This document shows, one piece after another, positions 1 through 64,000 of a DNA stretch of 64,000 nt. Below the pieces are notes generated by a model. The model worked only from the letters and a program-made list of their open reading frames with translations, searched no databases and had not been told where the DNA came from. Numbering within the stretch: position 1 is the stretch's first letter; each line of letters opens with the position of its first letter. Source of the DNA: Acidimicrobiia bacterium (GTDB lineage Bacteria; Acidobacteriota; Vicinamibacteria; Vicinamibacterales; CAVVIG01). The DNA lies in NCBI GenBank assembly GCA_016871175.1, contig VFZL01000012.1, positions 1 through 64,000 of the forward strand. Reading direction: 5' to 3'. The translations under genes were made by a program, and so were the position numbers.

Positions 1-1196
1 GTGAATTTCACCTGACCTGTCGCGTACAGCGCGTGTTGCTGATCGCGGCGTCCCGACGCCGTGCCCCACTCGGTGATCCAGCCGCCAATGGCCTCGTGCC
101 GCTTGTACTTCGGATACCGATCGTGGAAGGCGCTCAGCTTGCTCTTTTGATTGATCTGCCAGGTGAGCCGGAGCATCTGGTTCTGGACGGCCTGTTCCTC
201 CGCCCGCCGATCGGGCCGGTTGTCCGCCCAGTAGCTGGCCGCGATGATCGCGTCGGTCGCGATCCGCCGGTAGCTGCCCAAGAACCACAACCTGCTCTGG
301 ATGAGCGGACCACCGAGGGCGCCGTTGATATCCTGGATGAGGTCCACCCTGCTGCCCTGTGTGAGCCCGAGTCCGGTGGTCCGCAGTCGTTCGTTGACGT
401 TGCTCGATTGCCAGCCTCCCGCGGTGCCGCCGACGAACGCCGATCCGCTGAAGGTGTTGCCGCCGTCTTTCGGGACCATGTTGATGCGGACGCCGCCGCC
501 TGACGTTTCTGCGGTGATGCCGCTCGTCTGGTAGGTGATCTCGGCCTGTGCGGCGTCGCTGTAGTACGCCTGGATCTGACCGTCCCCCATGATGCTGTTC
601 AGCTTCAGCCCGTCCACCTGCAGGGTGACGTCGGTTTGTCGCGATCCGTTGACGGTCATGTAGATCTGCTCGACCTGCTGGTTGCCGCCGACGTCGGTGT
701 TGCTCATGCGGACGCCTGGCATCAACGCGGCGAGGCCCGAGTAATTCCGCGCGGTCGGCACCGCGTCGAGAATTTCGCGGTTGAGCACCTGCGCGCGCTG
801 CACGTTCTGCACGTCCACCACGGGCGCAGCGCCCGTGACCGTGACGGATTCTTCGAGCGCGCCGACCCGCATCTCGGCGTTGACCGTGGCCGTGAAGCCT
901 GCCGGTAGCGCGAGTGCTTCCTGCTTGAACGTGTTGAAGCCGGTCAGCGTGAACGTGACGCTATAGGTGCCAGGGCGCAAATCGACGATGGTGTAGCGAC
1001 CCTGATCATCTGTGGTGACGGACCTGACTTTCTCGATGAGGACGGGACTGGCGGCTTCGACGGTCACGCCGGGTATGACCGCGCCGGTGGCATCGCGGAC
1101 TATCCCACTGATGGCGCTCTGCGCCAGGGCGTCCGAGCTGGTGATGACCAGACACAGAATCGCCAAGCCGAGCCCGCGGACGAAGAATCGACCCAT
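1..1196 (-). CDS. TonB-dependent receptor, Oar-like, N-terminal part (runs off window)
   Basis: The frame is open from the ATG at 1196 to the window edge, giving 398 residues of a larger protein. Residues 1-25 are a signal peptide ending SSDALAQ. Residues about 27-110 form a carboxypeptidase-regulatory-like beta-sandwich (SGIVRDATGAVIPGVTV, DLRPGTYSVTF). Residues about 125-240 are a TonB plug with VTVTGAAPVVDVQNVQ, and the start of the outer-membrane barrel follows. A strong Shine-Dalgarno GGGAGG lies just upstream of the ATG. The architecture is typical of the large SusC/Oar-like receptor families of Acidobacteriota, which import bulky substrates across the outer membrane. The substrate cannot be read from this part, and the C-terminal barrel is outside the window. 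Confidence 0.9.
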   Translation of the reverse strand, partial: MGRFFVRGLGLAILCLVITSSDALAQSAISGIVRDATGAVIPGVTVEAASPVLIEKVRSVTTDDQGRYTIVDLRPGTYSVTFTLTGFNTFKQEALALPAGFTATVNAEMRVGALEESVTVTGAAPVVDVQNVQRAQVLNREILDAVPTARNYSGLAALMPGVRMSNTDVGGNQQVEQIYMTVNGSRQTDVTLQVDGLKLNSIMGDGQIQAYYSDAAQAEITYQTSGITAETSGGGVRINMVPKDGGNTFSGSAFVGGTAGGWQSSNVNERLRTTGLGLTQGSRVDLIQDINGALGGPLIQSRLWFLGSYRRIATDAIIAASYWADNRPDRRAEEQAVQNQMLRLTWQINQKSKLSAFHDRYPKYKRHEAIGGWITEWGTASGRRDQQHALYATGQVKF

Positions 1197-1414
1197 TTCA
1201 AACCTCCCAAAACACGGAAAGCCGTTGAGCGACGTCGGTAAAACGTTGGGAATGTAACATACTCCCTCCGCTCCGGGCAGAACTCCTCGGAAACAGGTAC
1301 GGAACGTAGCACACCCTCGTGTTCCAGGTCAGCAAATCGAGACCCGGAAGCGGCCGACAGCCCCGCGCGTGGGCCGCCGGTCCAAAAGTCCGGATGAGCG
1401 GTTACGCACCCGAC

Positions 1415-2599
1415 TCAGCGGTCCAGCAAGCTTGCCGCTGGCAGCCCTCGCACGCGGTCCTCGTAGCGCGACCACCACAGCACGCCCTCGCTGCCGGGTT
1501 CGTACAGCGTCGCAGCGCCACAGGGCAGCACAAATCGGAAGTTGATTGGCGTCTGGCGCGCGGCAATGCGGGGGAACGCGCCATCCCACGCGATCCGATT
1601 CGCCTCGTCTTGATTGAAACCCAGGTGGATGAACGTCTTGATGAAGTTGCCGGACTGCGAGTCGCCGATGTTGACCGCGCGATCGATGATGCCCGCCACG
1701 GGATTCGGCGTGCCGGAGCGATCGGCCTTGGAATAGCGGAAGAACGACACGATGTCGCGTGTGGCGGCGAGACCGACGCCGAGCACCATCGGATCTCGTG
1801 CGGTGTAGACGAGCTCGTAGACCCGATCGGATCGGAATCCGCCCTTCAGGCAGAGGCGCGTCGGATCGGGTGTGCCGGGGAAGGGTGTCTGCTGGCAGTT
1901 CGCGAAGGCCCAGTCCCCCCTCGGGATCGTCTCGGTCCCGCCGAGCACGCCGTTCCTCGACTCGCTCGCACGCATCGTCAGCGTCGCGTTCGGCTGCGCC
2001 AACCCTGCCGGTGGGTATTGCGGCCCCGATGCGCCCATCGAACTGAGTCGGATCGGCGCGGTGCTGTTACCGGTCGGCACGTCGATGAATCGTGCGAGGA
2101 CGGGACCGGTGAGAGCCGATCCGTCTCGCCGCTTCGCAACCGGCACCGTCATGGTCTGCAGGTTGGACGACGGCGCGAGATCTCCTTGCCAGCCGCTGAT
2201 GAGCGAGACGTAGCCTTCGTCGCCAATCGTCACCTGCCCGTTGCCGCGATTGACGACCTGATAGAGCAGCACGCGTGCGGCCCTCGAACGGTCGACCGGA
2301 GCCGCCAAGGCAAACGTCGCCACGTATTCGACGCGACCGCGAGCGTTGCGCGGCGCGAGGTCGACATTCTGGATGATCGTGTTGTGCGGATTGCGCGGGT
2401 CGATCTCGCCGTGGATCAATCCGCGGATGATCTCGAAGGGTCCGACGGTTCCCACGGGCTTCCCGCCGTTGGCCGGTTCACGCGACCGGATCTCGAGGCG
2501 GACGGCCTCGGCGCTCGCGGGCAGTGCTCCGAACCAGGTAACCGCGGCGAGCGCGGCCAGCACCGCGAACGCGACTCGTTGGACCGCGGCGCCACTCAT
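1415..2599 (-). CDS. Secreted alpha/beta-hydrolase-domain protein (Abhydrolase_10-like), C-terminally truncated
   Basis: This 394-residue protein has a signal peptide (to about residue 30) and resembles the large 'alpha/beta hydrolase domain' (Abhydrolase_10) proteins. A nucleophile-elbow-like GDSQSG sits at residues 312-317, followed by EGVLWWSRYEDRVRG. Family members known to me continue well beyond this point, with the catalytic-acid/histidine part after the LLDR segment. Here a TGA follows LLDR directly, and no other frame downstream continues the family. It is the last gene of the minus-strand block, 27 bp after the AtuA C-terminal-like gene. It is either a 3'-deleted remnant or a much shortened variant; activity is doubtful. 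The fold assignment rests on general resemblance. Confidence 0.7.
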   Translation of the reverse strand: MSGAAVQRVAFAVLAALAAVTWFGALPASAEAVRLEIRSREPANGGKPVGTVGPFEIIRGLIHGEIDPRNPHNTIIQNVDLAPRNARGRVEYVATFALAAPVDRSRAARVLLYQVVNRGNGQVTIGDEGYVSLISGWQGDLAPSSNLQTMTVPVAKRRDGSALTGPVLARFIDVPTGNSTAPIRLSSMGASGPQYPPAGLAQPNATLTMRASESRNGVLGGTETIPRGDWAFANCQQTPFPGTPDPTRLCLKGGFRSDRVYELVYTARDPMVLGVGLAATRDIVSFFRYSKADRSGTPNPVAGIIDRAVNIGDSQSGNFIKTFIHLGFNQDEANRIAWDGAFPRIAARQTPINFRFVLPCGAATLYEPGSEGVLWWSRYEDRVRGLPAASLLDR

Positions 2600-2626
2600 C
2601 GCGCGCCGCGCCGTCCGGCTCCGCCG

Positions 2627-2944
2627 TCACGGCGCCGGGATCTCCATCGCCAGTAGCGCGGAGCCCAGCGACTTGCCGTGCGCGTCCAGCGCGAGCGAGC
2701 GCGTGACGCCACCGCCCAAAGCGTGCGTCAGGACGAAGTTCAGCGCGCCGATGTTCGGCAGTTCGAACCGGACGATTTCGCCGCGCACGAGGTCACCGAG
2801 GAATGCGCGGACGCGTTCAACGGTCACGTGCTGGCGCAGGTGGTCGAATTGGCGCTCCTCGAACGCGATCACCGAGATGTTGCACGTATCGCCCTTGTCG
2901 CCGGTTCTCGCGTGCGCGACCTCTCGCAGTGTGATGCGCTGCAT
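2627..2944 (-). CDS. AtuA C-terminal (ferredoxin-fold-like) domain protein
   Basis: This 105-residue protein starts MQRITLREVAHARTGDKGDT, the signature of the small domain that follows AtuA (DUF1446) either fused to it or as a separate gene. The ATG at 2944 is preceded by GGAG at good spacing, so it is preferred over the in-frame TTG at 2968. It lies directly after the AtuA gene on the same strand, so the two probably work as one complex. The family is tied to acyclic terpene and related acyl-CoA catabolism, but its biochemical role is not established. Cytoplasmic, with no signal peptide. Confidence 0.85.
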   Translation of the reverse strand: MQRITLREVAHARTGDKGDTCNISVIAFEERQFDHLRQHVTVERVRAFLGDLVRGEIVRFELPNIGALNFVLTHALGGGVTRSLALDAHGKSLGSALLAMEIPAP

Positions 2945-2971
2945 GATCACTCCAGTGGCCTCGTTCAACGG

Positions 2972-4318
2972 CTAGACATCCGTCAGCGCGATGCGTGGTC
3001 GCACGCGCGCGCGTGGGATCAGCGTGGATCGCATCCCGAGCACAGGGCGGACCGTCATCGTTGCGCCGCCGCCGCCCGCGGGGCCGTTCGTGTACAACGT
3101 CTCCACCTCGCGCGCGACGCGCTGTGCCTCGACCGGTGAATCGGTCCGCGCGGCCACGCGCAGCCGAACCTCGTACGGCTCCGGCGCCAGATGCGATGGT
3201 CCCGATCCGTGCAGGGCGTTGAGCCCGATGAGATCGTAGCGGATCTCCGCTGGGGCGACGCCGACGAGCCGCAGGCGCTCGGCGACAATCGCCGCCGCGA
3301 GCTGCGCGCGACCGACGGCACCCGGCCCGGCGTAGGAGATTTGCCCCTCGCCGATCCAACCCTCTCTCAGACCCACGGAGACCTTCAGCATGTCGGTCCG
3401 TGGACGTCCGCTTCCTGCGTCGACACGCACGCGATCCGCGCCGTCCGGTGTCAGACGGACCTGGCTGAAGTCGGCGACCACATCGGGGGTGATGTGCGCG
3501 GATGGATCGTGAAGCTCGTAGAGCAGCTGTTCCTTGCACGTGGCCGTGGACACGAGCCCGCCGGATCCCACGACCTTCGTGACCACCGCCGAGCCGTCGC
3601 TCGACACCTCGGCCAGCGGGAACCCGAGGCGCGCGAGCCCCTGGATATCCTTGCGGCCCCCCGGAATGCCGGGGTCCGCGAAGTAGCCGCCGGTGACCTG
3701 ACCCGCGCATTCCAGCAGATGTCCAATCACGGTGCCGCGACCCAGCAAGGACCAATCGTCGAGCGACCATCCATGATGCACGAGCATCGGCGCGAGAAAC
3801 AGCGACGGATCCGCGACGCGGCCCGTCATGATGACGTTCGCCCCGCGGCGAATCGCCTCGGCGATCGGTTCGACGCCCAGATACGCGTTGGCGGACACCA
3901 TTCGGTCCGCACGCAGCGGCGACCCATCATCCACATCCGTGAACGGTTCGCGCTGCACGATGGACAGCACATCGTCGCCCGCGATCGTGGCGATCTTCAG
4001 CCCGTGCAGACCGAGACGCGTGGCGATGGCCTTGACGCGCTCGCCAGCCGCGACCGGGTTCGCCGCGCCCATATTGGTCACGATACGGACGTTGTGCGCG
4101 ACGCAGGCCGGCAGGACGGCCTCCATCCGCTCGTCCAACCGCTCGTCGTAGCCCTTCGAGGGATCGGCGGCGCGCGCTTGCTGCGCGACGGCGATCGTCC
4201 GCTCCGCGAGGCATTCGAAGACCAGACAATGCAGGTGCCCGCGCTCTGCCAGCTCCACGGCAGGCTCGATGCGATCGCCTGAGTAGCCCGCGCCACAGCC
4301 GATGCGAAAGGTCGTCAC
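2972..4318 (-). CDS. AtuA family protein (DUF1446, acyclic terpene utilization)
   Basis: This 448-residue cytoplasmic protein begins FRIGCGAGYSGDR, the conserved N-terminus of the AtuA/DUF1446 family, and keeps the family's glycine-rich segments such as ANVIMTGRVADPSLFLAP and HLLECAGQVTGGYF. The start is a GTG whose last bases overlap the upstream transporter stop (GTGA), so the two are translationally coupled. In Pseudomonas, atuA belongs to the citronellol/geraniol (atu) cluster. In many other bacteria the family sits beside carboxylate transporters, as here, and its exact reaction is unknown. No other atu genes (carboxylase, acyl-CoA dehydrogenases) are present nearby, so the substrate is open. 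Confidence 0.9.
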   Translation of the reverse strand: MTTFRIGCGAGYSGDRIEPAVELAERGHLHCLVFECLAERTIAVAQQARAADPSKGYDERLDERMEAVLPACVAHNVRIVTNMGAANPVAAGERVKAIATRLGLHGLKIATIAGDDVLSIVQREPFTDVDDGSPLRADRMVSANAYLGVEPIAEAIRRGANVIMTGRVADPSLFLAPMLVHHGWSLDDWSLLGRGTVIGHLLECAGQVTGGYFADPGIPGGRKDIQGLARLGFPLAEVSSDGSAVVTKVVGSGGLVSTATCKEQLLYELHDPSAHITPDVVADFSQVRLTPDGADRVRVDAGSGRPRTDMLKVSVGLREGWIGEGQISYAGPGAVGRAQLAAAIVAERLRLVGVAPAEIRYDLIGLNALHGSGPSHLAPEPYEVRLRVAARTDSPVEAQRVAREVETLYTNGPAGGGGATMTVRPVLGMRSTLIPRARVRPRIALTDV

Positions 4319-5604
4319 AGCGGAATCACTCCCAGAACCAGGGCGGCGACGGTCATCACCAGCGTCGCGCCAAACAGCAGCGGACCGGTGAAACGCTGAT
4401 GCGCGCCCAATTCGACGCCGGTCAGGCCCACCACGAGGAACGTCGCCGGCGTGAGCGGGCTGATCGGGAAGCCCGTGGTCATCTGTCCCAGCAACGCCGC
4501 CTGCCCGACATGGATGGGTTCGACGCCGAACGCCTGGGCTGTCTTTGCCACCACTGGGAGCACGCCAAGGTAGAACGAGTCGGGATCAAAGACCAAGCTG
4601 AGCGGCATCGAGAGGGTCGCCAGCACCACCGGGATGCGTGGACCCCACGCGGGCGGCACCACCCGCACCGCGCTTTCGGCCATTGCCGCCAGCATGCCAG
4701 TCTCTTTCATGATGCCCGTGAACGCCCCAGCGGCCAGCAGGATACCCGACATCAGCATCGCCGCGCGCGCGTGTGCGTCGATCCGCGCGCGCTGAATCGA
4801 AGGCTCGGGATAGTTGACCACCAGCGCCAGCGCTGTGCCGGTCATGAACATGACCGCCGGATCGACCGCGCCGGTCACCATCGTGCCCATGATGGCGAGG
4901 GTGAGGGCGGCGTTGATCCAGAAGCGGCCGGGGCGCCGTACGTGGCGTTCTTCCTCCGAGAGTGTTCGGGCGCCGAGTCTGTCCGCATCCACCGCCTTGG
5001 CGCCACGCTCGGCGCGTCGACCGAGGAGATAGGCGACACCAAAGACGAACGCCAGACCCACGAGCTGCACCGGCACGAGCGGACGAAAGAGATCGGCCAC
5101 CGGCACTCCCAGCGATGCCGACGCGCGCACCATCGGGCCGGTCCACGGGAGGAAGTTCACGCCGGCGGCCATCGACGTCACGCATGCCAGCACACGACGA
5201 TCGATCCCGAGCCGGTCGTAGAGCGGAAGCATCGCCGGGATTGCCACGAGAAACGTCACGGCTCCTGACCCATCGAGGTGGATCAGGAGCGCCAACAGCG
5301 CCGAGCCCATCACAACGCGGGTCGGTCGCGCACCCACGGCTCGCAGGATGCCGTCGATCGCCGGATCGAGTGTGCCCGCGTCGCTGATGATGCCGAAGTA
5401 CAGAATCGCGAAGACGAACATCGCGGCCACCGGCGCAATCTGCTGCACGCCACGAACGATGAAGGACGCTGTCTCGAGTCCAAAGCCGCCGATGAGTGAG
5501 GCGAGGAGGGGGACGAGCACGAGGGCAACCAGCGGCGTCACACGACCCGTGGCGATCAAGACGAAGAGCGCGCCGACGGTCAGAAAGCCAAGCGTGGCGA
5601 GCAT
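4315..5604 (-). CDS. CitMHS-family carboxylate:cation symporter
   Basis: The 429-residue polytopic membrane protein (roughly 11-12 hydrophobic segments) matches the CitMHS (citrate-Mg2+:H+ symporter) group. It shows ALLIHLDGSGAVTFLVAIPA and an internal repeat with QMTTGFPISPLTPATFLVV. The ATG at 5604 is preferred over the TTG at 5610; neither has a good Shine-Dalgarno, and the leader consists of an 8-bp tandem repeat. It is coupled to atuA by a 4-bp overlap. The likely role is uptake of a carboxylate, possibly metal-complexed, that feeds the AtuA pathway. The substrate is an inference from linkage. Confidence 0.87.
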   Translation of the reverse strand: MLATLGFLTVGALFVLIATGRVTPLVALVLVPLLASLIGGFGLETASFIVRGVQQIAPVAAMFVFAILYFGIISDAGTLDPAIDGILRAVGARPTRVVMGSALLALLIHLDGSGAVTFLVAIPAMLPLYDRLGIDRRVLACVTSMAAGVNFLPWTGPMVRASASLGVPVADLFRPLVPVQLVGLAFVFGVAYLLGRRAERGAKAVDADRLGARTLSEEERHVRRPGRFWINAALTLAIMGTMVTGAVDPAVMFMTGTALALVVNYPEPSIQRARIDAHARAAMLMSGILLAAGAFTGIMKETGMLAAMAESAVRVVPPAWGPRIPVVLATLSMPLSLVFDPDSFYLGVLPVVAKTAQAFGVEPIHVGQAALLGQMTTGFPISPLTPATFLVVGLTGVELGAHQRFTGPLLFGATLVMTVAALVLGVIPL

Positions 5605-5605
5605 A

Positions 5606-5629
5606 ATCAAGGGCTCAACGGTTCAAGTG
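5606..5629. repeat. Three octamer tandem repeats in the CitMHS leader
   Basis: Read on the plus strand, three consecutive 8-mers share TCAA at the same phase: ATCAAGGG, CTCAACGG and TTCAAGTG. On the coding strand this is a run of TTGA(A/G)CC-like units ending at the CitMHS ATG. The same TTGAACCC-type unit occurs at 15773-15804. No Shine-Dalgarno is visible for the gene. Confidence 0.5.
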
Positions 5630-5670
5630 GTCCGCGCGTCCTCTGAGCCACTGGACTCAGGCCGTGTTCT

Positions 5671-6447
5671 TCACGCACGCTGCCGCGGTTCGGTGGTTCT
5701 GAGCTTGCGACGTTCGTTGAGGATGAGCGAATACTCGGCCGATCGCTTCCACACGCGGTTGGCCATCTCGGTGAGCTGCACGGCCTTGATACCGTAATAC
5801 AGCAGGAATCCACCGACGACCGTGATCACCACGTACCGGACCGCGGAGATGGTGGCGTCACCGAGACTGTCGCGCATCGTGCCCAAGATCTCGTACGTCA
5901 GGAACCCCGCCACGGCCACGATCGGCGTCATGACGGTCCGCGCGCCCCAGGACGCGGACCGTGATTGCTTCTCCATGAGCGAGCTGATCAACTGCAGCCG
6001 ATCGACCGAGGTCTTCGTGTGATCGAGGTTGTCCCCGAGCAACACCTCTCGCAGCGTCACCTGCGCGCGGCACGCGTTGACAACGCGGTACTCGCCGCGC
6101 ACCCGCGACGGCCGCGCCAACTTGACGGTGTGACCGGGAAATCGTTTGCGCAGCTCCGCGATGAACTGCTCACGCGACGCCTCGGTGCATTCGCCCATGG
6201 TTGACGCCACCTCGACGTCGAGGCGCCGTTCATCCGGGATGAACACCACTTCGTGGAGGTTGTCGCCCGCGTCCCGCACGTAGGCAGCCGTGTGCGGCGC
6301 GATCCCTTCGTGAAGCATCGCCTCGTGATCGAGGCACGGAAGCACCGGCACACCGGCCGGCCGTTCGAGCTGCATGCGATACAGCTTGACAGCCAACACG
6401 GTCGTGAACGTGCTCAGTTCGTTGACGAACTTCTGGGATCCGTCCAC
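5671..6447 (-). CDS. Uncharacterized protein with two C-terminal membrane segments
   Basis: I do not recognise the family. The likely product is 258 residues from a GTG at 6447, two bases after the stop of the quinoprotein gene, so it is probably translated by coupling; the exact start is uncertain. The first 170 residues look soluble with several cysteines and mixed charge. Two hydrophobic segments follow at about 171-190 (VMTPIVAVAGFLTYEIL) and 203-220 (VRYVVITVVGGFLLYYGI), and the tail is basic. The same frame stays open further upstream inside the quinoprotein gene, but that part has no protein-like character. Linkage suggests a membrane partner of the quinoprotein or of the downstream transporter. 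Confidence 0.6.
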   Translation of the reverse strand: MDGSQKFVNELSTFTTVLAVKLYRMQLERPAGVPVLPCLDHEAMLHEGIAPHTAAYVRDAGDNLHEVVFIPDERRLDVEVASTMGECTEASREQFIAELRKRFPGHTVKLARPSRVRGEYRVVNACRAQVTLREVLLGDNLDHTKTSVDRLQLISSLMEKQSRSASWGARTVMTPIVAVAGFLTYEILGTMRDSLGDATISAVRYVVITVVGGFLLYYGIKAVQLTEMANRVWKRSAEYSLILNERRKLRTTEPRQRA

Positions 6448-6449
6448 CG

Positions 6450-8111
6450 CTACTGCGCGGTCGAACGCGGGACGTCGGGCAGTGCCCAGGCCGTCAGCGA
6501 CGTCCCGGCCGGCACCAGGATCTGCTGCCGGCCGTCGAGCATGTACGTGACCGGCGACGTGCCGTGGAGGTTCGCGCCCATCTGATAGGTGAAGAGCAGC
6601 TTGCCGTTTCGCGAATCGAGCACGACCAGGTTGCCTTCGCTGTCCCCGGTGAAGAGGAGATTCGACGCCGTCGTCAGGATCCCGGACCGCGAGGGTGTCT
6701 CCATTCTGAATTCCCACTTCCGGTCGCCCGTTGTCGGGTCGATCGCCCGGATCGCTCCGAATGGCTTCTGGTCGCGGGTGTTGATCAACTGCTGCGCGCC
6801 GCCCGTGAATCGCTGCCCCGGCACGTACTCCGGTTTGTACGCGTAGAAGATGGCGCACGCCTCGCGCGCGTTCACGAAGAACGTGCGCGTCCGAGGATCG
6901 AAGGACGGTGGCCAGAAGTTGGTGCCGCCCGTCAGATCGGGGCACGTCGTCTCACCCTTCTCGTCCGGCTTATGGCCGGGCAGGAGCATCGGCCGACCTT
7001 GCGCGTCGATCTCCTTTGCCCAGGTCGTCGTGACGAAGGGTTTCGCTACGATGATCTTGCCGTCGGTGCGATCGAGCGTGTAGTAGAAACCGTTCCGATT
7101 CGCGAACATGACGGTCTTGCGCAGCCGACCGTTGATCGTGAGATCCGCGAGGATCGGCACTTCGGTCGAGTCGTAGTCGTGCACGTCATGCGGCGTGAAC
7201 TGGTAATACCACTTCAGCTTCCCGGTGTCGGCGTCCAGCGCCACGATCGAATCGCTATAGAGGTTGTCCCCTTCGCGACTCTCGCTGTGATAGTCCGGAC
7301 CAGGGTTGCCTGTGCCGTAGAACAACAGGTTCTGCTCGGGATCGTATGCGCCCGTTACCCACACGCCGGAGCCGCCGATCTTCCACGAGTCGCCAGCCCA
7401 CGTGTTGTGGCCAGGCTCGCCCGGTCCCGGGATGGTGTAGAACCGCCACGCCCGCTTGCCGGTGTTGGCCTCGTAGGCATCGATGAACCCGCGAATGCCG
7501 AACTCACCGCCCGCCACACCGACAATGACCTTGTCCTTGACGACGATCGGCGCGATGGTCGCCGCGTACCCGGTCTTGTAGTCCTCCAGCGTCGCGTCCC
7601 AGACGACGGCGCCGGTCTTCATGTCGAGCGCGAGCACGTGGGCGTCGAGCGTCGTCATGAACAGCTTGTCGCCCAGCGCCGCGAAGCCGCGATTCACGAG
7701 CCCGCAGCACGCCGTGAGGCCGGTCGCCGGTAGCTCGCGCCGGTAGCGCCAGATCTGCCGGCCGCTCCGCGCGTCGATTGCCCAGGCCACGTTCTGCGGA
7801 CCGGTGACATACAACACGTTGTCGCGCACGAGCGTCGTCGTTTCGAAGTTGCCGAGCGTATTGGTCTGGAGCGTCCATTGCTGCTTGAGGCGGCCCACGT
7901 TCTCGGGCGTGATCTGGGTGAGCGGGCTGAAGCGATGGTTGGCGTAGTTGCCCCCGAACGTGACCCAGCGGCTGCCATCCTCCTTCAACCCATCGAGAAT
8001 CTCCTGGTTGGTGACGAGTCCGGGAGCGCCCTGCTGCGCCACGAGCGTGGCGATGCCGGCGAGCGGGAGCAGCAACGCGATACGGACGGTACGCGAAAGG
8101 GTCACGCGCAT
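6450..8111 (-). CDS. PQQ-dependent alcohol dehydrogenase (quinoprotein), secreted
   Basis: This 553-residue periplasmic quinoprotein propeller has a signal peptide (to about residue 26), several tryptophan-docking motifs (AIDARSGRQIWRY, ALDMKTGAVVWD), and the PQQ-contacting adjacent cysteines C135-C136 in TACCGLVNRG. E203 in GGEFGIRG, N269 in GTGNP and D312 correspond to the metal ligands and catalytic Asp of methanol dehydrogenases. D314, two residues after D312 (HDYDST), is the extra aspartate associated with lanthanide-dependent XoxF/PedH-type enzymes. AGGAG precedes the ATG. The gene follows a diheme cytochrome c by 14 bp, the expected electron acceptor. The substrate is probably a primary alcohol; the exact one is unknown. 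Confidence 0.92.
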   Translation of the reverse strand: MRVTLSRTVRIALLLPLAGIATLVAQQGAPGLVTNQEILDGLKEDGSRWVTFGGNYANHRFSPLTQITPENVGRLKQQWTLQTNTLGNFETTTLVRDNVLYVTGPQNVAWAIDARSGRQIWRYRRELPATGLTACCGLVNRGFAALGDKLFMTTLDAHVLALDMKTGAVVWDATLEDYKTGYAATIAPIVVKDKVIVGVAGGEFGIRGFIDAYEANTGKRAWRFYTIPGPGEPGHNTWAGDSWKIGGSGVWVTGAYDPEQNLLFYGTGNPGPDYHSESREGDNLYSDSIVALDADTGKLKWYYQFTPHDVHDYDSTEVPILADLTINGRLRKTVMFANRNGFYYTLDRTDGKIIVAKPFVTTTWAKEIDAQGRPMLLPGHKPDEKGETTCPDLTGGTNFWPPSFDPRTRTFFVNAREACAIFYAYKPEYVPGQRFTGGAQQLINTRDQKPFGAIRAIDPTTGDRKWEFRMETPSRSGILTTASNLLFTGDSEGNLVVLDSRNGKLLFTYQMGANLHGTSPVTYMLDGRQQILVPAGTSLTAWALPDVPRSTAQ

Positions 8112-8125
8112 GAGAGTCTCCTGGC

Positions 8126-8926
8126 CTACTTGGGTGCCGACGGATCAAAGCCCTTGAGCGTCGACAAGTAACTGAGCACGTCGTTGAGGTCCGATTCGCT
8201 CAGGCGGTCGGGTCCGAACGCCGGCATCGCGGACTTCGTCGGGTTCTCCACGTTGCGCACGTCGGACCGAAGGTACCCTTGAATCCGCTCGCGCGTGTCC
8301 ATGATCTGCACGGACGTGAGATCCTCGTTCTTCTTCACGCCCTGGATCGTTTGGCCGTTCTTGGTGGTAATCGTGACCGGCTCGTAGCCTGACAGCGAGT
8401 CTTCCACGGCCCCCCGGATGCGGCGCACCAGCATCGGCCGGGTACGGGCATTGCCCACTCTCGACAGGTCGGGGCCGAGCCGTCCGCCGCGGCCTTTGAC
8501 GCGGTGACACCCCGCACATTGGGCGCGGAACACCCGCTCACCGTTGTCGGCGTTACCCGCCACCTGGTCGGTCAACGTCGGCGCGGCCAGGGTCCGGAGG
8601 TACGCCAGGATCTTCCACACCTCATCGTCACTCGTGCGAGGGTCAACCGCGGGCATCTCGGTGCCGGACACGCCATTGCGGACCGTCCCAAAGAGCCCTT
8701 CGTCGGTGCGCCCGGAGGCCCAGATCTGCGTCAGGTCAGGGCCGCGCACGCCCTTGGCGTCCATGCCGTGGCAGTCGGCGCATCGAAAGCGGAACAATGC
8801 CATGCCGGCTTTGATGGCGGCCTCGTTCCCCGTGTGGGGATTGCCGCCTTGCGTTTGCCCGGTGGCGACAGCCACACCGAGCAACCAGATCAGCGTCGCT
8901 ACACTCACGATCTTGGTCGATGGCAT
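8126..8926 (-). CDS. Diheme c-type cytochrome, secreted
   Basis: The 266-residue precursor from ATG 8926 (GGAG six bases upstream) has a signal peptide ending near residue 23 and two haem c sites, CADCH (49-53) and CAGCH (137-141). Candidate axial methionines lie in GTEMPAV and SAMPAFGP. Between the second haem and the C-terminus is a beta-rich insert (ITTKNGQTIQGVKKNED...RIQGYLRSD). This resembles the haem-binding-domain form found with Planctomycetes and Acidobacteria dehydrogenases. As first gene of the operon and immediate neighbour of the quinoprotein, it most likely takes electrons from it to the respiratory chain. An in-frame start at 8950 is possible but would spoil the signal peptide. 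Confidence 0.92.
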   Translation of the reverse strand: MPSTKIVSVATLIWLLGVAVATGQTQGGNPHTGNEAAIKAGMALFRFRCADCHGMDAKGVRGPDLTQIWASGRTDEGLFGTVRNGVSGTEMPAVDPRTSDDEVWKILAYLRTLAAPTLTDQVAGNADNGERVFRAQCAGCHRVKGRGGRLGPDLSRVGNARTRPMLVRRIRGAVEDSLSGYEPVTITTKNGQTIQGVKKNEDLTSVQIMDTRERIQGYLRSDVRNVENPTKSAMPAFGPDRLSESDLNDVLSYLSTLKGFDPSAPK

Positions 8927-9200
8927 CCGACGCTCCACGGAACAGGTCATCGTTGCCGAAGCCTATCGTCTTCTTGAACCGCAGGCAACTTGCTGATGCA
9001 CTCGGTCTCCCGGAGGGCTGGCGTCGGGGGTGTGAGCCTGGTACGGAGGCAAGCAGGCAGGCGGGGACGTTTCGAGAGGTGTGAATCGCTCGTTCGAGCG
9101 CGTGCGTGGTCTGTCAGCGCACGCCGGTGTCACCGGAGTGTCACGAGTCGGCGTGGTAAATTACTTGACAGAGCCGGTGGCCTTCGCGGGCACGGCGGGA
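8927..9200. other. Divergent intergenic region, no gene
   Basis: This spacer separates the minus-strand cytochrome operon from the plus-strand small basic protein. I see no convincing coding frame. Promoters for both directions should lie here, but I could not pick sigma-70 hexamers with confidence. The right-hand part continues into the hairpin repeat. Confidence 0.5.
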
Positions 9201-9313
9201 GTTCGGGGCGGAGCCCGACAGGAAACGGCGCGCACGGCGCGCCCGCGAGGACACGGAGCGGGGCATTGGGGCCCCCGCTCAGTGACCGAGCCGGGGTTCG
9301 GGGCTGAGCCCCG
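9201..9313. repeat. Dispersed hairpin repeat, copy A
   Basis: The segment holds two related hairpins: TCGGG-GCGGAG-CCCGA near 9202-9218 and a perfect TCGGGGC-TGA-GCCCCGA near 9297-9313. Between them lies a GC-rich core starting GCGCGCAC at 9228, with GAGCGGGG...CCCCCGCTC. The core and the second hairpin align base by base over about 85 bp with 46912-46998 downstream of the tRNA-Glu gene. It ends just before the Shine-Dalgarno of the next gene. Family and function are unknown to me; it has the look of a REP/MITE-like or structured-RNA element. Confidence 0.65.
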
Positions 9314-9328
9314 ATGAGGGAGGACTTC

Positions 9329-9559
9329 GTGGCCAATCGCACCAGACCGACACTCGAGAAGCGCGCCAAAGAGCGCGCACGCCAAGAGAAGCGAAAGCAG
9401 AAGGAAGAGCGACGGGCCACGGCGAAGGCGCAGAAGGGCTCAGGCCCAAGGCCGGTGGGCAACGAGGATCCGGATATCGCGGGTATCGTCCCTGGTCCCC
9501 AGCCCTCGCCGTGGGGCGAGGATTCGGATGGTCGCGACGAAGACGAAGGTCGGCCGTAG
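9329..9559 (+). CDS. Small highly charged hypothetical protein
   Basis: This 76-residue protein, translated from GTG 9329, has GGGAGG six bases upstream. Residues 1-35 are strongly basic and probably helical (RPTLEKRAKERARQEKRKQK). The C-terminal half is acidic and proline-rich (EDPDIAGIVPGPQPSPW), ending in a run of D, E and G. The layout resembles small uncharacterised proteins I associate with many soil bacteria, but no function is known. An upstream in-frame ATG at 9314 lies inside the repeat hairpin edge and is less likely. It is followed 28 bp later by the YVTN lipoprotein gene. Confidence 0.6.
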   Translation: MANRTRPTLEKRAKERARQEKRKQKEERRATAKAQKGSGPRPVGNEDPDIAGIVPGPQPSPWGEDSDGRDEDEGRP

Positions 9560-9587
9560 TCGGATACTTCTGCCACGGAGCCTGCAA

Positions 9588-10688
9588 ATGTCCCGACAGC
9601 TTTCGATCGCGATTCCGATGGCGCTCGTGCTTGCTGCGTGCGGTGGGGCTCCTGAATCCGCGACGACGAGCGCGCCGCCGGCCGAGCCGGCCCCCGCTCA
9701 GGCGGCGCGGCCTGAGCCGGTGAAGCCGACGGGTCCGGTCCTGTACGTGACCAATGAGCGCGGTGGCACGGTGACGCTGATCGATACCGTCAAGCAGGAA
9801 GCGATCGAGACGCTGCCGCTCGGTAAGCGGCCGCGAGGCATCGCCGTCAGCCCCGATCGCACGCGTGTCTACGTCGCGCTCAGCGGGTCGCCCATCGCCG
9901 GTCCGGGCGTCGACGAGAAGGCGCTGCCGCCCCCCGATCGCGGCGCCGACGGCATTGGTGTCGTGGACGTGAAGACGACCAAGATGCTCACGGTCGTTCG
10001 TGCGGGTTCCGATCCCGAGACACTGGCGCTCAGTCAGGACGGCACGCGCGCTTACATCGCCAATGAAGACACGGCGCAAGCAAGCGTCGTGAACCTGGCG
10101 GACGGTCAGATTGTCACCACGTTCAAAGTGGGTGAGGAGCCCGAAGGTATCGCCGTGTCGCCCAACGGACTCCAGCTCTGGGTGACGTCGGAGGATGCGG
10201 GCGCCGTGTACGTCGTCGACCTGGTGAATCAGAAGGTGTTGAAGTCGATTGAGGTCGGGCCTCGCCCGCGCTCGGTCGCGTTCCTGCCCGATGGGTCGCG
10301 CGCGTACGTTCCGTCCGAGAACGGCGCCACGCTCGCCGTGATCGATACCAAAGCGCTGCGGCGACTGAAGGACATCAAGCTGGGCGAAGGGATGCGTCCG
10401 ATGGCCACGGCGATGGCGGCCGACGGCAAGACGCTGTACGTCAGCACCGGTCGTAGCAAGATGGTTCTGATCGTGGACACCACCAAGGACGCCGTGGTGG
10501 GATCCATCGAAGTCGGTCCTCGGCCGTGGGGCATTGCGGTCTCGTCGGACGGCAAGACGCTCTACACCGCAAACGGACCCTCGAACGACGTCTCGATTGT
10601 GGACTTGACCACTCGCCAAGTCGTGAAGAAAGTGCCAGTGGGCGATGGTCCGTGGGGACTCGCGCTCATCGAGCAGCCGCCCCTGTAG
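9588..10688 (+). CDS. YVTN-type beta-propeller lipoprotein
   Basis: This 366-residue protein starts at ATG 9588 (GGAG seven bases upstream) with a lipoprotein signal and lipobox LAAC (Cys18). An Ala/Pro-rich linker follows. The rest is a seven-bladed propeller built from YVTN repeats: LYVTNERGGTVTLIDT, RAYIANEDTAQASVVNL, TLYTANGPSNDVSIVDL. Such propellers often sit beside PQQ dehydrogenases and c-type cytochromes. They may act as substrate- or partner-binding scaffolds in the periplasm, but no catalytic residues are evident. It precedes a PQQ dehydrogenase by 43 bp and is probably co-transcribed with it. Confidence 0.88.
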   Translation: MSRQLSIAIPMALVLAACGGAPESATTSAPPAEPAPAQAARPEPVKPTGPVLYVTNERGGTVTLIDTVKQEAIETLPLGKRPRGIAVSPDRTRVYVALSGSPIAGPGVDEKALPPPDRGADGIGVVDVKTTKMLTVVRAGSDPETLALSQDGTRAYIANEDTAQASVVNLADGQIVTTFKVGEEPEGIAVSPNGLQLWVTSEDAGAVYVVDLVNQKVLKSIEVGPRPRSVAFLPDGSRAYVPSENGATLAVIDTKALRRLKDIKLGEGMRPMATAMAADGKTLYVSTGRSKMVLIVDTTKDAVVGSIEVGPRPWGIAVSSDGKTLYTANGPSNDVSIVDLTTRQVVKKVPVGDGPWGLALIEQPPL

Positions 10689-10731
10689 CCGCACTGCGGT
10701 TCGGCGGGGTTCAAATCTCCAGGAGGGGAAA

Positions 10732-12498
10732 GTGCAGCGTCACCGCCCGCTTGCCGTCGTCGCCACCGTTTGCGTCGTTGTCGCGGCCGCGTTCGTGCAT
10801 TGGGTGCCGCAGCTCGCCGCTCAGGCGCGCAACGCCGGGGCCCAGCCGCCTCGGACCCAAGTCGACTGGGCGCTGCACAACCTCGACCTGGCCGGGACGC
10901 GGTTCTCGCCAATGGACCAGATCAATCGGTCCAGCGTCAAGAGCCTCACCCCCCGCTGGTTGTTCCAGCACGGCGTCATCGACGGCGTCAGCAACCAAAC
11001 GACACCAATCGTCGTGAACGGCACGATGTACGTGACCGACTCACGCGGGAGCGTGTACGCGCTGAACGCGACGGACGGTCATTTGTTGTGGTCCTACGAT
11101 GTGACCAAGATGCTGGGCGGCGGAGCACGCGAGGGCTACATCTTCAGAAATCGCGGCGCCACGTACGGCGACGGCGTGGTGTACACGGCTGCAGGGTCGT
11201 TCATCTTCGCGCTCGACGCCGAGAGTGGCAAGCCGATTCCCACGTTCGGCACCAACGGCCAGTCAAGCGCCATCCTGGACGTTCTCAAGCAACGGTATCC
11301 GGACGTGACCACCGCGATCAGCATGGGCTACTGGTTCACGACCGCGCCCCAGTACCACAAGGGCATGCTGTACATCGGCAGCACGCGCAGCGAGAGTCAC
11401 ATCCCGGGCGGACACGTGCTCGCGATTGACTCAAGAACCGGCAAGGTCGTCTGGCACTTCAACACCGTGCCGCAAGACGAAAAAGATCAAGGGTGGGAGG
11501 TCGCAGGTCCAACGTGGGTGGGCGGCGAGCGCAACGGCGGCGGCATCTGGGAGACGCCGGCTATCGATCCCGAGTTGGGCATGCTGTACGTCGCCGTGGG
11601 CAATCCCTTCGGCGACAGCACGAAGCGCGCCGGGATGAATCTGTTCACAGACTCCATCCTCGCGCTGACGCTCGATACCGGGCGGCTCAAGTGGTACTTC
11701 CAGGAGACGCACCACGACGTGTGGGACTACGACTCCGGGGGGCCGCCGACCCTCTTCGACATGCGTGTGCAGGGGAAGCCCGTGCAAGCGATCGCGCACG
11801 CGAGCAAGAACGGTTTCCTCTACATCCTCGACCGCGTCGACGGCAAACCGGTTCATCCGATCAAAGAGATGCCCGTGCCCACGGACAACCCGCCGAAGGG
11901 CGAGCAACCGTGGCCCACCCAGCCGATTCCGTTCACCGCGAGCGGGAAGCCGATGGAGCCGGTCTGTCCCATCGAACCGCTCGACATTCCCGCGGAAGTG
12001 CTGGCGAAGAACACGATCGTCCCAATCTTCTCGCCCATGCGCGGGAACCAGGTGCACGCTCCTGGCTTCGGTGGTGGCTCGAACTACAGCCCGGTCGCGT
12101 ACAGTCCGCAGACCGGTTATCTCTATGTGAACGCGATCGATCAGCCGTACAACGGCGGCCGCGGGCCGAAGGGATACTTCTCGGCCTACGATCCGACGAC
12201 GGGCGAGTTGAAGTGGCGGCAGATCTTCGAGGGGTTTGGCCAGGCCGGGGCAGTCGTGACGGCCGGCGGCGTCGTCTTCGTGGGAACCGGCAGCAACATC
12301 GCCGGGTACTTCTTCGGGTACGACGCGAGGACCGGTGCGCTGCTCTGGAAGTACAACACCGGCGCCGGCGTGTTCTCCTCGCCGTCCACTTACATGGTGA
12401 ATGGCGAACAGTTCATCGCGGTGGCGTCAGGCGGCGGCGATCGCGGCCGTCGCGGGGGAGACCTCATCCTGAGCTTCGCGCTGCCTCCGCGCCCATGA
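10732..12498 (+). CDS. PQQ-dependent dehydrogenase (quinoprotein), second copy
   Basis: This 588-residue secreted quinoprotein starts at GTG 10732, preceded by AGGAGG. The signal peptide ends near residue 33. Propeller docking motifs include YALNATDGHLLWSYD, AIDSRTGKVVWHFN and AYDPTTGELKWRQ. The metal-site region shows VAVGNPFGD followed by HHDVWDYDSGG, which supplies the catalytic Asp and a second Asp two residues on. No adjacent-cysteine disulfide like that of the first copy is seen. It resembles the soluble alcohol/glucose-dehydrogenase-like quinoproteins; the substrate is unknown. It follows the YVTN lipoprotein on the same strand. Confidence 0.9.
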   Translation: MQRHRPLAVVATVCVVVAAAFVHWVPQLAAQARNAGAQPPRTQVDWALHNLDLAGTRFSPMDQINRSSVKSLTPRWLFQHGVIDGVSNQTTPIVVNGTMYVTDSRGSVYALNATDGHLLWSYDVTKMLGGGAREGYIFRNRGATYGDGVVYTAAGSFIFALDAESGKPIPTFGTNGQSSAILDVLKQRYPDVTTAISMGYWFTTAPQYHKGMLYIGSTRSESHIPGGHVLAIDSRTGKVVWHFNTVPQDEKDQGWEVAGPTWVGGERNGGGIWETPAIDPELGMLYVAVGNPFGDSTKRAGMNLFTDSILALTLDTGRLKWYFQETHHDVWDYDSGGPPTLFDMRVQGKPVQAIAHASKNGFLYILDRVDGKPVHPIKEMPVPTDNPPKGEQPWPTQPIPFTASGKPMEPVCPIEPLDIPAEVLAKNTIVPIFSPMRGNQVHAPGFGGGSNYSPVAYSPQTGYLYVNAIDQPYNGGRGPKGYFSAYDPTTGELKWRQIFEGFGQAGAVVTAGGVVFVGTGSNIAGYFFGYDARTGALLWKYNTGAGVFSSPSTYMVNGEQFIAVASGGGDRGRRGGDLILSFALPPRP

Positions 12499-12959
12499 CC
12501 ACGCCTCAGGCGGACCGTGGCACGGAGACGTCGCCGGCCTTCGCGTCCGATTGCGACTCGCGACAACTGGCTTCGTACTTCGCTTGTGTGCCCTGACGCC
12601 AGGCCACTGGGTCGAGCCCTCAGGTACCGTGCGAGGGCATGGCGAGCCCTCGCATGATCTGTCGCAGTCCGCTCAGGAAGTCGACCAGGAATGGCACGGC
12701 TACACGTCGCTCTGCAGGAACAGACTGCGCACGGACGAGGGTCGCCGCTCGGGTTGCCGTGCGGAACGCATCGGGCGGTCTCCATCCACCCAGGGGATCG
12801 TAGCATCGTTTGTTCAGTGGAGTCATGTGCGAGAAGCGCGTCGGACGTGTCGCCCAGGATCGCGTTCGCTCACAAGGGGGGATCGCAGATTCTGTCGACG
12901 ACCGCATGCGCCCGTGTTGTAGGATTCGCCGATCGGGAGACTGACCGAAGGAGCACGGC
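12499..12959. other. 461-bp intergenic region, no supported gene
   Basis: Both strands carry frames of about 90-140 codons, but none shows protein-like composition, a ribosome binding site or a recognisable motif. No terminator hairpin with a T-run is visible after the quinoprotein stop. The region probably holds the promoter of the cupin operon. Confidence 0.45.
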
Positions 12960-13520
12960 ATGCGACTCATGACGCTCACGATGCTGGTCGCGGCGCTCGG
13001 TGCGCCGACGTTCGCGCTGGCTCAGGGGACGGCATCCCCGAGCAGCACGCCCAAGGCCGCCGTCGACATCACCAAGGCGGATCTCGAGGCGGCGGTGAGG
13101 ATTGGGATGGCGGCACTCAAGCCCGGCGTGAGTGTGAGCGACCGAAATATTGCCCTCTCGGACACCGGCGCGTACAACGTCGCGGTTGCGTTCGTGACTC
13201 GACCGGCGACGAAGACGCCCTCTGGACGCGCGCTGAGCCACGACAAGATCACCGAGATCTACTACGTTGTGCGCGGCTCGGGCACGCAGGTCACGGGCCC
13301 CCTCGTCAACGCCGTCAAGGAGGGGGGATCGACGACGATCGGACCTGGTTTTAGCAGCACGAATCCCATCGCAAACGGGCGCGCGACCAGGCTCGGGCCC
13401 GGTGAGATGCAGATCATTCCGCCCGGCGTCGGCCACGTGTGGACCGAGATTGCGGAGGTCGGCATCGACTACATGATCATCCGCGTCGATCCTGAGCACG
13501 TGCTCGGGCTGAGCAAGTAG
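12960..13520 (+). CDS. Secreted single-domain cupin
   Basis: This 186-residue protein has AAGGAG upstream of the ATG and a signal peptide ending APTFALAQ. The cupin core shows motif 1 as H-x4-E-x6-G (HDKITEIYYVVRG) and motif 2 as G-x5-P-x-G-x2-H (GEMQIIPPGVGH), so a metal site is plausible. The C-terminal phrase YMIIRVDPEHVL closely matches YLMVRIDPDKI in both halves of the bicupin at 58719, showing that these are paralogs. It sits 8 bp before a second cupin and then a cytochrome c, suggesting a three-gene periplasmic operon. The reaction is unknown. Confidence 0.85.
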   Translation: MRLMTLTMLVAALGAPTFALAQGTASPSSTPKAAVDITKADLEAAVRIGMAALKPGVSVSDRNIALSDTGAYNVAVAFVTRPATKTPSGRALSHDKITEIYYVVRGSGTQVTGPLVNAVKEGGSTTIGPGFSSTNPIANGRATRLGPGEMQIIPPGVGHVWTEIAEVGIDYMIIRVDPEHVLGLSK

Positions 13521-13528
13521 AGACTGTC

Positions 13529-14194
13529 ATGCGCATCGTGCATGTCTGGTTCTTCACCGCCACGGCGGCGCTGACCTGTGCGGCGTTTGCGGGAGCCGGA
13601 GGTGTGCGGCTCTGGCGCGGCGCGTCAGCCGCGCACGCCACGTCGGCGGGCCTGCAGGCCGCACAATCGATGAAGCCTGGCCACGAACGGGTGCCGCCCT
13701 TTCGCGCGCCATCGCCGTACATGTCCGCCGCCGAGATCCAGATCGGTCTCAACAGGCTCGACCCGGCGCTCATCGGCTCTCGTACCGGTGGTGCCGTGCC
13801 GTTCGCCGCAGGCAAAGCGCCGGGCGTCGTTCGACGCCGGAAGAGCGGCCCACAGTACGCGATCACGCACACCCGTTCGCTCGAGTACATCATCGTGACC
13901 AAGGGCACCGGGACCATGGTGACGGGGGGCACGCTGATTCCTCCGACGCTCGACAGCGATCCGTATCCGAACGAGAATCCGAACGCGACGATTCGCAGCA
14001 TGGTAGGCGTGAAGGACGGGCTGGCGCGTCGCATCGGCCCAGGGGATGTGCTCGTCAACCTCCCAGGCACGCCCCACTGGCTGAGTCAGATCGACGATAC
14101 GATTGAGTATGTGGAGATTCAGATTCCGAACGTGGATCCGGCGCCCGGCATCGAACTCGCCGAGGTGAAGCCGAAGGGACAGGTGGGACGATGA
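13529..14194 (+). CDS. Secreted cupin-like protein
   Basis: The 221-residue precursor has an N-terminal hydrophobic signal (FFTATAALTCAAFAGAGG). It carries a cupin-like core with HTRSLEYIIVTKGTG (H-x4-E-x6-G) and GDVLVNLPGTPHW, where the second motif is slightly irregular. It starts 8 bp after the preceding cupin and overlaps the following cytochrome gene by four bases (ATGA), so the three genes are co-translated. A catalytic metal site is possible but less certain than in its neighbour. The substrate is unknown. Confidence 0.8.
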   Translation: MRIVHVWFFTATAALTCAAFAGAGGVRLWRGASAAHATSAGLQAAQSMKPGHERVPPFRAPSPYMSAAEIQIGLNRLDPALIGSRTGGAVPFAAGKAPGVVRRRKSGPQYAITHTRSLEYIIVTKGTGTMVTGGTLIPPTLDSDPYPNENPNATIRSMVGVKDGLARRIGPGDVLVNLPGTPHWLSQIDDTIEYVEIQIPNVDPAPGIELAEVKPKGQVGR

Positions 14195-14733
14195 CGGTTC
14201 GGAGCGTGCGTGAGCGATCGACGTTCACGACAGCGCTGGCGTCGATCGCGGTTGGGTTCGGGTTGGCGTGGAGCACGTCGGCGGCTGCGCAACCCGCACC
14301 GGATCCGCTGGACGTCGCCGAAGGCATGCGGCTGTATCGCACGAAGGCGGACTGTCAGACATGCCACGGATGGGCCGCGGACGGTCGCAAGATGGATACG
14401 CAGATGCCGGATGCGCCAAGTCTCCGGACTTCACGACTCGGTCGCGCGGGCATCATCTACGCGATCCGATGCGGTCGGCCTGGTCGCGGCATGCCCGCTT
14501 TTGATCGCCAGGCGTACAAGGATGCCGCGCGGTGCAACAACACCACGCTCGCCGATCTTCAGAAGAACGGACAGGCCTTGACGGATCCCGCGTCGACGCT
14601 TCAGCTGCGCGAAATCGAGATGATCGCTGACTTCCTGTTCGAACGGGTCATCGGCAAGGGACCGATGGACCACGCCAAATGCGTCGAGTACTGGGGCGAG
14701 GACGTCGATGCGTGTCGCGAGCTCGCTAAATAG
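14191..14733 (+). CDS. Monoheme cytochrome c, secreted
   Basis: The 180-residue precursor has a signal peptide ending TSAAAQ and a single haem site CQTCH at residues 55-59. A methionine in RGMPAFDR is the probable sixth ligand. Three further cysteines (CGRP, RCNN, KCVEY and DACREL regions) are unusual for a small cytochrome c and could form disulfides. It is translationally coupled to the upstream cupin, implying electron transfer from a cupin- or quinoprotein-catalysed oxidation. It ends 17 bp from the convergent NHL gene. Confidence 0.88.
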   Translation: MTVRSVRERSTFTTALASIAVGFGLAWSTSAAAQPAPDPLDVAEGMRLYRTKADCQTCHGWAADGRKMDTQMPDAPSLRTSRLGRAGIIYAIRCGRPGRGMPAFDRQAYKDAARCNNTTLADLQKNGQALTDPASTLQLREIEMIADFLFERVIGKGPMDHAKCVEYWGEDVDACRELAK

Positions 14734-14750
14734 GCGGGCTGGAGGATTCC

Positions 14751-15746
14751 CTACTTCCGAACGAACTGCTGCAGGTCCTGGCCGCCAACGAGGCCGGAGT
14801 ACACCTTTCCCTGTGCATCCGACACGGCGACTTCTGGTGAGGTGCCGTGGATCGACGCGGTGACGACTCCGGTCTTGGCGTTGCCAATCCTCACTCCACC
14901 GTCTCGACCGGGCACGGCGACGTACAACGTGTCCTGCTTGTCGATCCAGATGCCGCTCGGGCTCCCGAACTGTGTCCACTGATCGAGGAAGCGGCCGTCT
15001 TGGTCGAAGATCTGAATTCGCCGGTTCCCTCGATCGGCGACGAACAAGCGACCCTGTGAATCCAGCGCGAGGCGGTGAGGTCCGATGACTTCGCCCGGCC
15101 CGGACCCCTTTTGCGTCCCCCAGGCCTTGATGAAGGCGCCGTCCTTCGACAGCTTCACGATGCGGTCCCCATCGGGACGACCGGGCCGTGGGGTATGACC
15201 ATCGGCGACGAAGATCTCGCCTCGCGCGTTGACGACGACATCCGTGGGTCCGACGAAGGTGTCGGGGCCGGCGACATCCACGCCCGCCTTCCCCAGCGTC
15301 ATGAGCAGTTTGCCCTCGCGGTTGAGCTTGAAGATCTGAAAGCCCTTCCCCGCCACCTGGCCCGGCTTGTAGAAAGGTCCGCTGTCGGTGACCCAGATGT
15401 TGCCGTCCGGATCGATGTGTAGACCATGCGGCTGGAGGAACAGGCCCTGGCCGAAGCTCTTCACGAGCTTCCGCGAGGTATCGAACATCAAGACGGGAAC
15501 GTCGCCCCCACCCTTACTCCCGGCTGACGCCGCGGTGCCGCCAGGAGTAGGCGGGCGGTGGAGCACCCACAAGTTGCCCTGGGCGTCGATGTCCGCGTCG
15601 GCGATTTCACCCCACGTGAAACCAGGCGGGAGCTGAGCCCAGTTCTCGACCTGCCGAAAGGCGTCTTGCTGCGCGCGCGTCACGAGCGCGCCGGCGAGCG
15701 CGACGCTGATTCCGATGGCGAGAGCAGCTCGACGAGTGTGACGCAT
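14751..15746 (-). CDS. Secreted NHL-repeat beta-propeller protein
   Basis: This 331-residue protein from ATG 15746 has a signal peptide (MRHTRRAALAIGISVALAG) and NHL-type repeats: PHGLHIDPDGNIWVTDSGP, GPTDVVVNARGEIFVADGH, GPHRLALDSQGRLFVADRGN. The arrangement resembles peptidylglycine alpha-amidating-lyase-like and gluconolactonase-like propellers; catalytic identity cannot be assigned. There is no evident Shine-Dalgarno. The spacer from the upstream quinoprotein contains octamer repeats. It is probably the second gene of an operon with that quinoprotein. Confidence 0.85.
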   Translation of the reverse strand: MRHTRRAALAIGISVALAGALVTRAQQDAFRQVENWAQLPPGFTWGEIADADIDAQGNLWVLHRPPTPGGTAASAGSKGGGDVPVLMFDTSRKLVKSFGQGLFLQPHGLHIDPDGNIWVTDSGPFYKPGQVAGKGFQIFKLNREGKLLMTLGKAGVDVAGPDTFVGPTDVVVNARGEIFVADGHTPRPGRPDGDRIVKLSKDGAFIKAWGTQKGSGPGEVIGPHRLALDSQGRLFVADRGNRRIQIFDQDGRFLDQWTQFGSPSGIWIDKQDTLYVAVPGRDGGVRIGNAKTGVVTASIHGTSPEVAVSDAQGKVYSGLVGGQDLQQFVRK

Positions 15747-15772
15747 GTCTTGGCTGTGAGCGCGTTCGGTGC

Positions 15773-15804
15773 CGAACCCCTGAACCCTTGAACCCGAGAA
15801 CCCT
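15773..15804. repeat. Four octamer tandem repeats (NGAACCCN)
   Basis: Four consecutive 8-mers are visible: CGAACCCC, TGAACCCT, TGAACCCG and AGAACCCT. They fill about half of the 61-bp spacer between the quinoprotein stop and the NHL start. The unit is the same TTGAACCC type as at 5606-5629, which also precedes a gene without a Shine-Dalgarno. Confidence 0.65.
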
Positions 15805-15807
15805 CCC

Positions 15808-17553
15808 TCAATCGAGTGCGAAGACGAAGAGGTAGCTCGAGTTCTGCAGGTTGTCGTACTTGACCGGGTGCAGGTGACGCCCACTCGACTGCACCGCGAG
15901 GTACTGCTTGGGACCGACCGCGTAGGTCACCGGCGCGCCCTTCAGAGGCGTGCCCACATTGAAACGCCAGAGCTCCTCGAGTGTTTCGTCGTGGTAAGCG
16001 ACGATCCAGCCGTCCTGCAGCGCGCTGAACACAAGCCCGCCTGCCGTTGCCGTGATACCGGAACGGACCTCGATATCGGTCGCCACCTTCGAGAGCACCT
16101 TGTGGTTCACCGCGTCGAAGGCCGTCACCGCGCCGTAGTACAAATCGCTGCTGTACTTCCTCGGCTCGCTCGCTTTCATGTTGACGCCGCCATTCGGACC
16201 GAGCGGCACAACGGCGGCGCCGTTCTGGGAGAAGCAGCCCTCGGTGCCGACGCCGTAGGCGATGTTCTTGATCGGATTGTACGCAAGCGGCTGATGCGCG
16301 ATGCCGCCGTGCCACGTCGGGCAGGCCCGCTTCATCCCTTCGCCACGTAACGCGCGCGCCTCGGGGTTGTAGATCTGGATATCCAACTTGGGGCTGTACT
16401 CGACCGGCTTGCCGGTCTTCGGGTCGAGACCCTTGGTCCAGTTCAGGTCGTTGACGTACTTCTCGCCCTTGATGAAGCGACCGTTGGTGCGATCGATCGT
16501 GTAGAAGAAGCCGTTGCGTGCGTAGTGTCCGACGACCTTCCGCATCACGCCGTCGATCTTCACGTCGTACAGCATGTGGACCCCGACCTCATCGAAGTCC
16601 CACGAGTCGTTGGGTGTGTACTGGAAGTGCCACGCGAGCTTGCCGGTGTTGACGTTGATGGCGATGACGGAGTTCGTGTAGAGATTGTCACCCGGCCGGA
16701 ACTGCGGGTCATAGATCGGATACGGATTGCCGGTGCCGACGATGTAGAGCTTCTGCACTGGGTCGAAGGAGCCGGTCTGCCAGATGCCGCCGCCCCCCGT
16801 CTTCCAGGCGTTGTGATCGTCCTTCCACGTTTCGCTGCCGGGCTCGCCCGGCTTCGGCACTGTGTAGAACCGCCAGAGCTCTTCGCCGGTCTTCACATCC
16901 AGTGCTGCGACCCAGCCGCGCGTGCCGCCGTCACCCGCGCCGTTCTGCACGAGAACCTTACCCTCGGCGACGAGCGGTGCCGTCAGGAACCTCTCCTGAC
17001 CGCCGAACTCGTTCTTGCCCGCGATCCGCTTGTCCCAGATGATCTCGCCATCGTCGCGATTGATCGCGATGACGCGGCCGTCCGGCAGGTTCGCGATGAC
17101 CTTGTCTTCCCAGAGCGCAATGCCTCGCGTGCGGGGGGCGTTACCCTCATGACGAACGCCAGGGTCGGCGGTCCAGAGGAACTTCCCGTAGTTCCCAAGG
17201 GTCGCATCGATCTTGTAGACCGTGCCCCAGCCGTCGGTCGTGTACATCATGCCGTTGTCGATGAGGGGGTTCGTCTCGTTCTCCGGGCCGTTCTGTCCGA
17301 CGTCTTGCATGCCGCCCAGCGCGAGGGCCCACACCATCCGCAGGTTCTTCGCGTTGTCGCGGTTGATTCGTGTCAGCTTGGAGTAGCGGGTCGCGCCATA
17401 ATCGCCGTTCATCAGAAGCCAGTTCTGCGGCTCGTTCATGGCATTGACGAGCCGATCCTGGCTGACGGTCATCTTGTACTCGGCAGCGAAGACCAGAGCC
17501 GACGCTGCCGTAAGAGTCGCCAGCGTGACCAGCAGTCGCGTGTGCACCCGCAT
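15808..17553 (-). CDS. PQQ-dependent dehydrogenase (quinoprotein), third copy
   Basis: This 581-residue secreted protein starts at ATG 17553, with a G-rich Shine-Dalgarno-like GGGGGA upstream. The signal peptide ends SALVFAAE. Propeller blades carry motifs such as AINRDDGEIIWDK, ALDVKTGEELWRF and AINVNTGKLAWHF. The metal region is GTGNP plus NDSWDFDEVG, which gives two aspartates in the D-x-D pattern. The glutamate ligand of the methanol dehydrogenase family appears replaced by Asp in GAGDGGTRGW. It probably oxidises an alcohol or sugar in the periplasm. It is the first gene of a two-gene minus-strand unit. Confidence 0.9.
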   Translation of the reverse strand: MRVHTRLLVTLATLTAASALVFAAEYKMTVSQDRLVNAMNEPQNWLLMNGDYGATRYSKLTRINRDNAKNLRMVWALALGGMQDVGQNGPENETNPLIDNGMMYTTDGWGTVYKIDATLGNYGKFLWTADPGVRHEGNAPRTRGIALWEDKVIANLPDGRVIAINRDDGEIIWDKRIAGKNEFGGQERFLTAPLVAEGKVLVQNGAGDGGTRGWVAALDVKTGEELWRFYTVPKPGEPGSETWKDDHNAWKTGGGGIWQTGSFDPVQKLYIVGTGNPYPIYDPQFRPGDNLYTNSVIAINVNTGKLAWHFQYTPNDSWDFDEVGVHMLYDVKIDGVMRKVVGHYARNGFFYTIDRTNGRFIKGEKYVNDLNWTKGLDPKTGKPVEYSPKLDIQIYNPEARALRGEGMKRACPTWHGGIAHQPLAYNPIKNIAYGVGTEGCFSQNGAAVVPLGPNGGVNMKASEPRKYSSDLYYGAVTAFDAVNHKVLSKVATDIEVRSGITATAGGLVFSALQDGWIVAYHDETLEELWRFNVGTPLKGAPVTYAVGPKQYLAVQSSGRHLHPVKYDNLQNSSYLFVFALD

Positions 17554-17701
17554 TGTGAGTCCCCCAGGATGAGCGCGCCCCGAACGCGTCAAGAATGCCA
17601 CCTTAATCAAGCCACAGTTTCATCCCCGGAGCAAGCCAGAGCTGTGGTGGGGAACGTGGTGAAACGCTTCGACGGGCCCGCGCCACTACTGCGGCTGAAG
17701 G

Positions 17702-20443
17702 ATGGACGCGCACAACTGGAGCGTCGTGAGCCACATGCTCGACCACGCACTGGACCTGGCCGCTCCCGACCGACAGCGCTGGTTGGAAGAGCTGGGTGGC
17801 GAACTGCGGGCCCACAGGCCGTACCTCAAGGCTCTGCTCGAGCTCGGCACCTCGACAGGCGCCGGGACCTTTATGGGCACGCTCCCTCGATTCGCCCTCA
17901 CCGCGTCCTCCACCTCGGTCAGCGACATCGAGGGTGAGGAACGACATAGCCCCCTCGCGCCGGATACCATCGTCGGCCCCTACCGACTCATTCGACGGCT
18001 CGCCAGCGGCGGCCACGGGTCGGTGTGGCTCGCCACCCGTGCCGACGGGCTGATCGACCGAACCGTGGCCATCAAGCTTCCGCACGGTTTCGCGCATCGC
18101 GCGGACCTGCGGATGGTGCTGGCACGCGAGCGCCACATCCTCGCCGGCTTGAACCATCCCAACATCGCGCGGCTCTACGACGCGGGCGTCACGGACGCGG
18201 GAGTGCCGTTTCTTGCCCTCGAGTACATAGAGGGCGTGCCGATCACCGAGCACTGTGAGACGCGCGCGCTCGACACCGAGGCGCGGCTGGGCCTTTTTCG
18301 GCAGGTGGTGAACGCCGTGGCCTACGCCCACGGACGCCTCGTGATCCACCGCGATCTGAAGCCGACCAACGTGCTGGTGACCGATCAGGGCGACGTTCGG
18401 CTGTTGGACTTCGGTATCGCGGCACTGGTGGAGCACAAGTCGGGTGCCGTTGAGCAGCTGCCCGCGATCTGCGGCCACGCGATGACGCTCCCGTACGCCT
18501 CACCGGAACAGATTCGGCGGGAGCCGCTCGGTGTGGCGAGCGACATCTACGCGCTGGGCGTCATGCTGCATGAGCTGTTGACCGGTGCGCTGCCGTACGC
18601 GCCGACACGGGAGACTCCCGGTGGTTGGGAAGAGGCGATCCTTGATCGGGAGCCGACGCGCCCGAGCATGGTCTGTGCGGATCCAGTCAGACGACGAACG
18701 TTGCGAGGCGATCCCGACACCATCGTGTTGAAGGCCCTGAAGAAGGCCCCCGCGGAGCGCTACGCAACCGCCGCCGCCCTTGGCGAGGATCTCGATCGGT
18801 ACCTGCGTGGCCTCCCTGTGGAGGCGCAGGGCGACAGCCGCGCCTATCGCGCCCGGAAGTTCATCGTCAGACACCGATGGGGCGTCGCGGCGGCAGCGGC
18901 GACGGTCGCTGGGCTGCTGTCGGCGGCGGGGGTCGCCACGTGGCAGATGCGCGATGCTCAACGGCAACGTGATGTGGCGCTGTCCAGTCGGCAGCGCGCG
19001 GAGGCATTCGGCGATTTCTTGGAGACGCGCCTCCTCGATGCCGGTGAGAACGGTCGTCCGCTGACCGCGATGGAGCTGCTCGATCGCGGCGCGGCGCGGC
19101 TCGAGCAGCGGAGTGGCCTGAGCGATCGCGTCAGAGCGCACATGCAGTTCGAGGTCTCACGTTTGTACGAGCGCTTCGTACAGGTGGAGCCCGCGCGCGA
19201 GCTGTTGGAGCGAAGCGCCGAGACGGCGCGAAGGATTGGTGACCTCGATCTGTACGCCGCTGCCCGATGCGCGGCAGCGGCCTCCCTCGCGATGCACAAT
19301 CTCGCGGCGGCTCAAACGGCGTTTGAGGACGCGCAGCCATGGCTCGCGGCAGACGAGTCGACTCGGCCGCTCAGTCGTGTCGACTGTGCCCGGGCCCGCG
19401 CGTGGCTCCAGAGGGCGTCCGGCGACCTCGATGGTGCGGTCACGGTCGCGTCCGAGATGCTGTCGACGTTCGAGCGCGACAGCTCCGCCGGCGAATCACA
19501 GCGTGAGCTGCTGCGTGCGCCGTTGTACCGCCTGTGCGTAGACTCCGACCGGCCACGGGACGCGCTCGGGCTGAGTGGGCGGTCACTGCAGGCGCTGCGG
19601 GATGCCGGCCGCACGGGTTCGATGGCCGAGATCCTCATGCTCTCCACGCACGCGGGCCACTTGTATCGAGTTGGAGAGGTCCATGCCGCCGCTGTCCTTC
19701 AGGAGCGCGTGGTCGCCGGCGTGTCACGCAGCGACGCCCTCATCGAGCCACTTGCGTATCGATCCAATCTTGGGATGTCGCTGACCCGCCTCGGTCAGCC
19801 CGCGCGAGCGCTCGAGCTCATCGCCTCGACGCTGGAGCCGGCGAAACGGGTCAAGAACCTACGAGGTCAGGCGATTGCCCATTTGAACATGTCGCGAGCA
19901 CTGGTGGGGCTCGATCGACTCGACGAGGCGCGTCAGCAGCTGGCGGCCGCTGATGCAATCTGGCAGGCAGAGCCCACCGCATTCCGGTTGGACCGGGCAG
20001 AATCCAGCATGCAGCACGCCGCGATCCTGATGGCCGAAGGCCGCGGTCTGGAGGCGCGGTCCGCCATCGAGGCGCTTCTACAGTCGATGGACTGCCCGAC
20101 ACGCTTGAATGCTCGTGTGCTCGATCGCGCGCTGAGATTGGGGGCCACGATCATGCTCCGCGTGCGCGACTTCGCGGCAGCGGATCGACTGGCCACCGAC
20201 GCGCTGGCCCGATCGCGTGCGATGGCGCGTGACCCGTTTCACAGCGCGGATGTCGGCGCGGCGGCGCTCACGCGTGCACAGGCCCGGCTTGAACTGAGCA
20301 ACGTACCTGGTGCGCGCGAGGACGCCGAGCTCGCCACAGTCGCGCTGCGAAACGGCCTCGGCGCGAGTCATCCGGACACGCAGGCGGCGGAACGGTTGCT
20401 GCTGCGGTTGGGGGAGCGGACGCAGGCGAGAGCTGAGAGCTGA
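17702..20443 (+). CDS. Ser/Thr protein kinase with transmembrane segment and TPR-rich C-terminus
   Basis: This 913-residue PknB-like protein has an N-terminal helical segment (1-85) and a kinase domain at about 93-370. The domain shows glycine loop ASGGHGSV, catalytic Lys125 (VAIK), HRDLKPTN (216-223), DFG (236-238) and YASPEQ. A single membrane helix follows at about 393-413 (WGVAAAAATVAGLLSAAGVATW). The remaining 500 residues are TPR-like helical repeats, predicted to lie on the other side of the membrane from the kinase. All catalytic residues are present, so it should be active. This kinase-membrane-TPR layout is abundant in Acidobacteriota. It stands alone, divergent from the quinoprotein operon. 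Confidence 0.93.
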   Translation: MDAHNWSVVSHMLDHALDLAAPDRQRWLEELGGELRAHRPYLKALLELGTSTGAGTFMGTLPRFALTASSTSVSDIEGEERHSPLAPDTIVGPYRLIRRLASGGHGSVWLATRADGLIDRTVAIKLPHGFAHRADLRMVLARERHILAGLNHPNIARLYDAGVTDAGVPFLALEYIEGVPITEHCETRALDTEARLGLFRQVVNAVAYAHGRLVIHRDLKPTNVLVTDQGDVRLLDFGIAALVEHKSGAVEQLPAICGHAMTLPYASPEQIRREPLGVASDIYALGVMLHELLTGALPYAPTRETPGGWEEAILDREPTRPSMVCADPVRRRTLRGDPDTIVLKALKKAPAERYATAAALGEDLDRYLRGLPVEAQGDSRAYRARKFIVRHRWGVAAAAATVAGLLSAAGVATWQMRDAQRQRDVALSSRQRAEAFGDFLETRLLDAGENGRPLTAMELLDRGAARLEQRSGLSDRVRAHMQFEVSRLYERFVQVEPARELLERSAETARRIGDLDLYAAARCAAAASLAMHNLAAAQTAFEDAQPWLAADESTRPLSRVDCARARAWLQRASGDLDGAVTVASEMLSTFERDSSAGESQRELLRAPLYRLCVDSDRPRDALGLSGRSLQALRDAGRTGSMAEILMLSTHAGHLYRVGEVHAAAVLQERVVAGVSRSDALIEPLAYRSNLGMSLTRLGQPARALELIASTLEPAKRVKNLRGQAIAHLNMSRALVGLDRLDEARQQLAAADAIWQAEPTAFRLDRAESSMQHAAILMAEGRGLEARSAIEALLQSMDCPTRLNARVLDRALRLGATIMLRVRDFAAADRLATDALARSRAMARDPFHSADVGAAALTRAQARLELSNVPGAREDAELATVALRNGLGASHPDTQAAERLLLRLGERTQARAES

Positions 20444-20475
20444 GATGGACCTCCGCTCTCGGTCCTCGCCTTCCG

Positions 20476-21318
20476 TCAGTCCTCAGGATAGAGGTCCGCA
20501 TGGAGCTCGACCGTGCGGACAGGGTCGACATAGATCTCGAACAGCTGAGGTGCGTAGCCGGGCGCCACGATCTCCACCTGGTGCGGGCCAACTTCGATCG
20601 TCAGCCGCTGGAACACACAGTCGAAGTCATCGACGATGCCTGCGTAGTAGCCGTCGACGTAGACATCAGCGAAACGAGGACGCACGCGCAAGCGCACCTC
20701 GCCGTAGTAGCGTGCGGCGCCATACGCGGCCACCGGCGGCACGTACCCGTACACGCGTCCCGAATACCAACTCCCAAAGCGGTAGCCAGATCCCCTACCG
20801 AAGTAAACGCTGAAGTTGCCGCCTGGCCCGTAGAAGCGGCGCGACGGGTAGCGCGGCACGACCACACGGGGTGCATACCTGTAGTTCGGACGACGGTCCC
20901 ACCGATCCCACCGGTCCCGATTCCCGGGGCGCCCATGCCAGCGGTCGTCGCCACGACGGTAGGCCCGACCTTCGCGGCCCGCGTTGCCCCGGGGCCGATC
21001 ACGGTCCCAGTCGCGGTCATCGCGACGCTCGGCCCTGGAGGATGGGCCGGCGTCACGTCGACCCTGCGCCTCACCACGACGGACGGCTCGGTCGCTGCCG
21101 CGTTCGGGCGCTGATGGGGCCGTGACAGGCCGGTCGCCGCCGCGTGGTTCGCCGCCCCGCGGTCGTTCATCGCCTCCGCCCCGCTCAACGACCTGGCGGC
21201 CGCCCTCGCCGTCCCCAGCCGCCCGGCTGCCGCGGCGCTGCTCAGCCGCAGCCCACAATGGAATGCCGAACACCAGCGCCAAGGCGCCGGCTGACACGAG
21301 CGTTCTCCGGACTCTCAT
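20476..21318 (-). CDS. Secreted Arg/Gly/Asp-rich protein with C-terminal PEGA-like domain
   Basis: This 280-residue protein has a signal peptide ending LWAAAEQ, then about 110 residues of low-complexity R, G, D, E and P sequence. A Tyr/Gly/Arg-rich segment follows (YGPGGNFSVYFGRG), and the protein ends in a PEGA-like beta domain: VRLRVRPRFADVYVDGYYAG and VGPHQVEIVAPGY. PEGA domains are surface-associated carbohydrate- or peptidoglycan-type modules in other bacteria. The disordered arm suggests an envelope linker. No enzyme motif is present. It is convergent with the kinase gene. Confidence 0.82.
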   Translation of the reverse strand: MRVRRTLVSAGALALVFGIPLWAAAEQRRGSRAAGDGEGGRQVVERGGGDERPRGGEPRGGDRPVTAPSAPERGSDRAVRRGEAQGRRDAGPSSRAERRDDRDWDRDRPRGNAGREGRAYRRGDDRWHGRPGNRDRWDRWDRRPNYRYAPRVVVPRYPSRRFYGPGGNFSVYFGRGSGYRFGSWYSGRVYGYVPPVAAYGAARYYGEVRLRVRPRFADVYVDGYYAGIVDDFDCVFQRLTIEVGPHQVEIVAPGYAPQLFEIYVDPVRTVELHADLYPED

Positions 21319-21532
21319 GACCGTTCCCTCGGTTCGAGGCGTTGAGCCTCAGGATGGCCGATGGCAACAACCCTGCCAGAAGCTCGAGTGAGATTCTGTG
21401 TGCGATTTCCGTCGTCGCGGGGAGCCTTACGGTCCTGTGTCCTTTGGGACGGACACGAGCTGTCGTGTCAGGCCGGGTGGGCGCGCGTCAGGTGACGTCT
21501 AGACAGGGCGGGTGTTGCAATGGGATGGGACG

Positions 21533-21703
21533 CTACGCGTAGGTGTCGATTCGTCCTCGTGCAGCACTCGGTACCTGCTTGAGGAGCTCGATCAAGGACT
21601 CGGCCGCCTGCTTCTCGACGTTGCGGGTCTTCTTCATCACCAATATCGCGCGATCGGTCGCGACGTTAGCCGGGCTCGGGACGGCAGAGACAGACATCGC
21701 CAT
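21533..21703 (-). CDS. Small putative motility-type protein (YjfB-like)
   Basis: This 56-residue frame reads from ATG 21703 (alternative ATG 21697). The core AILVMKKTRNVEKQAAESL and the end GRIDTYA resemble the short YjfB 'putative motility protein' family, which shares an (I/V)LKK...Q...L core and ends in a short (V/I)(N/D)xxA tail. There is no good Shine-Dalgarno. It is isolated between the PEGA gene and the DUF1232 gene. No flagellar genes are in the window, so a motility role is only inherited from the family name. Confidence 0.5.
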   Translation of the reverse strand: MAMSVSAVPSPANVATDRAILVMKKTRNVEKQAAESLIELLKQVPSAARGRIDTYA

Positions 21704-21843
21704 GAAGGAGCAATCGGCTTCGACCCTCGGCGCTTGAATGGAGCCCGCAAGTGCGGATTCGTGTCACACCGGGAATCCGGGACATGGGCCGGCGCCTCGA
21801 CTCCGCGCAGGGTGCCGTTGTCCAGCGGTACAATCACAGGACT

Positions 21844-22233
21844 ATGGCGGTTCGCACGACGTCTTGGCTGTCGCTGCCGTCGTTGCTGCGTACGCTCGTG
21901 GCCCACGGCCAGTTGGCGTGGCGGCTGTTGCGGGACCCGGGGGTTCCGACGCTGATCAAGGTTCTTCCGCTGGCGGCCGTGCTGTACCTCGTGTCGCCGA
22001 TCGATGGCGTTCCTGACTTCCTACCGGTGCTCGGCCAGCTGGATGACCTCGGCGTGCTGCTGCTTGCGCTCCAGTCGTTCCTCAAGCTGTGTCCGGATCA
22101 CATCGTCGCGTTTCACCGATCGGCGATGGCGGCCGGCCGCCCCTTTGCGCCGGCGTCGGCCAGCGGCGGCACGAGTCGAGCCTCGCACGACATCATCGAT
22201 GTCGAGTTCAGCCGAGACGATCATCGGCGCTGA
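21844..22233 (+). CDS. DUF1232 (YkvA-like) membrane protein
   Basis: This 129-residue protein from ATG 21844 contains the DUF1232 signature LYLVSPIDGVPDFLP followed by LGQLDDLGVLLLALQSFL, giving one or two hydrophobic segments. The function of the domain is unknown; it is found in small integral membrane proteins across bacteria. The C-terminal 40 residues are low-complexity and polar. A longer in-frame version beginning at 21751 is possible but would add an atypical arginine-rich leader. Confidence 0.82.
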   Translation: MAVRTTSWLSLPSLLRTLVAHGQLAWRLLRDPGVPTLIKVLPLAAVLYLVSPIDGVPDFLPVLGQLDDLGVLLLALQSFLKLCPDHIVAFHRSAMAAGRPFAPASASGGTSRASHDIIDVEFSRDDHRR

Positions 22234-22305
22234 CCCGCGCGGTCGCGCCGGTCGACTCGAATCGCTTCTCCCTCGTCTCGCGCTGCGGTAGACTGCAAGG
22301 CTGCT

Positions 22306-23337
22306 ATGCCTACAGTCATCACATCGCTGCGTTGTGCCCTGTTCGTGTGCGCCTTCATATACGCGCCGTCCGCGGTGTGGGCGCAGGGGGGTGCCGACTC
22401 CATTCCCACACCAACCGATGTCAAGCCGGGTAGTATCACCTCCGAAGACGTCGAGTATCCGTATCCGTCGAAGTACCTGCCGTTGACGGTATACGGTCAG
22501 GACGTGCGGCTGGCGTACATGGACGTCGCGCCGCAGGGCACACCGAACGGTCACACGGTGATGCTGTTCCACGGGAACAATTTCGCCGGGTTCTATTGGC
22601 ACTCGCTCATCGAGGTGTTGCGCAGGGAAGGCTTCCGCGTGATCGTGCCTGACCAGATTGGCTACGGTCGTTCCTCGAAGCCGATCATCCCGTACAACTT
22701 CCACGACATGGCCCGCAACAGCCGGCAGTTGCTGCGCAGCCTGAGTATCTCGAAGGTGCTCGTCATCGGCCACTCGATGGGTGGCATGCTCACCGCGCGG
22801 TTCCTGAGCCAGTATCCGGACGTGGTGGAGCGCGGCGTCATCTACAATCCGATTGGTGTCACTGATGGCCGATTCAACGGGCCACAGCCGAGTGTGGACG
22901 AGGGCTACAAGCGGACGTTAGGGTCGACCTACCAGTCCATTCGCGCAGGCATCTTCCGCTACGTCGCGCACAATCCGAAGGCGTGGACGCCCGAGTTCGA
23001 GAAGTACACACGCATCCGCTATGCGTGGACGCTCAGCGCCGACTGGCCGCGTCTCGCGATGGTGCAGACCCTCATCGGTCAGATGCTGGCCACAGACCCC
23101 GTCGTCAACGACTGGGCCCACATCAAGACGCCGACGCTGCTCTTCGGGGGCGCTGAGGATGTCCTGCCGGGTTCGGCGGCCGTGTTTCAAGAGCGGATGA
23201 AGTTCATCGCACAGACGATCCCGAACGGGAACGGTCGTCTACACCTGATTCCCGGCCTCGGCCACGTGCCGCACCTCGAAGCGCCGGACAAGACATACCC
23301 CCCCCTCCTCGCGTTCCTCAAGGAGGGGGTCAAGTAG
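22306..23337 (+). CDS. Secreted alpha/beta-fold hydrolase
   Basis: This 343-residue protein has a signal peptide ending PSAVWAQ and a complete alpha/beta-hydrolase set. The oxyanion region is LFHGNNFAG, the nucleophile elbow is GHSMGG, the acid lies in LFGGAEDVLPG, and the histidine is in PGLGHVPHLEAP. It is most like the general esterase/haloalkane-dehalogenase-type family with a periplasmic location. The substrate cannot be predicted. It stands as a single gene, convergent with hemL. Confidence 0.88.
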   Translation: MPTVITSLRCALFVCAFIYAPSAVWAQGGADSIPTPTDVKPGSITSEDVEYPYPSKYLPLTVYGQDVRLAYMDVAPQGTPNGHTVMLFHGNNFAGFYWHSLIEVLRREGFRVIVPDQIGYGRSSKPIIPYNFHDMARNSRQLLRSLSISKVLVIGHSMGGMLTARFLSQYPDVVERGVIYNPIGVTDGRFNGPQPSVDEGYKRTLGSTYQSIRAGIFRYVAHNPKAWTPEFEKYTRIRYAWTLSADWPRLAMVQTLIGQMLATDPVVNDWAHIKTPTLLFGGAEDVLPGSAAVFQERMKFIAQTIPNGNGRLHLIPGLGHVPHLEAPDKTYPPLLAFLKEGVK

Positions 23338-23440
23338 GCTGGTGGGCCGAGGTAAACCGGGTCGGCCGGGTCGAAGGCTGGTGGGAGTCCTTGCGGCCAC
23401 ACCTGAGCGAGAACATGCACTCCGATCGAAGCTGTCAGCG

Positions 23441-24793
<1,353 letters not shown>

Positions 24794-24833
24794 AGGATCC
24801 CGTGCCGATGCGGATGAGCAAGACGGCCCGACG

Positions 24834-25826
24834 CTATTTCAGCAACCGCGCAGCCTCGCGCGCATAGTAGGTGATGATGATGTCCGCGCCCGCGCGCCGA
24901 ATGCTGGTGAGCGTTTCCATCATGGCGCGCGTCTCGTCGATCCAGCCATTGCGCGCCGCGGCCTTGAGCATCGCATACTCGCCGCTGACGTGATACGCCG
25001 CCGTCGGGTAACCGAACCGGTCCTTCACCTGACGGATCACATCGAGGTACGTCACCGCCGGCTTGACCATCACCAGGTCGGCTCCCTCTGCGATGTCCTG
25101 CTCGACCTCTCGAAGCGCCTCACGCGCGTTCGCGGGATCCATCTGGTGAGACCGCCGATCGCCGAACTTGGGCGTCGAGCCCGCGGCGTCACGGAACGGG
25201 CCGTAGAACGCCGAGCAGTACTTGGCGGCGTAGGACAGGAGAGCCACGTGCTCGTACCCTCGCGCATCGAGCGCTTGCCGGATTGCGCCGACGCGGCCAT
25301 CCATCATGTCTGACGGCGCCACGATGTCCGCACCCGCCGCTGCGTGCGAGAGAGCGGTTCGCACCAGCTGATCGACGGTGGCATCGTTGGCGATCTCGCC
25401 GTCGATCAGGATGCCGCAGTGTCCGTGGTCCGTGTACTCGCACAAGCAGACATCGGTGATGACGAGCGTGTTCTTGACCTCGCGCTTGATGGCCCGAATC
25501 GCCGATTGAACCGGCGCCTCCGGATCGTGCGCGCTCGACCCTACGTCATCCTTTTGATCGGGCAGCCCGAAGAGAATCACGCTCTTCACGCCGTCTGCCG
25601 CCGCGGCCGCCACGTCCTTCACCGCCTCGTCGACCGAGAGGTTGAACACCCCCGGCATCGAAGGGACTTCTCGACGGACGCCGTCGCCCTCACAGACGAA
25701 CAGCGGCAGGACGAGGCCATCCGGCGAGAGATGTGTTTCACGGACGAGCGCCCGCATGCTCTCGGATCGCCGCAGGCGACGGAGTCGATGGGTCAGCGCA
25801 AGACCGGCGTGGGTCGTGGTGCTCAT
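24834..25826 (-). CDS. hemB: Porphobilinogen synthase (delta-aminolevulinate dehydratase)
   Basis: This 330-residue enzyme condenses two 5-aminolevulinate molecules. The Schiff-base lysines are K202 ([13 protein letters not shown]) and K255 (MVKPA). Three cysteines, C127, C129 and C137 in [14 protein letters not shown], mark it as the zinc-dependent type. Its ATG overlaps the stop of the cobA-hemD gene (ATGA), so it is translationally coupled. Length and motifs are normal for the family. Confidence 0.97.
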
Positions 25827-27373
25827 GATGCGGTGTCCCCTGTGTGAGGCCGGCGATTGAGATACTGCACGAGCGCGTCGACGAGTGCGGGCACGGTGTA
25901 CTGCGTGGGCATGATGGTCGTGTGGATGCCGTACTGGGCGGCGGCCTGGGCGGTGACTGGACCGATCGCCGCCACCGCGACTGGCCGGAGGAGATCGGCG
26001 GCTTGGTCCTTACCGAACGCCCGCACGAAACTGCGCACGGACGAGGCGCTCGCGAACGTCACCACGTCGAGCTGCTTGTCGAGCAGCATCCGGTAGACGT
26101 CGGGTTCGCCCTCGCGTTCCGGATCCACGACGACCGTCCGGTACGCCACCACCTCGGTCACGCTCGCACCTTGCCGGCGCAGTTCGTCTCCGATGACCTC
26201 GCGGCCGATGTCTGCACGCGGGATGAGGACCGACAGCCCTTTCACCGCACCCAACATCGAAAACGCCTCGACGACCGACTCGGCCCGATACTCCGCCGGA
26301 ACGAGGTCGACCTTGAGCCCGTACCTGGCGAGACGCTCGGTCGTGGCCGGTCCGACCGCACAGAGTTTCGTCCGGCTGAGTGCTCGCAGGTCAAGCGGCG
26401 ATGCGAATAGCCGCTGGAAGAACGCCTCCACCGCGTTGGCCGACGAGAACACCAGCCAGTCGAACTGCTGGATGGCCGCGCAGGCGGCGTCCATCTGGCT
26501 GTAGTCGTCGGGCGGCACGATGCGGATGAACGGCGCCTCGATCGGTTCGCCGCCGAGCGACTCGATGAGGTCGGACATCTCACTCGCTTGTTCGCGCGGC
26601 CGCGTGACGAGGATTCGGCGCCCAAAGAGCGGCTTGGCGTCGAACCAGCGCAAGTGCTCGCGGAGTCCCACGGCGCGCCCCAAGAGGAAGAGGCCCGGCC
26701 GGCGGTCGCGAGCGGCGTCCACTCGTTCCATGAGATCACCCAGCGTCCCGTAGGTTGTCCGCTGTGTCGCCAATGTGCCGTGCACGACCAGCGCGGCTGG
26801 TTCTTCGGGCGGACGCCCGTGCGACAGCAGGGCCTTCACGAGCGTGGACAATTGGCCGGGACCCGTGTAGCAGACGATGGTCCCGTCGAGGCGGGCCAGC
26901 GCGGACCAATCGATATCCTTCGTGCCCTGGGCGCGGCCATCGTCCTCGAACCCGCGGACGAACACGATCGTGTCTCCGGCGCCCGGATATGAGATCGGCA
27001 CACCCGCATAGGCCGAGACGCCGACGCCAGCCGGCACCCCGGGCACGACCTCGAATGGAATGTGTTGCTCGTGGAGGAACAGCGCCTCCGAACCCCCGCT
27101 GTCGAAGACGAATGGGTCGCCCCACTTGAGCCGAGCGACCACCTTGCCGTCGCGCGCCTTCTCAGCCAGCAGGTAACAGATGGCTTCCTGCTCCTGTGGC
27201 TGTGGCGCTGGCGTGCCGACGTCGATCTTCTCCGCAGTTGGCCTGGCGTGTCGCAACAAACGCGGTGGCACGATGTGGTCGTAGAGCACGACATCGGCCA
27301 GGCCCAGGCAACGAAGGCCGCGCGCGGTGATCAGTCCGGGGTCTCCGGGTCCAGCTCCGATCAGGTACACCAT
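25823..27373 (-). CDS. Fused uroporphyrinogen-III C-methyltransferase / uroporphyrinogen-III synthase
   Basis: This 516-residue fusion has residues 1-245 as a SUMT/CobA methyltransferase ([40 protein letters not shown]) and residues about 250-505 as HemD ([27 protein letters not shown]). HemD closes hydroxymethylbilane to uroporphyrinogen III; CobA methylates it to precorrin-2 towards sirohaem or cobalamin. Such fusions are known in several phyla. ATG 27373 matches the family N-terminus; an in-frame extension to 27427 is repeat-derived. No Shine-Dalgarno is visible. Confidence 0.95.
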
Positions 27374-27381
27374 GGTGTGGT

Positions 27382-27416
27382 CGTTGCACGTTGGGCGTTG
27401 GACGTTGGGCGCATGG
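27382..27416. repeat. Heptamer tandem repeats in the hemC-hemD spacer
   Basis: Consecutive 7-mers on the plus strand are CGTTGCA, CGTTGGG, CGTTGGA and CGTTGGG, then a diverged CGCATGG. They begin nine bases upstream of the cobA-hemD start codon. Looser short direct repeats (GGTCAA and CGGTT words) fill the rest of the spacer to the hemC stop. Confidence 0.65.
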
Positions 27417-27458
27417 TCGTCGGTCAAGAGCGGTTGGTCAATGGTCGCGGTTCAGCGG

Positions 27459-28445
27459 TCAATGCGTTGCGGATCGCTTCTCCCAGGTGCGTCGAGCGTC
27501 GGCGAGAATCTCTTCGGCGCCTTGCGTGAAGAGCTGCTCGGCTGCGCGAGCACCAAGGGTCTTGCCATCCGCCCTCGGACCGCGCACCGTCGTCCGGAGA
27601 ATGCGCGTACCGTCCAGTGAGATGACCGCCGCCGTCAGATCCATCATGCCGTCCTCGCCGACCGACGCCACGGCGCCGACCGGGGTTTGACACCCTCCAC
27701 CCAGCGCGCGCACCAGCTCGCGTTCGGCCACGAGCGCGTCGGCGCCCTGAACGTCGTTGATGCGTTCGACGGCGGCACGAGTCCGATTGTCGTCCGCTCG
27801 GATCTCTACGGCGACGATACCCTGACCCGGTGCCGGCACGCACGCCTCAAATGGCAGGGCGAACGAAATCCGCGACTCGAAGCCGAGTCGTCGTAAGCCG
27901 GCGGCCGCCAGGACGAGCGCATCGTACCGCCCCTCATCGAGTTGCCTCACGCGTGTGTCGAGATTGCCACGAATGCCCTCGAACGAGGCGCCGGGCAACA
28001 ACCGCCTGAGCTGCGCCACGCGTCGCACGCTGCCGGTCGCGAACCTCGGCGTGCGTCCGACGATGGAGACGAGTCCTGCGACCGAGTCGATGGGGCCCGA
28101 TCGCCCCGCCGATAGGACCACCACGTCCCTCGGATCCTCCCGCGGCAGGACGGCGGCCACGTCGAGACCCTGCACGGGTTCGGCCGGCATGTCCTTGCTG
28201 CTGTGCACCGCAAGGTCGATTTCGTTCCCGATCAGCGCTTCCTCGATTTCCTTGACGAAGAGCCGTTTGGCCCCGACCGCCGACAGCGGAGCCTGCTGCA
28301 GGCGATCGCCGGAGGTCTTGATGATGACGAGGCGGCAGGGCGGTCCGCCGGCCCCTTCGATGCGGGCGGCGACGGTGTGGGCCTGCCAGAGCGCGAGCCG
28401 ACTGCCGCGCGTCCCGAGTCGTAGCTCTCCCACCGAACCGCTCAC
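27459..28445 (-). CDS. hemC: Hydroxymethylbilane synthase (porphobilinogen deaminase)
   Basis: This 328-residue enzyme polymerises four porphobilinogens. Family marks are LGTRGSRLALWQA, HSSKDMPAE and GCRxTP-like GGGCQTPVGA, with Cys252 carrying the dipyrromethane cofactor. The start is GTG, overlapping the hemA stop (GTGA), so translation is coupled. Length is normal. It is third in the order hemX-hemA-hemC. Confidence 0.97.
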   Translation of the reverse strand: MSGSVGELRLGTRGSRLALWQAHTVAARIEGAGGPPCRLVIIKTSGDRLQQAPLSAVGAKRLFVKEIEEALIGNEIDLAVHSSKDMPAEPVQGLDVAAVLPREDPRDVVVLSAGRSGPIDSVAGLVSIVGRTPRFATGSVRRVAQLRRLLPGASFEGIRGNLDTRVRQLDEGRYDALVLAAAGLRRLGFESRISFALPFEACVPAPGQGIVAVEIRADDNRTRAAVERINDVQGADALVAERELVRALGGGCQTPVGAVASVGEDGMMDLTAAVISLDGTRILRTTVRGPRADGKTLGARAAEQLFTQGAEEILADARRTWEKRSATH

Positions 28446-29815
28446 CGCGAACTGCGCGCCGCGCTCGGGAACGGCTCCACCCGGCCGGCGGTTGGGCGCG
28501 GCGTGACCGCGTCCTCTGCGACTCCCGCCCCTTCTGAGACCGCGCTGTTCGCCTGAAGCGCAAACAACCGCGTCAGGACCTCGGCGTGGGCACCAGCGGC
28601 GTCGCCGTCCGTCAGTGCTTTCAGTTGCTCGGTCGGCGTGAGCAGCAGTTTCTCGACGAGCAGTCGCGTGATCTCGTCCAACCGCGCACGTGCGTCCGGC
28701 GAGAGTCCCGAGAGCTTGAAATCCAAGCGCTGCAGCTCGGATCGCCGAATCGACTCGAAACGCTGCCGCAACGCGACCACGGTCGGGATGACGCCACGCG
28801 ATCGGAGCCAGCCGCCGAACTTGTCAATCTCCTCGCTGACGATGGTCTCGGCGCGCGCGATTTCACTCGTGCGGCGCGCCAGGTTCTCGGCGATCGTCGC
28901 CCGGAGGTCGTCGATGTTGTAGAGGAACACCTGCTCGATCTCACCGGCGGCCGGCTCGACGTCTCGCGGCATCGCGATGTCGATGATGAAGAGCGGCCGA
29001 TTCCGTCGCGATCGCATCGTGGCCTCGATGCGCGCCTTCGTGAGAATCGGCGCCGCGGCGCCGGTAGCGGTGATGACGATATCGCTGGCGCTCAGCGCGC
29101 TGTCGAGCGCGTCCCATGGGGCGGCGGAGGCGCCGCCGATGGCCTGGGCCGTCCGCGCTGCGCGCGCAAGCGTACGGCTCACGATGGTGACGCGATGTGC
29201 GCCTTGCGAGCGCATGTGCTGAGCAGTCAGCTTACCCATCTCTCCGGCGCCCACGACGAGCACGGTCCGGCCGGTCAGATCACCAAAGATCTTGCGAGCC
29301 AACGAGACCGCGGCGAAGCTGACCGATACGGCGCCCGCGCCCAGGGCCGTCTCCGAACGCACGCGCTTACCCGCGCCAAACGACGAGTGGAACAGGCGGT
29401 TCAAGACCGGGCCGACGGTTTGCGCGCTGTTGCCGGCGGCGTGCGCGCCTTTCACCTGCCCGAGGATCTGCGGCTCTCCCACGACCAGCGAGTCAAGGCC
29501 GGCCGCCACGCGGAAGAGATGTCGAGCCGCATCGAGATCGGTGCGCTCGTACACGTGTGGCAGGACCTCGGACACGTCCAGCTCGTGGAACCTGGCGACG
29601 AACGACACGATCTCCTGGCTCCCGCCCTCGGTGGTCTCGCACACCGCATACACTTCCGCGCGATTGCAGGTCGAGAGCACCACGGCTTCCCGTACGGAGG
29701 CCCGCGACGTGAGGGTGCGGAGGGCGGCGTCGATGCCGCGGGCTTGGAAGTCCAGCCGCTCGCGGACCTCCACGGGCGCTGTCCGATGGCTGATGCCGAC
29801 GAGAAGAAGATGCAT
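28442..29815 (-). CDS. hemA: Glutamyl-tRNA reductase
   Basis: This 457-residue enzyme reduces glutamyl-tRNA(Glu) to glutamate-1-semialdehyde, the first step of the C5 pathway. It shows the N-terminal GISHRTAPVEVRERL, the nucleophile Cys50 in STCNRAEVY, and a Rossmann motif VLVVGAGEMGKLTAQH. The C-terminal dimerisation helix is present, with an extra roughly 25-residue Pro/Ala-rich tail. It starts seven bases after hemX. A tRNA-Glu gene, whose charged form is the substrate, lies at 46782 in this window. Confidence 0.97.
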   Translation of the reverse strand: MHLLLVGISHRTAPVEVRERLDFQARGIDAALRTLTSRASVREAVVLSTCNRAEVYAVCETTEGGSQEIVSFVARFHELDVSEVLPHVYERTDLDAARHLFRVAAGLDSLVVGEPQILGQVKGAHAAGNSAQTVGPVLNRLFHSSFGAGKRVRSETALGAGAVSVSFAAVSLARKIFGDLTGRTVLVVGAGEMGKLTAQHMRSQGAHRVTIVSRTLARAARTAQAIGGASAAPWDALDSALSASDIVITATGAAAPILTKARIEATMRSRRNRPLFIIDIAMPRDVEPAAGEIEQVFLYNIDDLRATIAENLARRTSEIARAETIVSEEIDKFGGWLRSRGVIPTVVALRQRFESIRRSELQRLDFKLSGLSPDARARLDEITRLLVEKLLLTPTEQLKALTDGDAAGAHAEVLTRLFALQANSAVSEGAGVAEDAVTPRPTAGRVEPFPSAARSSR

Positions 29816-29821
29816 GCGTGT

Positions 29822-30646
29822 CTAGAAGTTATGGCTGTTCGGCAGCAGGTAGCTGATCGGCACGAGGTTCAGCAGCACGATAGCGAACCCGACGGCCGAG
29901 AGATACGCCGTTCGTCTGCCACCCCACCCGAGGCGGCGCGCCGCGAACGCCTCGAACGAGTACACCGCCCAGCACACGAGCGCGACAGCGATCTTCGGAT
30001 CCTGCAGCGACATCGCCTGCACGCGCGGGTCGACCGCGGAATCCCCGCGTGCCTGGTTCGCCCAGATGGCGCCGACCACCATCCCGATGGTCAAGAACAC
30101 CCATCCGAACGCGATCGCGCGCTGGTTCATGGTGTCCAGGACCTGCAAAGACGGCAGGCGCGAGTAGAAGAAGCCCAGGTGCTTCGCCTTGATCTCCTTG
30201 AAGAGGAGTACGTACGTCACGCCGATGACGCACGCGAGCGCGAAGCTGGCGTAGGCGAAGAGCAACGACGACACGTGAATCCCAAAGAGTGGGCCCCGTA
30301 GCATCTCCGCACGATCTTCGATGCCGGGATCGATCGCCGGGATGCACTGGAGCGCGACGAGCAACGGTAGGATGAAAGCGCCCATCGCCCGTTCGTCCGT
30401 GGTCATCTCGAGGTAGAGGTAGGAGAGCGCCAGCAGCCAGACGAACGTCGAGATCGCAGATGAGGCGTCGATCACCGGCACGTGCCCAGCATCCATCGTC
30501 TGCATGCCCACGACGAAGGTGTGGGCGAGCACGCCGGCGACGAGCATGGTGGTCGCGGTCCGTCCGACCGCCGGCTGCCGACGGACGAAGTGCCACAGAT
30601 AGGCCACCAGTGCGACGGCATACAGCGCAAGCGGGACAGCATTCAT
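29822..30646 (-). CDS. hemX: CcsA/HemX-type cytochrome c assembly membrane protein
   Basis: This 274-residue protein has about eight membrane segments and belongs to the CcsA/CcmC/HemX group. The tryptophan-rich WWD loop is degenerate: GAIWANQARGD keeps only part of the usual motif, and an extra stretch is inserted before DPK. Two histidines (HVPV, GIHVSS) sit at places used for haem in the family. Its place directly before hemA matches the HemX position in Bacillus and other genomes, where it tunes HemA level. Either a HemX-like or a haem-handling role is possible; the symbol follows position. Confidence 0.8.
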   Translation of the reverse strand: MNAVPLALYAVALVAYLWHFVRRQPAVGRTATTMLVAGVLAHTFVVGMQTMDAGHVPVIDASSAISTFVWLLALSYLYLEMTTDERAMGAFILPLLVALQCIPAIDPGIEDRAEMLRGPLFGIHVSSLLFAYASFALACVIGVTYVLLFKEIKAKHLGFFYSRLPSLQVLDTMNQRAIAFGWVFLTIGMVVGAIWANQARGDSAVDPRVQAMSLQDPKIAVALVCWAVYSFEAFAARRLGWGGRRTAYLSAVGFAIVLLNLVPISYLLPNSHNF

Positions 30647-30664
30647 GATGATGAGGCCGAAGCG

Positions 30665-31675
30665 CTATCGCGCGATCGCAGGCCCGAAATATCCCTGCTT
30701 GGTACGCGCCACGAGGTTTGGACGGTCGATACGAACGACCACGCGACGCCAGGCGCCGTCGCGCTTCGGATTTCGGGAGGTGTACCCGATCGTGTACTGG
30801 CTCGACAACTCATCGGAGATTTGTCCGTAGATGCCGGCGAGCTCGGTGACTTGGATCGGAAAGAACGCCCGGCCGCCGGTCTCCTGCGCGAGCTGCTTGA
30901 GCACGAACTCGGCCTCCTTGAACCCGCGCCCACCGCCTCCATCCGGCGACCGCAGTCCGATCGTATAGATGGCGGTTTCCGAGCGCTTGGCGAGATCCAG
31001 TACCTCCTCGAATGGCAAGAGGCTCGACGTGTCTTCACCGTCCGAGAGCAGCACGATCGCCTGTCGACGGATCTCATCGACGTTGGCCGCCACGACCTTC
31101 TTGAGATCCTTCAGCGCGATATAGACGGCGTTGTACATCGAGGTCGACCCGCCTGCGGAGGTTCGGCGTATCGCCTGCTCGAGCTCGCTGGCGCTGTTCG
31201 TGAAGGGCTGCAGAATGATGACGCGGCTGTCGAAGTCGATCACCTCGGCCAGGTCCTGGGGACGAAGCCGCTTCGCGAATCCAATTGCGGCGTCCTGTGC
31301 CGTCTGCAGCCGCGACTCCATGCTCGCGCTCGTGTCGACGAGGAGTGCCAAGGCGATGGGCAGGTTCGCACGCGTGAAGTAGGTCACGTCTTGATTGACG
31401 CCGTCCTCGTACACCTGGAAGTTGGCCTGCTCGAGATCGGTCGCATACCGGTTGGCGCCGTTCTCGGAGACGGTGACGTTGAGCGATACGAGGTCGACGC
31501 CGGCGCGGAACGGCTGTCCGCCGGCCGCCGGTGGCGTGCCGGGGCTCTGCGGCGCTGGTGACGGTACGGGGGTCTGGGGCTCCCGCTGCTGCGCGCCCAG
31601 CGACCACGTCGCCGCCCACGCGGCCGCGAGGACCGTCAGCAGACTGCCGAGCGCCCGCGTCCTCGGACCGCGCAT
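30665..31675 (-). CDS. Secreted VWFA-related domain protein (1)
   Basis: This 336-residue protein starts at ATG 31675 with AAGGGG upstream. It has a signal peptide ending WSLGAQQ and a Pro/Gln-rich linker. It then carries the Acidobacteria-type VWFA-related domain with a full MIDAS-like DTSAS in LLVDTSASMESR, plus VLLSDGEDTSS. The C-terminus has YTIGYTSRNPKRDGAWRRV. Such proteins are multi-copy and characteristic of Acidobacteriota; ligands are unknown. It lies two bases after a second VWFA gene and upstream of hemX in one direction, so it may share the haem operon transcript. Confidence 0.88.
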   Translation of the reverse strand: MRGPRTRALGSLLTVLAAAWAATWSLGAQQREPQTPVPSPAPQSPGTPPAAGGQPFRAGVDLVSLNVTVSENGANRYATDLEQANFQVYEDGVNQDVTYFTRANLPIALALLVDTSASMESRLQTAQDAAIGFAKRLRPQDLAEVIDFDSRVIILQPFTNSASELEQAIRRTSAGGSTSMYNAVYIALKDLKKVVAANVDEIRRQAIVLLSDGEDTSSLLPFEEVLDLAKRSETAIYTIGLRSPDGGGGRGFKEAEFVLKQLAQETGGRAFFPIQVTELAGIYGQISDELSSQYTIGYTSRNPKRDGAWRRVVVRIDRPNLVARTKQGYFGPAIAR

Positions 31676-31676
31676 G

Positions 31677-32588
31677 TCATCTACCCCTTCGATCCTGGGG
31701 GGCGGTTCGTGGCGCCTCTGGCACGGAAATGCCGCGCGCCGTCCATCCTTCACGCCGAGCGGACACTTCGATTTTTTCCGGCGGGATGAGTGAGTCGGGG
31801 CGCGCGTACGTCACGCGATACTGTCCGATGATCTCGCGCGCCACGTCCTTCAATCGAGTGGTGAGCGCCGACGGTATCAGCAGCGTGTCGTAGCGCCCGC
31901 CGGAGTCCTTCGTGCCCAGCGAAAGCGTTAGGACGCGATCCTGGGTCATGTTCGCGGGTGTGCCCACGGTCACGACATGGAGCGTGGCGCCCGAGGCTTT
32001 CAGTCGTTCCAGCACCTGTCGATAGCCGCGGTTGCTCAGTTCGGGGCCCTCGCTGGTCACCGCCACCATTACGGACCGTTCGGCGCCTCGCTTCTGCAGG
32101 CCCTGGCCCACTTCCATGATCGCGTCGAGCAGATACGTCCCCGCTTGCGGGATGGCGAACAATCGGTTCACGCTGGCGGTGAGCTGGGCACGATCGGAGG
32201 TGTAATCCGCGAGGATCGTCGGGCGCTCGCCGATACCGATGAGCGCCACCTGGTTGTCGCCGCTCGTGTCCTCCCCCAGCACGACGTCGATGAACGCAGG
32301 GACGGCTTGGCGGTAGTCCCGAATGAAGCTCTGTGCGGCCTGGCTGGTGTCGACGAGGAGGGCAATCTGAATCGGATCGGTCGCGGGCGAGACGCGGAGC
32401 ACCTCGCGTGCGACGTTGTCTTCCCGGATGACGAGGTCGTTCGGTCCGATGTTCTCGGCAGACGCGCCCTTCGCATCAAGGACGCTGACATACATCGTCC
32501 GCTGTCGACCTTGGGCGCGAAGCGCCACGGCGCCCACCAGGCCTGCGCTGACCACAAACACTGTCGCCGCGCGGAGCGGACGCCTCAT
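31677..32588 (-). CDS. Secreted VWFA-related domain protein (2)
   Basis: This 303-residue protein from ATG 32588 has a signal peptide ending AVALRAQG. The VWFA-related domain begins with a beta-sandwich (TMYVSVLDAKGASAENI). The MIDAS is relaxed to DTSQA, and TSEGPELSNRGYRQ stands in place of the usual DG. The C-terminus (YRVTYARPDSLIPPEKIEV) matches the neighbour's. The ATG lies six bases after a strong -10 box, predicting a leaderless mRNA. It heads the VWFA-hem gene series. Confidence 0.86.
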   Translation of the reverse strand: MRRPLRAATVFVVSAGLVGAVALRAQGRQRTMYVSVLDAKGASAENIGPNDLVIREDNVAREVLRVSPATDPIQIALLVDTSQAAQSFIRDYRQAVPAFIDVVLGEDTSGDNQVALIGIGERPTILADYTSDRAQLTASVNRLFAIPQAGTYLLDAIMEVGQGLQKRGAERSVMVAVTSEGPELSNRGYRQVLERLKASGATLHVVTVGTPANMTQDRVLTLSLGTKDSGGRYDTLLIPSALTTRLKDVAREIIGQYRVTYARPDSLIPPEKIEVSARREGWTARGISVPEAPRTAPQDRRGR

Positions 32589-32594
32589 CTCCCG

Positions 32595-32623
32595 AGTATA
32601 GGGGCCGAGCACACCAGCGTCAA
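32595..32623 (-). promoter_or_regulatory. Consensus sigma-70-type promoter, leaderless placement
   Basis: On the minus strand TTGACG (32623-32618) and TATACT (32600-32595) are separated by exactly 17 bp. The -10 box ends six bases before the ATG at 32588, so transcription should start at or beside the start codon. It could drive both VWFA genes and, as gaps are short, the haem genes behind them. Confidence 0.65.
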
Positions 32624-32670
32624 GGTTCGACGCCGAGCGTAAACTCCAGTCTAATCTAGGGGTTGCGGCT

Positions 32671-33654
32671 ATGGGTTCGTATTCGCTCTGGCTGATTCCG
32701 GTGCTGCCCGCCGCGGCTGCGGTGGTGAGCCTGGCGCTCACCGACGACGGTCACCAGGCCCGCGGGGTGTCACCCGCGGTTGGACGACGGCTGGTCTCGA
32801 CGGCCCTGGTGCTGTCGTTCGCGCTGTCTGTCCCCATCATCGCCGAGGTGTGGCGATCCCCCGACGTGGCCGCCGGGCGCCTGGACGTCCTCGGCGCGTG
32901 GATTCCGAAGTTGCCGGTTGCCACACGGGATGCAACGGGGATTCTCGAAGTGTCATGGGCACTTCGGCTGGATCGGAAGTCTGCCGCCCTTTTGCTCGCC
33001 GCACTGGTCTCTGTGGCATTGGCACTGGTTCGTGCGAGTCGGCCCCCGGCGCGCGAGTCTCGCCTGCTGGGCGTTTCACTGTGGCCATACCTGGGAGCCA
33101 CGCTGGGCTTGCTGGTCCTCGTCTCGTTGGGTCACGGCCTCCTCATGGTCTTTGCAGGGTTGACGGGCATCGTCGCCCTGTCGGCTCTGATGATGAGGGG
33201 CTCGGATGCGGGCGCTGACGTCGGTGCGGAGCTCCCGACGTTGATTCCTGTCGGGCTGGCCGCGTTCGTGCTCGCCATCGGATTCACGTTCGTGACCTTC
33301 GGCTCACTCGACATCCGCGCCGTGGATCGGGCGGCGGCGAACATGCCCTTGGAGATCGCTCGGTGGGGTCCGGTCTCGACGATCACCTTCCTGAGCATCA
33401 TCGGCTTGGTCTTGACCAGTGGGGCGTTCGGGTTGGTCGCTCACTCGGCTCGACGGTTCGCGCGTCTTCACCCGACCGAGCGGGTGTCGATCGCGATCGC
33501 GCTCTCGGCGTGGCTCCCCTGCGTGGCGGCGTTCGGCGTGCTCTGGCAGGTCGCGACGCTGGCCATGCGCGCGCCAACGGCCATTGGTGTGGCCGGCGCA
33601 ATCGGGGGACTTGCGCTCTTCTTCACCCATCGCCTTCGGACGGCCTCGCGATGA
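32671..33654 (+). CDS. NuoL-like, degenerate antiporter-type membrane protein
   Basis: This 327-residue protein has about eight hydrophobic segments. Its N-terminus (LWLIPVLPAAAAVVSLAL) and the middle segment LWPYLGATLGLLVLVSLGHGLLMVFAGLTGI follow the pattern of complex I NuoL. The glutamate in the usual LFxxWExxG segment is absent (FAGLTGI), and the HxWLPDAM-type channel segment is missing, so it cannot pump as NuoL does. It is half the length of NuoL. Its last bases overlap the next gene (ATGA). AGGGG precedes the ATG. A structural or regulatory paralog is likely; the assignment is by pattern only. Confidence 0.7.
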   Translation: MGSYSLWLIPVLPAAAAVVSLALTDDGHQARGVSPAVGRRLVSTALVLSFALSVPIIAEVWRSPDVAAGRLDVLGAWIPKLPVATRDATGILEVSWALRLDRKSAALLLAALVSVALALVRASRPPARESRLLGVSLWPYLGATLGLLVLVSLGHGLLMVFAGLTGIVALSALMMRGSDAGADVGAELPTLIPVGLAAFVLAIGFTFVTFGSLDIRAVDRAAANMPLEIARWGPVSTITFLSIIGLVLTSGAFGLVAHSARRFARLHPTERVSIAIALSAWLPCVAAFGVLWQVATLAMRAPTAIGVAGAIGGLALFFTHRLRTASR

Positions 33655-35270
33655 GCCACCATCTGTCGCTCATTCTGTTGACGCCGCTCGTCGGTGCGCT
33701 GGCGGTCGGCCTCTGGCGCGGGCCCGCCGCACAGCGCGACCGAGTGGCCGAGGCGTTCGCCGTCCTGAGCCTCGTCGTCGCGGCGCCCCTGTGGTTTACC
33801 TACGACCGCGACACGACGTCCTATCAGCTCGTCGAGCGTGTACAGGTGCTCCCGGCCATCGGTCTGGAGTACCACGTCGGCGTCGATGGCGTGAGCGTGT
33901 TGCTCGTCATTCTGACGACGCTGCTGGTGGCTGTGACGGTCCTGTCGTCTCGCTCGTCGATTCTGGTGCACGAGTCACGCTCCGCATCGGTCTTTGCGCT
34001 CGAATTCGGGGTGCTGATCGCCTATCTCGCCCTTGACCTGCTGCTGTTTCTCGCAGGTTGGACGTTGACACTGATCGCCGCCCACCGCGTGTGTGCACCC
34101 GAGCGTGGCGATGGCGCGAGCGGAGCGCCCAAGCGCTGGGGTGTCGGGCTGTCGGTCCTGAGTAGCGTCGCGCTGCTCGTCGTCGTGCTTGGCCTCGGCT
34201 TCGCGCATCGTGAGATCGCCGGGCGGTTCTCGTTCGATATCGTGACGCTTCAACAGCTCGGGTTCGATGCCGGCACCCAGCGGTGGGTGTTTCTCGCGCT
34301 CCTCATGGCGATGGCGGCGTGCCTGGCGCTCGCGCTACCGGGCGTCGTTCTACGCGATCGGACGTCGACCTCGATGGTCGGCCCCGTGTTGGTGACCGGC
34401 GTCGTCGTGAAGATGGGGACGTACAGCCTCATTCGGGTCGGCCTCCCGATGCTTCCCGAGGCCACCCGCGCGTTCTTGCCGTTGACCGTGGGCGCCGGCG
34501 GACTCGCGATCGCGGTCACCGGCGTGCTGGCCCTCCGGCGGAGGGAATGGACCGAGTCGATTGCGTATGCCAGCGCGAGCCACCTGGCGCTCATCGTCGT
34601 CGGTCTGTTCACGTCCAATCCGGTCGGGGTCACGGGAAGCGCCCTCCACCAGTTCAATCACGGTGTTTCAATCGGATCCCTCTGGCTGATCGCCACGGCG
34701 CTGGCGAGCGCCTCGACGTCGGCGATTTCGCGCGGGGTACGGGCCCTGATGTGTGTGGTGGTGCTCGGAGCCGCTGGCTTACCCATGCTCAGCGGCTTCG
34801 TCAGTTCGTTCCTCGTGATGCAAGGCGTCCTGACGGTCAGCGTCGGATGGGCGGCTGTAGCGGTGGGTGGACTTGCACTTGGCGCAGCGGCTCTGCTGCG
34901 GGCTGCACGCGATCTCGGGCATGGGCCGGTGCGGGCGGAGGTGTTCGGGTCCTGGCCTTCGCGTGACGCCGCACCCGCACGTACTGGCTGGCTTGTGCAC
35001 GCGCCGCTCGTGGCGCTCACAGTGTGGGCCGGTGTGTATCCCAGTCCGCTGCTCGCGCGACTGACCACAGGGGTCGATCGCGTGGTGGCCCGCGTAGCGC
35101 CGGAGTACGGTCAGCGTGCCATCGCCGAGTGTGGTGCCGCACCGACGCCCGAGTTGGCGAAGACCAACGCTGCCGCCGCGTTTCTACAGTCGGTCCCTTG
35201 TGGCCCAGACGGCAAGCCGCTCGAGCCGACATCGACGCTCCCCGCGACAACCGGCGAGCCCTCCCGCTGA
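33651..35270 (+). CDS. NuoM-like, divergent proton-translocating-type membrane protein
   Basis: This 539-residue polytopic protein is coupled to the preceding gene by ATGA. It clearly follows NuoM: KMGTYSLIRVGLPMLPEA (with Lys254), HLALIVVGLFTSNPVG, HQFNHGVSIGSLWLI, LPMLSGFVSSF, and a Cys-containing C-tail. However, the glutamate of the family's FFExxLIPM segment is replaced (LLFLAGWTLTLIAAHRV, about 131-147). The glutamate of the GFxGEF segment is replaced as well (Ser386). One conserved lysine remains. It is therefore a NuoM paralog lacking two key charged residues, placed ahead of F0 genes rather than in a nuo operon. Confidence 0.8.
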   Translation: MSHHLSLILLTPLVGALAVGLWRGPAAQRDRVAEAFAVLSLVVAAPLWFTYDRDTTSYQLVERVQVLPAIGLEYHVGVDGVSVLLVILTTLLVAVTVLSSRSSILVHESRSASVFALEFGVLIAYLALDLLLFLAGWTLTLIAAHRVCAPERGDGASGAPKRWGVGLSVLSSVALLVVVLGLGFAHREIAGRFSFDIVTLQQLGFDAGTQRWVFLALLMAMAACLALALPGVVLRDRTSTSMVGPVLVTGVVVKMGTYSLIRVGLPMLPEATRAFLPLTVGAGGLAIAVTGVLALRRREWTESIAYASASHLALIVVGLFTSNPVGVTGSALHQFNHGVSIGSLWLIATALASASTSAISRGVRALMCVVVLGAAGLPMLSGFVSSFLVMQGVLTVSVGWAAVAVGGLALGAAALLRAARDLGHGPVRAEVFGSWPSRDAAPARTGWLVHAPLVALTVWAGVYPSPLLARLTTGVDRVVARVAPEYGQRAIAECGAAPTPELAKTNAAAAFLQSVPCGPDGKPLEPTSTLPATTGEPSR

Positions 35271-35349
35271 AGGTGGCCCCAGTGCTTCGGAGAGGCGATG
35301 GGACCGGCGATTCCGGGTCTGGCTTCGGATGGTGCCGTCTCGGCCGGGT

Positions 35350-35367
35350 TGGTGAACTTTTTCACAA
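35350..35367. promoter_or_regulatory. Rex-like operator
   Basis: TGGTGAA-CTTT-TTCACAA is an inverted repeat matching the Rex half-site TTGTGAA/TTCACAA with spacer 4 at 13 of 14 positions. It lies just upstream of the -10 hexamer TATACT at 35375-35380, where a bound repressor would block RNA polymerase. Rex senses NADH/NAD+ and controls respiratory genes in many bacteria. No rex gene is in the window. Confidence 0.5.
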
Positions 35368-35374
35368 GGTACGC

Positions 35375-35380
35375 TATACT
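35375..35380 (+). promoter_or_regulatory. -10 element for the F0 operon
   Basis: TATACT lies 112 bp before the atpZ-like start. No good -35 hexamer is present at 16-18 bp; the Rex-like palindrome occupies that place. Confidence 0.45.
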
Positions 35381-35491
35381 CCCCCTGCTTTTTGGACAGC
35401 GAGCGCTCGGCACCTCAGGGACGCGCGCTCGGCTCGAGCAGGCGCTGTCACGTAGCGGTATGATGCAGCGCGGTTGGGGTCGGGGAACGTC

Positions 35492-35770
35492 ATGCCTGAG
35501 GACGATCGCGGTGAGTTCCTCTCACGTTCGTTAAGTCGGTTCCAGGAGAACGTCCGTCGATCGGGACCGGCGGCTGGCGCGGGATACGCCCTGATCGGAG
35601 CCATCCTGCTGCTCGGGGGGGCAGGGTACGCATTGGACGCCTGGCTCAAGACGTCTCCCTGGTTGCTGCTCGGCGGTCTTCTGCTCGGCCTCATCGTCGG
35701 CTTCTACGAGTTGGCGAAGGTGGTCTGGCGGCCAAAGCCTGCCGACCGCCAGCGGTCCCGGCAGCAATGA
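35492..35770 (+). CDS. atpZ: AtpZ/AtpI-type F0-associated membrane protein
   Basis: This 92-residue protein from ATG 35492 has GGGGAA upstream. A short charged N-terminus is followed by two membrane helices: GYALIGAILLLGGAGYALDAW and LLLGGLLLGLIVGFYEL. This is the pattern of AtpZ/AtpI accessory proteins that open ATP synthase operons and are linked to c-ring assembly or Mg2+ handling. It overlaps the next gene (ATGA). Confidence 0.85.
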   Translation: MPEDDRGEFLSRSLSRFQENVRRSGPAAGAGYALIGAILLLGGAGYALDAWLKTSPWLLLGGLLLGLIVGFYELAKVVWRPKPADRQRSRQQ

Positions 35771-36192
35771 CCTCATCGTCGAACGTGCCGACGGTGGTCG
35801 GACCGGCGGTGGCTTTCGCCGCGGGCAGTGTGGCGACGTGGTTGGCGGCGACGGCGATCGCCGCCCCATTTGGCCGTGAGATCTTGTTCGCGATGCTGGC
35901 GCCGCTCATCGCGGCGGTGTCCAGTTGGGTGTGGGTGGCGCGGACGTTTCGCCGCAGTCCCGGCCGCGTCACCAACGTGATGGTGGCCGCATTTGGCGTG
36001 AAGCTGGTGTTCTTCGGCGTCTACGTCGCCGTGATGCTGCGGGGACTTGCGCTGCGGCCCGTGCCCTTCATGCTGGGGTTCACGGCGTACTTTGTCGGCC
36101 TCCATGTCGCCGAAGCGTGGTGGCTGCAGCGGTTGTTCTGGTCAGGCGGGTCCGACGCGCAGAATTCAGAGCTCAACACTCAGAACTCATAA
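35767..36192 (+). CDS. AtpI-like membrane protein
   Basis: This 141-residue protein has four predicted membrane helices (for example GPAVAFAAGSVATWLAATAI and VKLVFFGVYVAVMLRGLAL). It occupies the ATP synthase subunit I position between atpZ and atpB and has the size of that family, though sequence signatures are weak. The last ten residues (QNSELNTQNS) are encoded by the start of a heptamer repeat and look like a slippage-derived tail. Confidence 0.7.
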   Translation: MTSSSNVPTVVGPAVAFAAGSVATWLAATAIAAPFGREILFAMLAPLIAAVSSWVWVARTFRRSPGRVTNVMVAAFGVKLVFFGVYVAVMLRGLALRPVPFMLGFTAYFVGLHVAEAWWLQRLFWSGGSDAQNSELNTQNS

Positions 36193-36219
36193 CTCAAAGC
36201 TCACTTACTCGCCCACTTA
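36164..36219. repeat. Heptamer tandem repeats between atpI-like gene and atpB
   Basis: Consecutive 7-mers are ATTCAGA, GCTCAAC, ACTCAGA, ACTCATA, ACTCAAA and GCTCACT, with consensus RCTCANA, followed by diverged units TACTCGC and CCACTTA. They cover the 3' end of the atpI-like gene and nearly the whole leader of atpB. The composition is unusually AT-rich for this window. Confidence 0.75.
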
Positions 36220-36227
36220 CCCCACGC

Positions 36228-37172
36228 ATGTTCGCCCTACTTATTCAAGAGCACTCCGAACACGCCCCAGAACACGGGGCCGCGGAGAAATTCGACGCCG
36301 GCAAGACCCTCATCGAACACGTCGCGAACAGCCCCATTGACCATCCGCTCATCCACCTGCCGACGATAGCCGGGATCGATTTGTCGGTGACGAAGCACGT
36401 CTTCATGTTGTGGCTGGTCGCCGTTTTCGTGTTCGTGGTCGTCACCGCGACGGTACGCGCGTACCTCAGGCAGGAGCGTCTCGTGCCGTCTGGGCTCATG
36501 AACGTGATCGAGTTCGTGGTCGAGTACATCCGCGACGGGATTGCGCGACCCAACGTGGGGAAGAAGTGGGTGCACGCGTACACACCGCTCTTGCTCACGT
36601 TCTTCGTGTTCATTTTTTGCGCGAACGTCATCGGGTTGATTCCGGTGTTCGACGTGCTCGGCTTGCTGAACCACTACGTGTTCCAGCCAGACGAGCACTC
36701 GTTCCTCGGGAGCGTCGTTCACGGAGGGACGACAGCCACCGCGAACTTCAATGTGACGGCGGCTCTTGCGACCATCACGTTCTTTGCAATCATCATCGCC
36801 GGATCTCGGGCGCACGGGTTCGTGCAGCACTGGATCAACCTGGTGCCGCATGGGTTGCCGAAAGCGATCTACGTCATTCTCATTCCCATCGAGATCATGA
36901 GCATGTTCGTCAAGCCGTTCGCCTTGACAATGCGACTAGCGGCCAACATGACGGGGGGGCACATCGCCATCCTGGCGATCCTCTCGTTCGTGTTCGTGTT
37001 CGCCGAGATGTTCAGCCGCGCGATCGCGGGCATTGGCGTTGGACTCGCGGTATCGGTGCCGATGGCTGTCGGCATCTCAGCACTGGAGATCATCGTCGTG
37101 TTGGTGCAGGCGTATGTCTTCACGTTGCTGACGGCGGTGTTCATCGGCATGGCGATTCACGTACACCATTGA
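36228..37172 (+). CDS. atpB: ATP synthase F0 subunit a
   Basis: This 314-residue protein has the five to six helices of subunit a. The essential arginine is R236 in FALTMRLAANMTGGH, and the last helix carries VLVQAYVFTLLT. An N-terminal 55-residue His/Glu-rich extension (EHSEHAPEHG) precedes the first helix. The start ATG 36228 has no Shine-Dalgarno; its leader is the heptamer repeat. It forms the proton half-channels against the c ring. Confidence 0.95.
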   Translation: MFALLIQEHSEHAPEHGAAEKFDAGKTLIEHVANSPIDHPLIHLPTIAGIDLSVTKHVFMLWLVAVFVFVVVTATVRAYLRQERLVPSGLMNVIEFVVEYIRDGIARPNVGKKWVHAYTPLLLTFFVFIFCANVIGLIPVFDVLGLLNHYVFQPDEHSFLGSVVHGGTTATANFNVTAALATITFFAIIIAGSRAHGFVQHWINLVPHGLPKAIYVILIPIEIMSMFVKPFALTMRLAANMTGGHIAILAILSFVFVFAEMFSRAIAGIGVGLAVSVPMAVGISALEIIVVLVQAYVFTLLTAVFIGMAIHVHH

Positions 37173-37351
37173 GCCGTGTGGGCCTGGTCGGCCTGTTCAT
37201 CCCGGTCGGCGGCAGGGAGGCCGGCAGGGGCTGGGCCGTGAGGCTCGCGCGAGCGTCACGGCGCGCGCGCGAAACACCAGGGGTAGAACCCTGGAGGCAT
37301 CGGACCCGGGGGGTAGGGGCCCCCGGAGTATTCAACGAGGAGTGAGGAAAC
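37173..37351. other. atpB-atpE spacer with GC-rich inverted repeats
   Basis: This 179-bp spacer is long for an atp operon. It contains imperfect GC-rich dyads such as GGTAGAACCCTGG and GGGGGTAGGGGCCCCCGG near its right end, just before the AGGAGTGAGG ribosome-binding region of atpE. A role in raising atpE expression, as in other atp operons, is possible but not shown. Confidence 0.4.
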
Positions 37352-37579
37352 ATGGAAAATGCAGTGGCATACGCCGGCGCTGGTATCGGCCTCGGCCTGA
37401 TCGTGATTGGTGCGGGATTGGGCATCGGCAGGCTGGCGGCCGCGGCCGCGGAAGGTACCGCGCGTCAACCTGGCGCGGCTGACAAGATCACCGGTGCGGT
37501 GAACCTCCCGCTCTTCCTCCTCGAAGGCGTGGCGATCCTCGCCGAGGTGTTCGCGCTGCTGATCGTCCTGCTGAAGTAG
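37352..37579 (+). CDS. atpE: ATP synthase F0 subunit c
   Basis: This 75-residue hairpin has helix 1 GIGLGLIVIGAGLGIGRLA, a polar loop with ARQPGA, and helix 2 carrying the ion-binding glutamate in LPLFLLEGVAILAEV. The glutamine of Na+-type c subunits is absent from helix 1, so H+ specificity is likely. AGGAGTGAGG precedes the ATG. Normal length. Confidence 0.95.
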   Translation: MENAVAYAGAGIGLGLIVIGAGLGIGRLAAAAAEGTARQPGAADKITGAVNLPLFLLEGVAILAEVFALLIVLLK

Positions 37580-37588
37580 GAGCGGTCC

Positions 37589-38080
37589 ATGAACAATCCC
37601 TTGGTCCAGCCCGATCCAGGGCTTTTCATCTGGACCATCATCGTCTTCCTCGTCCTCCTCGCGCTGCTCGCGAAGTACGCGTGGGGGCCGTTGCTGAAGG
37701 CGCTGGAGGGTCGTCAGGAAGCGATCCGCAAAGCGCTCGACGATGCGCAGCAGGCCAAAACGGAGTTGGAGCGGCTCCAACACGAGTCGGCGCAGATCAT
37801 CGCCAAGGCGCGGCAGGAGGCCGACGCGATCATCACGCGCAGTCGAGCCGATGGCGAGGCGCTTCGCGAGGAGCTTCGCACCAAGGCCCGCGCCGAAGCG
37901 GACGGCATCGTCAAGAACGCCGAGCGTCAGATCCAGGCCGAGACGGCGCGAGCCGTCCAGCAGATCCGCCACGAGGCGGCGGATCTGTCGGTCGCGATCG
38001 CGTCCAAGATCATCCAGCGCAATCTATCCAAGGAAGACAATCAGCGTCTCATCGACGAGACGCTGCGCCAGCTGCACTAG
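37589..38080 (+). CDS. atpF: ATP synthase F0 subunit b
   Basis: This 163-residue protein has an N-terminal membrane helix (FIWTIIVFLVLLALLAKYAWGPLL) and a long charged coiled-coil stalk with Ala/Glu/Arg heptads. It starts nine bases after atpE with AGGAGCGG upstream. It should be followed by atpH and the F1 genes, but the transcript region ends here: the next 400 bp are non-coding and then a minus-strand gene begins. Confidence 0.95.
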   Translation: MNNPLVQPDPGLFIWTIIVFLVLLALLAKYAWGPLLKALEGRQEAIRKALDDAQQAKTELERLQHESAQIIAKARQEADAIITRSRADGEALREELRTKARAEADGIVKNAERQIQAETARAVQQIRHEAADLSVAIASKIIQRNLSKEDNQRLIDETLRQLH

Positions 38081-38481
38081 TGCTCAGGTGGGTAGGGCCA
38101 GGCAGGTCGGCGGGTGGGGAAGGGCTGGGTCGGGTAGGGGACTCACTCGGCCTCACCGCCGCGGCACCCCTGTCGTGACCGAACGAGCCAATCCTCTGAG
38201 CGGTCCGCCAACCATCCTCACCCGCCTGAGCGCCTGTTTCGAGATCCGGATCCCCCGCGCCCTCGCCCCTGAAATGCGGATGCCGACCAGCGCTCTCACC
38301 GCAGATGATGGTGTGGGGCGGCGAAGCTCAAAGTCGTTCGCCTCACGTGACGCGCCCTCACATCCCACTTCCGGTGAGACCGGGGCTGGGTCCCCTCGCC
38401 AATTCGCTGGAGCAGACGTGGTCGCGGGCTGCCCGCGTCGTCTTGCGAACGCTCCGATCTTGCTCGAAGGAGAGTGAAAAC
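38081..38481. other. 401-bp region after atpF, no supported gene
   Basis: No frame on either strand shows protein-like composition or a recognisable motif. The last 20 bp contain a strong ribosome binding site for the short frame that follows. Confidence 0.45.
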
Positions 38482-38586
38482 ATGTGGACCAACGGCGACA
38501 TCACGAATATTCCTTCGTACCCGCAGTGGGGAGGTGGACTCAACGGCGGGCGGACGTTCCGATTCGCCTTTGGCATCCGCTTCTGA
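38482..38586 (+). CDS. 34-codon frame resembling an outer-membrane barrel C-terminus
   Basis: The ATG is preceded by AAGGAG at good spacing. The 34-residue product ends GGRTFRFAFGIRF, the alternating hydrophobic pattern with terminal Phe typical of the last strand of TonB-dependent receptors and porins. It has no signal peptide. It is followed by a good terminator. It is most simply the surviving 3' tip of a deleted receptor gene; a genuine short peptide is possible. Confidence 0.35.
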   Translation: MWTNGDITNIPSYPQWGGGLNGGRTFRFAFGIRF

Positions 38587-38612
38587 CGCGGTCGCCGTCA
38601 CTCGCCCAGCGC

Positions 38613-38645
38613 AGGCCCGGTCCCGCACAAGGAGCGGGCCTTTTC
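38613..38645 (+). terminator. Rho-independent terminator
   Basis: The stem AGGCCCG (38613-38619) pairs with CGGGCCT (38635-38641), with a 15-base loop and a T-run following. It would end transcripts from the F0 operon side. Confidence 0.7.
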
Positions 38646-38687
38646 CGTCAGCCGCGGCATCAGCCATGGCTGACCTTCCTATCCGGT

Positions 38688-39602
38688 CTATTTGGAAACT
38701 CTGAGCGCGCGAACCTGCGCTCCGGGGATGCGGACCCCTACGCGCGCGTTCTCGCCCGACGAGCCGGGCGGCACGAGGTAGTCGATCATGATCTCGCTCG
38801 AGAGCCGATCGGCGAGGCGATCGAGCGCGATCCCATACGACACGGGTGCGTAGATCGGCGTGAACTGGCCGCGAGTCTGATCGGCCAGCGTGCGCAGCAG
38901 ATCGGGCGTGCCATCGTCGGCGAGGAAGCCCGAAGGGCGCAAAGCGATCACGTGAACGGCGGCCCCGCTCTCGACGATCGGCGCGATGCGATCGGCTTCC
39001 GGCTGCTCGGCCGCACCCACAGCGCCTCCCGAGATCACGACGACGACCGAGAACGGGGACGCGAGCTCCTGGATCTGCGCGGCTGCTTGCGTGAGTGCGG
39101 CGAGGGGTCGAAGAGGGGCGCCCGTCACAGTCGTCATCGTTTCCACCGCTTTAAACACCTCGGCGCGGTCGTCAGTGAAGGTGGCGACGAACGTCGGCGG
39201 ATCCGCGAGCGTGGCGACTGCGACGGGACGTCGCCCGATGCGCTGAATGAAGCGAGCAGCTGCGGTTCGAATCAATCGCAGGGCGTCATCCTGGCTCTCG
39301 CCGTTGTCGATGACGAGCGTGACCGGATAGTCCGCCACCTGGACCGACAGGATCTCGCGTTCGTCGTTGCCTTCTTCGATCACGAAATCGTCAGGGCCGA
39401 CATCGACGGTCGGCTTGTTGGTGCGATCGAGGACTGCGGCCAGCATGACGCGCGCGGCGCCCTGCTGCTGCGCGGTCTCAAGTCTCGACACGAGTCCCGG
39501 CATGTGAACCGACCACAGCAACGCCGGCAGGGCTAATGCTGACATGGTGGCATGGCCGAGAAGCCGGCACGGCCAGGACTCTAAAGCGTGGAGATGCCGC
39601 AT
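38688..39602 (-). CDS. Secreted VWFA-related domain protein (3)
   Basis: This protein of about 304 residues from ATG 39602 (alternative ATG 39545) has an N-terminal hydrophobic signal (MSALALPALLWSV). The VWFA-related fold begins with VMLAAVLDRTNKPTVDVGPDD. The metal site is degraded: DNGES replaces DxSxS, and SGGAVG replaces the DG turn. The C-terminal IMIDYLVPPGSSGENARVGV matches the other two VWFA proteins here. It is probably a non-metal-binding paralog. It lies downstream of the TPR/sulfatase genes on the same strand. Confidence 0.82.
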   Translation of the reverse strand: MRHLHALESWPCRLLGHATMSALALPALLWSVHMPGLVSRLETAQQQGAARVMLAAVLDRTNKPTVDVGPDDFVIEEGNDEREILSVQVADYPVTLVIDNGESQDDALRLIRTAAARFIQRIGRRPVAVATLADPPTFVATFTDDRAEVFKAVETMTTVTGAPLRPLAALTQAAAQIQELASPFSVVVVISGGAVGAAEQPEADRIAPIVESGAAVHVIALRPSGFLADDGTPDLLRTLADQTRGQFTPIYAPVSYGIALDRLADRLSSEIMIDYLVPPGSSGENARVGVRIPGAQVRALRVSK

Positions 39603-39674
39603 AGGCAAAACGATGTTAGCGCCGTTTCATCTCAATCAATTCGCGCGGCTGTAGTGACGGCGTTGGTGACGAGC

Positions 39675-40436
39675 TCATTGCGCTGGGATGGCGGGGCGAG
39701 CGGTAGACAACTGCCGCGATTCGGCCCGCGCGGCTGCGGGGCGCGCGCGATCACCCAGCGACGCCCACAGCCGCGCGGCGCTGTCAAAGGCGTCTGGAGT
39801 TCGCAACCGCCCCGTCATGTCTGACAGCAGCGGGGCAATCTCGTCGTCTCGAGCCTGGGCGTGATACAGGGTCTCGAGCGTCGTGTAGGGTCGCGTGCTC
39901 TCCGGGAACAGTCTCAGCTCGGTCAGCAGGGCATCCTCCGCCTCGGCCTGGCGTTCGAGCTCGAGGAGCGCCTCGGCCCGCCACAGGTGTAGCTCGAGCA
40001 CCGGGCTGTCGGCGCGAGCCGCAGCCGTGGCAAACCATTCGATGGCCTCATCGAAACGTCCACGCTCGAAGAGCAGCCGGCCCTCGATCGCGGCCGGCAC
40101 CGCCGACGCGGCGTCGACTTCCAGCACCCGCTGCGCATGGACACGCGCCGAACCCGGCTCGTGCTTCGCGACCGCGATGCGGGCGAGCAGTTCGTGCGCC
40201 CGTACTCGCAGGTCTGGTAACTCGGTCTCCGTCGCCAGCTCCGCCTGCTGTCTCGCCTCGTCCAAGCGGCGCGCCCGTGCAAGTGTGGACGCCAACTGCA
40301 GTCGCGTCTCAGCGGACGAGGGCGCGACGGCGAGCACGCGCCGATAGGCTTCCACCGCGAGGTCCCATCGACCTGCCCGCTCGGGGACCACCCCAAGCGA
40401 TGCCGCCAGGTCCAGCCGACCGGGGTACCGTGTCGA
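39675..40436 (-). CDS. TPR protein, in frame with and directly after the sulfatase-like gene
   Basis: The open frame begins immediately after a TGA at 40439-40437 and runs for 253 codons of TPR-like helices: WDLAVEAYRRVLAVAP, RLDEARQQAELATE, FDEAIEWFATAAA. No ATG is available at the start; the first possible start is a GTG at 40391, inside the first clear TPR. The residues before it (RLDLAASLGVVPERAGR) also read as TPR sequence. It therefore looks like the C-terminal domain of the upstream sulfatase-like gene, cut off by one stop codon. Confidence 0.75.
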   Translation of the reverse strand, partial: STRYPGRLDLAASLGVVPERAGRWDLAVEAYRRVLAVAPSSAETRLQLASTLARARRLDEARQQAELATETELPDLRVRAHELLARIAVAKHEPGSARVHAQRVLEVDAASAVPAAIEGRLLFERGRFDEAIEWFATAAARADSPVLELHLWRAEALLELERQAEAEDALLTELRLFPESTRPYTTLETLYHAQARDDEIAPLLSDMTGRLRTPDAFDSAARLWASLGDRARPAAARAESRQLSTARPAIPAQ

Positions 40437-41924
40437 TCACGCTCGCAGTCGCTCAATCGCCGTCGCCCATCGGCGGTTCGCAACCTCACGCATCGCCGCC
40501 GCGAAGCCCTCAACGAGCACCACGTCTGGCTTGACATCCTCAGAATCCGACGTCATCGCAGACGGCTTGACCGGGTGCCGCGGGTCGCCCGCAACCGAAA
40601 GCGGTCCCAGAGACCCAAGCCCCAGCCAGGCATCGCGCTCGTCGAGGGACAGGGTTGACGCGCGCGTGACCGTCGGCAACTCGGTGTCGCTCGTCCACTC
40701 GTCGAGTGCCTTCGTCAACCGCGTCACGACTTCGGTCTGCCAATCGGAGAGGTCTGTGCGGTTCTGTAGTTCCACGTTCAGGTCGAACAGTGCCGATGTC
40801 GCTCCCTTCACAAGCTGGTAGCGACCATCGGTGACCATTTGCACCGGGGCCAACCCGTAGTGCAGCGCCGGAAAGAGCGACTCCGCGTACGCAAGCTGTC
40901 CGTTGAGCTCGCGCCCGTCGAGCAGAGGCCGCAACGACCGCCCCGCAAGCCCGGCCGGCAGCGGCGCCTTCGCGAAATCGAGGATTGTCGGAACGATGTC
41001 CACGTGCTGCGCGAGCTGGCTGACGCGCCGGCCCGCGCCATCAGACCCAGCCACGTTTCCGGCCTGTTTGATGACGAGTGGGACGTGCACGACGCGATCG
41101 AACGCCGACAGGTCCGCGCCGTATTGGCCATGCGATCCGGCGCCTTCACCGTGTGCGGCCGTCACGATCACCGTCGCGTGTTCGTACAGCTGTTGCTTCT
41201 TCAGGTATGCCACCAGGCGTCCGATCAGCTGGTCCGCATGCGCCACTTCCGCATCCTCCGGGTCGATGGGTGCGAACGGATCGGCGTCCATGTGGCGCAC
41301 GCCCGCCACGTTCGCGCTCACCTGAAGGAAGACGAAGGCCCGCGTCGTCCCCACCGCGCTCAGACAACGTTCGACGCGCTTCTCCGAGTCCGAGGCGTGT
41401 GGTGCCACGCGTTGCGCTGACGGGTTGGCGCGCGGGTCACTTCCACCGAGCTGACCGCGTCCGGTGTCATCAAAGACGGTGAAGCCGCGGGCGAGTCCCG
41501 TGTTCTCGCGGAGTGCAAACGAGGAGACGACGCCGGCGGTCGCATATCCGCGATCAGCCAGCATCGACGAGACAAGCGGAACGGACTCTGGGACGATGTG
41601 GCCGACGTCGTCGCGCACGTCGGTCTCGAACGGGAATCGACCCGACAGGAGCGACACGTGCGAGGGCAACGTCAGCGGCCCGTGCGCGTACGCACGCTCG
41701 AAAACGACGCCATCGGCGGCCAGCGCATCCAGCGCAGGTGTCGAGACGCCACGATGACCATACAGGGACAGCTGATCCGCCGAAATGCCATCGAGTGTGA
41801 AGAGCACGATGGGGCCGCTGACCGGTGCCGACGCGCGCGCGAATCTCCACCCCGCGACTGCGGCGAGGCTGGTGCTCAGTGCGACGAGGCCGAGGATGAA
41901 GTAGTAGCGGAACGCGTGCGACAT
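40437..41924 (-). CDS. Sulfatase-like (alkaline-phosphatase superfamily) membrane-anchored protein, degenerate active site
   Basis: This 495-residue protein has an N-terminal membrane anchor and a periplasmic sulfatase-type fold: LFTLDGISADQLSLYGHRG, PLTLPSHVSLLSGRFP, VTAAHGEGAGSHGQYG. The formylglycine Cys/Ser is Thr, as in the PLTLPSH subgroup. The metal-binding Asp of the usual SDHGEG is Ala (TAAHGEG), so hydrolysis is doubtful. The C-terminus (REVANRRWATAIERLRA) is half of a TPR that continues in frame after the TGA. It follows a TPR protein gene in the same direction. Confidence 0.82.
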   Translation of the reverse strand: MSHAFRYYFILGLVALSTSLAAVAGWRFARASAPVSGPIVLFTLDGISADQLSLYGHRGVSTPALDALAADGVVFERAYAHGPLTLPSHVSLLSGRFPFETDVRDDVGHIVPESVPLVSSMLADRGYATAGVVSSFALRENTGLARGFTVFDDTGRGQLGGSDPRANPSAQRVAPHASDSEKRVERCLSAVGTTRAFVFLQVSANVAGVRHMDADPFAPIDPEDAEVAHADQLIGRLVAYLKKQQLYEHATVIVTAAHGEGAGSHGQYGADLSAFDRVVHVPLVIKQAGNVAGSDGAGRRVSQLAQHVDIVPTILDFAKAPLPAGLAGRSLRPLLDGRELNGQLAYAESLFPALHYGLAPVQMVTDGRYQLVKGATSALFDLNVELQNRTDLSDWQTEVVTRLTKALDEWTSDTELPTVTRASTLSLDERDAWLGLGSLGPLSVAGDPRHPVKPSAMTSDSEDVKPDVVLVEGFAAAMREVANRRWATAIERLRA

Positions 41925-41961
41925 CGTGACGCCAAGCCCTTGGCAGCCACGCGGCAGCGGC

Positions 41962-42918
41962 CTAACGGCTGGGCCGACCGAGCGCCTGTTTCGCTTGAGC
42001 CGCTTCCGGCGAGGACGGATCGACGGCGATCACACGCTGCATGAAGCGGTCCGCCGCAGCCTTGTCTCCGCTATCGGACGCGAGCTGGGCGAGGCGGTAC
42101 AGCGGTCGCCCCCAATAGGGGTCGACCCGATTGGCCCTGGTGAACCACTGTGAGGCCTCACCGGTCTTCCCGGCGGTCGCGCTGAGCTCACCGAGCGCGA
42201 AGAAGACCTCGCGCCCCGCACCCTCGGCCTGCGACGCGCGTGTCAAGTGCTCGAGCGCCCCAGCCTCGTCGCCCTGCTTCCGTTTGATCTCGGCGATGCC
42301 GACGATCGCGAGGTCGTTGGTCGCGTCAACTCTCAGAAGATCCTCGTAGGCCGCTTGCGCACGCCCCAAGTCGCCTTTCGCTACGTAGGCGGATGCGATC
42401 TGCAGGTTGAGGAACGCGAGCGGTTCAGCGGCCGACATGATCGATCGGTATGCCGCGATCGACTCGTCCCACTTCTTCTGCGTGAACAGCTTCTCCGCAC
42501 TGTCGAGCCGATTCTGGAGATCCTTGGCCGTCACTCTTTCCAACGCGCCCCCCGCGCCGGGGCCATTGCGGCGCAACACGAAGAGCAGCGGGGGATTCAA
42601 ATTCGACGCCGACCGCACATTTATCCGGTTGCCGGCGCTGGCGAAGCCGGGGGCGCCGGCGATGAACGCCCACTCGCCAGGTCGTAGCCCGAGGATGACG
42701 AAGCGGCCCTTCTCGTCGGTGGACGCTGTGTAGCTGACGCCGATGTTGAGGTTCTGCGCGGTGACCGTCGCGCCCTTGATCGCTTGCTCGTCCTCGTCCC
42801 GCACGACGCCGTTCACACGACCAGGAGGTTGAGCCAGTGCGACGCTGAGGGAGCCCGTGAACACCGAGATGGCCAGGGCGCCAACAATCGCTGCAACCGC
42901 GGCGTGCCGCTCACGCAT
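41962..42918 (-). CDS. Secreted carboxypeptidase-regulatory-like/TPR protein
   Basis: This 318-residue protein from ATG 42918 (GGGAGG upstream) has a signal peptide ending SVALAQ. A carboxypeptidase-regulatory-like domain spans about 33-110 (GRVNGVVRDEDEQAIKGATV). TPRs span about 130-310 (WDESIAAYRSIM, LGRAQAAYEDLLRVDA). It is likely a periplasmic scaffold. It heads a three-part unit with the sulfatase-like and TPR genes. A TATACT -10 box lies about 20 bp upstream, but the -35 spacing is poor. Confidence 0.87.
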   Translation of the reverse strand: MRERHAAVAAIVGALAISVFTGSLSVALAQPPGRVNGVVRDEDEQAIKGATVTAQNLNIGVSYTASTDEKGRFVILGLRPGEWAFIAGAPGFASAGNRINVRSASNLNPPLLFVLRRNGPGAGGALERVTAKDLQNRLDSAEKLFTQKKWDESIAAYRSIMSAAEPLAFLNLQIASAYVAKGDLGRAQAAYEDLLRVDATNDLAIVGIAEIKRKQGDEAGALEHLTRASQAEGAGREVFFALGELSATAGKTGEASQWFTRANRVDPYWGRPLYRLAQLASDSGDKAAADRFMQRVIAVDPSSPEAAQAKQALGRPSR

Positions 42919-42985
42919 AGCGACCTCCCACATTTCCAGTATAGCTGGATTGGCCTGGGTCAATGGTCAGGGGCGGCTGCTCGTC

Positions 42986-43012
42986 CAGCCGGGTTCGCGG
43001 CGGGAGCCCCGA
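42986..43012. repeat. Partial copy of the hairpin repeat end
   Basis: CAGCCGGGTTCGCGGCGGGA followed by GCCCCGAT parallels the end of copy A (GAGCCGGGGTTCGGGGCTGA then GCCCCGAT) with a few mismatches. It lies just beyond the stop of the DUF420 gene. The similarity is short, so it may be a decayed copy or chance. Confidence 0.35.
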
Positions 43013-43438
43013 TTACAGGAGCCAGGTCGGCTGGTAGAGCAGGACGTAGACGAGCACGCCGGTCACCGAGACGTAAGCCCAAATGGGTAGCGTCCAGCGT
43101 GCAATCGCGCGATGCAAAGCGAACTTCTCTTTGAGCGCGCGCGACAGGGTGACGATCGCCAGCGGAAGCACCGCCGCCGCGAGCACGACGTGCGTGATCA
43201 GAATCGTGAAGTACAGCGGACGGACGAAGCCCTGCCGTGTGAACGGTACAGAGCCGACCTGCGCGTGGTAGATGACATACGAAACGAGAAAGAGGCTCGA
43301 CGACGCGCAGGCCGCGAGCATCGCCGCTCGGTGGGCTTGTCGCCGGCGCGCGCGAATGCACAGCCAGCCGACGAGTAGGAACGTCCCAGAAATCGCATTG
43401 AGCGTGGCGTTCACCGCGGGGAGGTCCTGAACGCTCAT
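43013..43438 (-). CDS. DUF420 membrane protein (CtaM-like)
   Basis: This 141-residue protein has four membrane helices. The N-terminus LPAVNATLNAISGTFLLVGW and the HRAAM and HVVLAA histidine segments are characteristic of DUF420. In Bacillus and Staphylococcus the family member CtaM is needed for cytochrome oxidase maturation. It begins one base after the ctaB stop, which supports the same role here. Confidence 0.88.
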   Translation of the reverse strand: MSVQDLPAVNATLNAISGTFLLVGWLCIRARRRQAHRAAMLAACASSSLFLVSYVIYHAQVGSVPFTRQGFVRPLYFTILITHVVLAAAVLPLAIVTLSRALKEKFALHRAIARWTLPIWAYVSVTGVLVYVLLYQPTWLL

Positions 43439-43439
43439 A

Positions 43440-44348
43440 TCAGTGCGTGACGATCATGGCCGCCCAGATGAGCGGGAGGTAAATGATCGATCCGAAGAAC
43501 AACCCGCGCGCCGTGGACTCCGTTGGGTTCGCCGAGAAGCGCCACGCCAGCACAATCATCGCCGCGCCCAGCCCGAGCGCCAGCCAGAAGTACGTCGTGC
43601 TCGTGATCGAGAGCACAGGCGGGACCAAGCTGACCGGCAGCAGCGCCCACGAGTACAGCAGCGCCTGGCGGCCGGCGAGTCGTCCCGCAGGGTCGATGAC
43701 GGGCAGCATCGGGAATCCGGCGCGCCCGTAGTCCTCGCGGTAGAGCCAGGCGATCGCCATGAAGTGCGGAATCTGCCACAGGAAGACGATGGCGAAGAGC
43801 GCCCATCCGCCAATGGCGAGCGATCCATGTCCGGCCGCCCAACCGATGAGCGGTGGCAACGCGCCTGGGATGGCACCCACGATCGTGGCGAGATCGGAGC
43901 GCTTCTTCATCGGCGTGTACACGATGACGTACACGATCAGCGTGATGAGGGCGAGCAAGGCTGAGAGTACGTTTGCCGAGAGGGCGAGTATGAGGATGCC
44001 GAGGGTGGAGAGCACGAGGCCGAATATCCCGGCATCGAACGCCGTCACTCGACCGTCCGGCAGCGGGCGCAGCCGGGTTCGCTGCATGAGCGCGTCGGTA
44101 TCCCGCTCGAGCACTTGATTGAGCGCCGCAGAACCGGCGGCGACCAGGGCCGTGCCGGCCACGGTCTGGGCCATGGGCAGGAGCGCCGGGGCCGCCGGAG
44201 ACCCCAGGTAGTACCCGGCCGCGCTCGTCGCGAGCACAAGCCCGTTCAAGCGGGGCTTGGTGAGCGCGATATAGTCCGACAGCAGCGAAGCGGTGCGGCG
44301 TGCGGTCGCAATCGGCACAGACGCCGGATCGATGCGCGCGTGCTTCAC
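43440..44348 (-). CDS. ctaB: Protoheme IX farnesyltransferase (haem O synthase)
   Basis: This 302-residue UbiA-family enzyme has the diphosphate-binding motif NQVLERDTDALMQRT (77-91) and the second conserved region YTPMKKRSDLATIVGAIPG. It has about nine helices. The start is GTG 44348 with GGGAGG seven bases upstream. It attaches farnesyl to haem B for aa3/bo3-type oxidases, linking the hem operon to respiration. The neighbours DUF420 and the cupredoxin-like lipoprotein fit an oxidase-assembly unit. Confidence 0.95.
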   Translation of the reverse strand: MKHARIDPASVPIATARRTASLLSDYIALTKPRLNGLVLATSAAGYYLGSPAAPALLPMAQTVAGTALVAAGSAALNQVLERDTDALMQRTRLRPLPDGRVTAFDAGIFGLVLSTLGILILALSANVLSALLALITLIVYVIVYTPMKKRSDLATIVGAIPGALPPLIGWAAGHGSLAIGGWALFAIVFLWQIPHFMAIAWLYREDYGRAGFPMLPVIDPAGRLAGRQALLYSWALLPVSLVPPVLSITSTTYFWLALGLGAAMIVLAWRFSANPTESTARGLFFGSIIYLPLIWAAMIVTH

Positions 44349-44385
44349 TCGCGAACCTCCCGACCAACGTGCAATGCGCTGACCA

Positions 44386-45222
44386 TCAGGCTGTGGGGTT
44401 TGCCCTGTCGGCCCTTATCGCGAATGAGATGCTCTTCGATTCCTTCGCGGCTACCGTGACACTCTGCGTCACGGCGCCAAGCCGCTCGTGAATCGCCTCG
44501 ACTGTGTACGTCCCGGGCGGCAGGCCTTTGAGCTCGAACTTACCCTCCGCGTCGGTCACTGCAAAGAACGGGTGGTCGACAACGCCGACGAAGGCATTCA
44601 TCCAACCGTGTACGTCGCACTTGAAGGGAACGAGCACCTCCGGTGTGGTGAACGTGTGCGTGTCCTTCATGCCCTTCATCGGCTGACCTTTGTTGAACTC
44701 TTGGTTCGTCCGCGGCGTGGCGTGGATGTTGTGGAGCGTCTCATCGTTGTTGACCACTTCGAGCGGCTGGCCGACTCGGATGCCGAACACGTGCGGCGCG
44801 TAATGGCAGGACTCCTGCGTGAGCGTGACCGGGCCGGTGGGAGGGTCGTATACGTAGTTGCCCAGGCCGTCCTTCACCCACACGAACACGTTGCCGAGTG
44901 CCTTGCCGTCACCGCCGACCTTGAAGGTCTCTTGGAACTGCTCACCCTTGGCGATGCGCAGGCACATCGGATCAGCGTTCATCCGGATGGGAGCATTCTC
45001 CGGTGCGGCGCCGTCGATCGTCACGACCCCGGTGACCGAAGCGGCGGTTGCCGGGTCGATCTTCTGCGCACCTGCCGGACTGCCGGCCGTCTGCGGCACC
45101 CCGGAACCCCCACTGCACGCGGTGGTCAAGGCTCCGAACACGACCGCGAACAGTCCTCCCCGCAGTGTAGGGCCCGGCCAAGGCAGTCCTGGTGTGACGC
45201 GTCGAGCGTGTCGCGAACGCAT
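44386..45222 (-). CDS. Cupredoxin-like lipoprotein with carboxypeptidase-regulatory C-terminus
   Basis: This 278-residue protein from ATG 45222 (AGAGG upstream) has a lipobox LTTAC (Cys36). The middle domain looks like a blue-copper fold: a His in ETLHNIHAT, then FKCDVHGWMNAFVG giving Cys, His and Met in the type-1 spacing. The C-terminus is a small beta-sandwich (GKFELKGLPPGTYTVEA). It could carry electrons or deliver copper to the oxidase. It precedes ctaB in the same direction. Confidence 0.83.
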   Translation of the reverse strand: MRSRHARRVTPGLPWPGPTLRGGLFAVVFGALTTACSGGSGVPQTAGSPAGAQKIDPATAASVTGVVTIDGAAPENAPIRMNADPMCLRIAKGEQFQETFKVGGDGKALGNVFVWVKDGLGNYVYDPPTGPVTLTQESCHYAPHVFGIRVGQPLEVVNNDETLHNIHATPRTNQEFNKGQPMKGMKDTHTFTTPEVLVPFKCDVHGWMNAFVGVVDHPFFAVTDAEGKFELKGLPPGTYTVEAIHERLGAVTQSVTVAAKESKSISFAIRADRANPTA

Positions 45223-45286
45223 GAACAAGTACCTCTACGAAGAATGAGGGCGTGGATGCTGAAAGAAACGTGGAACTCGCAGATCC

Positions 45287-46696
45287 TTATGATACTCCAG
45301 GCGCGGGGTGCCCAGCCGCTGGCGGGGCACCGGACTGACCGAGCTTTCGATCGATCCGGTCTTGAATCCAGTGCGAATCCCACCACTCCACGGGGTTCAC
45401 TGGGCGCCCACCCACGAGCATCGTGAAATGCAGGTGATCGCCGGCCGCGAGGCCCGTCATGCCGCTTCTGCCCAGTAACTGGCCCTTGCTCAGGGTGTCG
45501 CCCGCGTTCACATCGACGACCGACAGGTGCGCGTAAAGCGAGGCTACACCCATGCCGTGATCGAGGATGACGCAGTTGCCGTAGATCCCGAGCCATTCGG
45601 CAAAGAGCACCTTGCCGGCATTCTCGGCGGACACGGGAATGGCTGACGTGACGGCGAGGTCGAAGCCCAGATGCACCTGTTGATCGATCTCTTTCGCCTG
45701 ATAGAAGTACGTGCGGTGATCGGCGAAGCTCGCCTCCACTTGGGCGTTGCCCAGAGGGAGGAACTGACCGGCCCACAAACGCGTCGACGCGGTGTTCTTG
45801 GTGACTTCGCGGATCCGCTCGGCGTTCAGCCGCCTCAAGTCGCCGTTGATCTTGACGAAGTCGTTCACGAGATCTGCGGACGCCGCCTGCACCTTGAGCT
45901 CCGGCGCGTGCGCGAGGATCTCGGTGACGACTCGCTGCAGAAACCGATCATCGATGCTGATCTTGCTGCGGCGAAACGGCTTCGGAAACACCTTCTCCAC
46001 GAACGACACATGCGCCTCGTTACCGGCATCGTCCCGCGCGAAAGCGACGACCGGCGCGTTGAGATCCTGATCGTGCAGCAGCGCAAAGAACGCGACCTTG
46101 GTGCTTTCATCAGCGCCGGCCATGCCAGCGCCGGCGGCGGGGTAGCCGAGGTACTCGATGTCCCCGACGCGCACGCCAGAGACGACGTCAGGAGGCGTCG
46201 CCCGGTACACGACCATCTCGGCGCCGCCGTGGTTCAGGAAGTGGTGCGTCGACAGCACCGCGACCCGAGGCGGATCGAGCCGAACCTGGACATCACGCGT
46301 GGCGGTCGCCGTGAAGGTGCGGAGGGACAGGAAGCCCTTACGACTGGCGGTGACGACTATTCGCGCAGGACCAGATTGCAGCTCTGGGACGCTCTGCTTG
46401 CCGAGCGGCCGCGAGACGCGCATGTGCTCGGCGTCAACCTGCGCAATCGACCCAGAGGTTGGCTGCTCAAGTGAGAAGAGCGACACGGTCTTGCCGTTCT
46501 GCTCCAGGGTGATGCTCAGTCCGTCGAGTCGTGCCTCCGGCGCGGCCACCAGGACGTCGAGCATGCCGGCCTGACCGACCACACGATCGGGTTTCGTGAT
46601 GTCGACCGACAGGGGGACGACACGGTTCGAAAGAAGAAAGAGGCCCACCGCTGCCAGGAGCACCAGGCCAAGCAGAGCGAGAAGCCATCGCATCAT
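45287..46696 (-). CDS. M23-family peptidase (LytM), membrane-anchored
   Basis: This 469-residue protein has an N-terminal membrane helix (LLALLGLVLLAAVGLFLL), a long beta-rich region, and a C-terminal LytM domain. Zinc-site residues are H342 and D346 (VHLGFDLAV), H390 (LYAHLS), and H421/H423 (GDHLHF). All are present, so it should be an active endopeptidase on peptidoglycan. The N-terminal 300 residues are of unknown role. A TACAAT box lies seven bases before the ATG, so a leaderless start is conceivable. Confidence 0.92.
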   Translation of the reverse strand: MMRWLLALLGLVLLAAVGLFLLSNRVVPLSVDITKPDRVVGQAGMLDVLVAAPEARLDGLSITLEQNGKTVSLFSLEQPTSGSIAQVDAEHMRVSRPLGKQSVPELQSGPARIVVTASRKGFLSLRTFTATATRDVQVRLDPPRVAVLSTHHFLNHGGAEMVVYRATPPDVVSGVRVGDIEYLGYPAAGAGMAGADESTKVAFFALLHDQDLNAPVVAFARDDAGNEAHVSFVEKVFPKPFRRSKISIDDRFLQRVVTEILAHAPELKVQAASADLVNDFVKINGDLRRLNAERIREVTKNTASTRLWAGQFLPLGNAQVEASFADHRTYFYQAKEIDQQVHLGFDLAVTSAIPVSAENAGKVLFAEWLGIYGNCVILDHGMGVASLYAHLSVVDVNAGDTLSKGQLLGRSGMTGLAAGDHLHFTMLVGGRPVNPVEWWDSHWIQDRIDRKLGQSGAPPAAGHPAPGVS

Positions 46697-46781
46697 GGAC
46701 GCAATTGTACAAGTTTGCTACCATCTCCACTCCTGGAGGGTGGCAGAAGACTCGACGCAGCACCCTCCACCTGCCAGGTCC

Positions 46782-46856
46782 GCCGGTATCGTCTAGGGGT
46801 CAGGACGGGTGGTTCTCAGCCATCAAACCGGGGTTCGAATCCCCGTACCGGTACCA
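46782..46856 (+). tRNA. tRNA-Glu (anticodon CTC)
   Basis: The cloverleaf is readable. The acceptor GCCGGTA pairs with TACCGGT, with a G-T at the first pair. The D-arm is GTCTAGGGGTCAGGAC. The anticodon stem GGTGG/CCATC holds loop TTCTCAG with CTC at 46815-46817. The T-arm is CGGGG-TTCGAAT-CCCCG. Discriminator A and an encoded CCA follow. The hairpin repeat copy B begins 55 bp downstream. Confidence 0.95.
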
Positions 46857-46911
46857 AATTGGTCAGTGATCGTGAGTCGGCCGTTGCGGTGCGGTTGCAG
46901 CGCAGAACAGC

Positions 46912-46998
46912 GCGCGCACCGCGCGCCCGCGAAGAAGCCGAGCGGGGCCTGGGGCCCGCCTCGGAGCGACCGAGGCTGGCTGTGGGGCAGAGCCCCAC
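46912..46998. repeat. Dispersed hairpin repeat, copy B
   Basis: GCGCGCACCGCGCGCCCGCG, then GAGCGGGGCCTGGGGCCC, CGACCGAGGCTGG and the hairpin TGGGGCAGAGCCCCA align along their length with copy A at 9228-9313. The spacing is the same and there are scattered substitutions, several of them paired across the stem. It lies between tRNA-Glu and the 3' end of a minus-strand gene. Confidence 0.65.
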
Positions 46999-47016
46999 GT
47001 CGGGAAGAGCCCCCGA

Positions 47017-47652
47017 CTAATGAGGAAACGGCGCGAGAGGTGGGTTCGTGCCCGGAGCGAGTGGCGTACGCGCCGTGTTCATCACCATCGCCAACATCGC
47101 GTAGTACCCGGCCACGCTGGTCGCTTCGACGATGCCGGCTTCGCCAAACTTGGCCAGCGCACGATCGTACGTGGGATCGCTGACAGCCTGGTTGTGCAGA
47201 ACTTCCGTCACGAGGTCGTACAGCGCGGCTTCGTCATCCGCCATGCGGTCGGGTCTGCGACCCTCGGCGATCGCCGCGATGATCTCTTGCTTGAGGCCAG
47301 CCTTGAGGGCGGCCGGCTGGTGTGCATTCCACTCGTACTGCTGCGTCCAGTGCCTGGCGGTGACGAGGATGACGAGCTCGGTCAATCGTTGGTCGAACGT
47401 GCTTCGCATTTGCACGTGTTGTCGCCACTTGAACGTGAGGTCCATCAGCTCAGGGATTCGGAGCATGACGCTGAACGGTCCCGTGGGTGGCGTGTTCCGT
47501 ACCGCCGCGAAGTCGGCCGCCGCCTTCTTCTGAGCCTCGGTCATCTTCTCGGCAGGGAGCGGCGGTAGGCGATCCTGTGCCCCCGCGCCGGTGGACAACA
47601 TCGCGCATGCGAGAAGTGTGAGCGCGGTTCGCGTGACTCGACCCGTTGTCAT
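47017..47652 (-). CDS. Secreted carboxymuconolactone-decarboxylase-like (AhpD-fold) protein
   Basis: This 211-residue protein has GGAGG before the ATG and a signal peptide ending STGAGAQ. The helical CMD core has FDQRLTELVILVTARHWTQQ and EWNAHQPAAL. The CxxC of AhpD peroxidases is absent, so it is of the decarboxylase-like or non-redox type. Export of this family is common in Acidobacteriota and Bryobacteraceae-like genomes. The substrate is unknown. Confidence 0.87.
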   Translation of the reverse strand: MTTGRVTRTALTLLACAMLSTGAGAQDRLPPLPAEKMTEAQKKAAADFAAVRNTPPTGPFSVMLRIPELMDLTFKWRQHVQMRSTFDQRLTELVILVTARHWTQQYEWNAHQPAALKAGLKQEIIAAIAEGRRPDRMADDEAALYDLVTEVLHNQAVSDPTYDRALAKFGEAGIVEATSVAGYYAMLAMVMNTARTPLAPGTNPPLAPFPH

Positions 47653-48609
47653 CGTACCCTCCGCCGTCGTTCGACGCCCGACCCATGACCACCTGACTCG
47701 GCCTTCAGCCGGGGTGGCTCCTCAGCCGGCAAGCGATCACAGCTTACAAGATCATCGAGCGTTTCAGCGCGCCTCAGGAGCCGTGCTTGCCCGCGATCTA
47801 CCACAACGATCGCCGGCCGCGGGGATGAGAACGACGTCGAGAACGGCACGAAGTACGCTCCAGCGTCCATGAACGCGAGTGTGTCCCCAGGTGAGAGGGT
47901 GGGCAGATTGAACACCCGATCCGCGGCCAGCCGCGCGCGTCGGAAGAATCTGATGGTATTCCGAGCGGCAACTCTCGGCGAGATTGATCCCGACATCCGT
48001 CACGGCGAACACCTGGTCGCCCACGGAGCTGATCGTCTGTACGCTGCCAAGCAGCACCTGCGCGTCGCCAGTCAACGCACGTCCAGGCTCCAGGACGATC
48101 CGCGGTCGTCGACGTCCGCCGTACCGCTGCTCCACCATCCGTATCAGCGTCGCGACGTAGCGGTCGATGCGAAGGGCTTCGTTTGGGTCCTGGGGATCCA
48201 GGGCGCGTCGGGCGGCGCCGCTCAGGCGAACCTCCCACGTGGTGAGAGGACGCACGGTCGGCGAGCCGAGGCTCCCGCCGGAGTCGAGCACCTCCAGCGA
48301 CAGACCGAGATGCTTCTCGACCTCGTCGGCGATCGACAAGACCTCCCGCGCGAGCGCGGTGAGCACCTCCTCGCCACGGATCATCCCGCCGCGGTGCGCC
48401 AACAGCCCCACGACCTCAAGATGCGGGGATCGCATCGCTTCTCGGAAGGCCTCGAGAGCGAGGCCGCCTGCCACCGGCACACCGAATTGATCGCTCCACG
48501 ATCCGGCCGTGGTGACACGGACACCGACGCGCGCCTTCCGACCGAGTGCTCTCGCGATTTCGGCGATGAGGGCAATCTCCTCGCGGTGGTTGATGTGCAG
48601 CTGCGCAGT
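47649..48609 (-). pseudogene. PLP-dependent decarboxylase (LysA/Orn-DAP decarboxylase group), decayed
   Basis: One frame from 48609 downward reads LHINHREEIALIAEIARALG, ARVGVRVTTAGSWSDQFG, LLAHRGG, VLDSGGSLG, RIVLEPGRALTGD and VTDVGINLAES, which is the barrel-to-beta domain of a fold-III PLP decarboxylase. After EYHQIL (about 47975) the match moves to another frame: LAADRVFNLPTLSPGDTLAF, MDAGAYFVPFSTSF. The N-terminal half with the PLP lysine is missing, and an in-frame TAA stands at 48612-48610. A frameshift and a 5' deletion make this a pseudogene. Confidence 0.8.
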
Positions 48610-48847
48610 TTAGGTCGAATTCGGCCTGGGGTAGAAGAGCCAAGCGGTGAGGGCCCAGGGGCCGTCACGAGGCGTCGGGCCGCGCGAGGACTTGCCTAGG
48701 CGTTTGGCGAGGAATCGATGGCGGCAGTGCACCCTTCTGGGATGACAGCATCGGCGGGTCCCCGCACGCGATCCTTGTCGCAGCCGAGCTCCACGAACGT
48801 GGACTGGGAAGGCGGGATGTCGACGTGTCGAGCCAGCCGCCGTCGCG
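48610..48847. other. Remnant region, no gene
   Basis: This 238-bp region lies upstream of the decayed decarboxylase. No frame could be matched to the missing N-terminal half. It is probably degraded or foreign joining sequence. Confidence 0.4.
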
Positions 48848-49933
48848 CTACGCGATGCCCGCTCCTTGAGTCTCGACGTGGACCGCGTACAGCGACTGGC
48901 TGGCGGTCATGAACAACCGATTGCGTCTCGCCCCACCGAAGCAGACGTTTGCGCAGTTCTCAGGGAGTCGAATCATGCCGATGACGACCCCATCGGGCGC
49001 GATGATCTGTACGCCCGGTCGCGCGCCCGTCCAGATGTTGCCGTCGATGTCACAGCGCAAGCCATCTCCGAACGAGGGCTGCGCAGGCGACGACCCGGGA
49101 ATGGTCAGCGCGACATGACGGCGCAGGTTCCTGGCGGTCTTGCCTTCGACGTCGAGCACGCGGATGTCACGGCCCTCTCCCGTGTCGCACACGTACAGCC
49201 GTTTGTAGTCGGGCGAGAAGCAGATACCGTTCGGTCCCGTGAGTGCATCGGTGATCAAGTCGAGCTGCCCGGTCTTGGGGTCGGCGCGATACACACCTGG
49301 CTTGTTCTCCTGTTCGCTCTTGAACCCCTCGTAGTTGCCGCGGATGCCGTACGGCGGGTCGGTGAACCAGATGCTGCCATCGGGATGCACGGCGGCATCG
49401 TTCGGCGAATTCAGTCGCTTGCCTTGATAGCGCTCCGCGATGACCGTGACCGCGCCGTTGTACTCGTAGCGTACGACCCGTCGACCGCCGTGCTCGCAAG
49501 AGATCTGCCGACCCTCGTGATCGAACGTGTTGCCGTTGCTGTACCCGGAGGGCGATCGGAAGACCGTCACGCGATCGTCATCTTCGATCCAGCGCAACTG
49601 TCGGTTGTTCGGGATGTCGCTCCAGACCAGATAGCGCCCGACGCCGTTCCAGGCCGGACCCTCGGCCCATTGCGATCCCGTGTACAGCCGCTTGATGGTC
49701 GTGTTGCCCACGACGTAGCGGCGGAAACGCAGGTCGAGCGCCACCACGTCCGGGTCCGGATACCGAACGGGCTCACGTCCCGTCCAGTCGCGCGGCTGCT
49801 GCGGGGGAATCGGCAAAGGACCTGCGGACGGTTGTTGCGCGAACGCGTAGACTGGCGAAGCCACCGATGCGGCGAGCGCCATCTGCAGGAAAGCGCGGCG
49901 ATTCGGGTGCGGCGTGGCAGACCGGTTTGTCAT
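48848..49933 (-). CDS. SMP-30/gluconolactonase-family protein, Tat-type signal
   Basis: This 361-residue protein from ATG 49933 has a twin-arginine-like NRRAFLQMALAAS signal. The six-bladed propeller carries the family's metal ligands: Glu in AEGPAWNGVGR, Asn in LNSPNDAAVHPDG, and Asp in FGDGLRCDIDG. It should be a lactonase or related hydrolase acting in the periplasm. An in-frame TTG at 49951 is possible. The leader contains an AT-rich TTATATAT stretch close to the start. Confidence 0.92.
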   Translation of the reverse strand: MTNRSATPHPNRRAFLQMALAASVASPVYAFAQQPSAGPLPIPPQQPRDWTGREPVRYPDPDVVALDLRFRRYVVGNTTIKRLYTGSQWAEGPAWNGVGRYLVWSDIPNNRQLRWIEDDDRVTVFRSPSGYSNGNTFDHEGRQISCEHGGRRVVRYEYNGAVTVIAERYQGKRLNSPNDAAVHPDGSIWFTDPPYGIRGNYEGFKSEQENKPGVYRADPKTGQLDLITDALTGPNGICFSPDYKRLYVCDTGEGRDIRVLDVEGKTARNLRRHVALTIPGSSPAQPSFGDGLRCDIDGNIWTGARPGVQIIAPDGVVIGMIRLPENCANVCFGGARRNRLFMTASQSLYAVHVETQGAGIA

Positions 49934-50020
49934 GGAAGATATATAACTCAATCGCTGCGTCCCGCGCTGGAATCCTCGCTTCGCTCGACTGGCGAGCGGC
50001 GCCGCATCGCACAGCGCCGC

Positions 50021-50539
50021 TCAGGCTACGTGCTCGGCGGCGAGAGCTGGCGCAGCGGCGGTGCGCCGACACTCGATGCACCCCGACATGAACCCGCCGC
50101 GCGCGCCGTGTTGCCACGTGCCGCTGTAGCGGTCTCGATAGAAGAAGATCCGGACCGAGAACGTGCCGAGGCCGGGCAGGCTGGTCTCGGTCATCATGAT
50201 CATCGGCGTGTCACCGATCCACTCCATCGGGACGACAACGGGGAAGTCCCCGTTGAGCCCGCAGCACGTCAGCGTCGCATTGAAGCGCCAGAGCGTCGGC
50301 CCGACCTTTTCGACGCTGGCGATGTCGTACCGCTCCGGGGTGGACGCCGTGCGCTCTCGTCCGAGTTCTGTGTAGGATCCGACCAAACTGACGTCGCGCA
50401 TGCGCTCGACGAACTCCCGTTCGGCGGCGTCCAAGGTTTCAGGGTCGACTACCCTTGCCCCGAGGCCCAGACGGCCCACGAGCCATCCCAGCGCGAAACA
50501 CGCCAGCGCCGACAGGACGATGATGACGGTGGTCAGCAT
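50021..50539 (-). CDS. Uncharacterized membrane-anchored protein
   Basis: This 172-residue protein has GGGAG upstream and one N-terminal helix (TVIIVLSALACFALGWLVG). A soluble domain of unknown family follows, with NATLTCCGLNGDFPVVVPM, DTPMIMMTE and FYRDRYSGTWQHG. It resembles lone hypothetical proteins in Planctomycetes and Acidobacteria. It ends in a Cys-containing tail (GCIECRRT). I do not recognise a function. Confidence 0.75.
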   Translation of the reverse strand: MLTTVIIVLSALACFALGWLVGRLGLGARVVDPETLDAAEREFVERMRDVSLVGSYTELGRERTASTPERYDIASVEKVGPTLWRFNATLTCCGLNGDFPVVVPMEWIGDTPMIMMTETSLPGLGTFSVRIFFYRDRYSGTWQHGARGGFMSGCIECRRTAAAPALAAEHVA

Positions 50540-50615
50540 GGGCTTCAGCTCCCTTTTGGCCCCAAACGTGGCACATCATACCAACGCGAGTGTTTCTCTG
50601 CTCGTGCGCGGGACA

Positions 50616-51107
50616 ATGTGGCTCGCGACGGCAGCGTGGGCGGTTGGGGAGGTCGGCGTACGCCGGTCGCCTCGCGGGGATCGCGGTGCGCGCATCGCGT
50701 GGACAATCGGCGTCGTGTTCGCCATCCTACACGCCGTTCTGGCCTTCCACTACGTGCACGGCTGGAGTCACGGTGCCGCAGCGCTCGACACGATGCGACA
50801 AGCCGAGGAGCGTCTCGGCGTGGGGTGGTCGGGTGGGATCTACGTCAATTACGCGTTCATCGCTATCTGGGCGCTCGATGCCGGTTGGTGGTGGCTCGCC
50901 GCCCCGTCGCGCGCGGCCCGCGCGCGCGGCCTCGAGGTAGCGAGGTTCGCGTTCTTCGTCTTCATGTTCGTCAACGGCGCCATCGTCTTTGCGGCCGGTG
51001 CTGGACGATGGCTTGGCGTGGCCTGCGTGGCCGCCGCGGTGCTGGGTGGGCCGATTTGGCGGGCTCCTCGGCCAGCCGCTGACCGCGGCCGTGGCGGCCG
51101 CACCTGA
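50616..51107 (+). CDS. Uncharacterized four-helix membrane protein
   Basis: This protein of about 163 residues has four hydrophobic segments (WTIGVVFAILHAVLAFHYVHG, FAFFVFMFVNGAIVFAAGA). His residues in FHYVHGWSH and a Trp-rich WALDAGWWWL segment suggest a haem- or quinone-proximal membrane protein, but no family is recognised. The start is uncertain because no ribosome binding site is clear. It is divergent from 50539 and convergent with the VOC gene. Confidence 0.65.
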   Translation: MWLATAAWAVGEVGVRRSPRGDRGARIAWTIGVVFAILHAVLAFHYVHGWSHGAAALDTMRQAEERLGVGWSGGIYVNYAFIAIWALDAGWWWLAAPSRAARARGLEVARFAFFVFMFVNGAIVFAAGAGRWLGVACVAAAVLGGPIWRAPRPAADRGRGGRT

Positions 51108-51133
51108 TGCGACCGACCTATGCGACTGCGGGG

Positions 51134-51955
51134 CTACTTGGGGGCGAGCCCCTGTGTCAGCTCGATGTACGTGCCCCACGGATCGGTGAGGAAGGCGATC
51201 TTGAGATTCGTGTTGGGTACCTGGCGAATGGGACCGTCGAGCTTCATGCCTTTTGCTTCGAGGCTTTTCACGAGCGCCTCGATGTCCGTGACCTCGAACC
51301 CGATGTGGTCGATCCCGCGGCCCTTCGTCGGTTGGGTCGGTGCCTTCGTCGGAGAGAACGAGAGGTTCACGCCCGGCAGGTCATCGGATTCGATCATGGC
51401 CGGCCTCGAGAGGCAGGCAATGCACGGCCGGCGCCCGGGGTTGGCGCCGAACGCCTGCACGTACCAGGTCTTAATCCCTGGGATGTCGACCGGATAGAAG
51501 TGGATGTGGTTCATCGCAATCGGCGTGGGCACGGCCGGCTCGCCATAGACCTCAACGCGGATGTCGTCCGGTGCGACGAGATAGACCTCGTTCGGATTCT
51601 CGGTTGGCTCGATGGGGATGCCGGCGGCCCTCCACTTGGCCAGTGACGCTTTCATGTCCTTCACGATGAACCCGAAGTGGTCCACGATGCTCCCCTTGGG
51701 TGGCGCGGAGGCTTCGCCCTTTCGCAGCATGACGTACACGCCCGGGAATTGAATGAGCTCCAGCGGCCCGTTCTTGACCAGTGTGCCCCCGAGGTGCTCG
51801 ATCCAGAATTTCTTGTGCGCGTCGACGTCGCGGACCGTCAGATGGATGTGCCCCATCGTCACACCGATCTGATTCGGCTGGAAGAGTTGAGCCGAAACCG
51901 GCATGGCCCAGCACAATCCGGCGAGCGCGAAAACGAGTGACAGGCGTGTCATCAT
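51134..51955 (-). CDS. Secreted VOC (glyoxalase-fold) protein, two domains
   Basis: This 273-residue protein has a signal peptide ending AMPVSAQ and two VOC modules: about 33-140 (MGHIHLTVRDVDAHKKFW ... IRVEVYGEP) and about 148-268 (MNHIHFYPVDIPGIKTWYV ... GTYIELTQG). Metal-type His and Glu residues occur in both. A CIAC segment lies between strands of the second. The family covers glyoxalases and extradiol dioxygenases; the periplasmic substrate is unknown. Confidence 0.88.
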   Translation of the reverse strand: MMTRLSLVFALAGLCWAMPVSAQLFQPNQIGVTMGHIHLTVRDVDAHKKFWIEHLGGTLVKNGPLELIQFPGVYVMLRKGEASAPPKGSIVDHFGFIVKDMKASLAKWRAAGIPIEPTENPNEVYLVAPDDIRVEVYGEPAVPTPIAMNHIHFYPVDIPGIKTWYVQAFGANPGRRPCIACLSRPAMIESDDLPGVNLSFSPTKAPTQPTKGRGIDHIGFEVTDIEALVKSLEAKGMKLDGPIRQVPNTNLKIAFLTDPWGTYIELTQGLAPK

Positions 51956-52003
51956 GATGATTCCTAGATCAGCCTCGACTGAGCGGAGGCCTAGCGCTTC
52001 GTG

Positions 52004-53032
52004 TTACGGCCGACGGGCGAGCACCACGATCTCGCCTTCTTCGTCGTTCCCGGTTGCGACAAATACGTGCGAGTCGGTCACCGCGACGTCGCGCGCGGGC
52101 GCGGAAGTCTTGAAGCTGCCGACAATGGACGGCTTGGACGGTGTCGCGAGATCGACGACCTGAAGCCCTTCGCGCCCATCGGCGACGAACGCGCGCCGAC
52201 CGGTCAGTGTGGCGCGCACGGGTCGGCCACCAGGGGTCGGGAAGACGGCGGCCTTCGTCGGGGCCGCGGGCTTCGACAGCTCGTAGACTTGGAGAGAGCC
52301 GCCGCCGACGAGGACGGCGAGATCGGGCTGCCCGTTGGGGCCCTTGGACAGCTCGATGCTGGCCGGCGCGCGCGCGGACTGTTGGGAGCCGATTGGCTCA
52401 ACGGGTCCGCTCTTCGCCAGGTCGAAGGTGTAGATCCCAGCCGGTGAATCGATGGCGAAGGCCAGCGAGCCAACGTTGTTCACGTCGCGAGCGTAGCCCT
52501 CGAGAAAGAACGAGTCGCGCACGGCGGGCTTGGTCGCATCCGACACGTCGACGATGTCGACGCCGGACATGTGATCGGCGACCAGCGCGGTCTTGCCAGA
52601 TGCGGTGTCGATGACGGCCACATTCTTGGCTTGGCCCGGCGTCTTGATGCGGCCACGCAACACCGGCGCCTTGGGATCGGAGGTGTCGATGATCGCGAGC
52701 CCAAAGAAATCTGCTGCGGCATAGACAAGCGGGCCAACGATCCGAATACCCCAGATCTTCTCGGGCAGCTCCTGCGACCCGAGCTTCAGAGGCGCCTCGG
52801 GGTTCGAGATGTCGTAGAGCTTCAGCGTTTTTTCGTTGACGACGTACGCGTGTCGGCCGTCGATCTCAACCAGATGCGCGGGCGCGTGGATCGTCGCCAC
52901 CTGCGTGAACGTCGCCTGCGCCGAAGCGTCATCGACGCTGGCGCTCAGCCCGAACAGGACGCCAGCGGCGCAGCCGAGCACGATCCGCGCTACGTGTGTC
53001 CCGAGTCGGTGACAAGTGCCCACCGCGATCAT
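52004..53032 (-). CDS. Secreted LVIVD-repeat beta-propeller protein
   Basis: This 342-residue protein has an N-terminal signal and LVIVD-type repeats: YAAADFFGLAIIDTSDPKAP, ADHMSGVDIVDVSDATKP, VADGREGLQVVDLATPSKP. These are secreted propellers of unknown ligand. Its ATG overlaps the stop of the upstream PQQ-like propeller gene (ATGA), so the two are coupled and may form a complex. Confidence 0.9.
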   Translation of the reverse strand: MIAVGTCHRLGTHVARIVLGCAAGVLFGLSASVDDASAQATFTQVATIHAPAHLVEIDGRHAYVVNEKTLKLYDISNPEAPLKLGSQELPEKIWGIRIVGPLVYAAADFFGLAIIDTSDPKAPVLRGRIKTPGQAKNVAVIDTASGKTALVADHMSGVDIVDVSDATKPAVRDSFFLEGYARDVNNVGSLAFAIDSPAGIYTFDLAKSGPVEPIGSQQSARAPASIELSKGPNGQPDLAVLVGGGSLQVYELSKPAAPTKAAVFPTPGGRPVRATLTGRRAFVADGREGLQVVDLATPSKPSIVGSFKTSAPARDVAVTDSHVFVATGNDEEGEIVVLARRP

Positions 53033-54390
53033 TTCCCTGGCCTCGCGATGCGATAGAGCTGCGACGCGGTTCGCACGAGCAACGATCCACGCACCACCGC
53101 CGGTGTGGCGAGTGGCATCTCATTCAAAGAATTCTTGCCCAGCAGTTTGTACTGGGGACCGGCCTGCACCACGAACGTGTCGCCGTCTTCGCTCATGAGG
53201 AAGATTTTCCCATTGTAGGCCCACGGTGATGCCGTGAAGCCCGACGCCCCTGTCATCAGCCGTTGTCGTCCGTAGACTTGCTTGCCCGTGCGGGCGTCGT
53301 GACACATGATGAAGCCACGGTCGAGCAGCGTGTAGTAGTAGTTGTTGTAGACGAGCGCCGAGGTGTTGTACGTGCCGAGGAGCGGCTGGTGCCACGCGAT
53401 GAACTCGTTGTTCGTCTCATTCTCGTTCAGTGAGATGTCACCCTTCGCCCCCGGCCGGATCGCGTAGACGGGGCGAAGGGCACCGCCGGGATACCCGGAG
53501 CTCACGAACAGGAGCCCGAGCTTGCTGAACGGCGACGGGATGGTTAGCTCGGACATTCCCTTGAGCTCCCACAGGAGCTTCCCGTCCAAGTCGTACGACC
53601 GTACGCGCCGCGTGCCGGTCGTGACGATCTCCGTGCGCACGTCGTTCTCCCAGATGAGCGGCGTCGACCAGTTGCCGAGCTCATCTCGATTGACGCGCCA
53701 GATCTCTTTGCCGGTCTTCTTGTCGAGGGCGAGCAGGATCGACTCTTTCGTGTTGTCCTGCACGATGTACAGCCGATCCTTGTGGAGGGCGGGCGAGGCC
53801 CCGGTTCCGAGCTCGACCTGCGTGTTGTAGGGATCGATGGTCTTCGTCCAGATCACCTTGCCATCGAAGTCCAGTGCCGCGATGAGCCCGATGCTGCCGA
53901 AGTAGACGTACACGCGCTCACCGTCGGTGACGGGTGTTTCAGACGCGTAGCTGTTCTTGACGTGCCGCAGCAGCGGCGGCTGCCCGGCGTGCAGCTCGCG
54001 CTGCCAGCGGATCTTGCCCGTCCCGAACTCGACGTCCATCACCACCCAGTGCTGGGGTGCCGCGGCCTTGATGTGATCGTGCTCGTCGTAGAGCCCCGCG
54101 ACCGGTGCGGCCTCCTTCCCCTCGCTGATAGCCGACGTCAGGAAGACATGGTCGTTCCAGACGATGGGCGAGCTCCAGCCAAGACCAGGGATGCTCGTCT
54201 TCCAACGGACGTTCTCGGTTTCGCTCCACTTGTCGGGGAGCGCGGGATCGTCGGGGATCACGCCAGCAGCAGACCCTCGAAACTGGGGCCACTGGTCGTT
54301 CTCAGCGGCGGTCACCCCAACCGGACGCGGCCCGAGCGCTGCCCACCCGATCAGTAGGACGAACACTGTTGCCCTGATGCCGCCTGCCAT
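53029..54390 (-). CDS. Secreted PQQ-like (BamB-type) beta-propeller protein
   Basis: This 453-residue protein has AGGAGG before the ATG and a signal peptide. PQQ-like WD repeats include IAALDFDGKVIWTK, LALDKKTGKEIWRVNRDE and RSYDLDGKLLWELK. It lacks the catalytic Asp/metal cluster of true quinoproteins, so it is a propeller scaffold rather than a dehydrogenase. It is coupled to the LVIVD protein. Confidence 0.9.
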   Translation of the reverse strand: MAGGIRATVFVLLIGWAALGPRPVGVTAAENDQWPQFRGSAAGVIPDDPALPDKWSETENVRWKTSIPGLGWSSPIVWNDHVFLTSAISEGKEAAPVAGLYDEHDHIKAAAPQHWVVMDVEFGTGKIRWQRELHAGQPPLLRHVKNSYASETPVTDGERVYVYFGSIGLIAALDFDGKVIWTKTIDPYNTQVELGTGASPALHKDRLYIVQDNTKESILLALDKKTGKEIWRVNRDELGNWSTPLIWENDVRTEIVTTGTRRVRSYDLDGKLLWELKGMSELTIPSPFSKLGLLFVSSGYPGGALRPVYAIRPGAKGDISLNENETNNEFIAWHQPLLGTYNTSALVYNNYYYTLLDRGFIMCHDARTGKQVYGRQRLMTGASGFTASPWAYNGKIFLMSEDGDTFVVQAGPQYKLLGKNSLNEMPLATPAVVRGSLLVRTASQLYRIARPGK

Positions 54391-54824
54391 GAAGCCTCCT
54401 GTGTCGACCCGCTACCCGAGGGCGCGTCGACCGGAATCTTATACCGGACCCAGAGGAAATCAGAGAGCCGAAATCGGGGTGGCGAGTCGGAGCGCCGAAG
54501 GTCGGCTCGGCGAGCTCTGAGTGGGAAGGCGACGCACGTGCGTCGTCAACGGTTGCCATGGTGCTGCCCGCGATTCAACCAGCCGCACATTTGCGCTGCT
54601 CGATCACAGGTCTGTTGACCTGGCGCCGCGTGCGGCGCCGCGCGCCGCCTCGCTGGCCGTGGCGCGATCACAAAACGGACGCGAATCGACATTTCCGTGA
54701 TCTGCGCGTGGCCATGCTTCGAGGGAGCGCACCACTACTTCTTGGCACGTCCCGCGATTGCCAGGGCACCGCGGTTGCAGGCTGGCTCTGCAAAGCAGCG
54801 CGTTCCAAAAGAGGTTCATCAGCC
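54391..54824. other. 434-bp intergenic region, no supported gene
   Basis: This is the divergent region between the PQQ-like propeller gene and the frameshifted beta-helix gene. Frames present have arginine-rich, shadow-like composition. No clear promoter was identified. Confidence 0.45.
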
Positions 54825-56639
54825 GTGCACAGACTCGCAGCGTTCGTGCTCCTTGGCGTGAGCTTGGCGCCAAGGCTCGCGCACAAGTCGACACGAGCAT
54901 CGTCCCGGCGAAGGGTCGCACCACGCGGGCGCCCGGCCTGCGGCGGCCCGTCCCGGCGCGTGCGACGGTCTGCGCCGCGGTCTCGGCGGCGAGCTTCGGT
55001 AACGGACAGGTTGACGCGTCAAGCGCGATTCAGCAGGCGATCGACGGGTGCCCCGATGGTCAAACGGTCCAGCTGAGCGCGGGAACGTTCCTCGTCAACA
55101 CACCCATTCTGGTGAACAAGGGGATCACCCTGCGCGGTGCCGGTCCAGCCCTGACGAAGCTTCAAAAGACGAATGGCGCCGTGTGGTTCAGCTACAACCA
55201 TGCCGGTGATCCGTCTCCGGTCATCATCCATTGGGCCCGAACGCTGGCCGAAGACTGCCGATCGGACGAGCGTGCGCCTGTCTCGGACGGTTCGCGCCGG
55301 TTCGATGTCGGTGACGGTTGCCGACGCGGCCGGCTTCGCGCCGGGCCAGTTGGTGCTCCTGGACGAGGACGACTACCACACCGCGTCATGGCTGCCGCTT
55401 CCGTTGCGACTGGGCAGCCCAGGCACGGCCTCCTTCATTTGGGGAACGGACCGGGTCGTGTTCCAGAAGCACAATCCGCCCGAGCCAACCGACGATGGGT
55501 TCCCGGAATCACTGACCTACTTCAGCCGCGCGGGTCGCCCGCTGAACGAGATCAAAGAGATCGTCTCGGTCTCTGGGACGACAATCACCTTCTCGACGCC
55601 GGTGCACACCGACTACCTGCGCTCGCGTCGCGCCGAGCTCACGCGCTTCGTGCGGCCGCACGTGCGCGATGCCGGCGTCGAGGATCTCGCGGTGCTCGGA
55701 GGGGCCGACGGCAACATCCGATTCGAGGCCGCCGCGTACTCGTGGGTCAAGAACGTCGAGACCTGGCTGTGGCTGGGCAACGGCATCAGCGCCAACGACT
55801 CCTTCCGGGTCGAGATCAGGGATTCCTACGTCCACGACACCGCGTGGCCGCAGCCTGGCGGAGGCGGCTATGGCCTCAGCCTCGCGTTTGGATCCTCGGA
55901 AGTCCTGATCGAGAACAACGCCGTGCTGAACGTCAACAAAGTCATGGTCGTGCGCTCGTGCGGCGCGGGGTCCGTGGTGGGCTACAACTACATGGACAAC
56001 GGCTTCATCTTGTACACCACGGACTGGGTGGAGGTCGGCCTGAACGCGAGCCACCAGGTGGGCAGTCACCACGTCCTGTTCGAGGGGAACGAGTCGTGGA
56101 ACTACGACTCGGACAACACACACGGCAACGCGTTCGCCATCACCGTTTTCCGGAACTACCTGCGCGGCGTGCGACAGTCGTTTCCAGGAATGGGCAACGC
56201 GCGGACGGCCGGCCTCATGTTCGGTTCGTGGTACCACTCATTCATCGGGAACGTGCTGGGAGAGCCTGGCAAGATGAACGAGTGGTCCTACGAGGATCCG
56301 GCCGACGGCACCTACTGGGACGGCTCCAGCGTGTGGGCCCCCGGCGCTTTTGTCTGGAAGCTTGGCTACGACCCGATCCACTGGGACCAGCTGGCCGATC
56401 CGAAGGTGCGGCAGACCGCCTTCCGGAACGGGAACTTCGACTACAAGACCAATCAGATTCAGTGGGGTCGTCGATCGCGGAAGCTCCAGGCGTCCTTGTA
56501 TCTGCAGTCAAAGCCGGCGTTCTTCGGCCACAACCCGTGGCCGTGGGTCGACCCTGTGAGCGGCAGCAAGCTCGGCGTGCTGCCAGCGAAGCTGCGGGTC
56601 ACCGATGCGACGCCGTTGAATTACCCCCCTCTGCAGTAA
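54825..56639 (+). pseudogene. Secreted right-handed beta-helix (pectate-lyase-like) protein with two frameshifts
   Basis: A signal-peptide-like start (GTG 54825, HRLAAFVLLGVSLAPRLA) is in one frame. The next part (VDTSIVPAKGRTT, VCAAVSAASFGNG, DASSAIQQAIDGCPDGQTVQ, ITLRGAGPALTKLQKTNGA) is in a second frame. From IGPERWPKTAD on, the rest (SYVHDTAWPQPGGGGYGLS, NGFILYTTDWVEVG, WNYDSDNTHGNAF) is back in the first frame to the stop. The second shift is at about 55224-55232, where ATCATCC ATTGGG has one extra C. The whole reads as one envelope polysaccharide-lyase-like protein. It is either a pseudogene or contains sequence errors. Confidence 0.8.
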
Positions 56640-56714
56640 CTGTCGAAGCCGACGAGCCCGGTACCCCTCCGGTATGCGCGAGGGTGCTGCGCTCGTCTCG
56701 AGCCGCTCCGCCCG

Positions 56715-58655
56715 TCACACCTTTCGCGTCCGCTCCGGGGCGAGCTTGTAACCCTGGTGCCACGTCGAGTCCGCGCCGCCACCGAAGCGCGCGATCATCA
56801 CTTCGACGACGTACGGATTGCCGTCGCGGGTGGCCTGAATGCCGCGCCGAAGCGCCGCTTTGATCCCCGAGCCTGACGTCACCTTCTCGCCCTTCACCCC
56901 CTGGCTCTCGGCGAGCTTCACGAAGTCGATGTCCGGGTCGCCCAGGAACATCCCGTGATAGTGACCGGTCGCCTTCATGCGACCGTCGAAACCGTAGAAG
57001 CCGTTACGGACCGCCTGATAGTTCTGGTTGTTCCAGATCACGGTGAGCACCGGTACCTGATAGCGCTTCATCGACCAGAACGCTGACGCGCTGAACATCA
57101 CCGCGCCGTCACCGATGCTGCACACGACTTGTCTGTTGGGCTGACCGAGCTTGACGCCGATGGCCGCGCCCAGACCCCAGCCCAGGCTCAGCCCGGTGTT
57201 GGTGATCCAGGTCTTCTCGTTCTCGCGGAACCCGGCGTTGAAGATCGTGGTTCCGGGTTCGTTCTGGTTGCCCGGTGATGTCTGGCTCTCGAGCACGAGG
57301 ATGGCGTCCGGATCGAGCTCCTGTTCGAGCTCGAGTGACAGTTCGTCAGGATGGATCGGGGTCTTGCCGACGTTGGCCGCCACGGCGTCCATGATGGTCT
57401 TGTGTCGCTGGGCGACGGCCGACTTCAACATCGGGAGCCGTTCCTCGCGAATCTTCGCGATGCGACCGACGGTTGCGGTCGCCTTCACCGCGTCGATGAG
57501 ATCGCGCAGCGCCGCCTTCACGTCACCGACCACCGCGAGGTCCATGGCCTGTGTGCGGCCCATGGCTTCGGTGTTCATGCCCATCGTGACGAACTTCGCG
57601 CCGGCCGCGAGACGCGATGCGCTCGGTGGCGCCGTGCCGCCCCAGTCGCGCGCGCCGATCTGCATCACGAGGTCCGCCGATCCGCGTGGGTATGCCGTCG
57701 TCGGCCCGGCGTAGGTGCCGATGTACTGCGGATGCCGCGTCGGCACGTTGCGATAGCCCTGACCGAGCCCTGGGCCCGCAGCTGGCAGACCGAGGAGCTC
57801 GACGAGCTCGAGCACCTCCTTCTGGGCGCCCGATTTCCAGACCTCATCGCCGAAGATCGGAATGGGTCGCTGCGCCTCGACGAGCCATTTGGCGAGCGTC
57901 TGGATCTGATCAATGGCCGGTCGCGGACGCGCGTCCACCATGAAGTTGGCACGGGGGTAGATCGGGCTCGTGATGTTCTTCGCCGCCAATGACTCGCGCG
58001 AGTACGCAATGTAGACGGGGCCGCCGGGCGCCGTCGTCGCGACTTTGTACGCCCGACGCAACGCAAGCGCGGCGACCGACGGGTTCCGCACTTCCCACGA
58101 GATCTTCGTGAACATCCGATTGATCTCGGCCTGGCCGTAGCCGGGGCTCGGCGCGAGCAGCCCTTCATCGCTGTACTGGCCCGTGTCCACCAGACCGGAC
58201 GTGACGACGAGCGCGGAGCCGTCGAAGTGCGCGTTGTACAGCTGACCGGCCATCTGCGCCGTGCCGCCAACCGTATGGACGTTCACGAACGCCGGCTGCA
58301 GCGTCGCACGATGGTAGCCATCCGCCATCGGGATGACGATGCTCTCGTGCAGGCCGACGATGACTTTGACATCGTCGCGATCGGTGAGCGCGTCGAAGAA
58401 GCCGACCTCCATCGAGCCAGGGTTCGTGAACACGAACCGGCTGCCGGCCGCGCGCAGTTGTTCGACCACGAGATCGCCGCCTGTTCCGGTGAGCGGCTTG
58501 CCCTCGTCTGCGGCGGCGCCCTCGAGTGTGCCCGCCTCGGCCGCCTCGACTACGCGAGCGGCGGCGGCCGCGGTCATGCCGGTCGCCACGAGTCCGCTTA
58601 GGAATCCACGGCGCGACAATCGGCCCAGGTAGTAGTCGTTCAGCAGTGACTGCAT
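56715..58655 (-). CDS. Thiamine-diphosphate-dependent enzyme with Tat signal
   Basis: This 646-residue protein from ATG 58655 (GGAGG four bases upstream) has SRRGFLSG at 14-21 followed by a hydrophobic stretch, a twin-arginine signal. The body is a three-domain ThDP enzyme of the acetolactate-synthase/benzoylformate-decarboxylase group. The cofactor-activating Glu104 lies in VGLHESIVIPMADGYHRAT, and the ThDP/Mg motif is GDG (515-517) to NN (542-543). All cofactor residues are present. Export of such an enzyme is unusual; the Tat route would carry it folded with cofactor. It is divergent from the bicupin gene. Confidence 0.9.
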   Translation of the reverse strand: MQSLLNDYYLGRLSRRGFLSGLVATGMTAAAAARVVEAAEAGTLEGAAADEGKPLTGTGGDLVVEQLRAAGSRFVFTNPGSMEVGFFDALTDRDDVKVIVGLHESIVIPMADGYHRATLQPAFVNVHTVGGTAQMAGQLYNAHFDGSALVVTSGLVDTGQYSDEGLLAPSPGYGQAEINRMFTKISWEVRNPSVAALALRRAYKVATTAPGGPVYIAYSRESLAAKNITSPIYPRANFMVDARPRPAIDQIQTLAKWLVEAQRPIPIFGDEVWKSGAQKEVLELVELLGLPAAGPGLGQGYRNVPTRHPQYIGTYAGPTTAYPRGSADLVMQIGARDWGGTAPPSASRLAAGAKFVTMGMNTEAMGRTQAMDLAVVGDVKAALRDLIDAVKATATVGRIAKIREERLPMLKSAVAQRHKTIMDAVAANVGKTPIHPDELSLELEQELDPDAILVLESQTSPGNQNEPGTTIFNAGFRENEKTWITNTGLSLGWGLGAAIGVKLGQPNRQVVCSIGDGAVMFSASAFWSMKRYQVPVLTVIWNNQNYQAVRNGFYGFDGRMKATGHYHGMFLGDPDIDFVKLAESQGVKGEKVTSGSGIKAALRRGIQATRDGNPYVVEVMIARFGGGADSTWHQGYKLAPERTRKV

Positions 58656-58718
58656 GCGTCCTCCGATGCGGAAGGAGCATAGCAAGAATCCTGGCACCTG
58701 GACTACCATCCTGACGCT

Positions 58719-59939
58719 ATGCGCACAGCTGCCCACACTCGACACGCGCTCGCGTCGCTCGCTCCTGCGGCCATCGTGGCGGCCGTCGCCGTGGTCGCCG
58801 CCCAGGGCGTCACGCCGTCCTGCAAGATGTGCCCCGGCACCTACATCCCGAAGAGCGAGATCGACGCCTATCAGAAGCGCGCGATCGCGCAGAAGATCAC
58901 GGACCAGCAGGTCCGTGCCGTCGACGTCGGCAAATCCAACGTTGGCATTGGCATCGTTTACCGAGGCCGGCAGACCAACCCGGAAGCGAGCGTCGCCGAG
59001 CACGACCTCGTCAGCGAGGTCTACCACGTGATCGACGGTCGCGCGACGCTGGCGCTCGGACCCGAGCTCGTGGGCAAGGAGCGCCGCCCGGCATCGCTCA
59101 AGACCGTGCGTCTCCAGAACGGTCCCGGTAACGGCGCCAAGTCGATGCGGAATCCGGTGTCGTACGAGATCGGTCCGGGCGATGTGGTGATCATTCCCGC
59201 CGGTACCGGACATCAGTTCACGCGGATCGACGACCACGTCGAGTACCTGATGGTGCGCATCGATCCCGACAAGATCGTGCCCACGAAGTCCGCCGCCGAG
59301 TCGCAGGCCGATCTCAAGACGTCGGGAATCGAAACGCCGGACGAAGCGAAAGCGGCTGGGGCGAAGATGGCCCACCTCGGCAAGGAATACGAGCCGTCGT
59401 GCAAGATGTGTCCGGGGACCTACATCCCGCAGTCTGAGATCGCGGCGTACCTGAAGCGCGCGATGGCCAACGGCATCGTCGATCAGCAAGTGCGACAGGT
59501 GGACATCGGGAAGATCAACGTCGGCGTGGCGTTGATCCACCGGGGGAAGCTTCCCGCGCCCGCTCCGCGGAGCGTTGCGGAGCACCGTCTCGTGAGCGAG
59601 GTGTATCACGTGATCGACGGGTCCGCGACGTTGATGCTGGGTCCGGACATCGTCGGCGCGGTCCCGCGTCCCGCGACCGATGTGACCGTGCGCTTGCTGA
59701 ATGGCCCGGGCAGCAACGGCGAGTCAATCCGTAACGGCGTGTCGCACAATGTGTCCAAGGGGGACGTGGTGGTCATCCCTGCGGGCACCGGACACCTCTT
59801 CACCAAGATTGACGACCACATCACGTACTTGATGGTCCGCATCGATCCGGACAAGGTGACGCCCCACAAGACGGAAGCCGATTCGAAGGCGGATTTGCAG
59901 ACCGACGGCCGCGCCACGGGCGCTGGCGGGCGGCGTTAG
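58719..59939 (+). CDS. Secreted bicupin with duplicated CxxC motif
   Basis: This 406-residue protein has an N-terminal signal and two tandem copies of the same unit. Each opens with PSCKMCPGTYIP (Cys35/38 and Cys228/231) and continues into a cupin with H-x4-E-x6-G (HDLVSEVYHVIDG; HRLVSEVYHVIDG) and G-x5-P-x-G-x2-H (GDVVIIPAGTGH in the first, GDVVVIPAGTGH in the second). The CxxC lacks the following His, so it is not a haem site; a disulfide or metal site is likely. It is paralogous to the single cupins at 12960 and 13529. The reaction is unknown. Confidence 0.87.
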   Translation: MRTAAHTRHALASLAPAAIVAAVAVVAAQGVTPSCKMCPGTYIPKSEIDAYQKRAIAQKITDQQVRAVDVGKSNVGIGIVYRGRQTNPEASVAEHDLVSEVYHVIDGRATLALGPELVGKERRPASLKTVRLQNGPGNGAKSMRNPVSYEIGPGDVVIIPAGTGHQFTRIDDHVEYLMVRIDPDKIVPTKSAAESQADLKTSGIETPDEAKAAGAKMAHLGKEYEPSCKMCPGTYIPQSEIAAYLKRAMANGIVDQQVRQVDIGKINVGVALIHRGKLPAPAPRSVAEHRLVSEVYHVIDGSATLMLGPDIVGAVPRPATDVTVRLLNGPGSNGESIRNGVSHNVSKGDVVVIPAGTGHLFTKIDDHITYLMVRIDPDKVTPHKTEADSKADLQTDGRATGAGGRR

Positions 59940-59989
59940 GTCACCGCGGTCCATCGCGCGCGCACCGGAGCGCGTAGGGGAGTCTCGCC

Positions 59990-61228
59990 ATGCGTGTGGT
60001 TCAACACGTCGCTCTCGCGGTCGTTCTTCTGGCGGTCTCGTTGGTGTGTGGTCAGCTCACGCTCCTCGGGCAAGGGCAGGGAAGCGAGGCGATTCGACCG
60101 TATCGGATTGCGGTACCCGACAGCGTCCTCACGGACCTCAAGGACCGTCTGGCGCGGACGCGTTGGCCGAGCGAGATCCCGAACACGGCTTGGGATTACG
60201 GCGCGAACCTCGGCTACATGAAGGAGCTCGTCGAGTACTGGCGGACGACGTTCAACTGGCGCGAGCAGGAGAAGAAGCTCAACGCGCTCCCACAGTTCGT
60301 GACGCGAATCGACGGCATCGACGTGCACTTCGTGCACCAGAAGTCGAGCCATCCGAACGCGATGCCGATCATGTTGATTCATGGTTGGCCTGGCTCGATC
60401 ATCGAGTTCACGAAGATCATCGGTCCGTTGACAGAGCCCACCAAGCACGGCGGCACCGCTGCCGACGCGTTCCACGTCGTGGCGTTGTCGTTGCCCGGCT
60501 ACGGTTTCTCGAGCAAGCCGCAGGCGCGCGCGTACAGCAACAAGCGCATCGCCTTCATGATCGCCACCCTGATGGCCCGACTGGGCTACACACGGTACGC
60601 CGCGCAAGGTGGCGACTGGGGCGGCATCATCGTGCGGCAGCTCGGCCTGATCGATCCGCAGCATCTCATCGGCCTGCACAGCAACCTCTGTATCGCCAAT
60701 CAACCGCCCGGACCGAATCCGTTCGAGGGTGTGCCTGACGACGAGCGCAGGATGGTCGAGGCCGTTCGCGCAAGGCTGACGACCGAGCAGGGCTACAGCA
60801 ACGTTCAGGGGACGAAGCCGATGACCCTCGGCTTCGGCTTGAACGACTCACCCGCTGGGCTCGCGGCATGGATCGTCGAGAAGTTCCACACGTGGTCTGA
60901 CTCGAACGGCAATGTCGAGTCGAAGTTCACCAAGGACGAATTGCTGACGAACATCACGATCTACTGGGCCACAGAAACCGGTCCCTCGTCTGTGCGGCTG
61001 TACTACGAGAACCGGACCGATCCCCAGTTGAACGGACGCGTCGAGGTGCCGTTCGCCTGCGCCCGCTTCCCGAAGGAGCTGTTCGGCATGGTGCCGCGGA
61101 AGTGGATCGAGGCACAGTACAAAGTGGAGCAGTTCACCGACATGCCGCGGGGCGGGCACTTCGCCGCGCTCGAGGAGCCGCAGTTGCTCGTCGACGACAT
61201 GCGGAAGTTCTTCCGTGGGCGGAAGTAG
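59990..61228 (+). CDS. Secreted epoxide hydrolase (EHN family)
   Basis: This 412-residue protein has GGGGAG upstream and a signal peptide. The epoxide hydrolase N-terminal domain has PYRIAVPDSVLTDLKDRL and TRWPSE. The alpha/beta-hydrolase core shows oxyanion HGWPGS (131-136), nucleophile Asp209 in GGDWGG, and histidine in RGGHFAALEEP. It should open epoxides to diols in the periplasm. It follows the bicupin by 50 bp on the same strand. Confidence 0.92.
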   Translation: MRVVQHVALAVVLLAVSLVCGQLTLLGQGQGSEAIRPYRIAVPDSVLTDLKDRLARTRWPSEIPNTAWDYGANLGYMKELVEYWRTTFNWREQEKKLNALPQFVTRIDGIDVHFVHQKSSHPNAMPIMLIHGWPGSIIEFTKIIGPLTEPTKHGGTAADAFHVVALSLPGYGFSSKPQARAYSNKRIAFMIATLMARLGYTRYAAQGGDWGGIIVRQLGLIDPQHLIGLHSNLCIANQPPGPNPFEGVPDDERRMVEAVRARLTTEQGYSNVQGTKPMTLGFGLNDSPAGLAAWIVEKFHTWSDSNGNVESKFTKDELLTNITIYWATETGPSSVRLYYENRTDPQLNGRVEVPFACARFPKELFGMVPRKWIEAQYKVEQFTDMPRGGHFAALEEPQLLVDDMRKFFRGRK

Positions 61229-61240
61229 CGCGGACCGCAC

Positions 61241-61984
61241 TTGCCCGACCTGGTGTTTCTGGCTGTCGCTCTGGCGCTTGGGGTCCTTTCCGGCGCGACG
61301 GCCGGTATCGTCGGATTCGGGATCGGCAGCCTGCTCACACCGTTCTTCTCGGTGCCCCTCGGGATGGACCTTGCCGTGGCCGCGGTCACCGTGCCGCATC
61401 TTTTCGCGACGGCGCTCCGCTGCTATCGGCTGCGACGCGAGATTGATGGCGGCGTGCTGCGACGCTTCGGGCTGCTGAGCGCCGCCGGCGGCCTCGCCGG
61501 CGCTCTGACGTACGCGCAGCTCGGTCCGTCCGCGTTGACAGGCGTGCTCGGTGGCTTGCTGGTGCTGACCGCCATCGCGAACTTGACCGGCGCGTTCACG
61601 GACCGCCGGCCGAGCGGCCTGATGAGTGGCGCGCTCGGGCTGTCATCAGGCTTCTTCGGTGGGCTGGCTGGCAACCAGGGCGGACTGCGATCGGCCGCGC
61701 TCTCGACGTTCGCGCTGCGCCCGAGAGCGTTCGTCGCGACGAGCACCGCGACCGGCCTCATGGTCGACCTCGCGCGCACCCCGGTGTATGCGGCGGTCAG
61801 TGCCGGCGATCTGCTGCGGTACTGGCCCCAGATTGGTATGGCGACGGTGGGTGTCCTCGTGGGCACGGTCATCGGCGAGCGTCTCTTGTTCGGCTTGTCT
61901 CCGGCCACGTTTCGGCGCATTCTTGCTGCCGCCGTGGGCGTGCTCGGGCTGTGGCTGCTGTGGCGCAGTTTCCTGTCGGCTTGA
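61241..61984 (+). CDS. TauE/SafE-family membrane permease
   Basis: This 247-residue protein has about seven to eight hydrophobic segments. The TSUP pattern is GVLSGATAGIVGFGIGSLLTP in the first half, and GALGLSSGFFGGLAGNQGG in the second. Family members export sulfonates, sulfite or other anions. The likely start is TTG 61241, 12 bp after the epoxide hydrolase stop, with a weak ribosome binding site. It is probably in one operon with its neighbours. Confidence 0.88.
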   Translation: MPDLVFLAVALALGVLSGATAGIVGFGIGSLLTPFFSVPLGMDLAVAAVTVPHLFATALRCYRLRREIDGGVLRRFGLLSAAGGLAGALTYAQLGPSALTGVLGGLLVLTAIANLTGAFTDRRPSGLMSGALGLSSGFFGGLAGNQGGLRSAALSTFALRPRAFVATSTATGLMVDLARTPVYAAVSAGDLLRYWPQIGMATVGVLVGTVIGERLLFGLSPATFRRILAAAVGVLGLWLLWRSFLSA

Positions 61985-62013
61985 GAAGACCCGTTTTCGG
62001 AGTGAGGTCCCAG

Positions 62014-63972
62014 ATGTCCCGCATCCGTTCACTCGCGACCGTTGGTGGCACGATCGCCGCAGTAGCCCTGGTTGGCAGCGTCCTCGCGATTCGCACCGGC
62101 GCGCAGTCCTCGTCGGCTGCCGGCGAGTGGCGTTACTACAGCGCCGACCCTGGGGCCTCGAAATACTCCGCGCTCGACGCCATCAACGCGGGGAACGTCA
62201 CCCGGCTCAAGGTCGCCTGGCGGCACTTGGCGCTGGATCCGGAGCTGCGCACGTCGGTCCGTGGGCTGACGGCGGGCAACTACTACCGCGTGACGCCCCT
62301 CATGGTCGGTGGGCGGCTCTACGTCCAGAACTCGGTTGGCCTCGTTGAAGCGCTCGATCCCGCCACCGGTCGTGCGATCTGGACGCAGAAACCGCTCGAG
62401 CCCGGGCTGGCCGGGTTGACCGGCGCCACAGTCGCGCGCGGGGTCGCGTACTGGCGGGGAGGAGATGACGAGCGCATCTTCACCGTGCGGAAGAACCTCC
62501 TGTTCGCGCTGAACGCGAAGACTGGCGACCCAGTGCCGACCTTCGCCAAGCAAGGGCAGTTCGACCTGCAGTTGGGCGTCGGACCTGACGCTGCGTACAA
62601 CTGGGGCGGATCGCCATTGGTCGTGAATGACGTCCTGGTCATCGGATCGAATCTCGGCGACTTTCCCAACAAGAAGACGGGCACGCCTGGCGACGTCCGT
62701 GCATACGACGCGCGGACGGGCCGCCTGTTGTGGACGTTCCACGTCATCCCGCATGCGGGCGAGTTCGGCCACGACACGTGGGGAGGCGACTCCGCCGAGT
62801 ACACCGGTGCCACCAACATGTGGACCTCGCCGAGCGCGGATCCCGAGCTCGGGTACGTGTATATCCCGCTGTCGTCCCCGACCAACGATTGGTACGGGGG
62901 ACATCGCCTCGGGAACAACCTGTTCTCAGACAGTCTTGTGTGCCTCGACGCCAAGACCGGCAAGCGCGTGTGGCACTTCCAGACCGTCCATCACGACCTC
63001 TGGGACTACGACCTTCCCGCGTCGCCCATCCTCGCCGATATCACCGTGGACGGAAGACGGATCAAGGCGGTGGTGCAGCTGACGAAGCAGGGCTTCGCGT
63101 TTGCGTTCGATCGCGCGACCGGACAACCGGTGTGGCCCATCGAAGAACGTCCCGTTCCGCAGTCCACCGTGCCCGGCGAGCAGGCGTCACGCACGCAGCC
63201 GTTTCCGACCAGGCCTCCCGCCTTCGCCAAGCAGGGGATTGCGGTCGACGATCTGATTGACTTCACGCCGCAGCTGCGCGCGGAAGCCAAAGCCATCGCG
63301 GATCAGTACGTGTACGGATCGATGTTCACGCCGCCGCCGGTCCTCGGCGCCGACGGAAAGAAGGGTCTGCTGCAGATGCCGGGCTGGGTCGGCGGTGCGG
63401 ATTGGAACGGCGGAGCGTTCGACCATGAGACGGGCGCGCTGTATGTGCCGTCGATCAATGCGCCGATTATCTCGGTCGTGTCCGCACCAGATCCGAAGGT
63501 GTCCGACTTCCGTTACATGAACCCGCTCGGCATCAAGGAGCGTGTCGTCGAGGGCCCCCAGGGCCTTCCGTTGCTGAAGCCGCCCTACGGCACGATCGTC
63601 AAGATCGACCTGAACAAGGGCGTGATCGACTGGACTGTTCCCAACGGTGACGGCCCGCGAAACCATCCGGCGCTGAGGGCACTGAACCTCCCACCGATGG
63701 GCCAGCCAGGCCGAGCGGCGCCGTTGCTGACGAAGGCGCTGCTGTTCATCGGTGAGGGTGATCCCGCTGCGGCGGTCAATCCGCCGGGCGGTGGCGGCAA
63801 TATCTTCCGCGCGTACGACAAGGCGACAGGTGCCGTCCTCTGGTCGATGGACCTCGGCGCCGGCACGACGGGAGCGCCGATGACGTATCTGTTCAAGGGC
63901 CGGCAGTATGTCGTCGTTGCGGTGGGATCGACCAATCATCCCGCGGAACTGGTGGCGCTGACGCTCGAATAG
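62014..63972 (+). CDS. PQQ-dependent dehydrogenase, glucose-dehydrogenase-like (fourth copy)
   Basis: This 652-residue secreted quinoprotein from ATG 62014 (GTGAGG upstream) resembles the membrane glucose dehydrogenase (GCD) catalytic domain without its membrane part. It shows WRYYSADPGASKYSALDAI, HDTWGGDSAEYTGATNMWTS and FQTVHHDLWDYDLPASPILAD. In GCD the D-x-D after HHDLW is usual, so it does not imply lanthanide use here. A signal peptide (to about residue 31) predicts a soluble periplasmic enzyme. It is the last gene in the window, 28 bp from the edge. Confidence 0.92.
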   Translation: MSRIRSLATVGGTIAAVALVGSVLAIRTGAQSSSAAGEWRYYSADPGASKYSALDAINAGNVTRLKVAWRHLALDPELRTSVRGLTAGNYYRVTPLMVGGRLYVQNSVGLVEALDPATGRAIWTQKPLEPGLAGLTGATVARGVAYWRGGDDERIFTVRKNLLFALNAKTGDPVPTFAKQGQFDLQLGVGPDAAYNWGGSPLVVNDVLVIGSNLGDFPNKKTGTPGDVRAYDARTGRLLWTFHVIPHAGEFGHDTWGGDSAEYTGATNMWTSPSADPELGYVYIPLSSPTNDWYGGHRLGNNLFSDSLVCLDAKTGKRVWHFQTVHHDLWDYDLPASPILADITVDGRRIKAVVQLTKQGFAFAFDRATGQPVWPIEERPVPQSTVPGEQASRTQPFPTRPPAFAKQGIAVDDLIDFTPQLRAEAKAIADQYVYGSMFTPPPVLGADGKKGLLQMPGWVGGADWNGGAFDHETGALYVPSINAPIISVVSAPDPKVSDFRYMNPLGIKERVVEGPQGLPLLKPPYGTIVKIDLNKGVIDWTVPNGDGPRNHPALRALNLPPMGQPGRAAPLLTKALLFIGEGDPAAAVNPPGGGGNIFRAYDKATGAVLWSMDLGAGTTGAPMTYLFKGRQYVVVAVGSTNHPAELVALTLE

Positions 63973-64000
63973 GGCGTCTGGGCAGGCAGGGGACTCGGTA

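Follow-up and report, generated by a model that had tools for sequence, protein, structure and literature searches.

Two overlapping genes of the window (the whole 64,000-nucleotide stretch analysed) encode the N-terminal half of a NuoL-like protein and a full-length NuoM-like protein, here called NuoL' and NuoM'. Judged by comparison with related genomes, the pair is clearly what survives of a nuoACDHJKLMN operon that comprised nine genes. We put at about 0.55 the probability that this remnant does not pump but serves as a scaffold or docking element at the periplasmic face of the membrane. The usual view of complex I subunits is that they persist because they pump or else disappear together with the enzyme. 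In this case the pump residues and the conservation of the cytoplasmic half are gone while selection appears to act on the periplasmic half, in what seem to be two lineages. If the function were confirmed, it would mean that the periplasmic docking architecture is useful in itself and would offer a natural case in which docking is separated from pumping.

The NuoL' and NuoM' genes

The nuoL' gene (32671..33654, plus strand) specifies 327 amino acids spanning TM1-9, and nuoM' (33651..35270, plus strand) a protein of 539 amino acids with 14 TM segments; the stop of the former and the start of the latter overlap in an ATGA (33651..33654, plus strand). The initial annotation had described a half-length NuoL-like protein, the ATGA coupling and the location of the pair ahead of atpZ-I-B-E-F without nuo genes alongside. 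Each of these points is borne out, the last by the open reading frames, Pfam and the content of the locus. The second half of nuoL has been deleted, and the C-terminal half of the protein and its lateral helix are missing accordingly.

The NuoM assignment is strong. The 539-residue protein matches TIGR01972 with E=2.7e-75 (253.9 bits, just below the 263.8 cut-off) and its best Foldseek matches are NuoM/ND4 (TM-score about 0.77-0.87), so that both profile and fold place it with NuoM. Since NuoL' gives a weak match to TIGR01974 (E=0.005), its identity leans on synteny, on the fold and on an alignment with the same-genus NuoL orthologue (residues 5-312, 32% identity, E=7e-24); on these grounds the assignment is firm. 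The predicted models have a mean pLDDT of 77.8 (NuoL') and 74.6 (NuoM'), and the NuoL and NuoM chains of complex I match them best.

At E. coli E144, K234 and E407, of which the E144/K234 pair and E407 are discussed as proton-path residues (PMC9271201), NuoM' has T, C and S. It keeps K254 (E. coli K265) as well as H322, H348, D84, D135 and R273 (E. coli numbering). Thus, among the TM5 Glu, TM7 Lys, TM8 Lys and TM12 Glu, the TM8 Lys alone remains. The retention of Lys254 and the loss of two Glu had been noted previously, but the loss of the TM7 Lys was overlooked. In NuoL' the residues at E. coli NuoL E144, K229 and H254 are T, T and S, which means loss of the TM5 Glu, TM7 Lys and TM8 His (T165 and T249 of NuoL' itself stand for the first two). 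D178 (E. coli position) is also lost; D82 is kept, and Asp101 is retained. The C-terminal tail of NuoM' is conserved, with the pattern C..PTPE..FLxxVPCGPDGKPL. In the NuoM of intact operons at the same locus (L068 and its relatives) the C-terminal tail is variable and contains in many cases two Cys (C..PTPE..FLxxxPCxxxGxPL).

The pair thus has in common with NuoM and NuoL of complex I (TIGR01972/TIGR01974, PF00361) the fold, the topology, the TM8 Lys, the TM11 His and the Asp linked to the beta-hairpin (betaH) element, and is orthologous to the nuoL and nuoM of relatives. It differs in the absence of the TM5 Glu, TM7 Lys and TM12 Glu, in the end of NuoL' after TM9, in having no other subunit genes alongside and in a reversed polarity of conservation (see below). 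MrpA and MrpD share with the pair the antiporter superfamily and the betaH element. However, no other mrp genes lie beside it, and profile and fold are closer to NuoM than to MrpA/MrpD. For the DabAB inorganic carbon transporter, in which DabB is encoded with its partner DabA, the comparison covered the neighbours of the pair, which are VWA-domain genes and atp genes. Nothing in the literature was found to deal directly with orphan NuoM-like proteins or with complex I in Vicinamibacteria.

Origin of the locus

In relatives from the same genus, the same family and the same order, the slot occupied by the pair holds nuoA-C-D-H-J-K-L-M-N, the gene order being hemA-ccsA-vwa1-vwa2, then the nuo operon, then atpZ-I-B-E-F. 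A divergent gene for a VWA-domain protein (31677..32588, minus strand) corresponds to the opposite boundary of the slot in these relatives. One family of the order instead has the operon adjoining atpF in the opposite orientation. Among 162 genomes of the order, 69 (counting the window) encode a NuoM of the slot type. The relatives' operon is intact, with every pump residue present, and lies in the same slot between the same flanks; it is the ancestor-type locus. Its genes cover the membrane and quinone-site portion of an additional complex I; the partners nuoB and nuoI are encoded elsewhere, in several genomes beside a ferredoxin gene.

Just half of nuoL plus nuoM is left in the window, nuoACDHJK and nuoN being gone, so that NuoM' is no longer encoded with the other membrane subunits. 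The slot is empty in another genome, G007. Contigs C13 and C17 of the window genome each carry a further nuo operon. These two, together with the intact operon of relatives, identify the pair as a remnant. Family searches of the window genome gave no sign that the lost nuoN or nuoH had moved to another place. Its seven PF00361 genes are all accounted for (L, M and N on C13; L, M and N on C17; nuoM'), hence nuoN has not been relocated, and its two NuoB and two NuoH are all encoded on C13 and C17. The same-genus relative has one additional stand-alone NuoB. In the NuoM of the C17 operon (L104 8356-10077, G000) Leu replaces the TM7 Lys (E. coli K234), the other key residues being kept. In the C13 operon (L103 2568-5553, G000) no nuoG or nuoI is seen between nuoF and nuoH.

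A split complex I is found in Vicinamibacterales, with nuoACDHJKLMN in one place and ferredoxin-nuoB-nuoI in another (L072 3015-13046, L112 8317-9713, L114 7937-9200). Because G048, G054 and G044 have a single NuoH and a single NuoB, these genomes seem to have no complex I other than the split set.

The initial annotation had called for a survey of the pair next to atp genes. The pair itself is absent from other genomes, as judged from the 162 genomes of the order and from a scan of the species collection with NuoM' peptides. A lone nuoM' was found only in G008, a member of another genus of the same family, where it is all that is left in the slot and lies directly behind a VWA-domain gene. 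The pair is therefore known from one genome and the lone NuoM' from one other, both fragmented draft assemblies. The G008 protein has the same Glu/Lys/Glu losses as the window NuoM' and keeps K265, H348, D84, D135 and R273. The two co-retain 78 family-invariant residues against 59.3+-3.8 expected (residue-stratified permutation), an excess that may be due in part to stretches poorly aligned in both.

Whether the two NuoM' descend from a single degenerate ancestor was considered, since the maximum-likelihood protein tree joins them. This grouping is probably due to long-branch attraction. The data are compatible with a constrained tree that groups the window NuoM' with G001 (AU 0.20), and shared derived residues are not in excess (28 against 23.5 expected, P=0.13). 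The protein trees being undecided, synteny and flanking genes, which put the window closest to G001, a bearer of the intact operon, favour two parallel reductions over the shared ancestor.

The location of the pair directly upstream of F0 genes on the same strand had led to the suggestion of a membrane module connected with ATP synthase. The genes concerned are atpZ (35492..35770, plus strand; PF09527) and atpI, atpB, atpE and atpF (35767..38080, plus strand), of which atpB, atpE and atpF are recognized by Pfam and atpI, an open reading frame with no Pfam match, is named by position. No F1 genes adjoin these F0 genes (35492-38080); a VWA-domain gene follows on the opposite strand. A palindrome resembling a Rex operator, TGAACTTTTTCACA followed by GCTATACT (35353..35366, plus strand), precedes atpZ and is conserved upstream of atpZ in relatives. 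The motif, TTGGTGAACTTTTTCACAAGGTACGCTATACT, is present in 14 relatives' loci, with and without nuo genes, and its 14-base core has a chance expectation of 0.02 per window. It resembles the Rex operator TTGTGAANNNNTTCACAA, which in Streptomyces controls atp and nuo operons (PMC5355995). The window genome encodes one Rex-type N-domain protein, on C33. A second Rex-operator-like site lies at 11636-11649; both sites of the window read TGAANNNNTTCACA.

The atp genes thus probably have a promoter region of their own, conserved with or without nuo genes, and by synteny the adjacency of nuo and atp genes is inherited from the intact operon. Moreover, in 17 of 20 further atpB loci no nuo gene is recognized next to the atp genes; in two a nuoN-like gene lies past atpF and, in the remaining one, the operon is cut by a contig end. 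The conserved face of the proteins (see below) is also periplasmic, away from F1. A tie to ATP synthase is thus highly improbable and, on the strength of the synteny and the separate promoter region, we reject it.

Pattern of conservation

Deletion of the remainder of the operon, with two other nuo operons making the genes redundant, might mean that the two open reading frames are relaxed leftovers that do not yet carry stops. Very long branches in the protein trees (4.60 against 0.21 for NuoM'; 7.53 against 0.03 for NuoL') and a whole-gene pairwise dN/dS of 0.5-0.8 would also agree with such ordinary decay. The pairwise dN is 0.53 for nuoM' and 0.73 for nuoL', and 0.06-0.27 for the flanking genes. 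Neutral drift, however, predicts neither the absence of stops nor the exclusively in-frame indels relative to the sister sequence at such divergence. When neutral evolution to the observed distance was simulated, with the sister sequence as a stand-in for the ancestor, the mean number of stops was about 4.5-8 in nuoM' and 2-4 in nuoL', GRAVY fell at 0.0-0.25 and 1-2 TM segments were left. The observed values are 0 stops, a GRAVY of 0.88-0.89 and 12 (NuoM') and 9 (NuoL') TM segments, so the hydrophobic pattern has been retained as well. For nuoL' alone the lack of stops is weak evidence (P 0.008-0.08).

Drift does not predict the distribution of the conserved residues either. These were assigned to depth classes from the AlphaFold helices, with the N terminus placed outside in accordance with the NuoM literature; the distribution of Lys/Arg agrees with this topology. 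The identity of NuoM' to its sister is 0.59 in outer loops, 0.53 in the outer TM third and 0.47 in the middle, then 0.18 in the inner TM third and 0.22 in inner loops. The corresponding values among intact relatives are 0.59, 0.75, 0.83, 0.83 and 0.71. Taken together, outer and inner identities are 0.57 vs 0.19 in NuoM' (P=2e-14), 0.41 vs 0.21 in NuoL' (P=0.0015) and 0.44 vs 0.22 in the G008 NuoM' (P=1e-5). In control pairs of intact proteins the polarity is reversed, inner identity being the higher. The C-terminal tail of NuoM', with 70% identity to the sister (0.65 in the depth classes), is likewise more conserved than among family members (about 46%; 0.46 in the intact relatives).

By NG86, which is near saturation at this distance and ignores codon bias, NuoM' has a dN of 0.34 outside and 1.14 inside, with a dS of 1.18 and 0.86, respectively. 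The outer dN well under dS, the inner dN over dS and the polarity together indicate purifying selection on the outer half; the cytoplasmic half appears to evolve at the neutral rate or faster. Adaptive change on the cytoplasmic side is possible, and given the roughness of NG86 at such distance we go no further than that.

The pair therefore displays neither the disrupted frame nor the neutral substitution pattern of a pseudogene, and the simulation and the polarity render plain decay unlikely. The initial annotation had regarded a complete standard complex I elsewhere in the genome, combined with scatter or absence of the two genes in relatives, as a pointer to decay. Other nuo operons do exist and relatives do have the operon intact, but the decay expected from this is disfavoured by the sequences themselves.

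Proposed periplasmic role

In complex I and Mrp, antiporter-like subunits are joined on the cytoplasmic side by the HL helix and on the periplasmic side by betaH, and betaH-linked Asp residues are critical in Mrp (PMC7419157). Both NuoM' proteins keep Asp at betaH-matching places (D84 and D135, the correspondence being by position) and the TM8 Arg. This retention, along with the loss of E144/K234 and E407, led to the proposal of a non-pumping, periplasmically docked piece. NuoL' and NuoM' would have kept the fold and the membrane insertion of NuoL and NuoM, and would dock side by side via the periplasmic betaH element, the residues of which are kept, but would no longer move protons along the normal path. 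The scaffold might consist of the NuoL'-NuoM' pair or be joined to one of the complexes I that the genome still encodes. Docking via betaH is inferred from the retained residues. The proposal agrees with the non-pumping membrane module envisaged in the initial annotation, as the pumping residues are lost and the proteins seem to be maintained.

Conversely, the equivalents of K265 and H348 are present in both remnants, and the outer and middle membrane layers are conserved. The proteins might then form a half-channel, a periplasmic ion path with the TM8 Lys and TM11 His that conducts or buffers ions or acts as a slow leak. This is distinctly unlikely, because E144, K234 and E407 are gone in both remnants, the cytoplasmic path is not conserved and NuoM in complex I is thought to lack a clear link of its own to the periplasm (PMC7419157).

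The periplasmic scaffold might also be a more general phenomenon, antiporter-type subunits that had lost their enzyme and their pump residues having been kept more than once as non-pumping betaH scaffolds with a freely or adaptively evolving cytoplasmic half; we hold this tentatively, at somewhat less than an even chance. A comparable case is the partial NDH-1 of Salinispora (PMC3314556), where complex I membrane subunits likewise occur without the electron-input part. That operon, however, holds seven membrane genes and has been proposed to pump ions (PMC3314556), whereas the present locus retains one and a half subunits from which the pump residues are gone.
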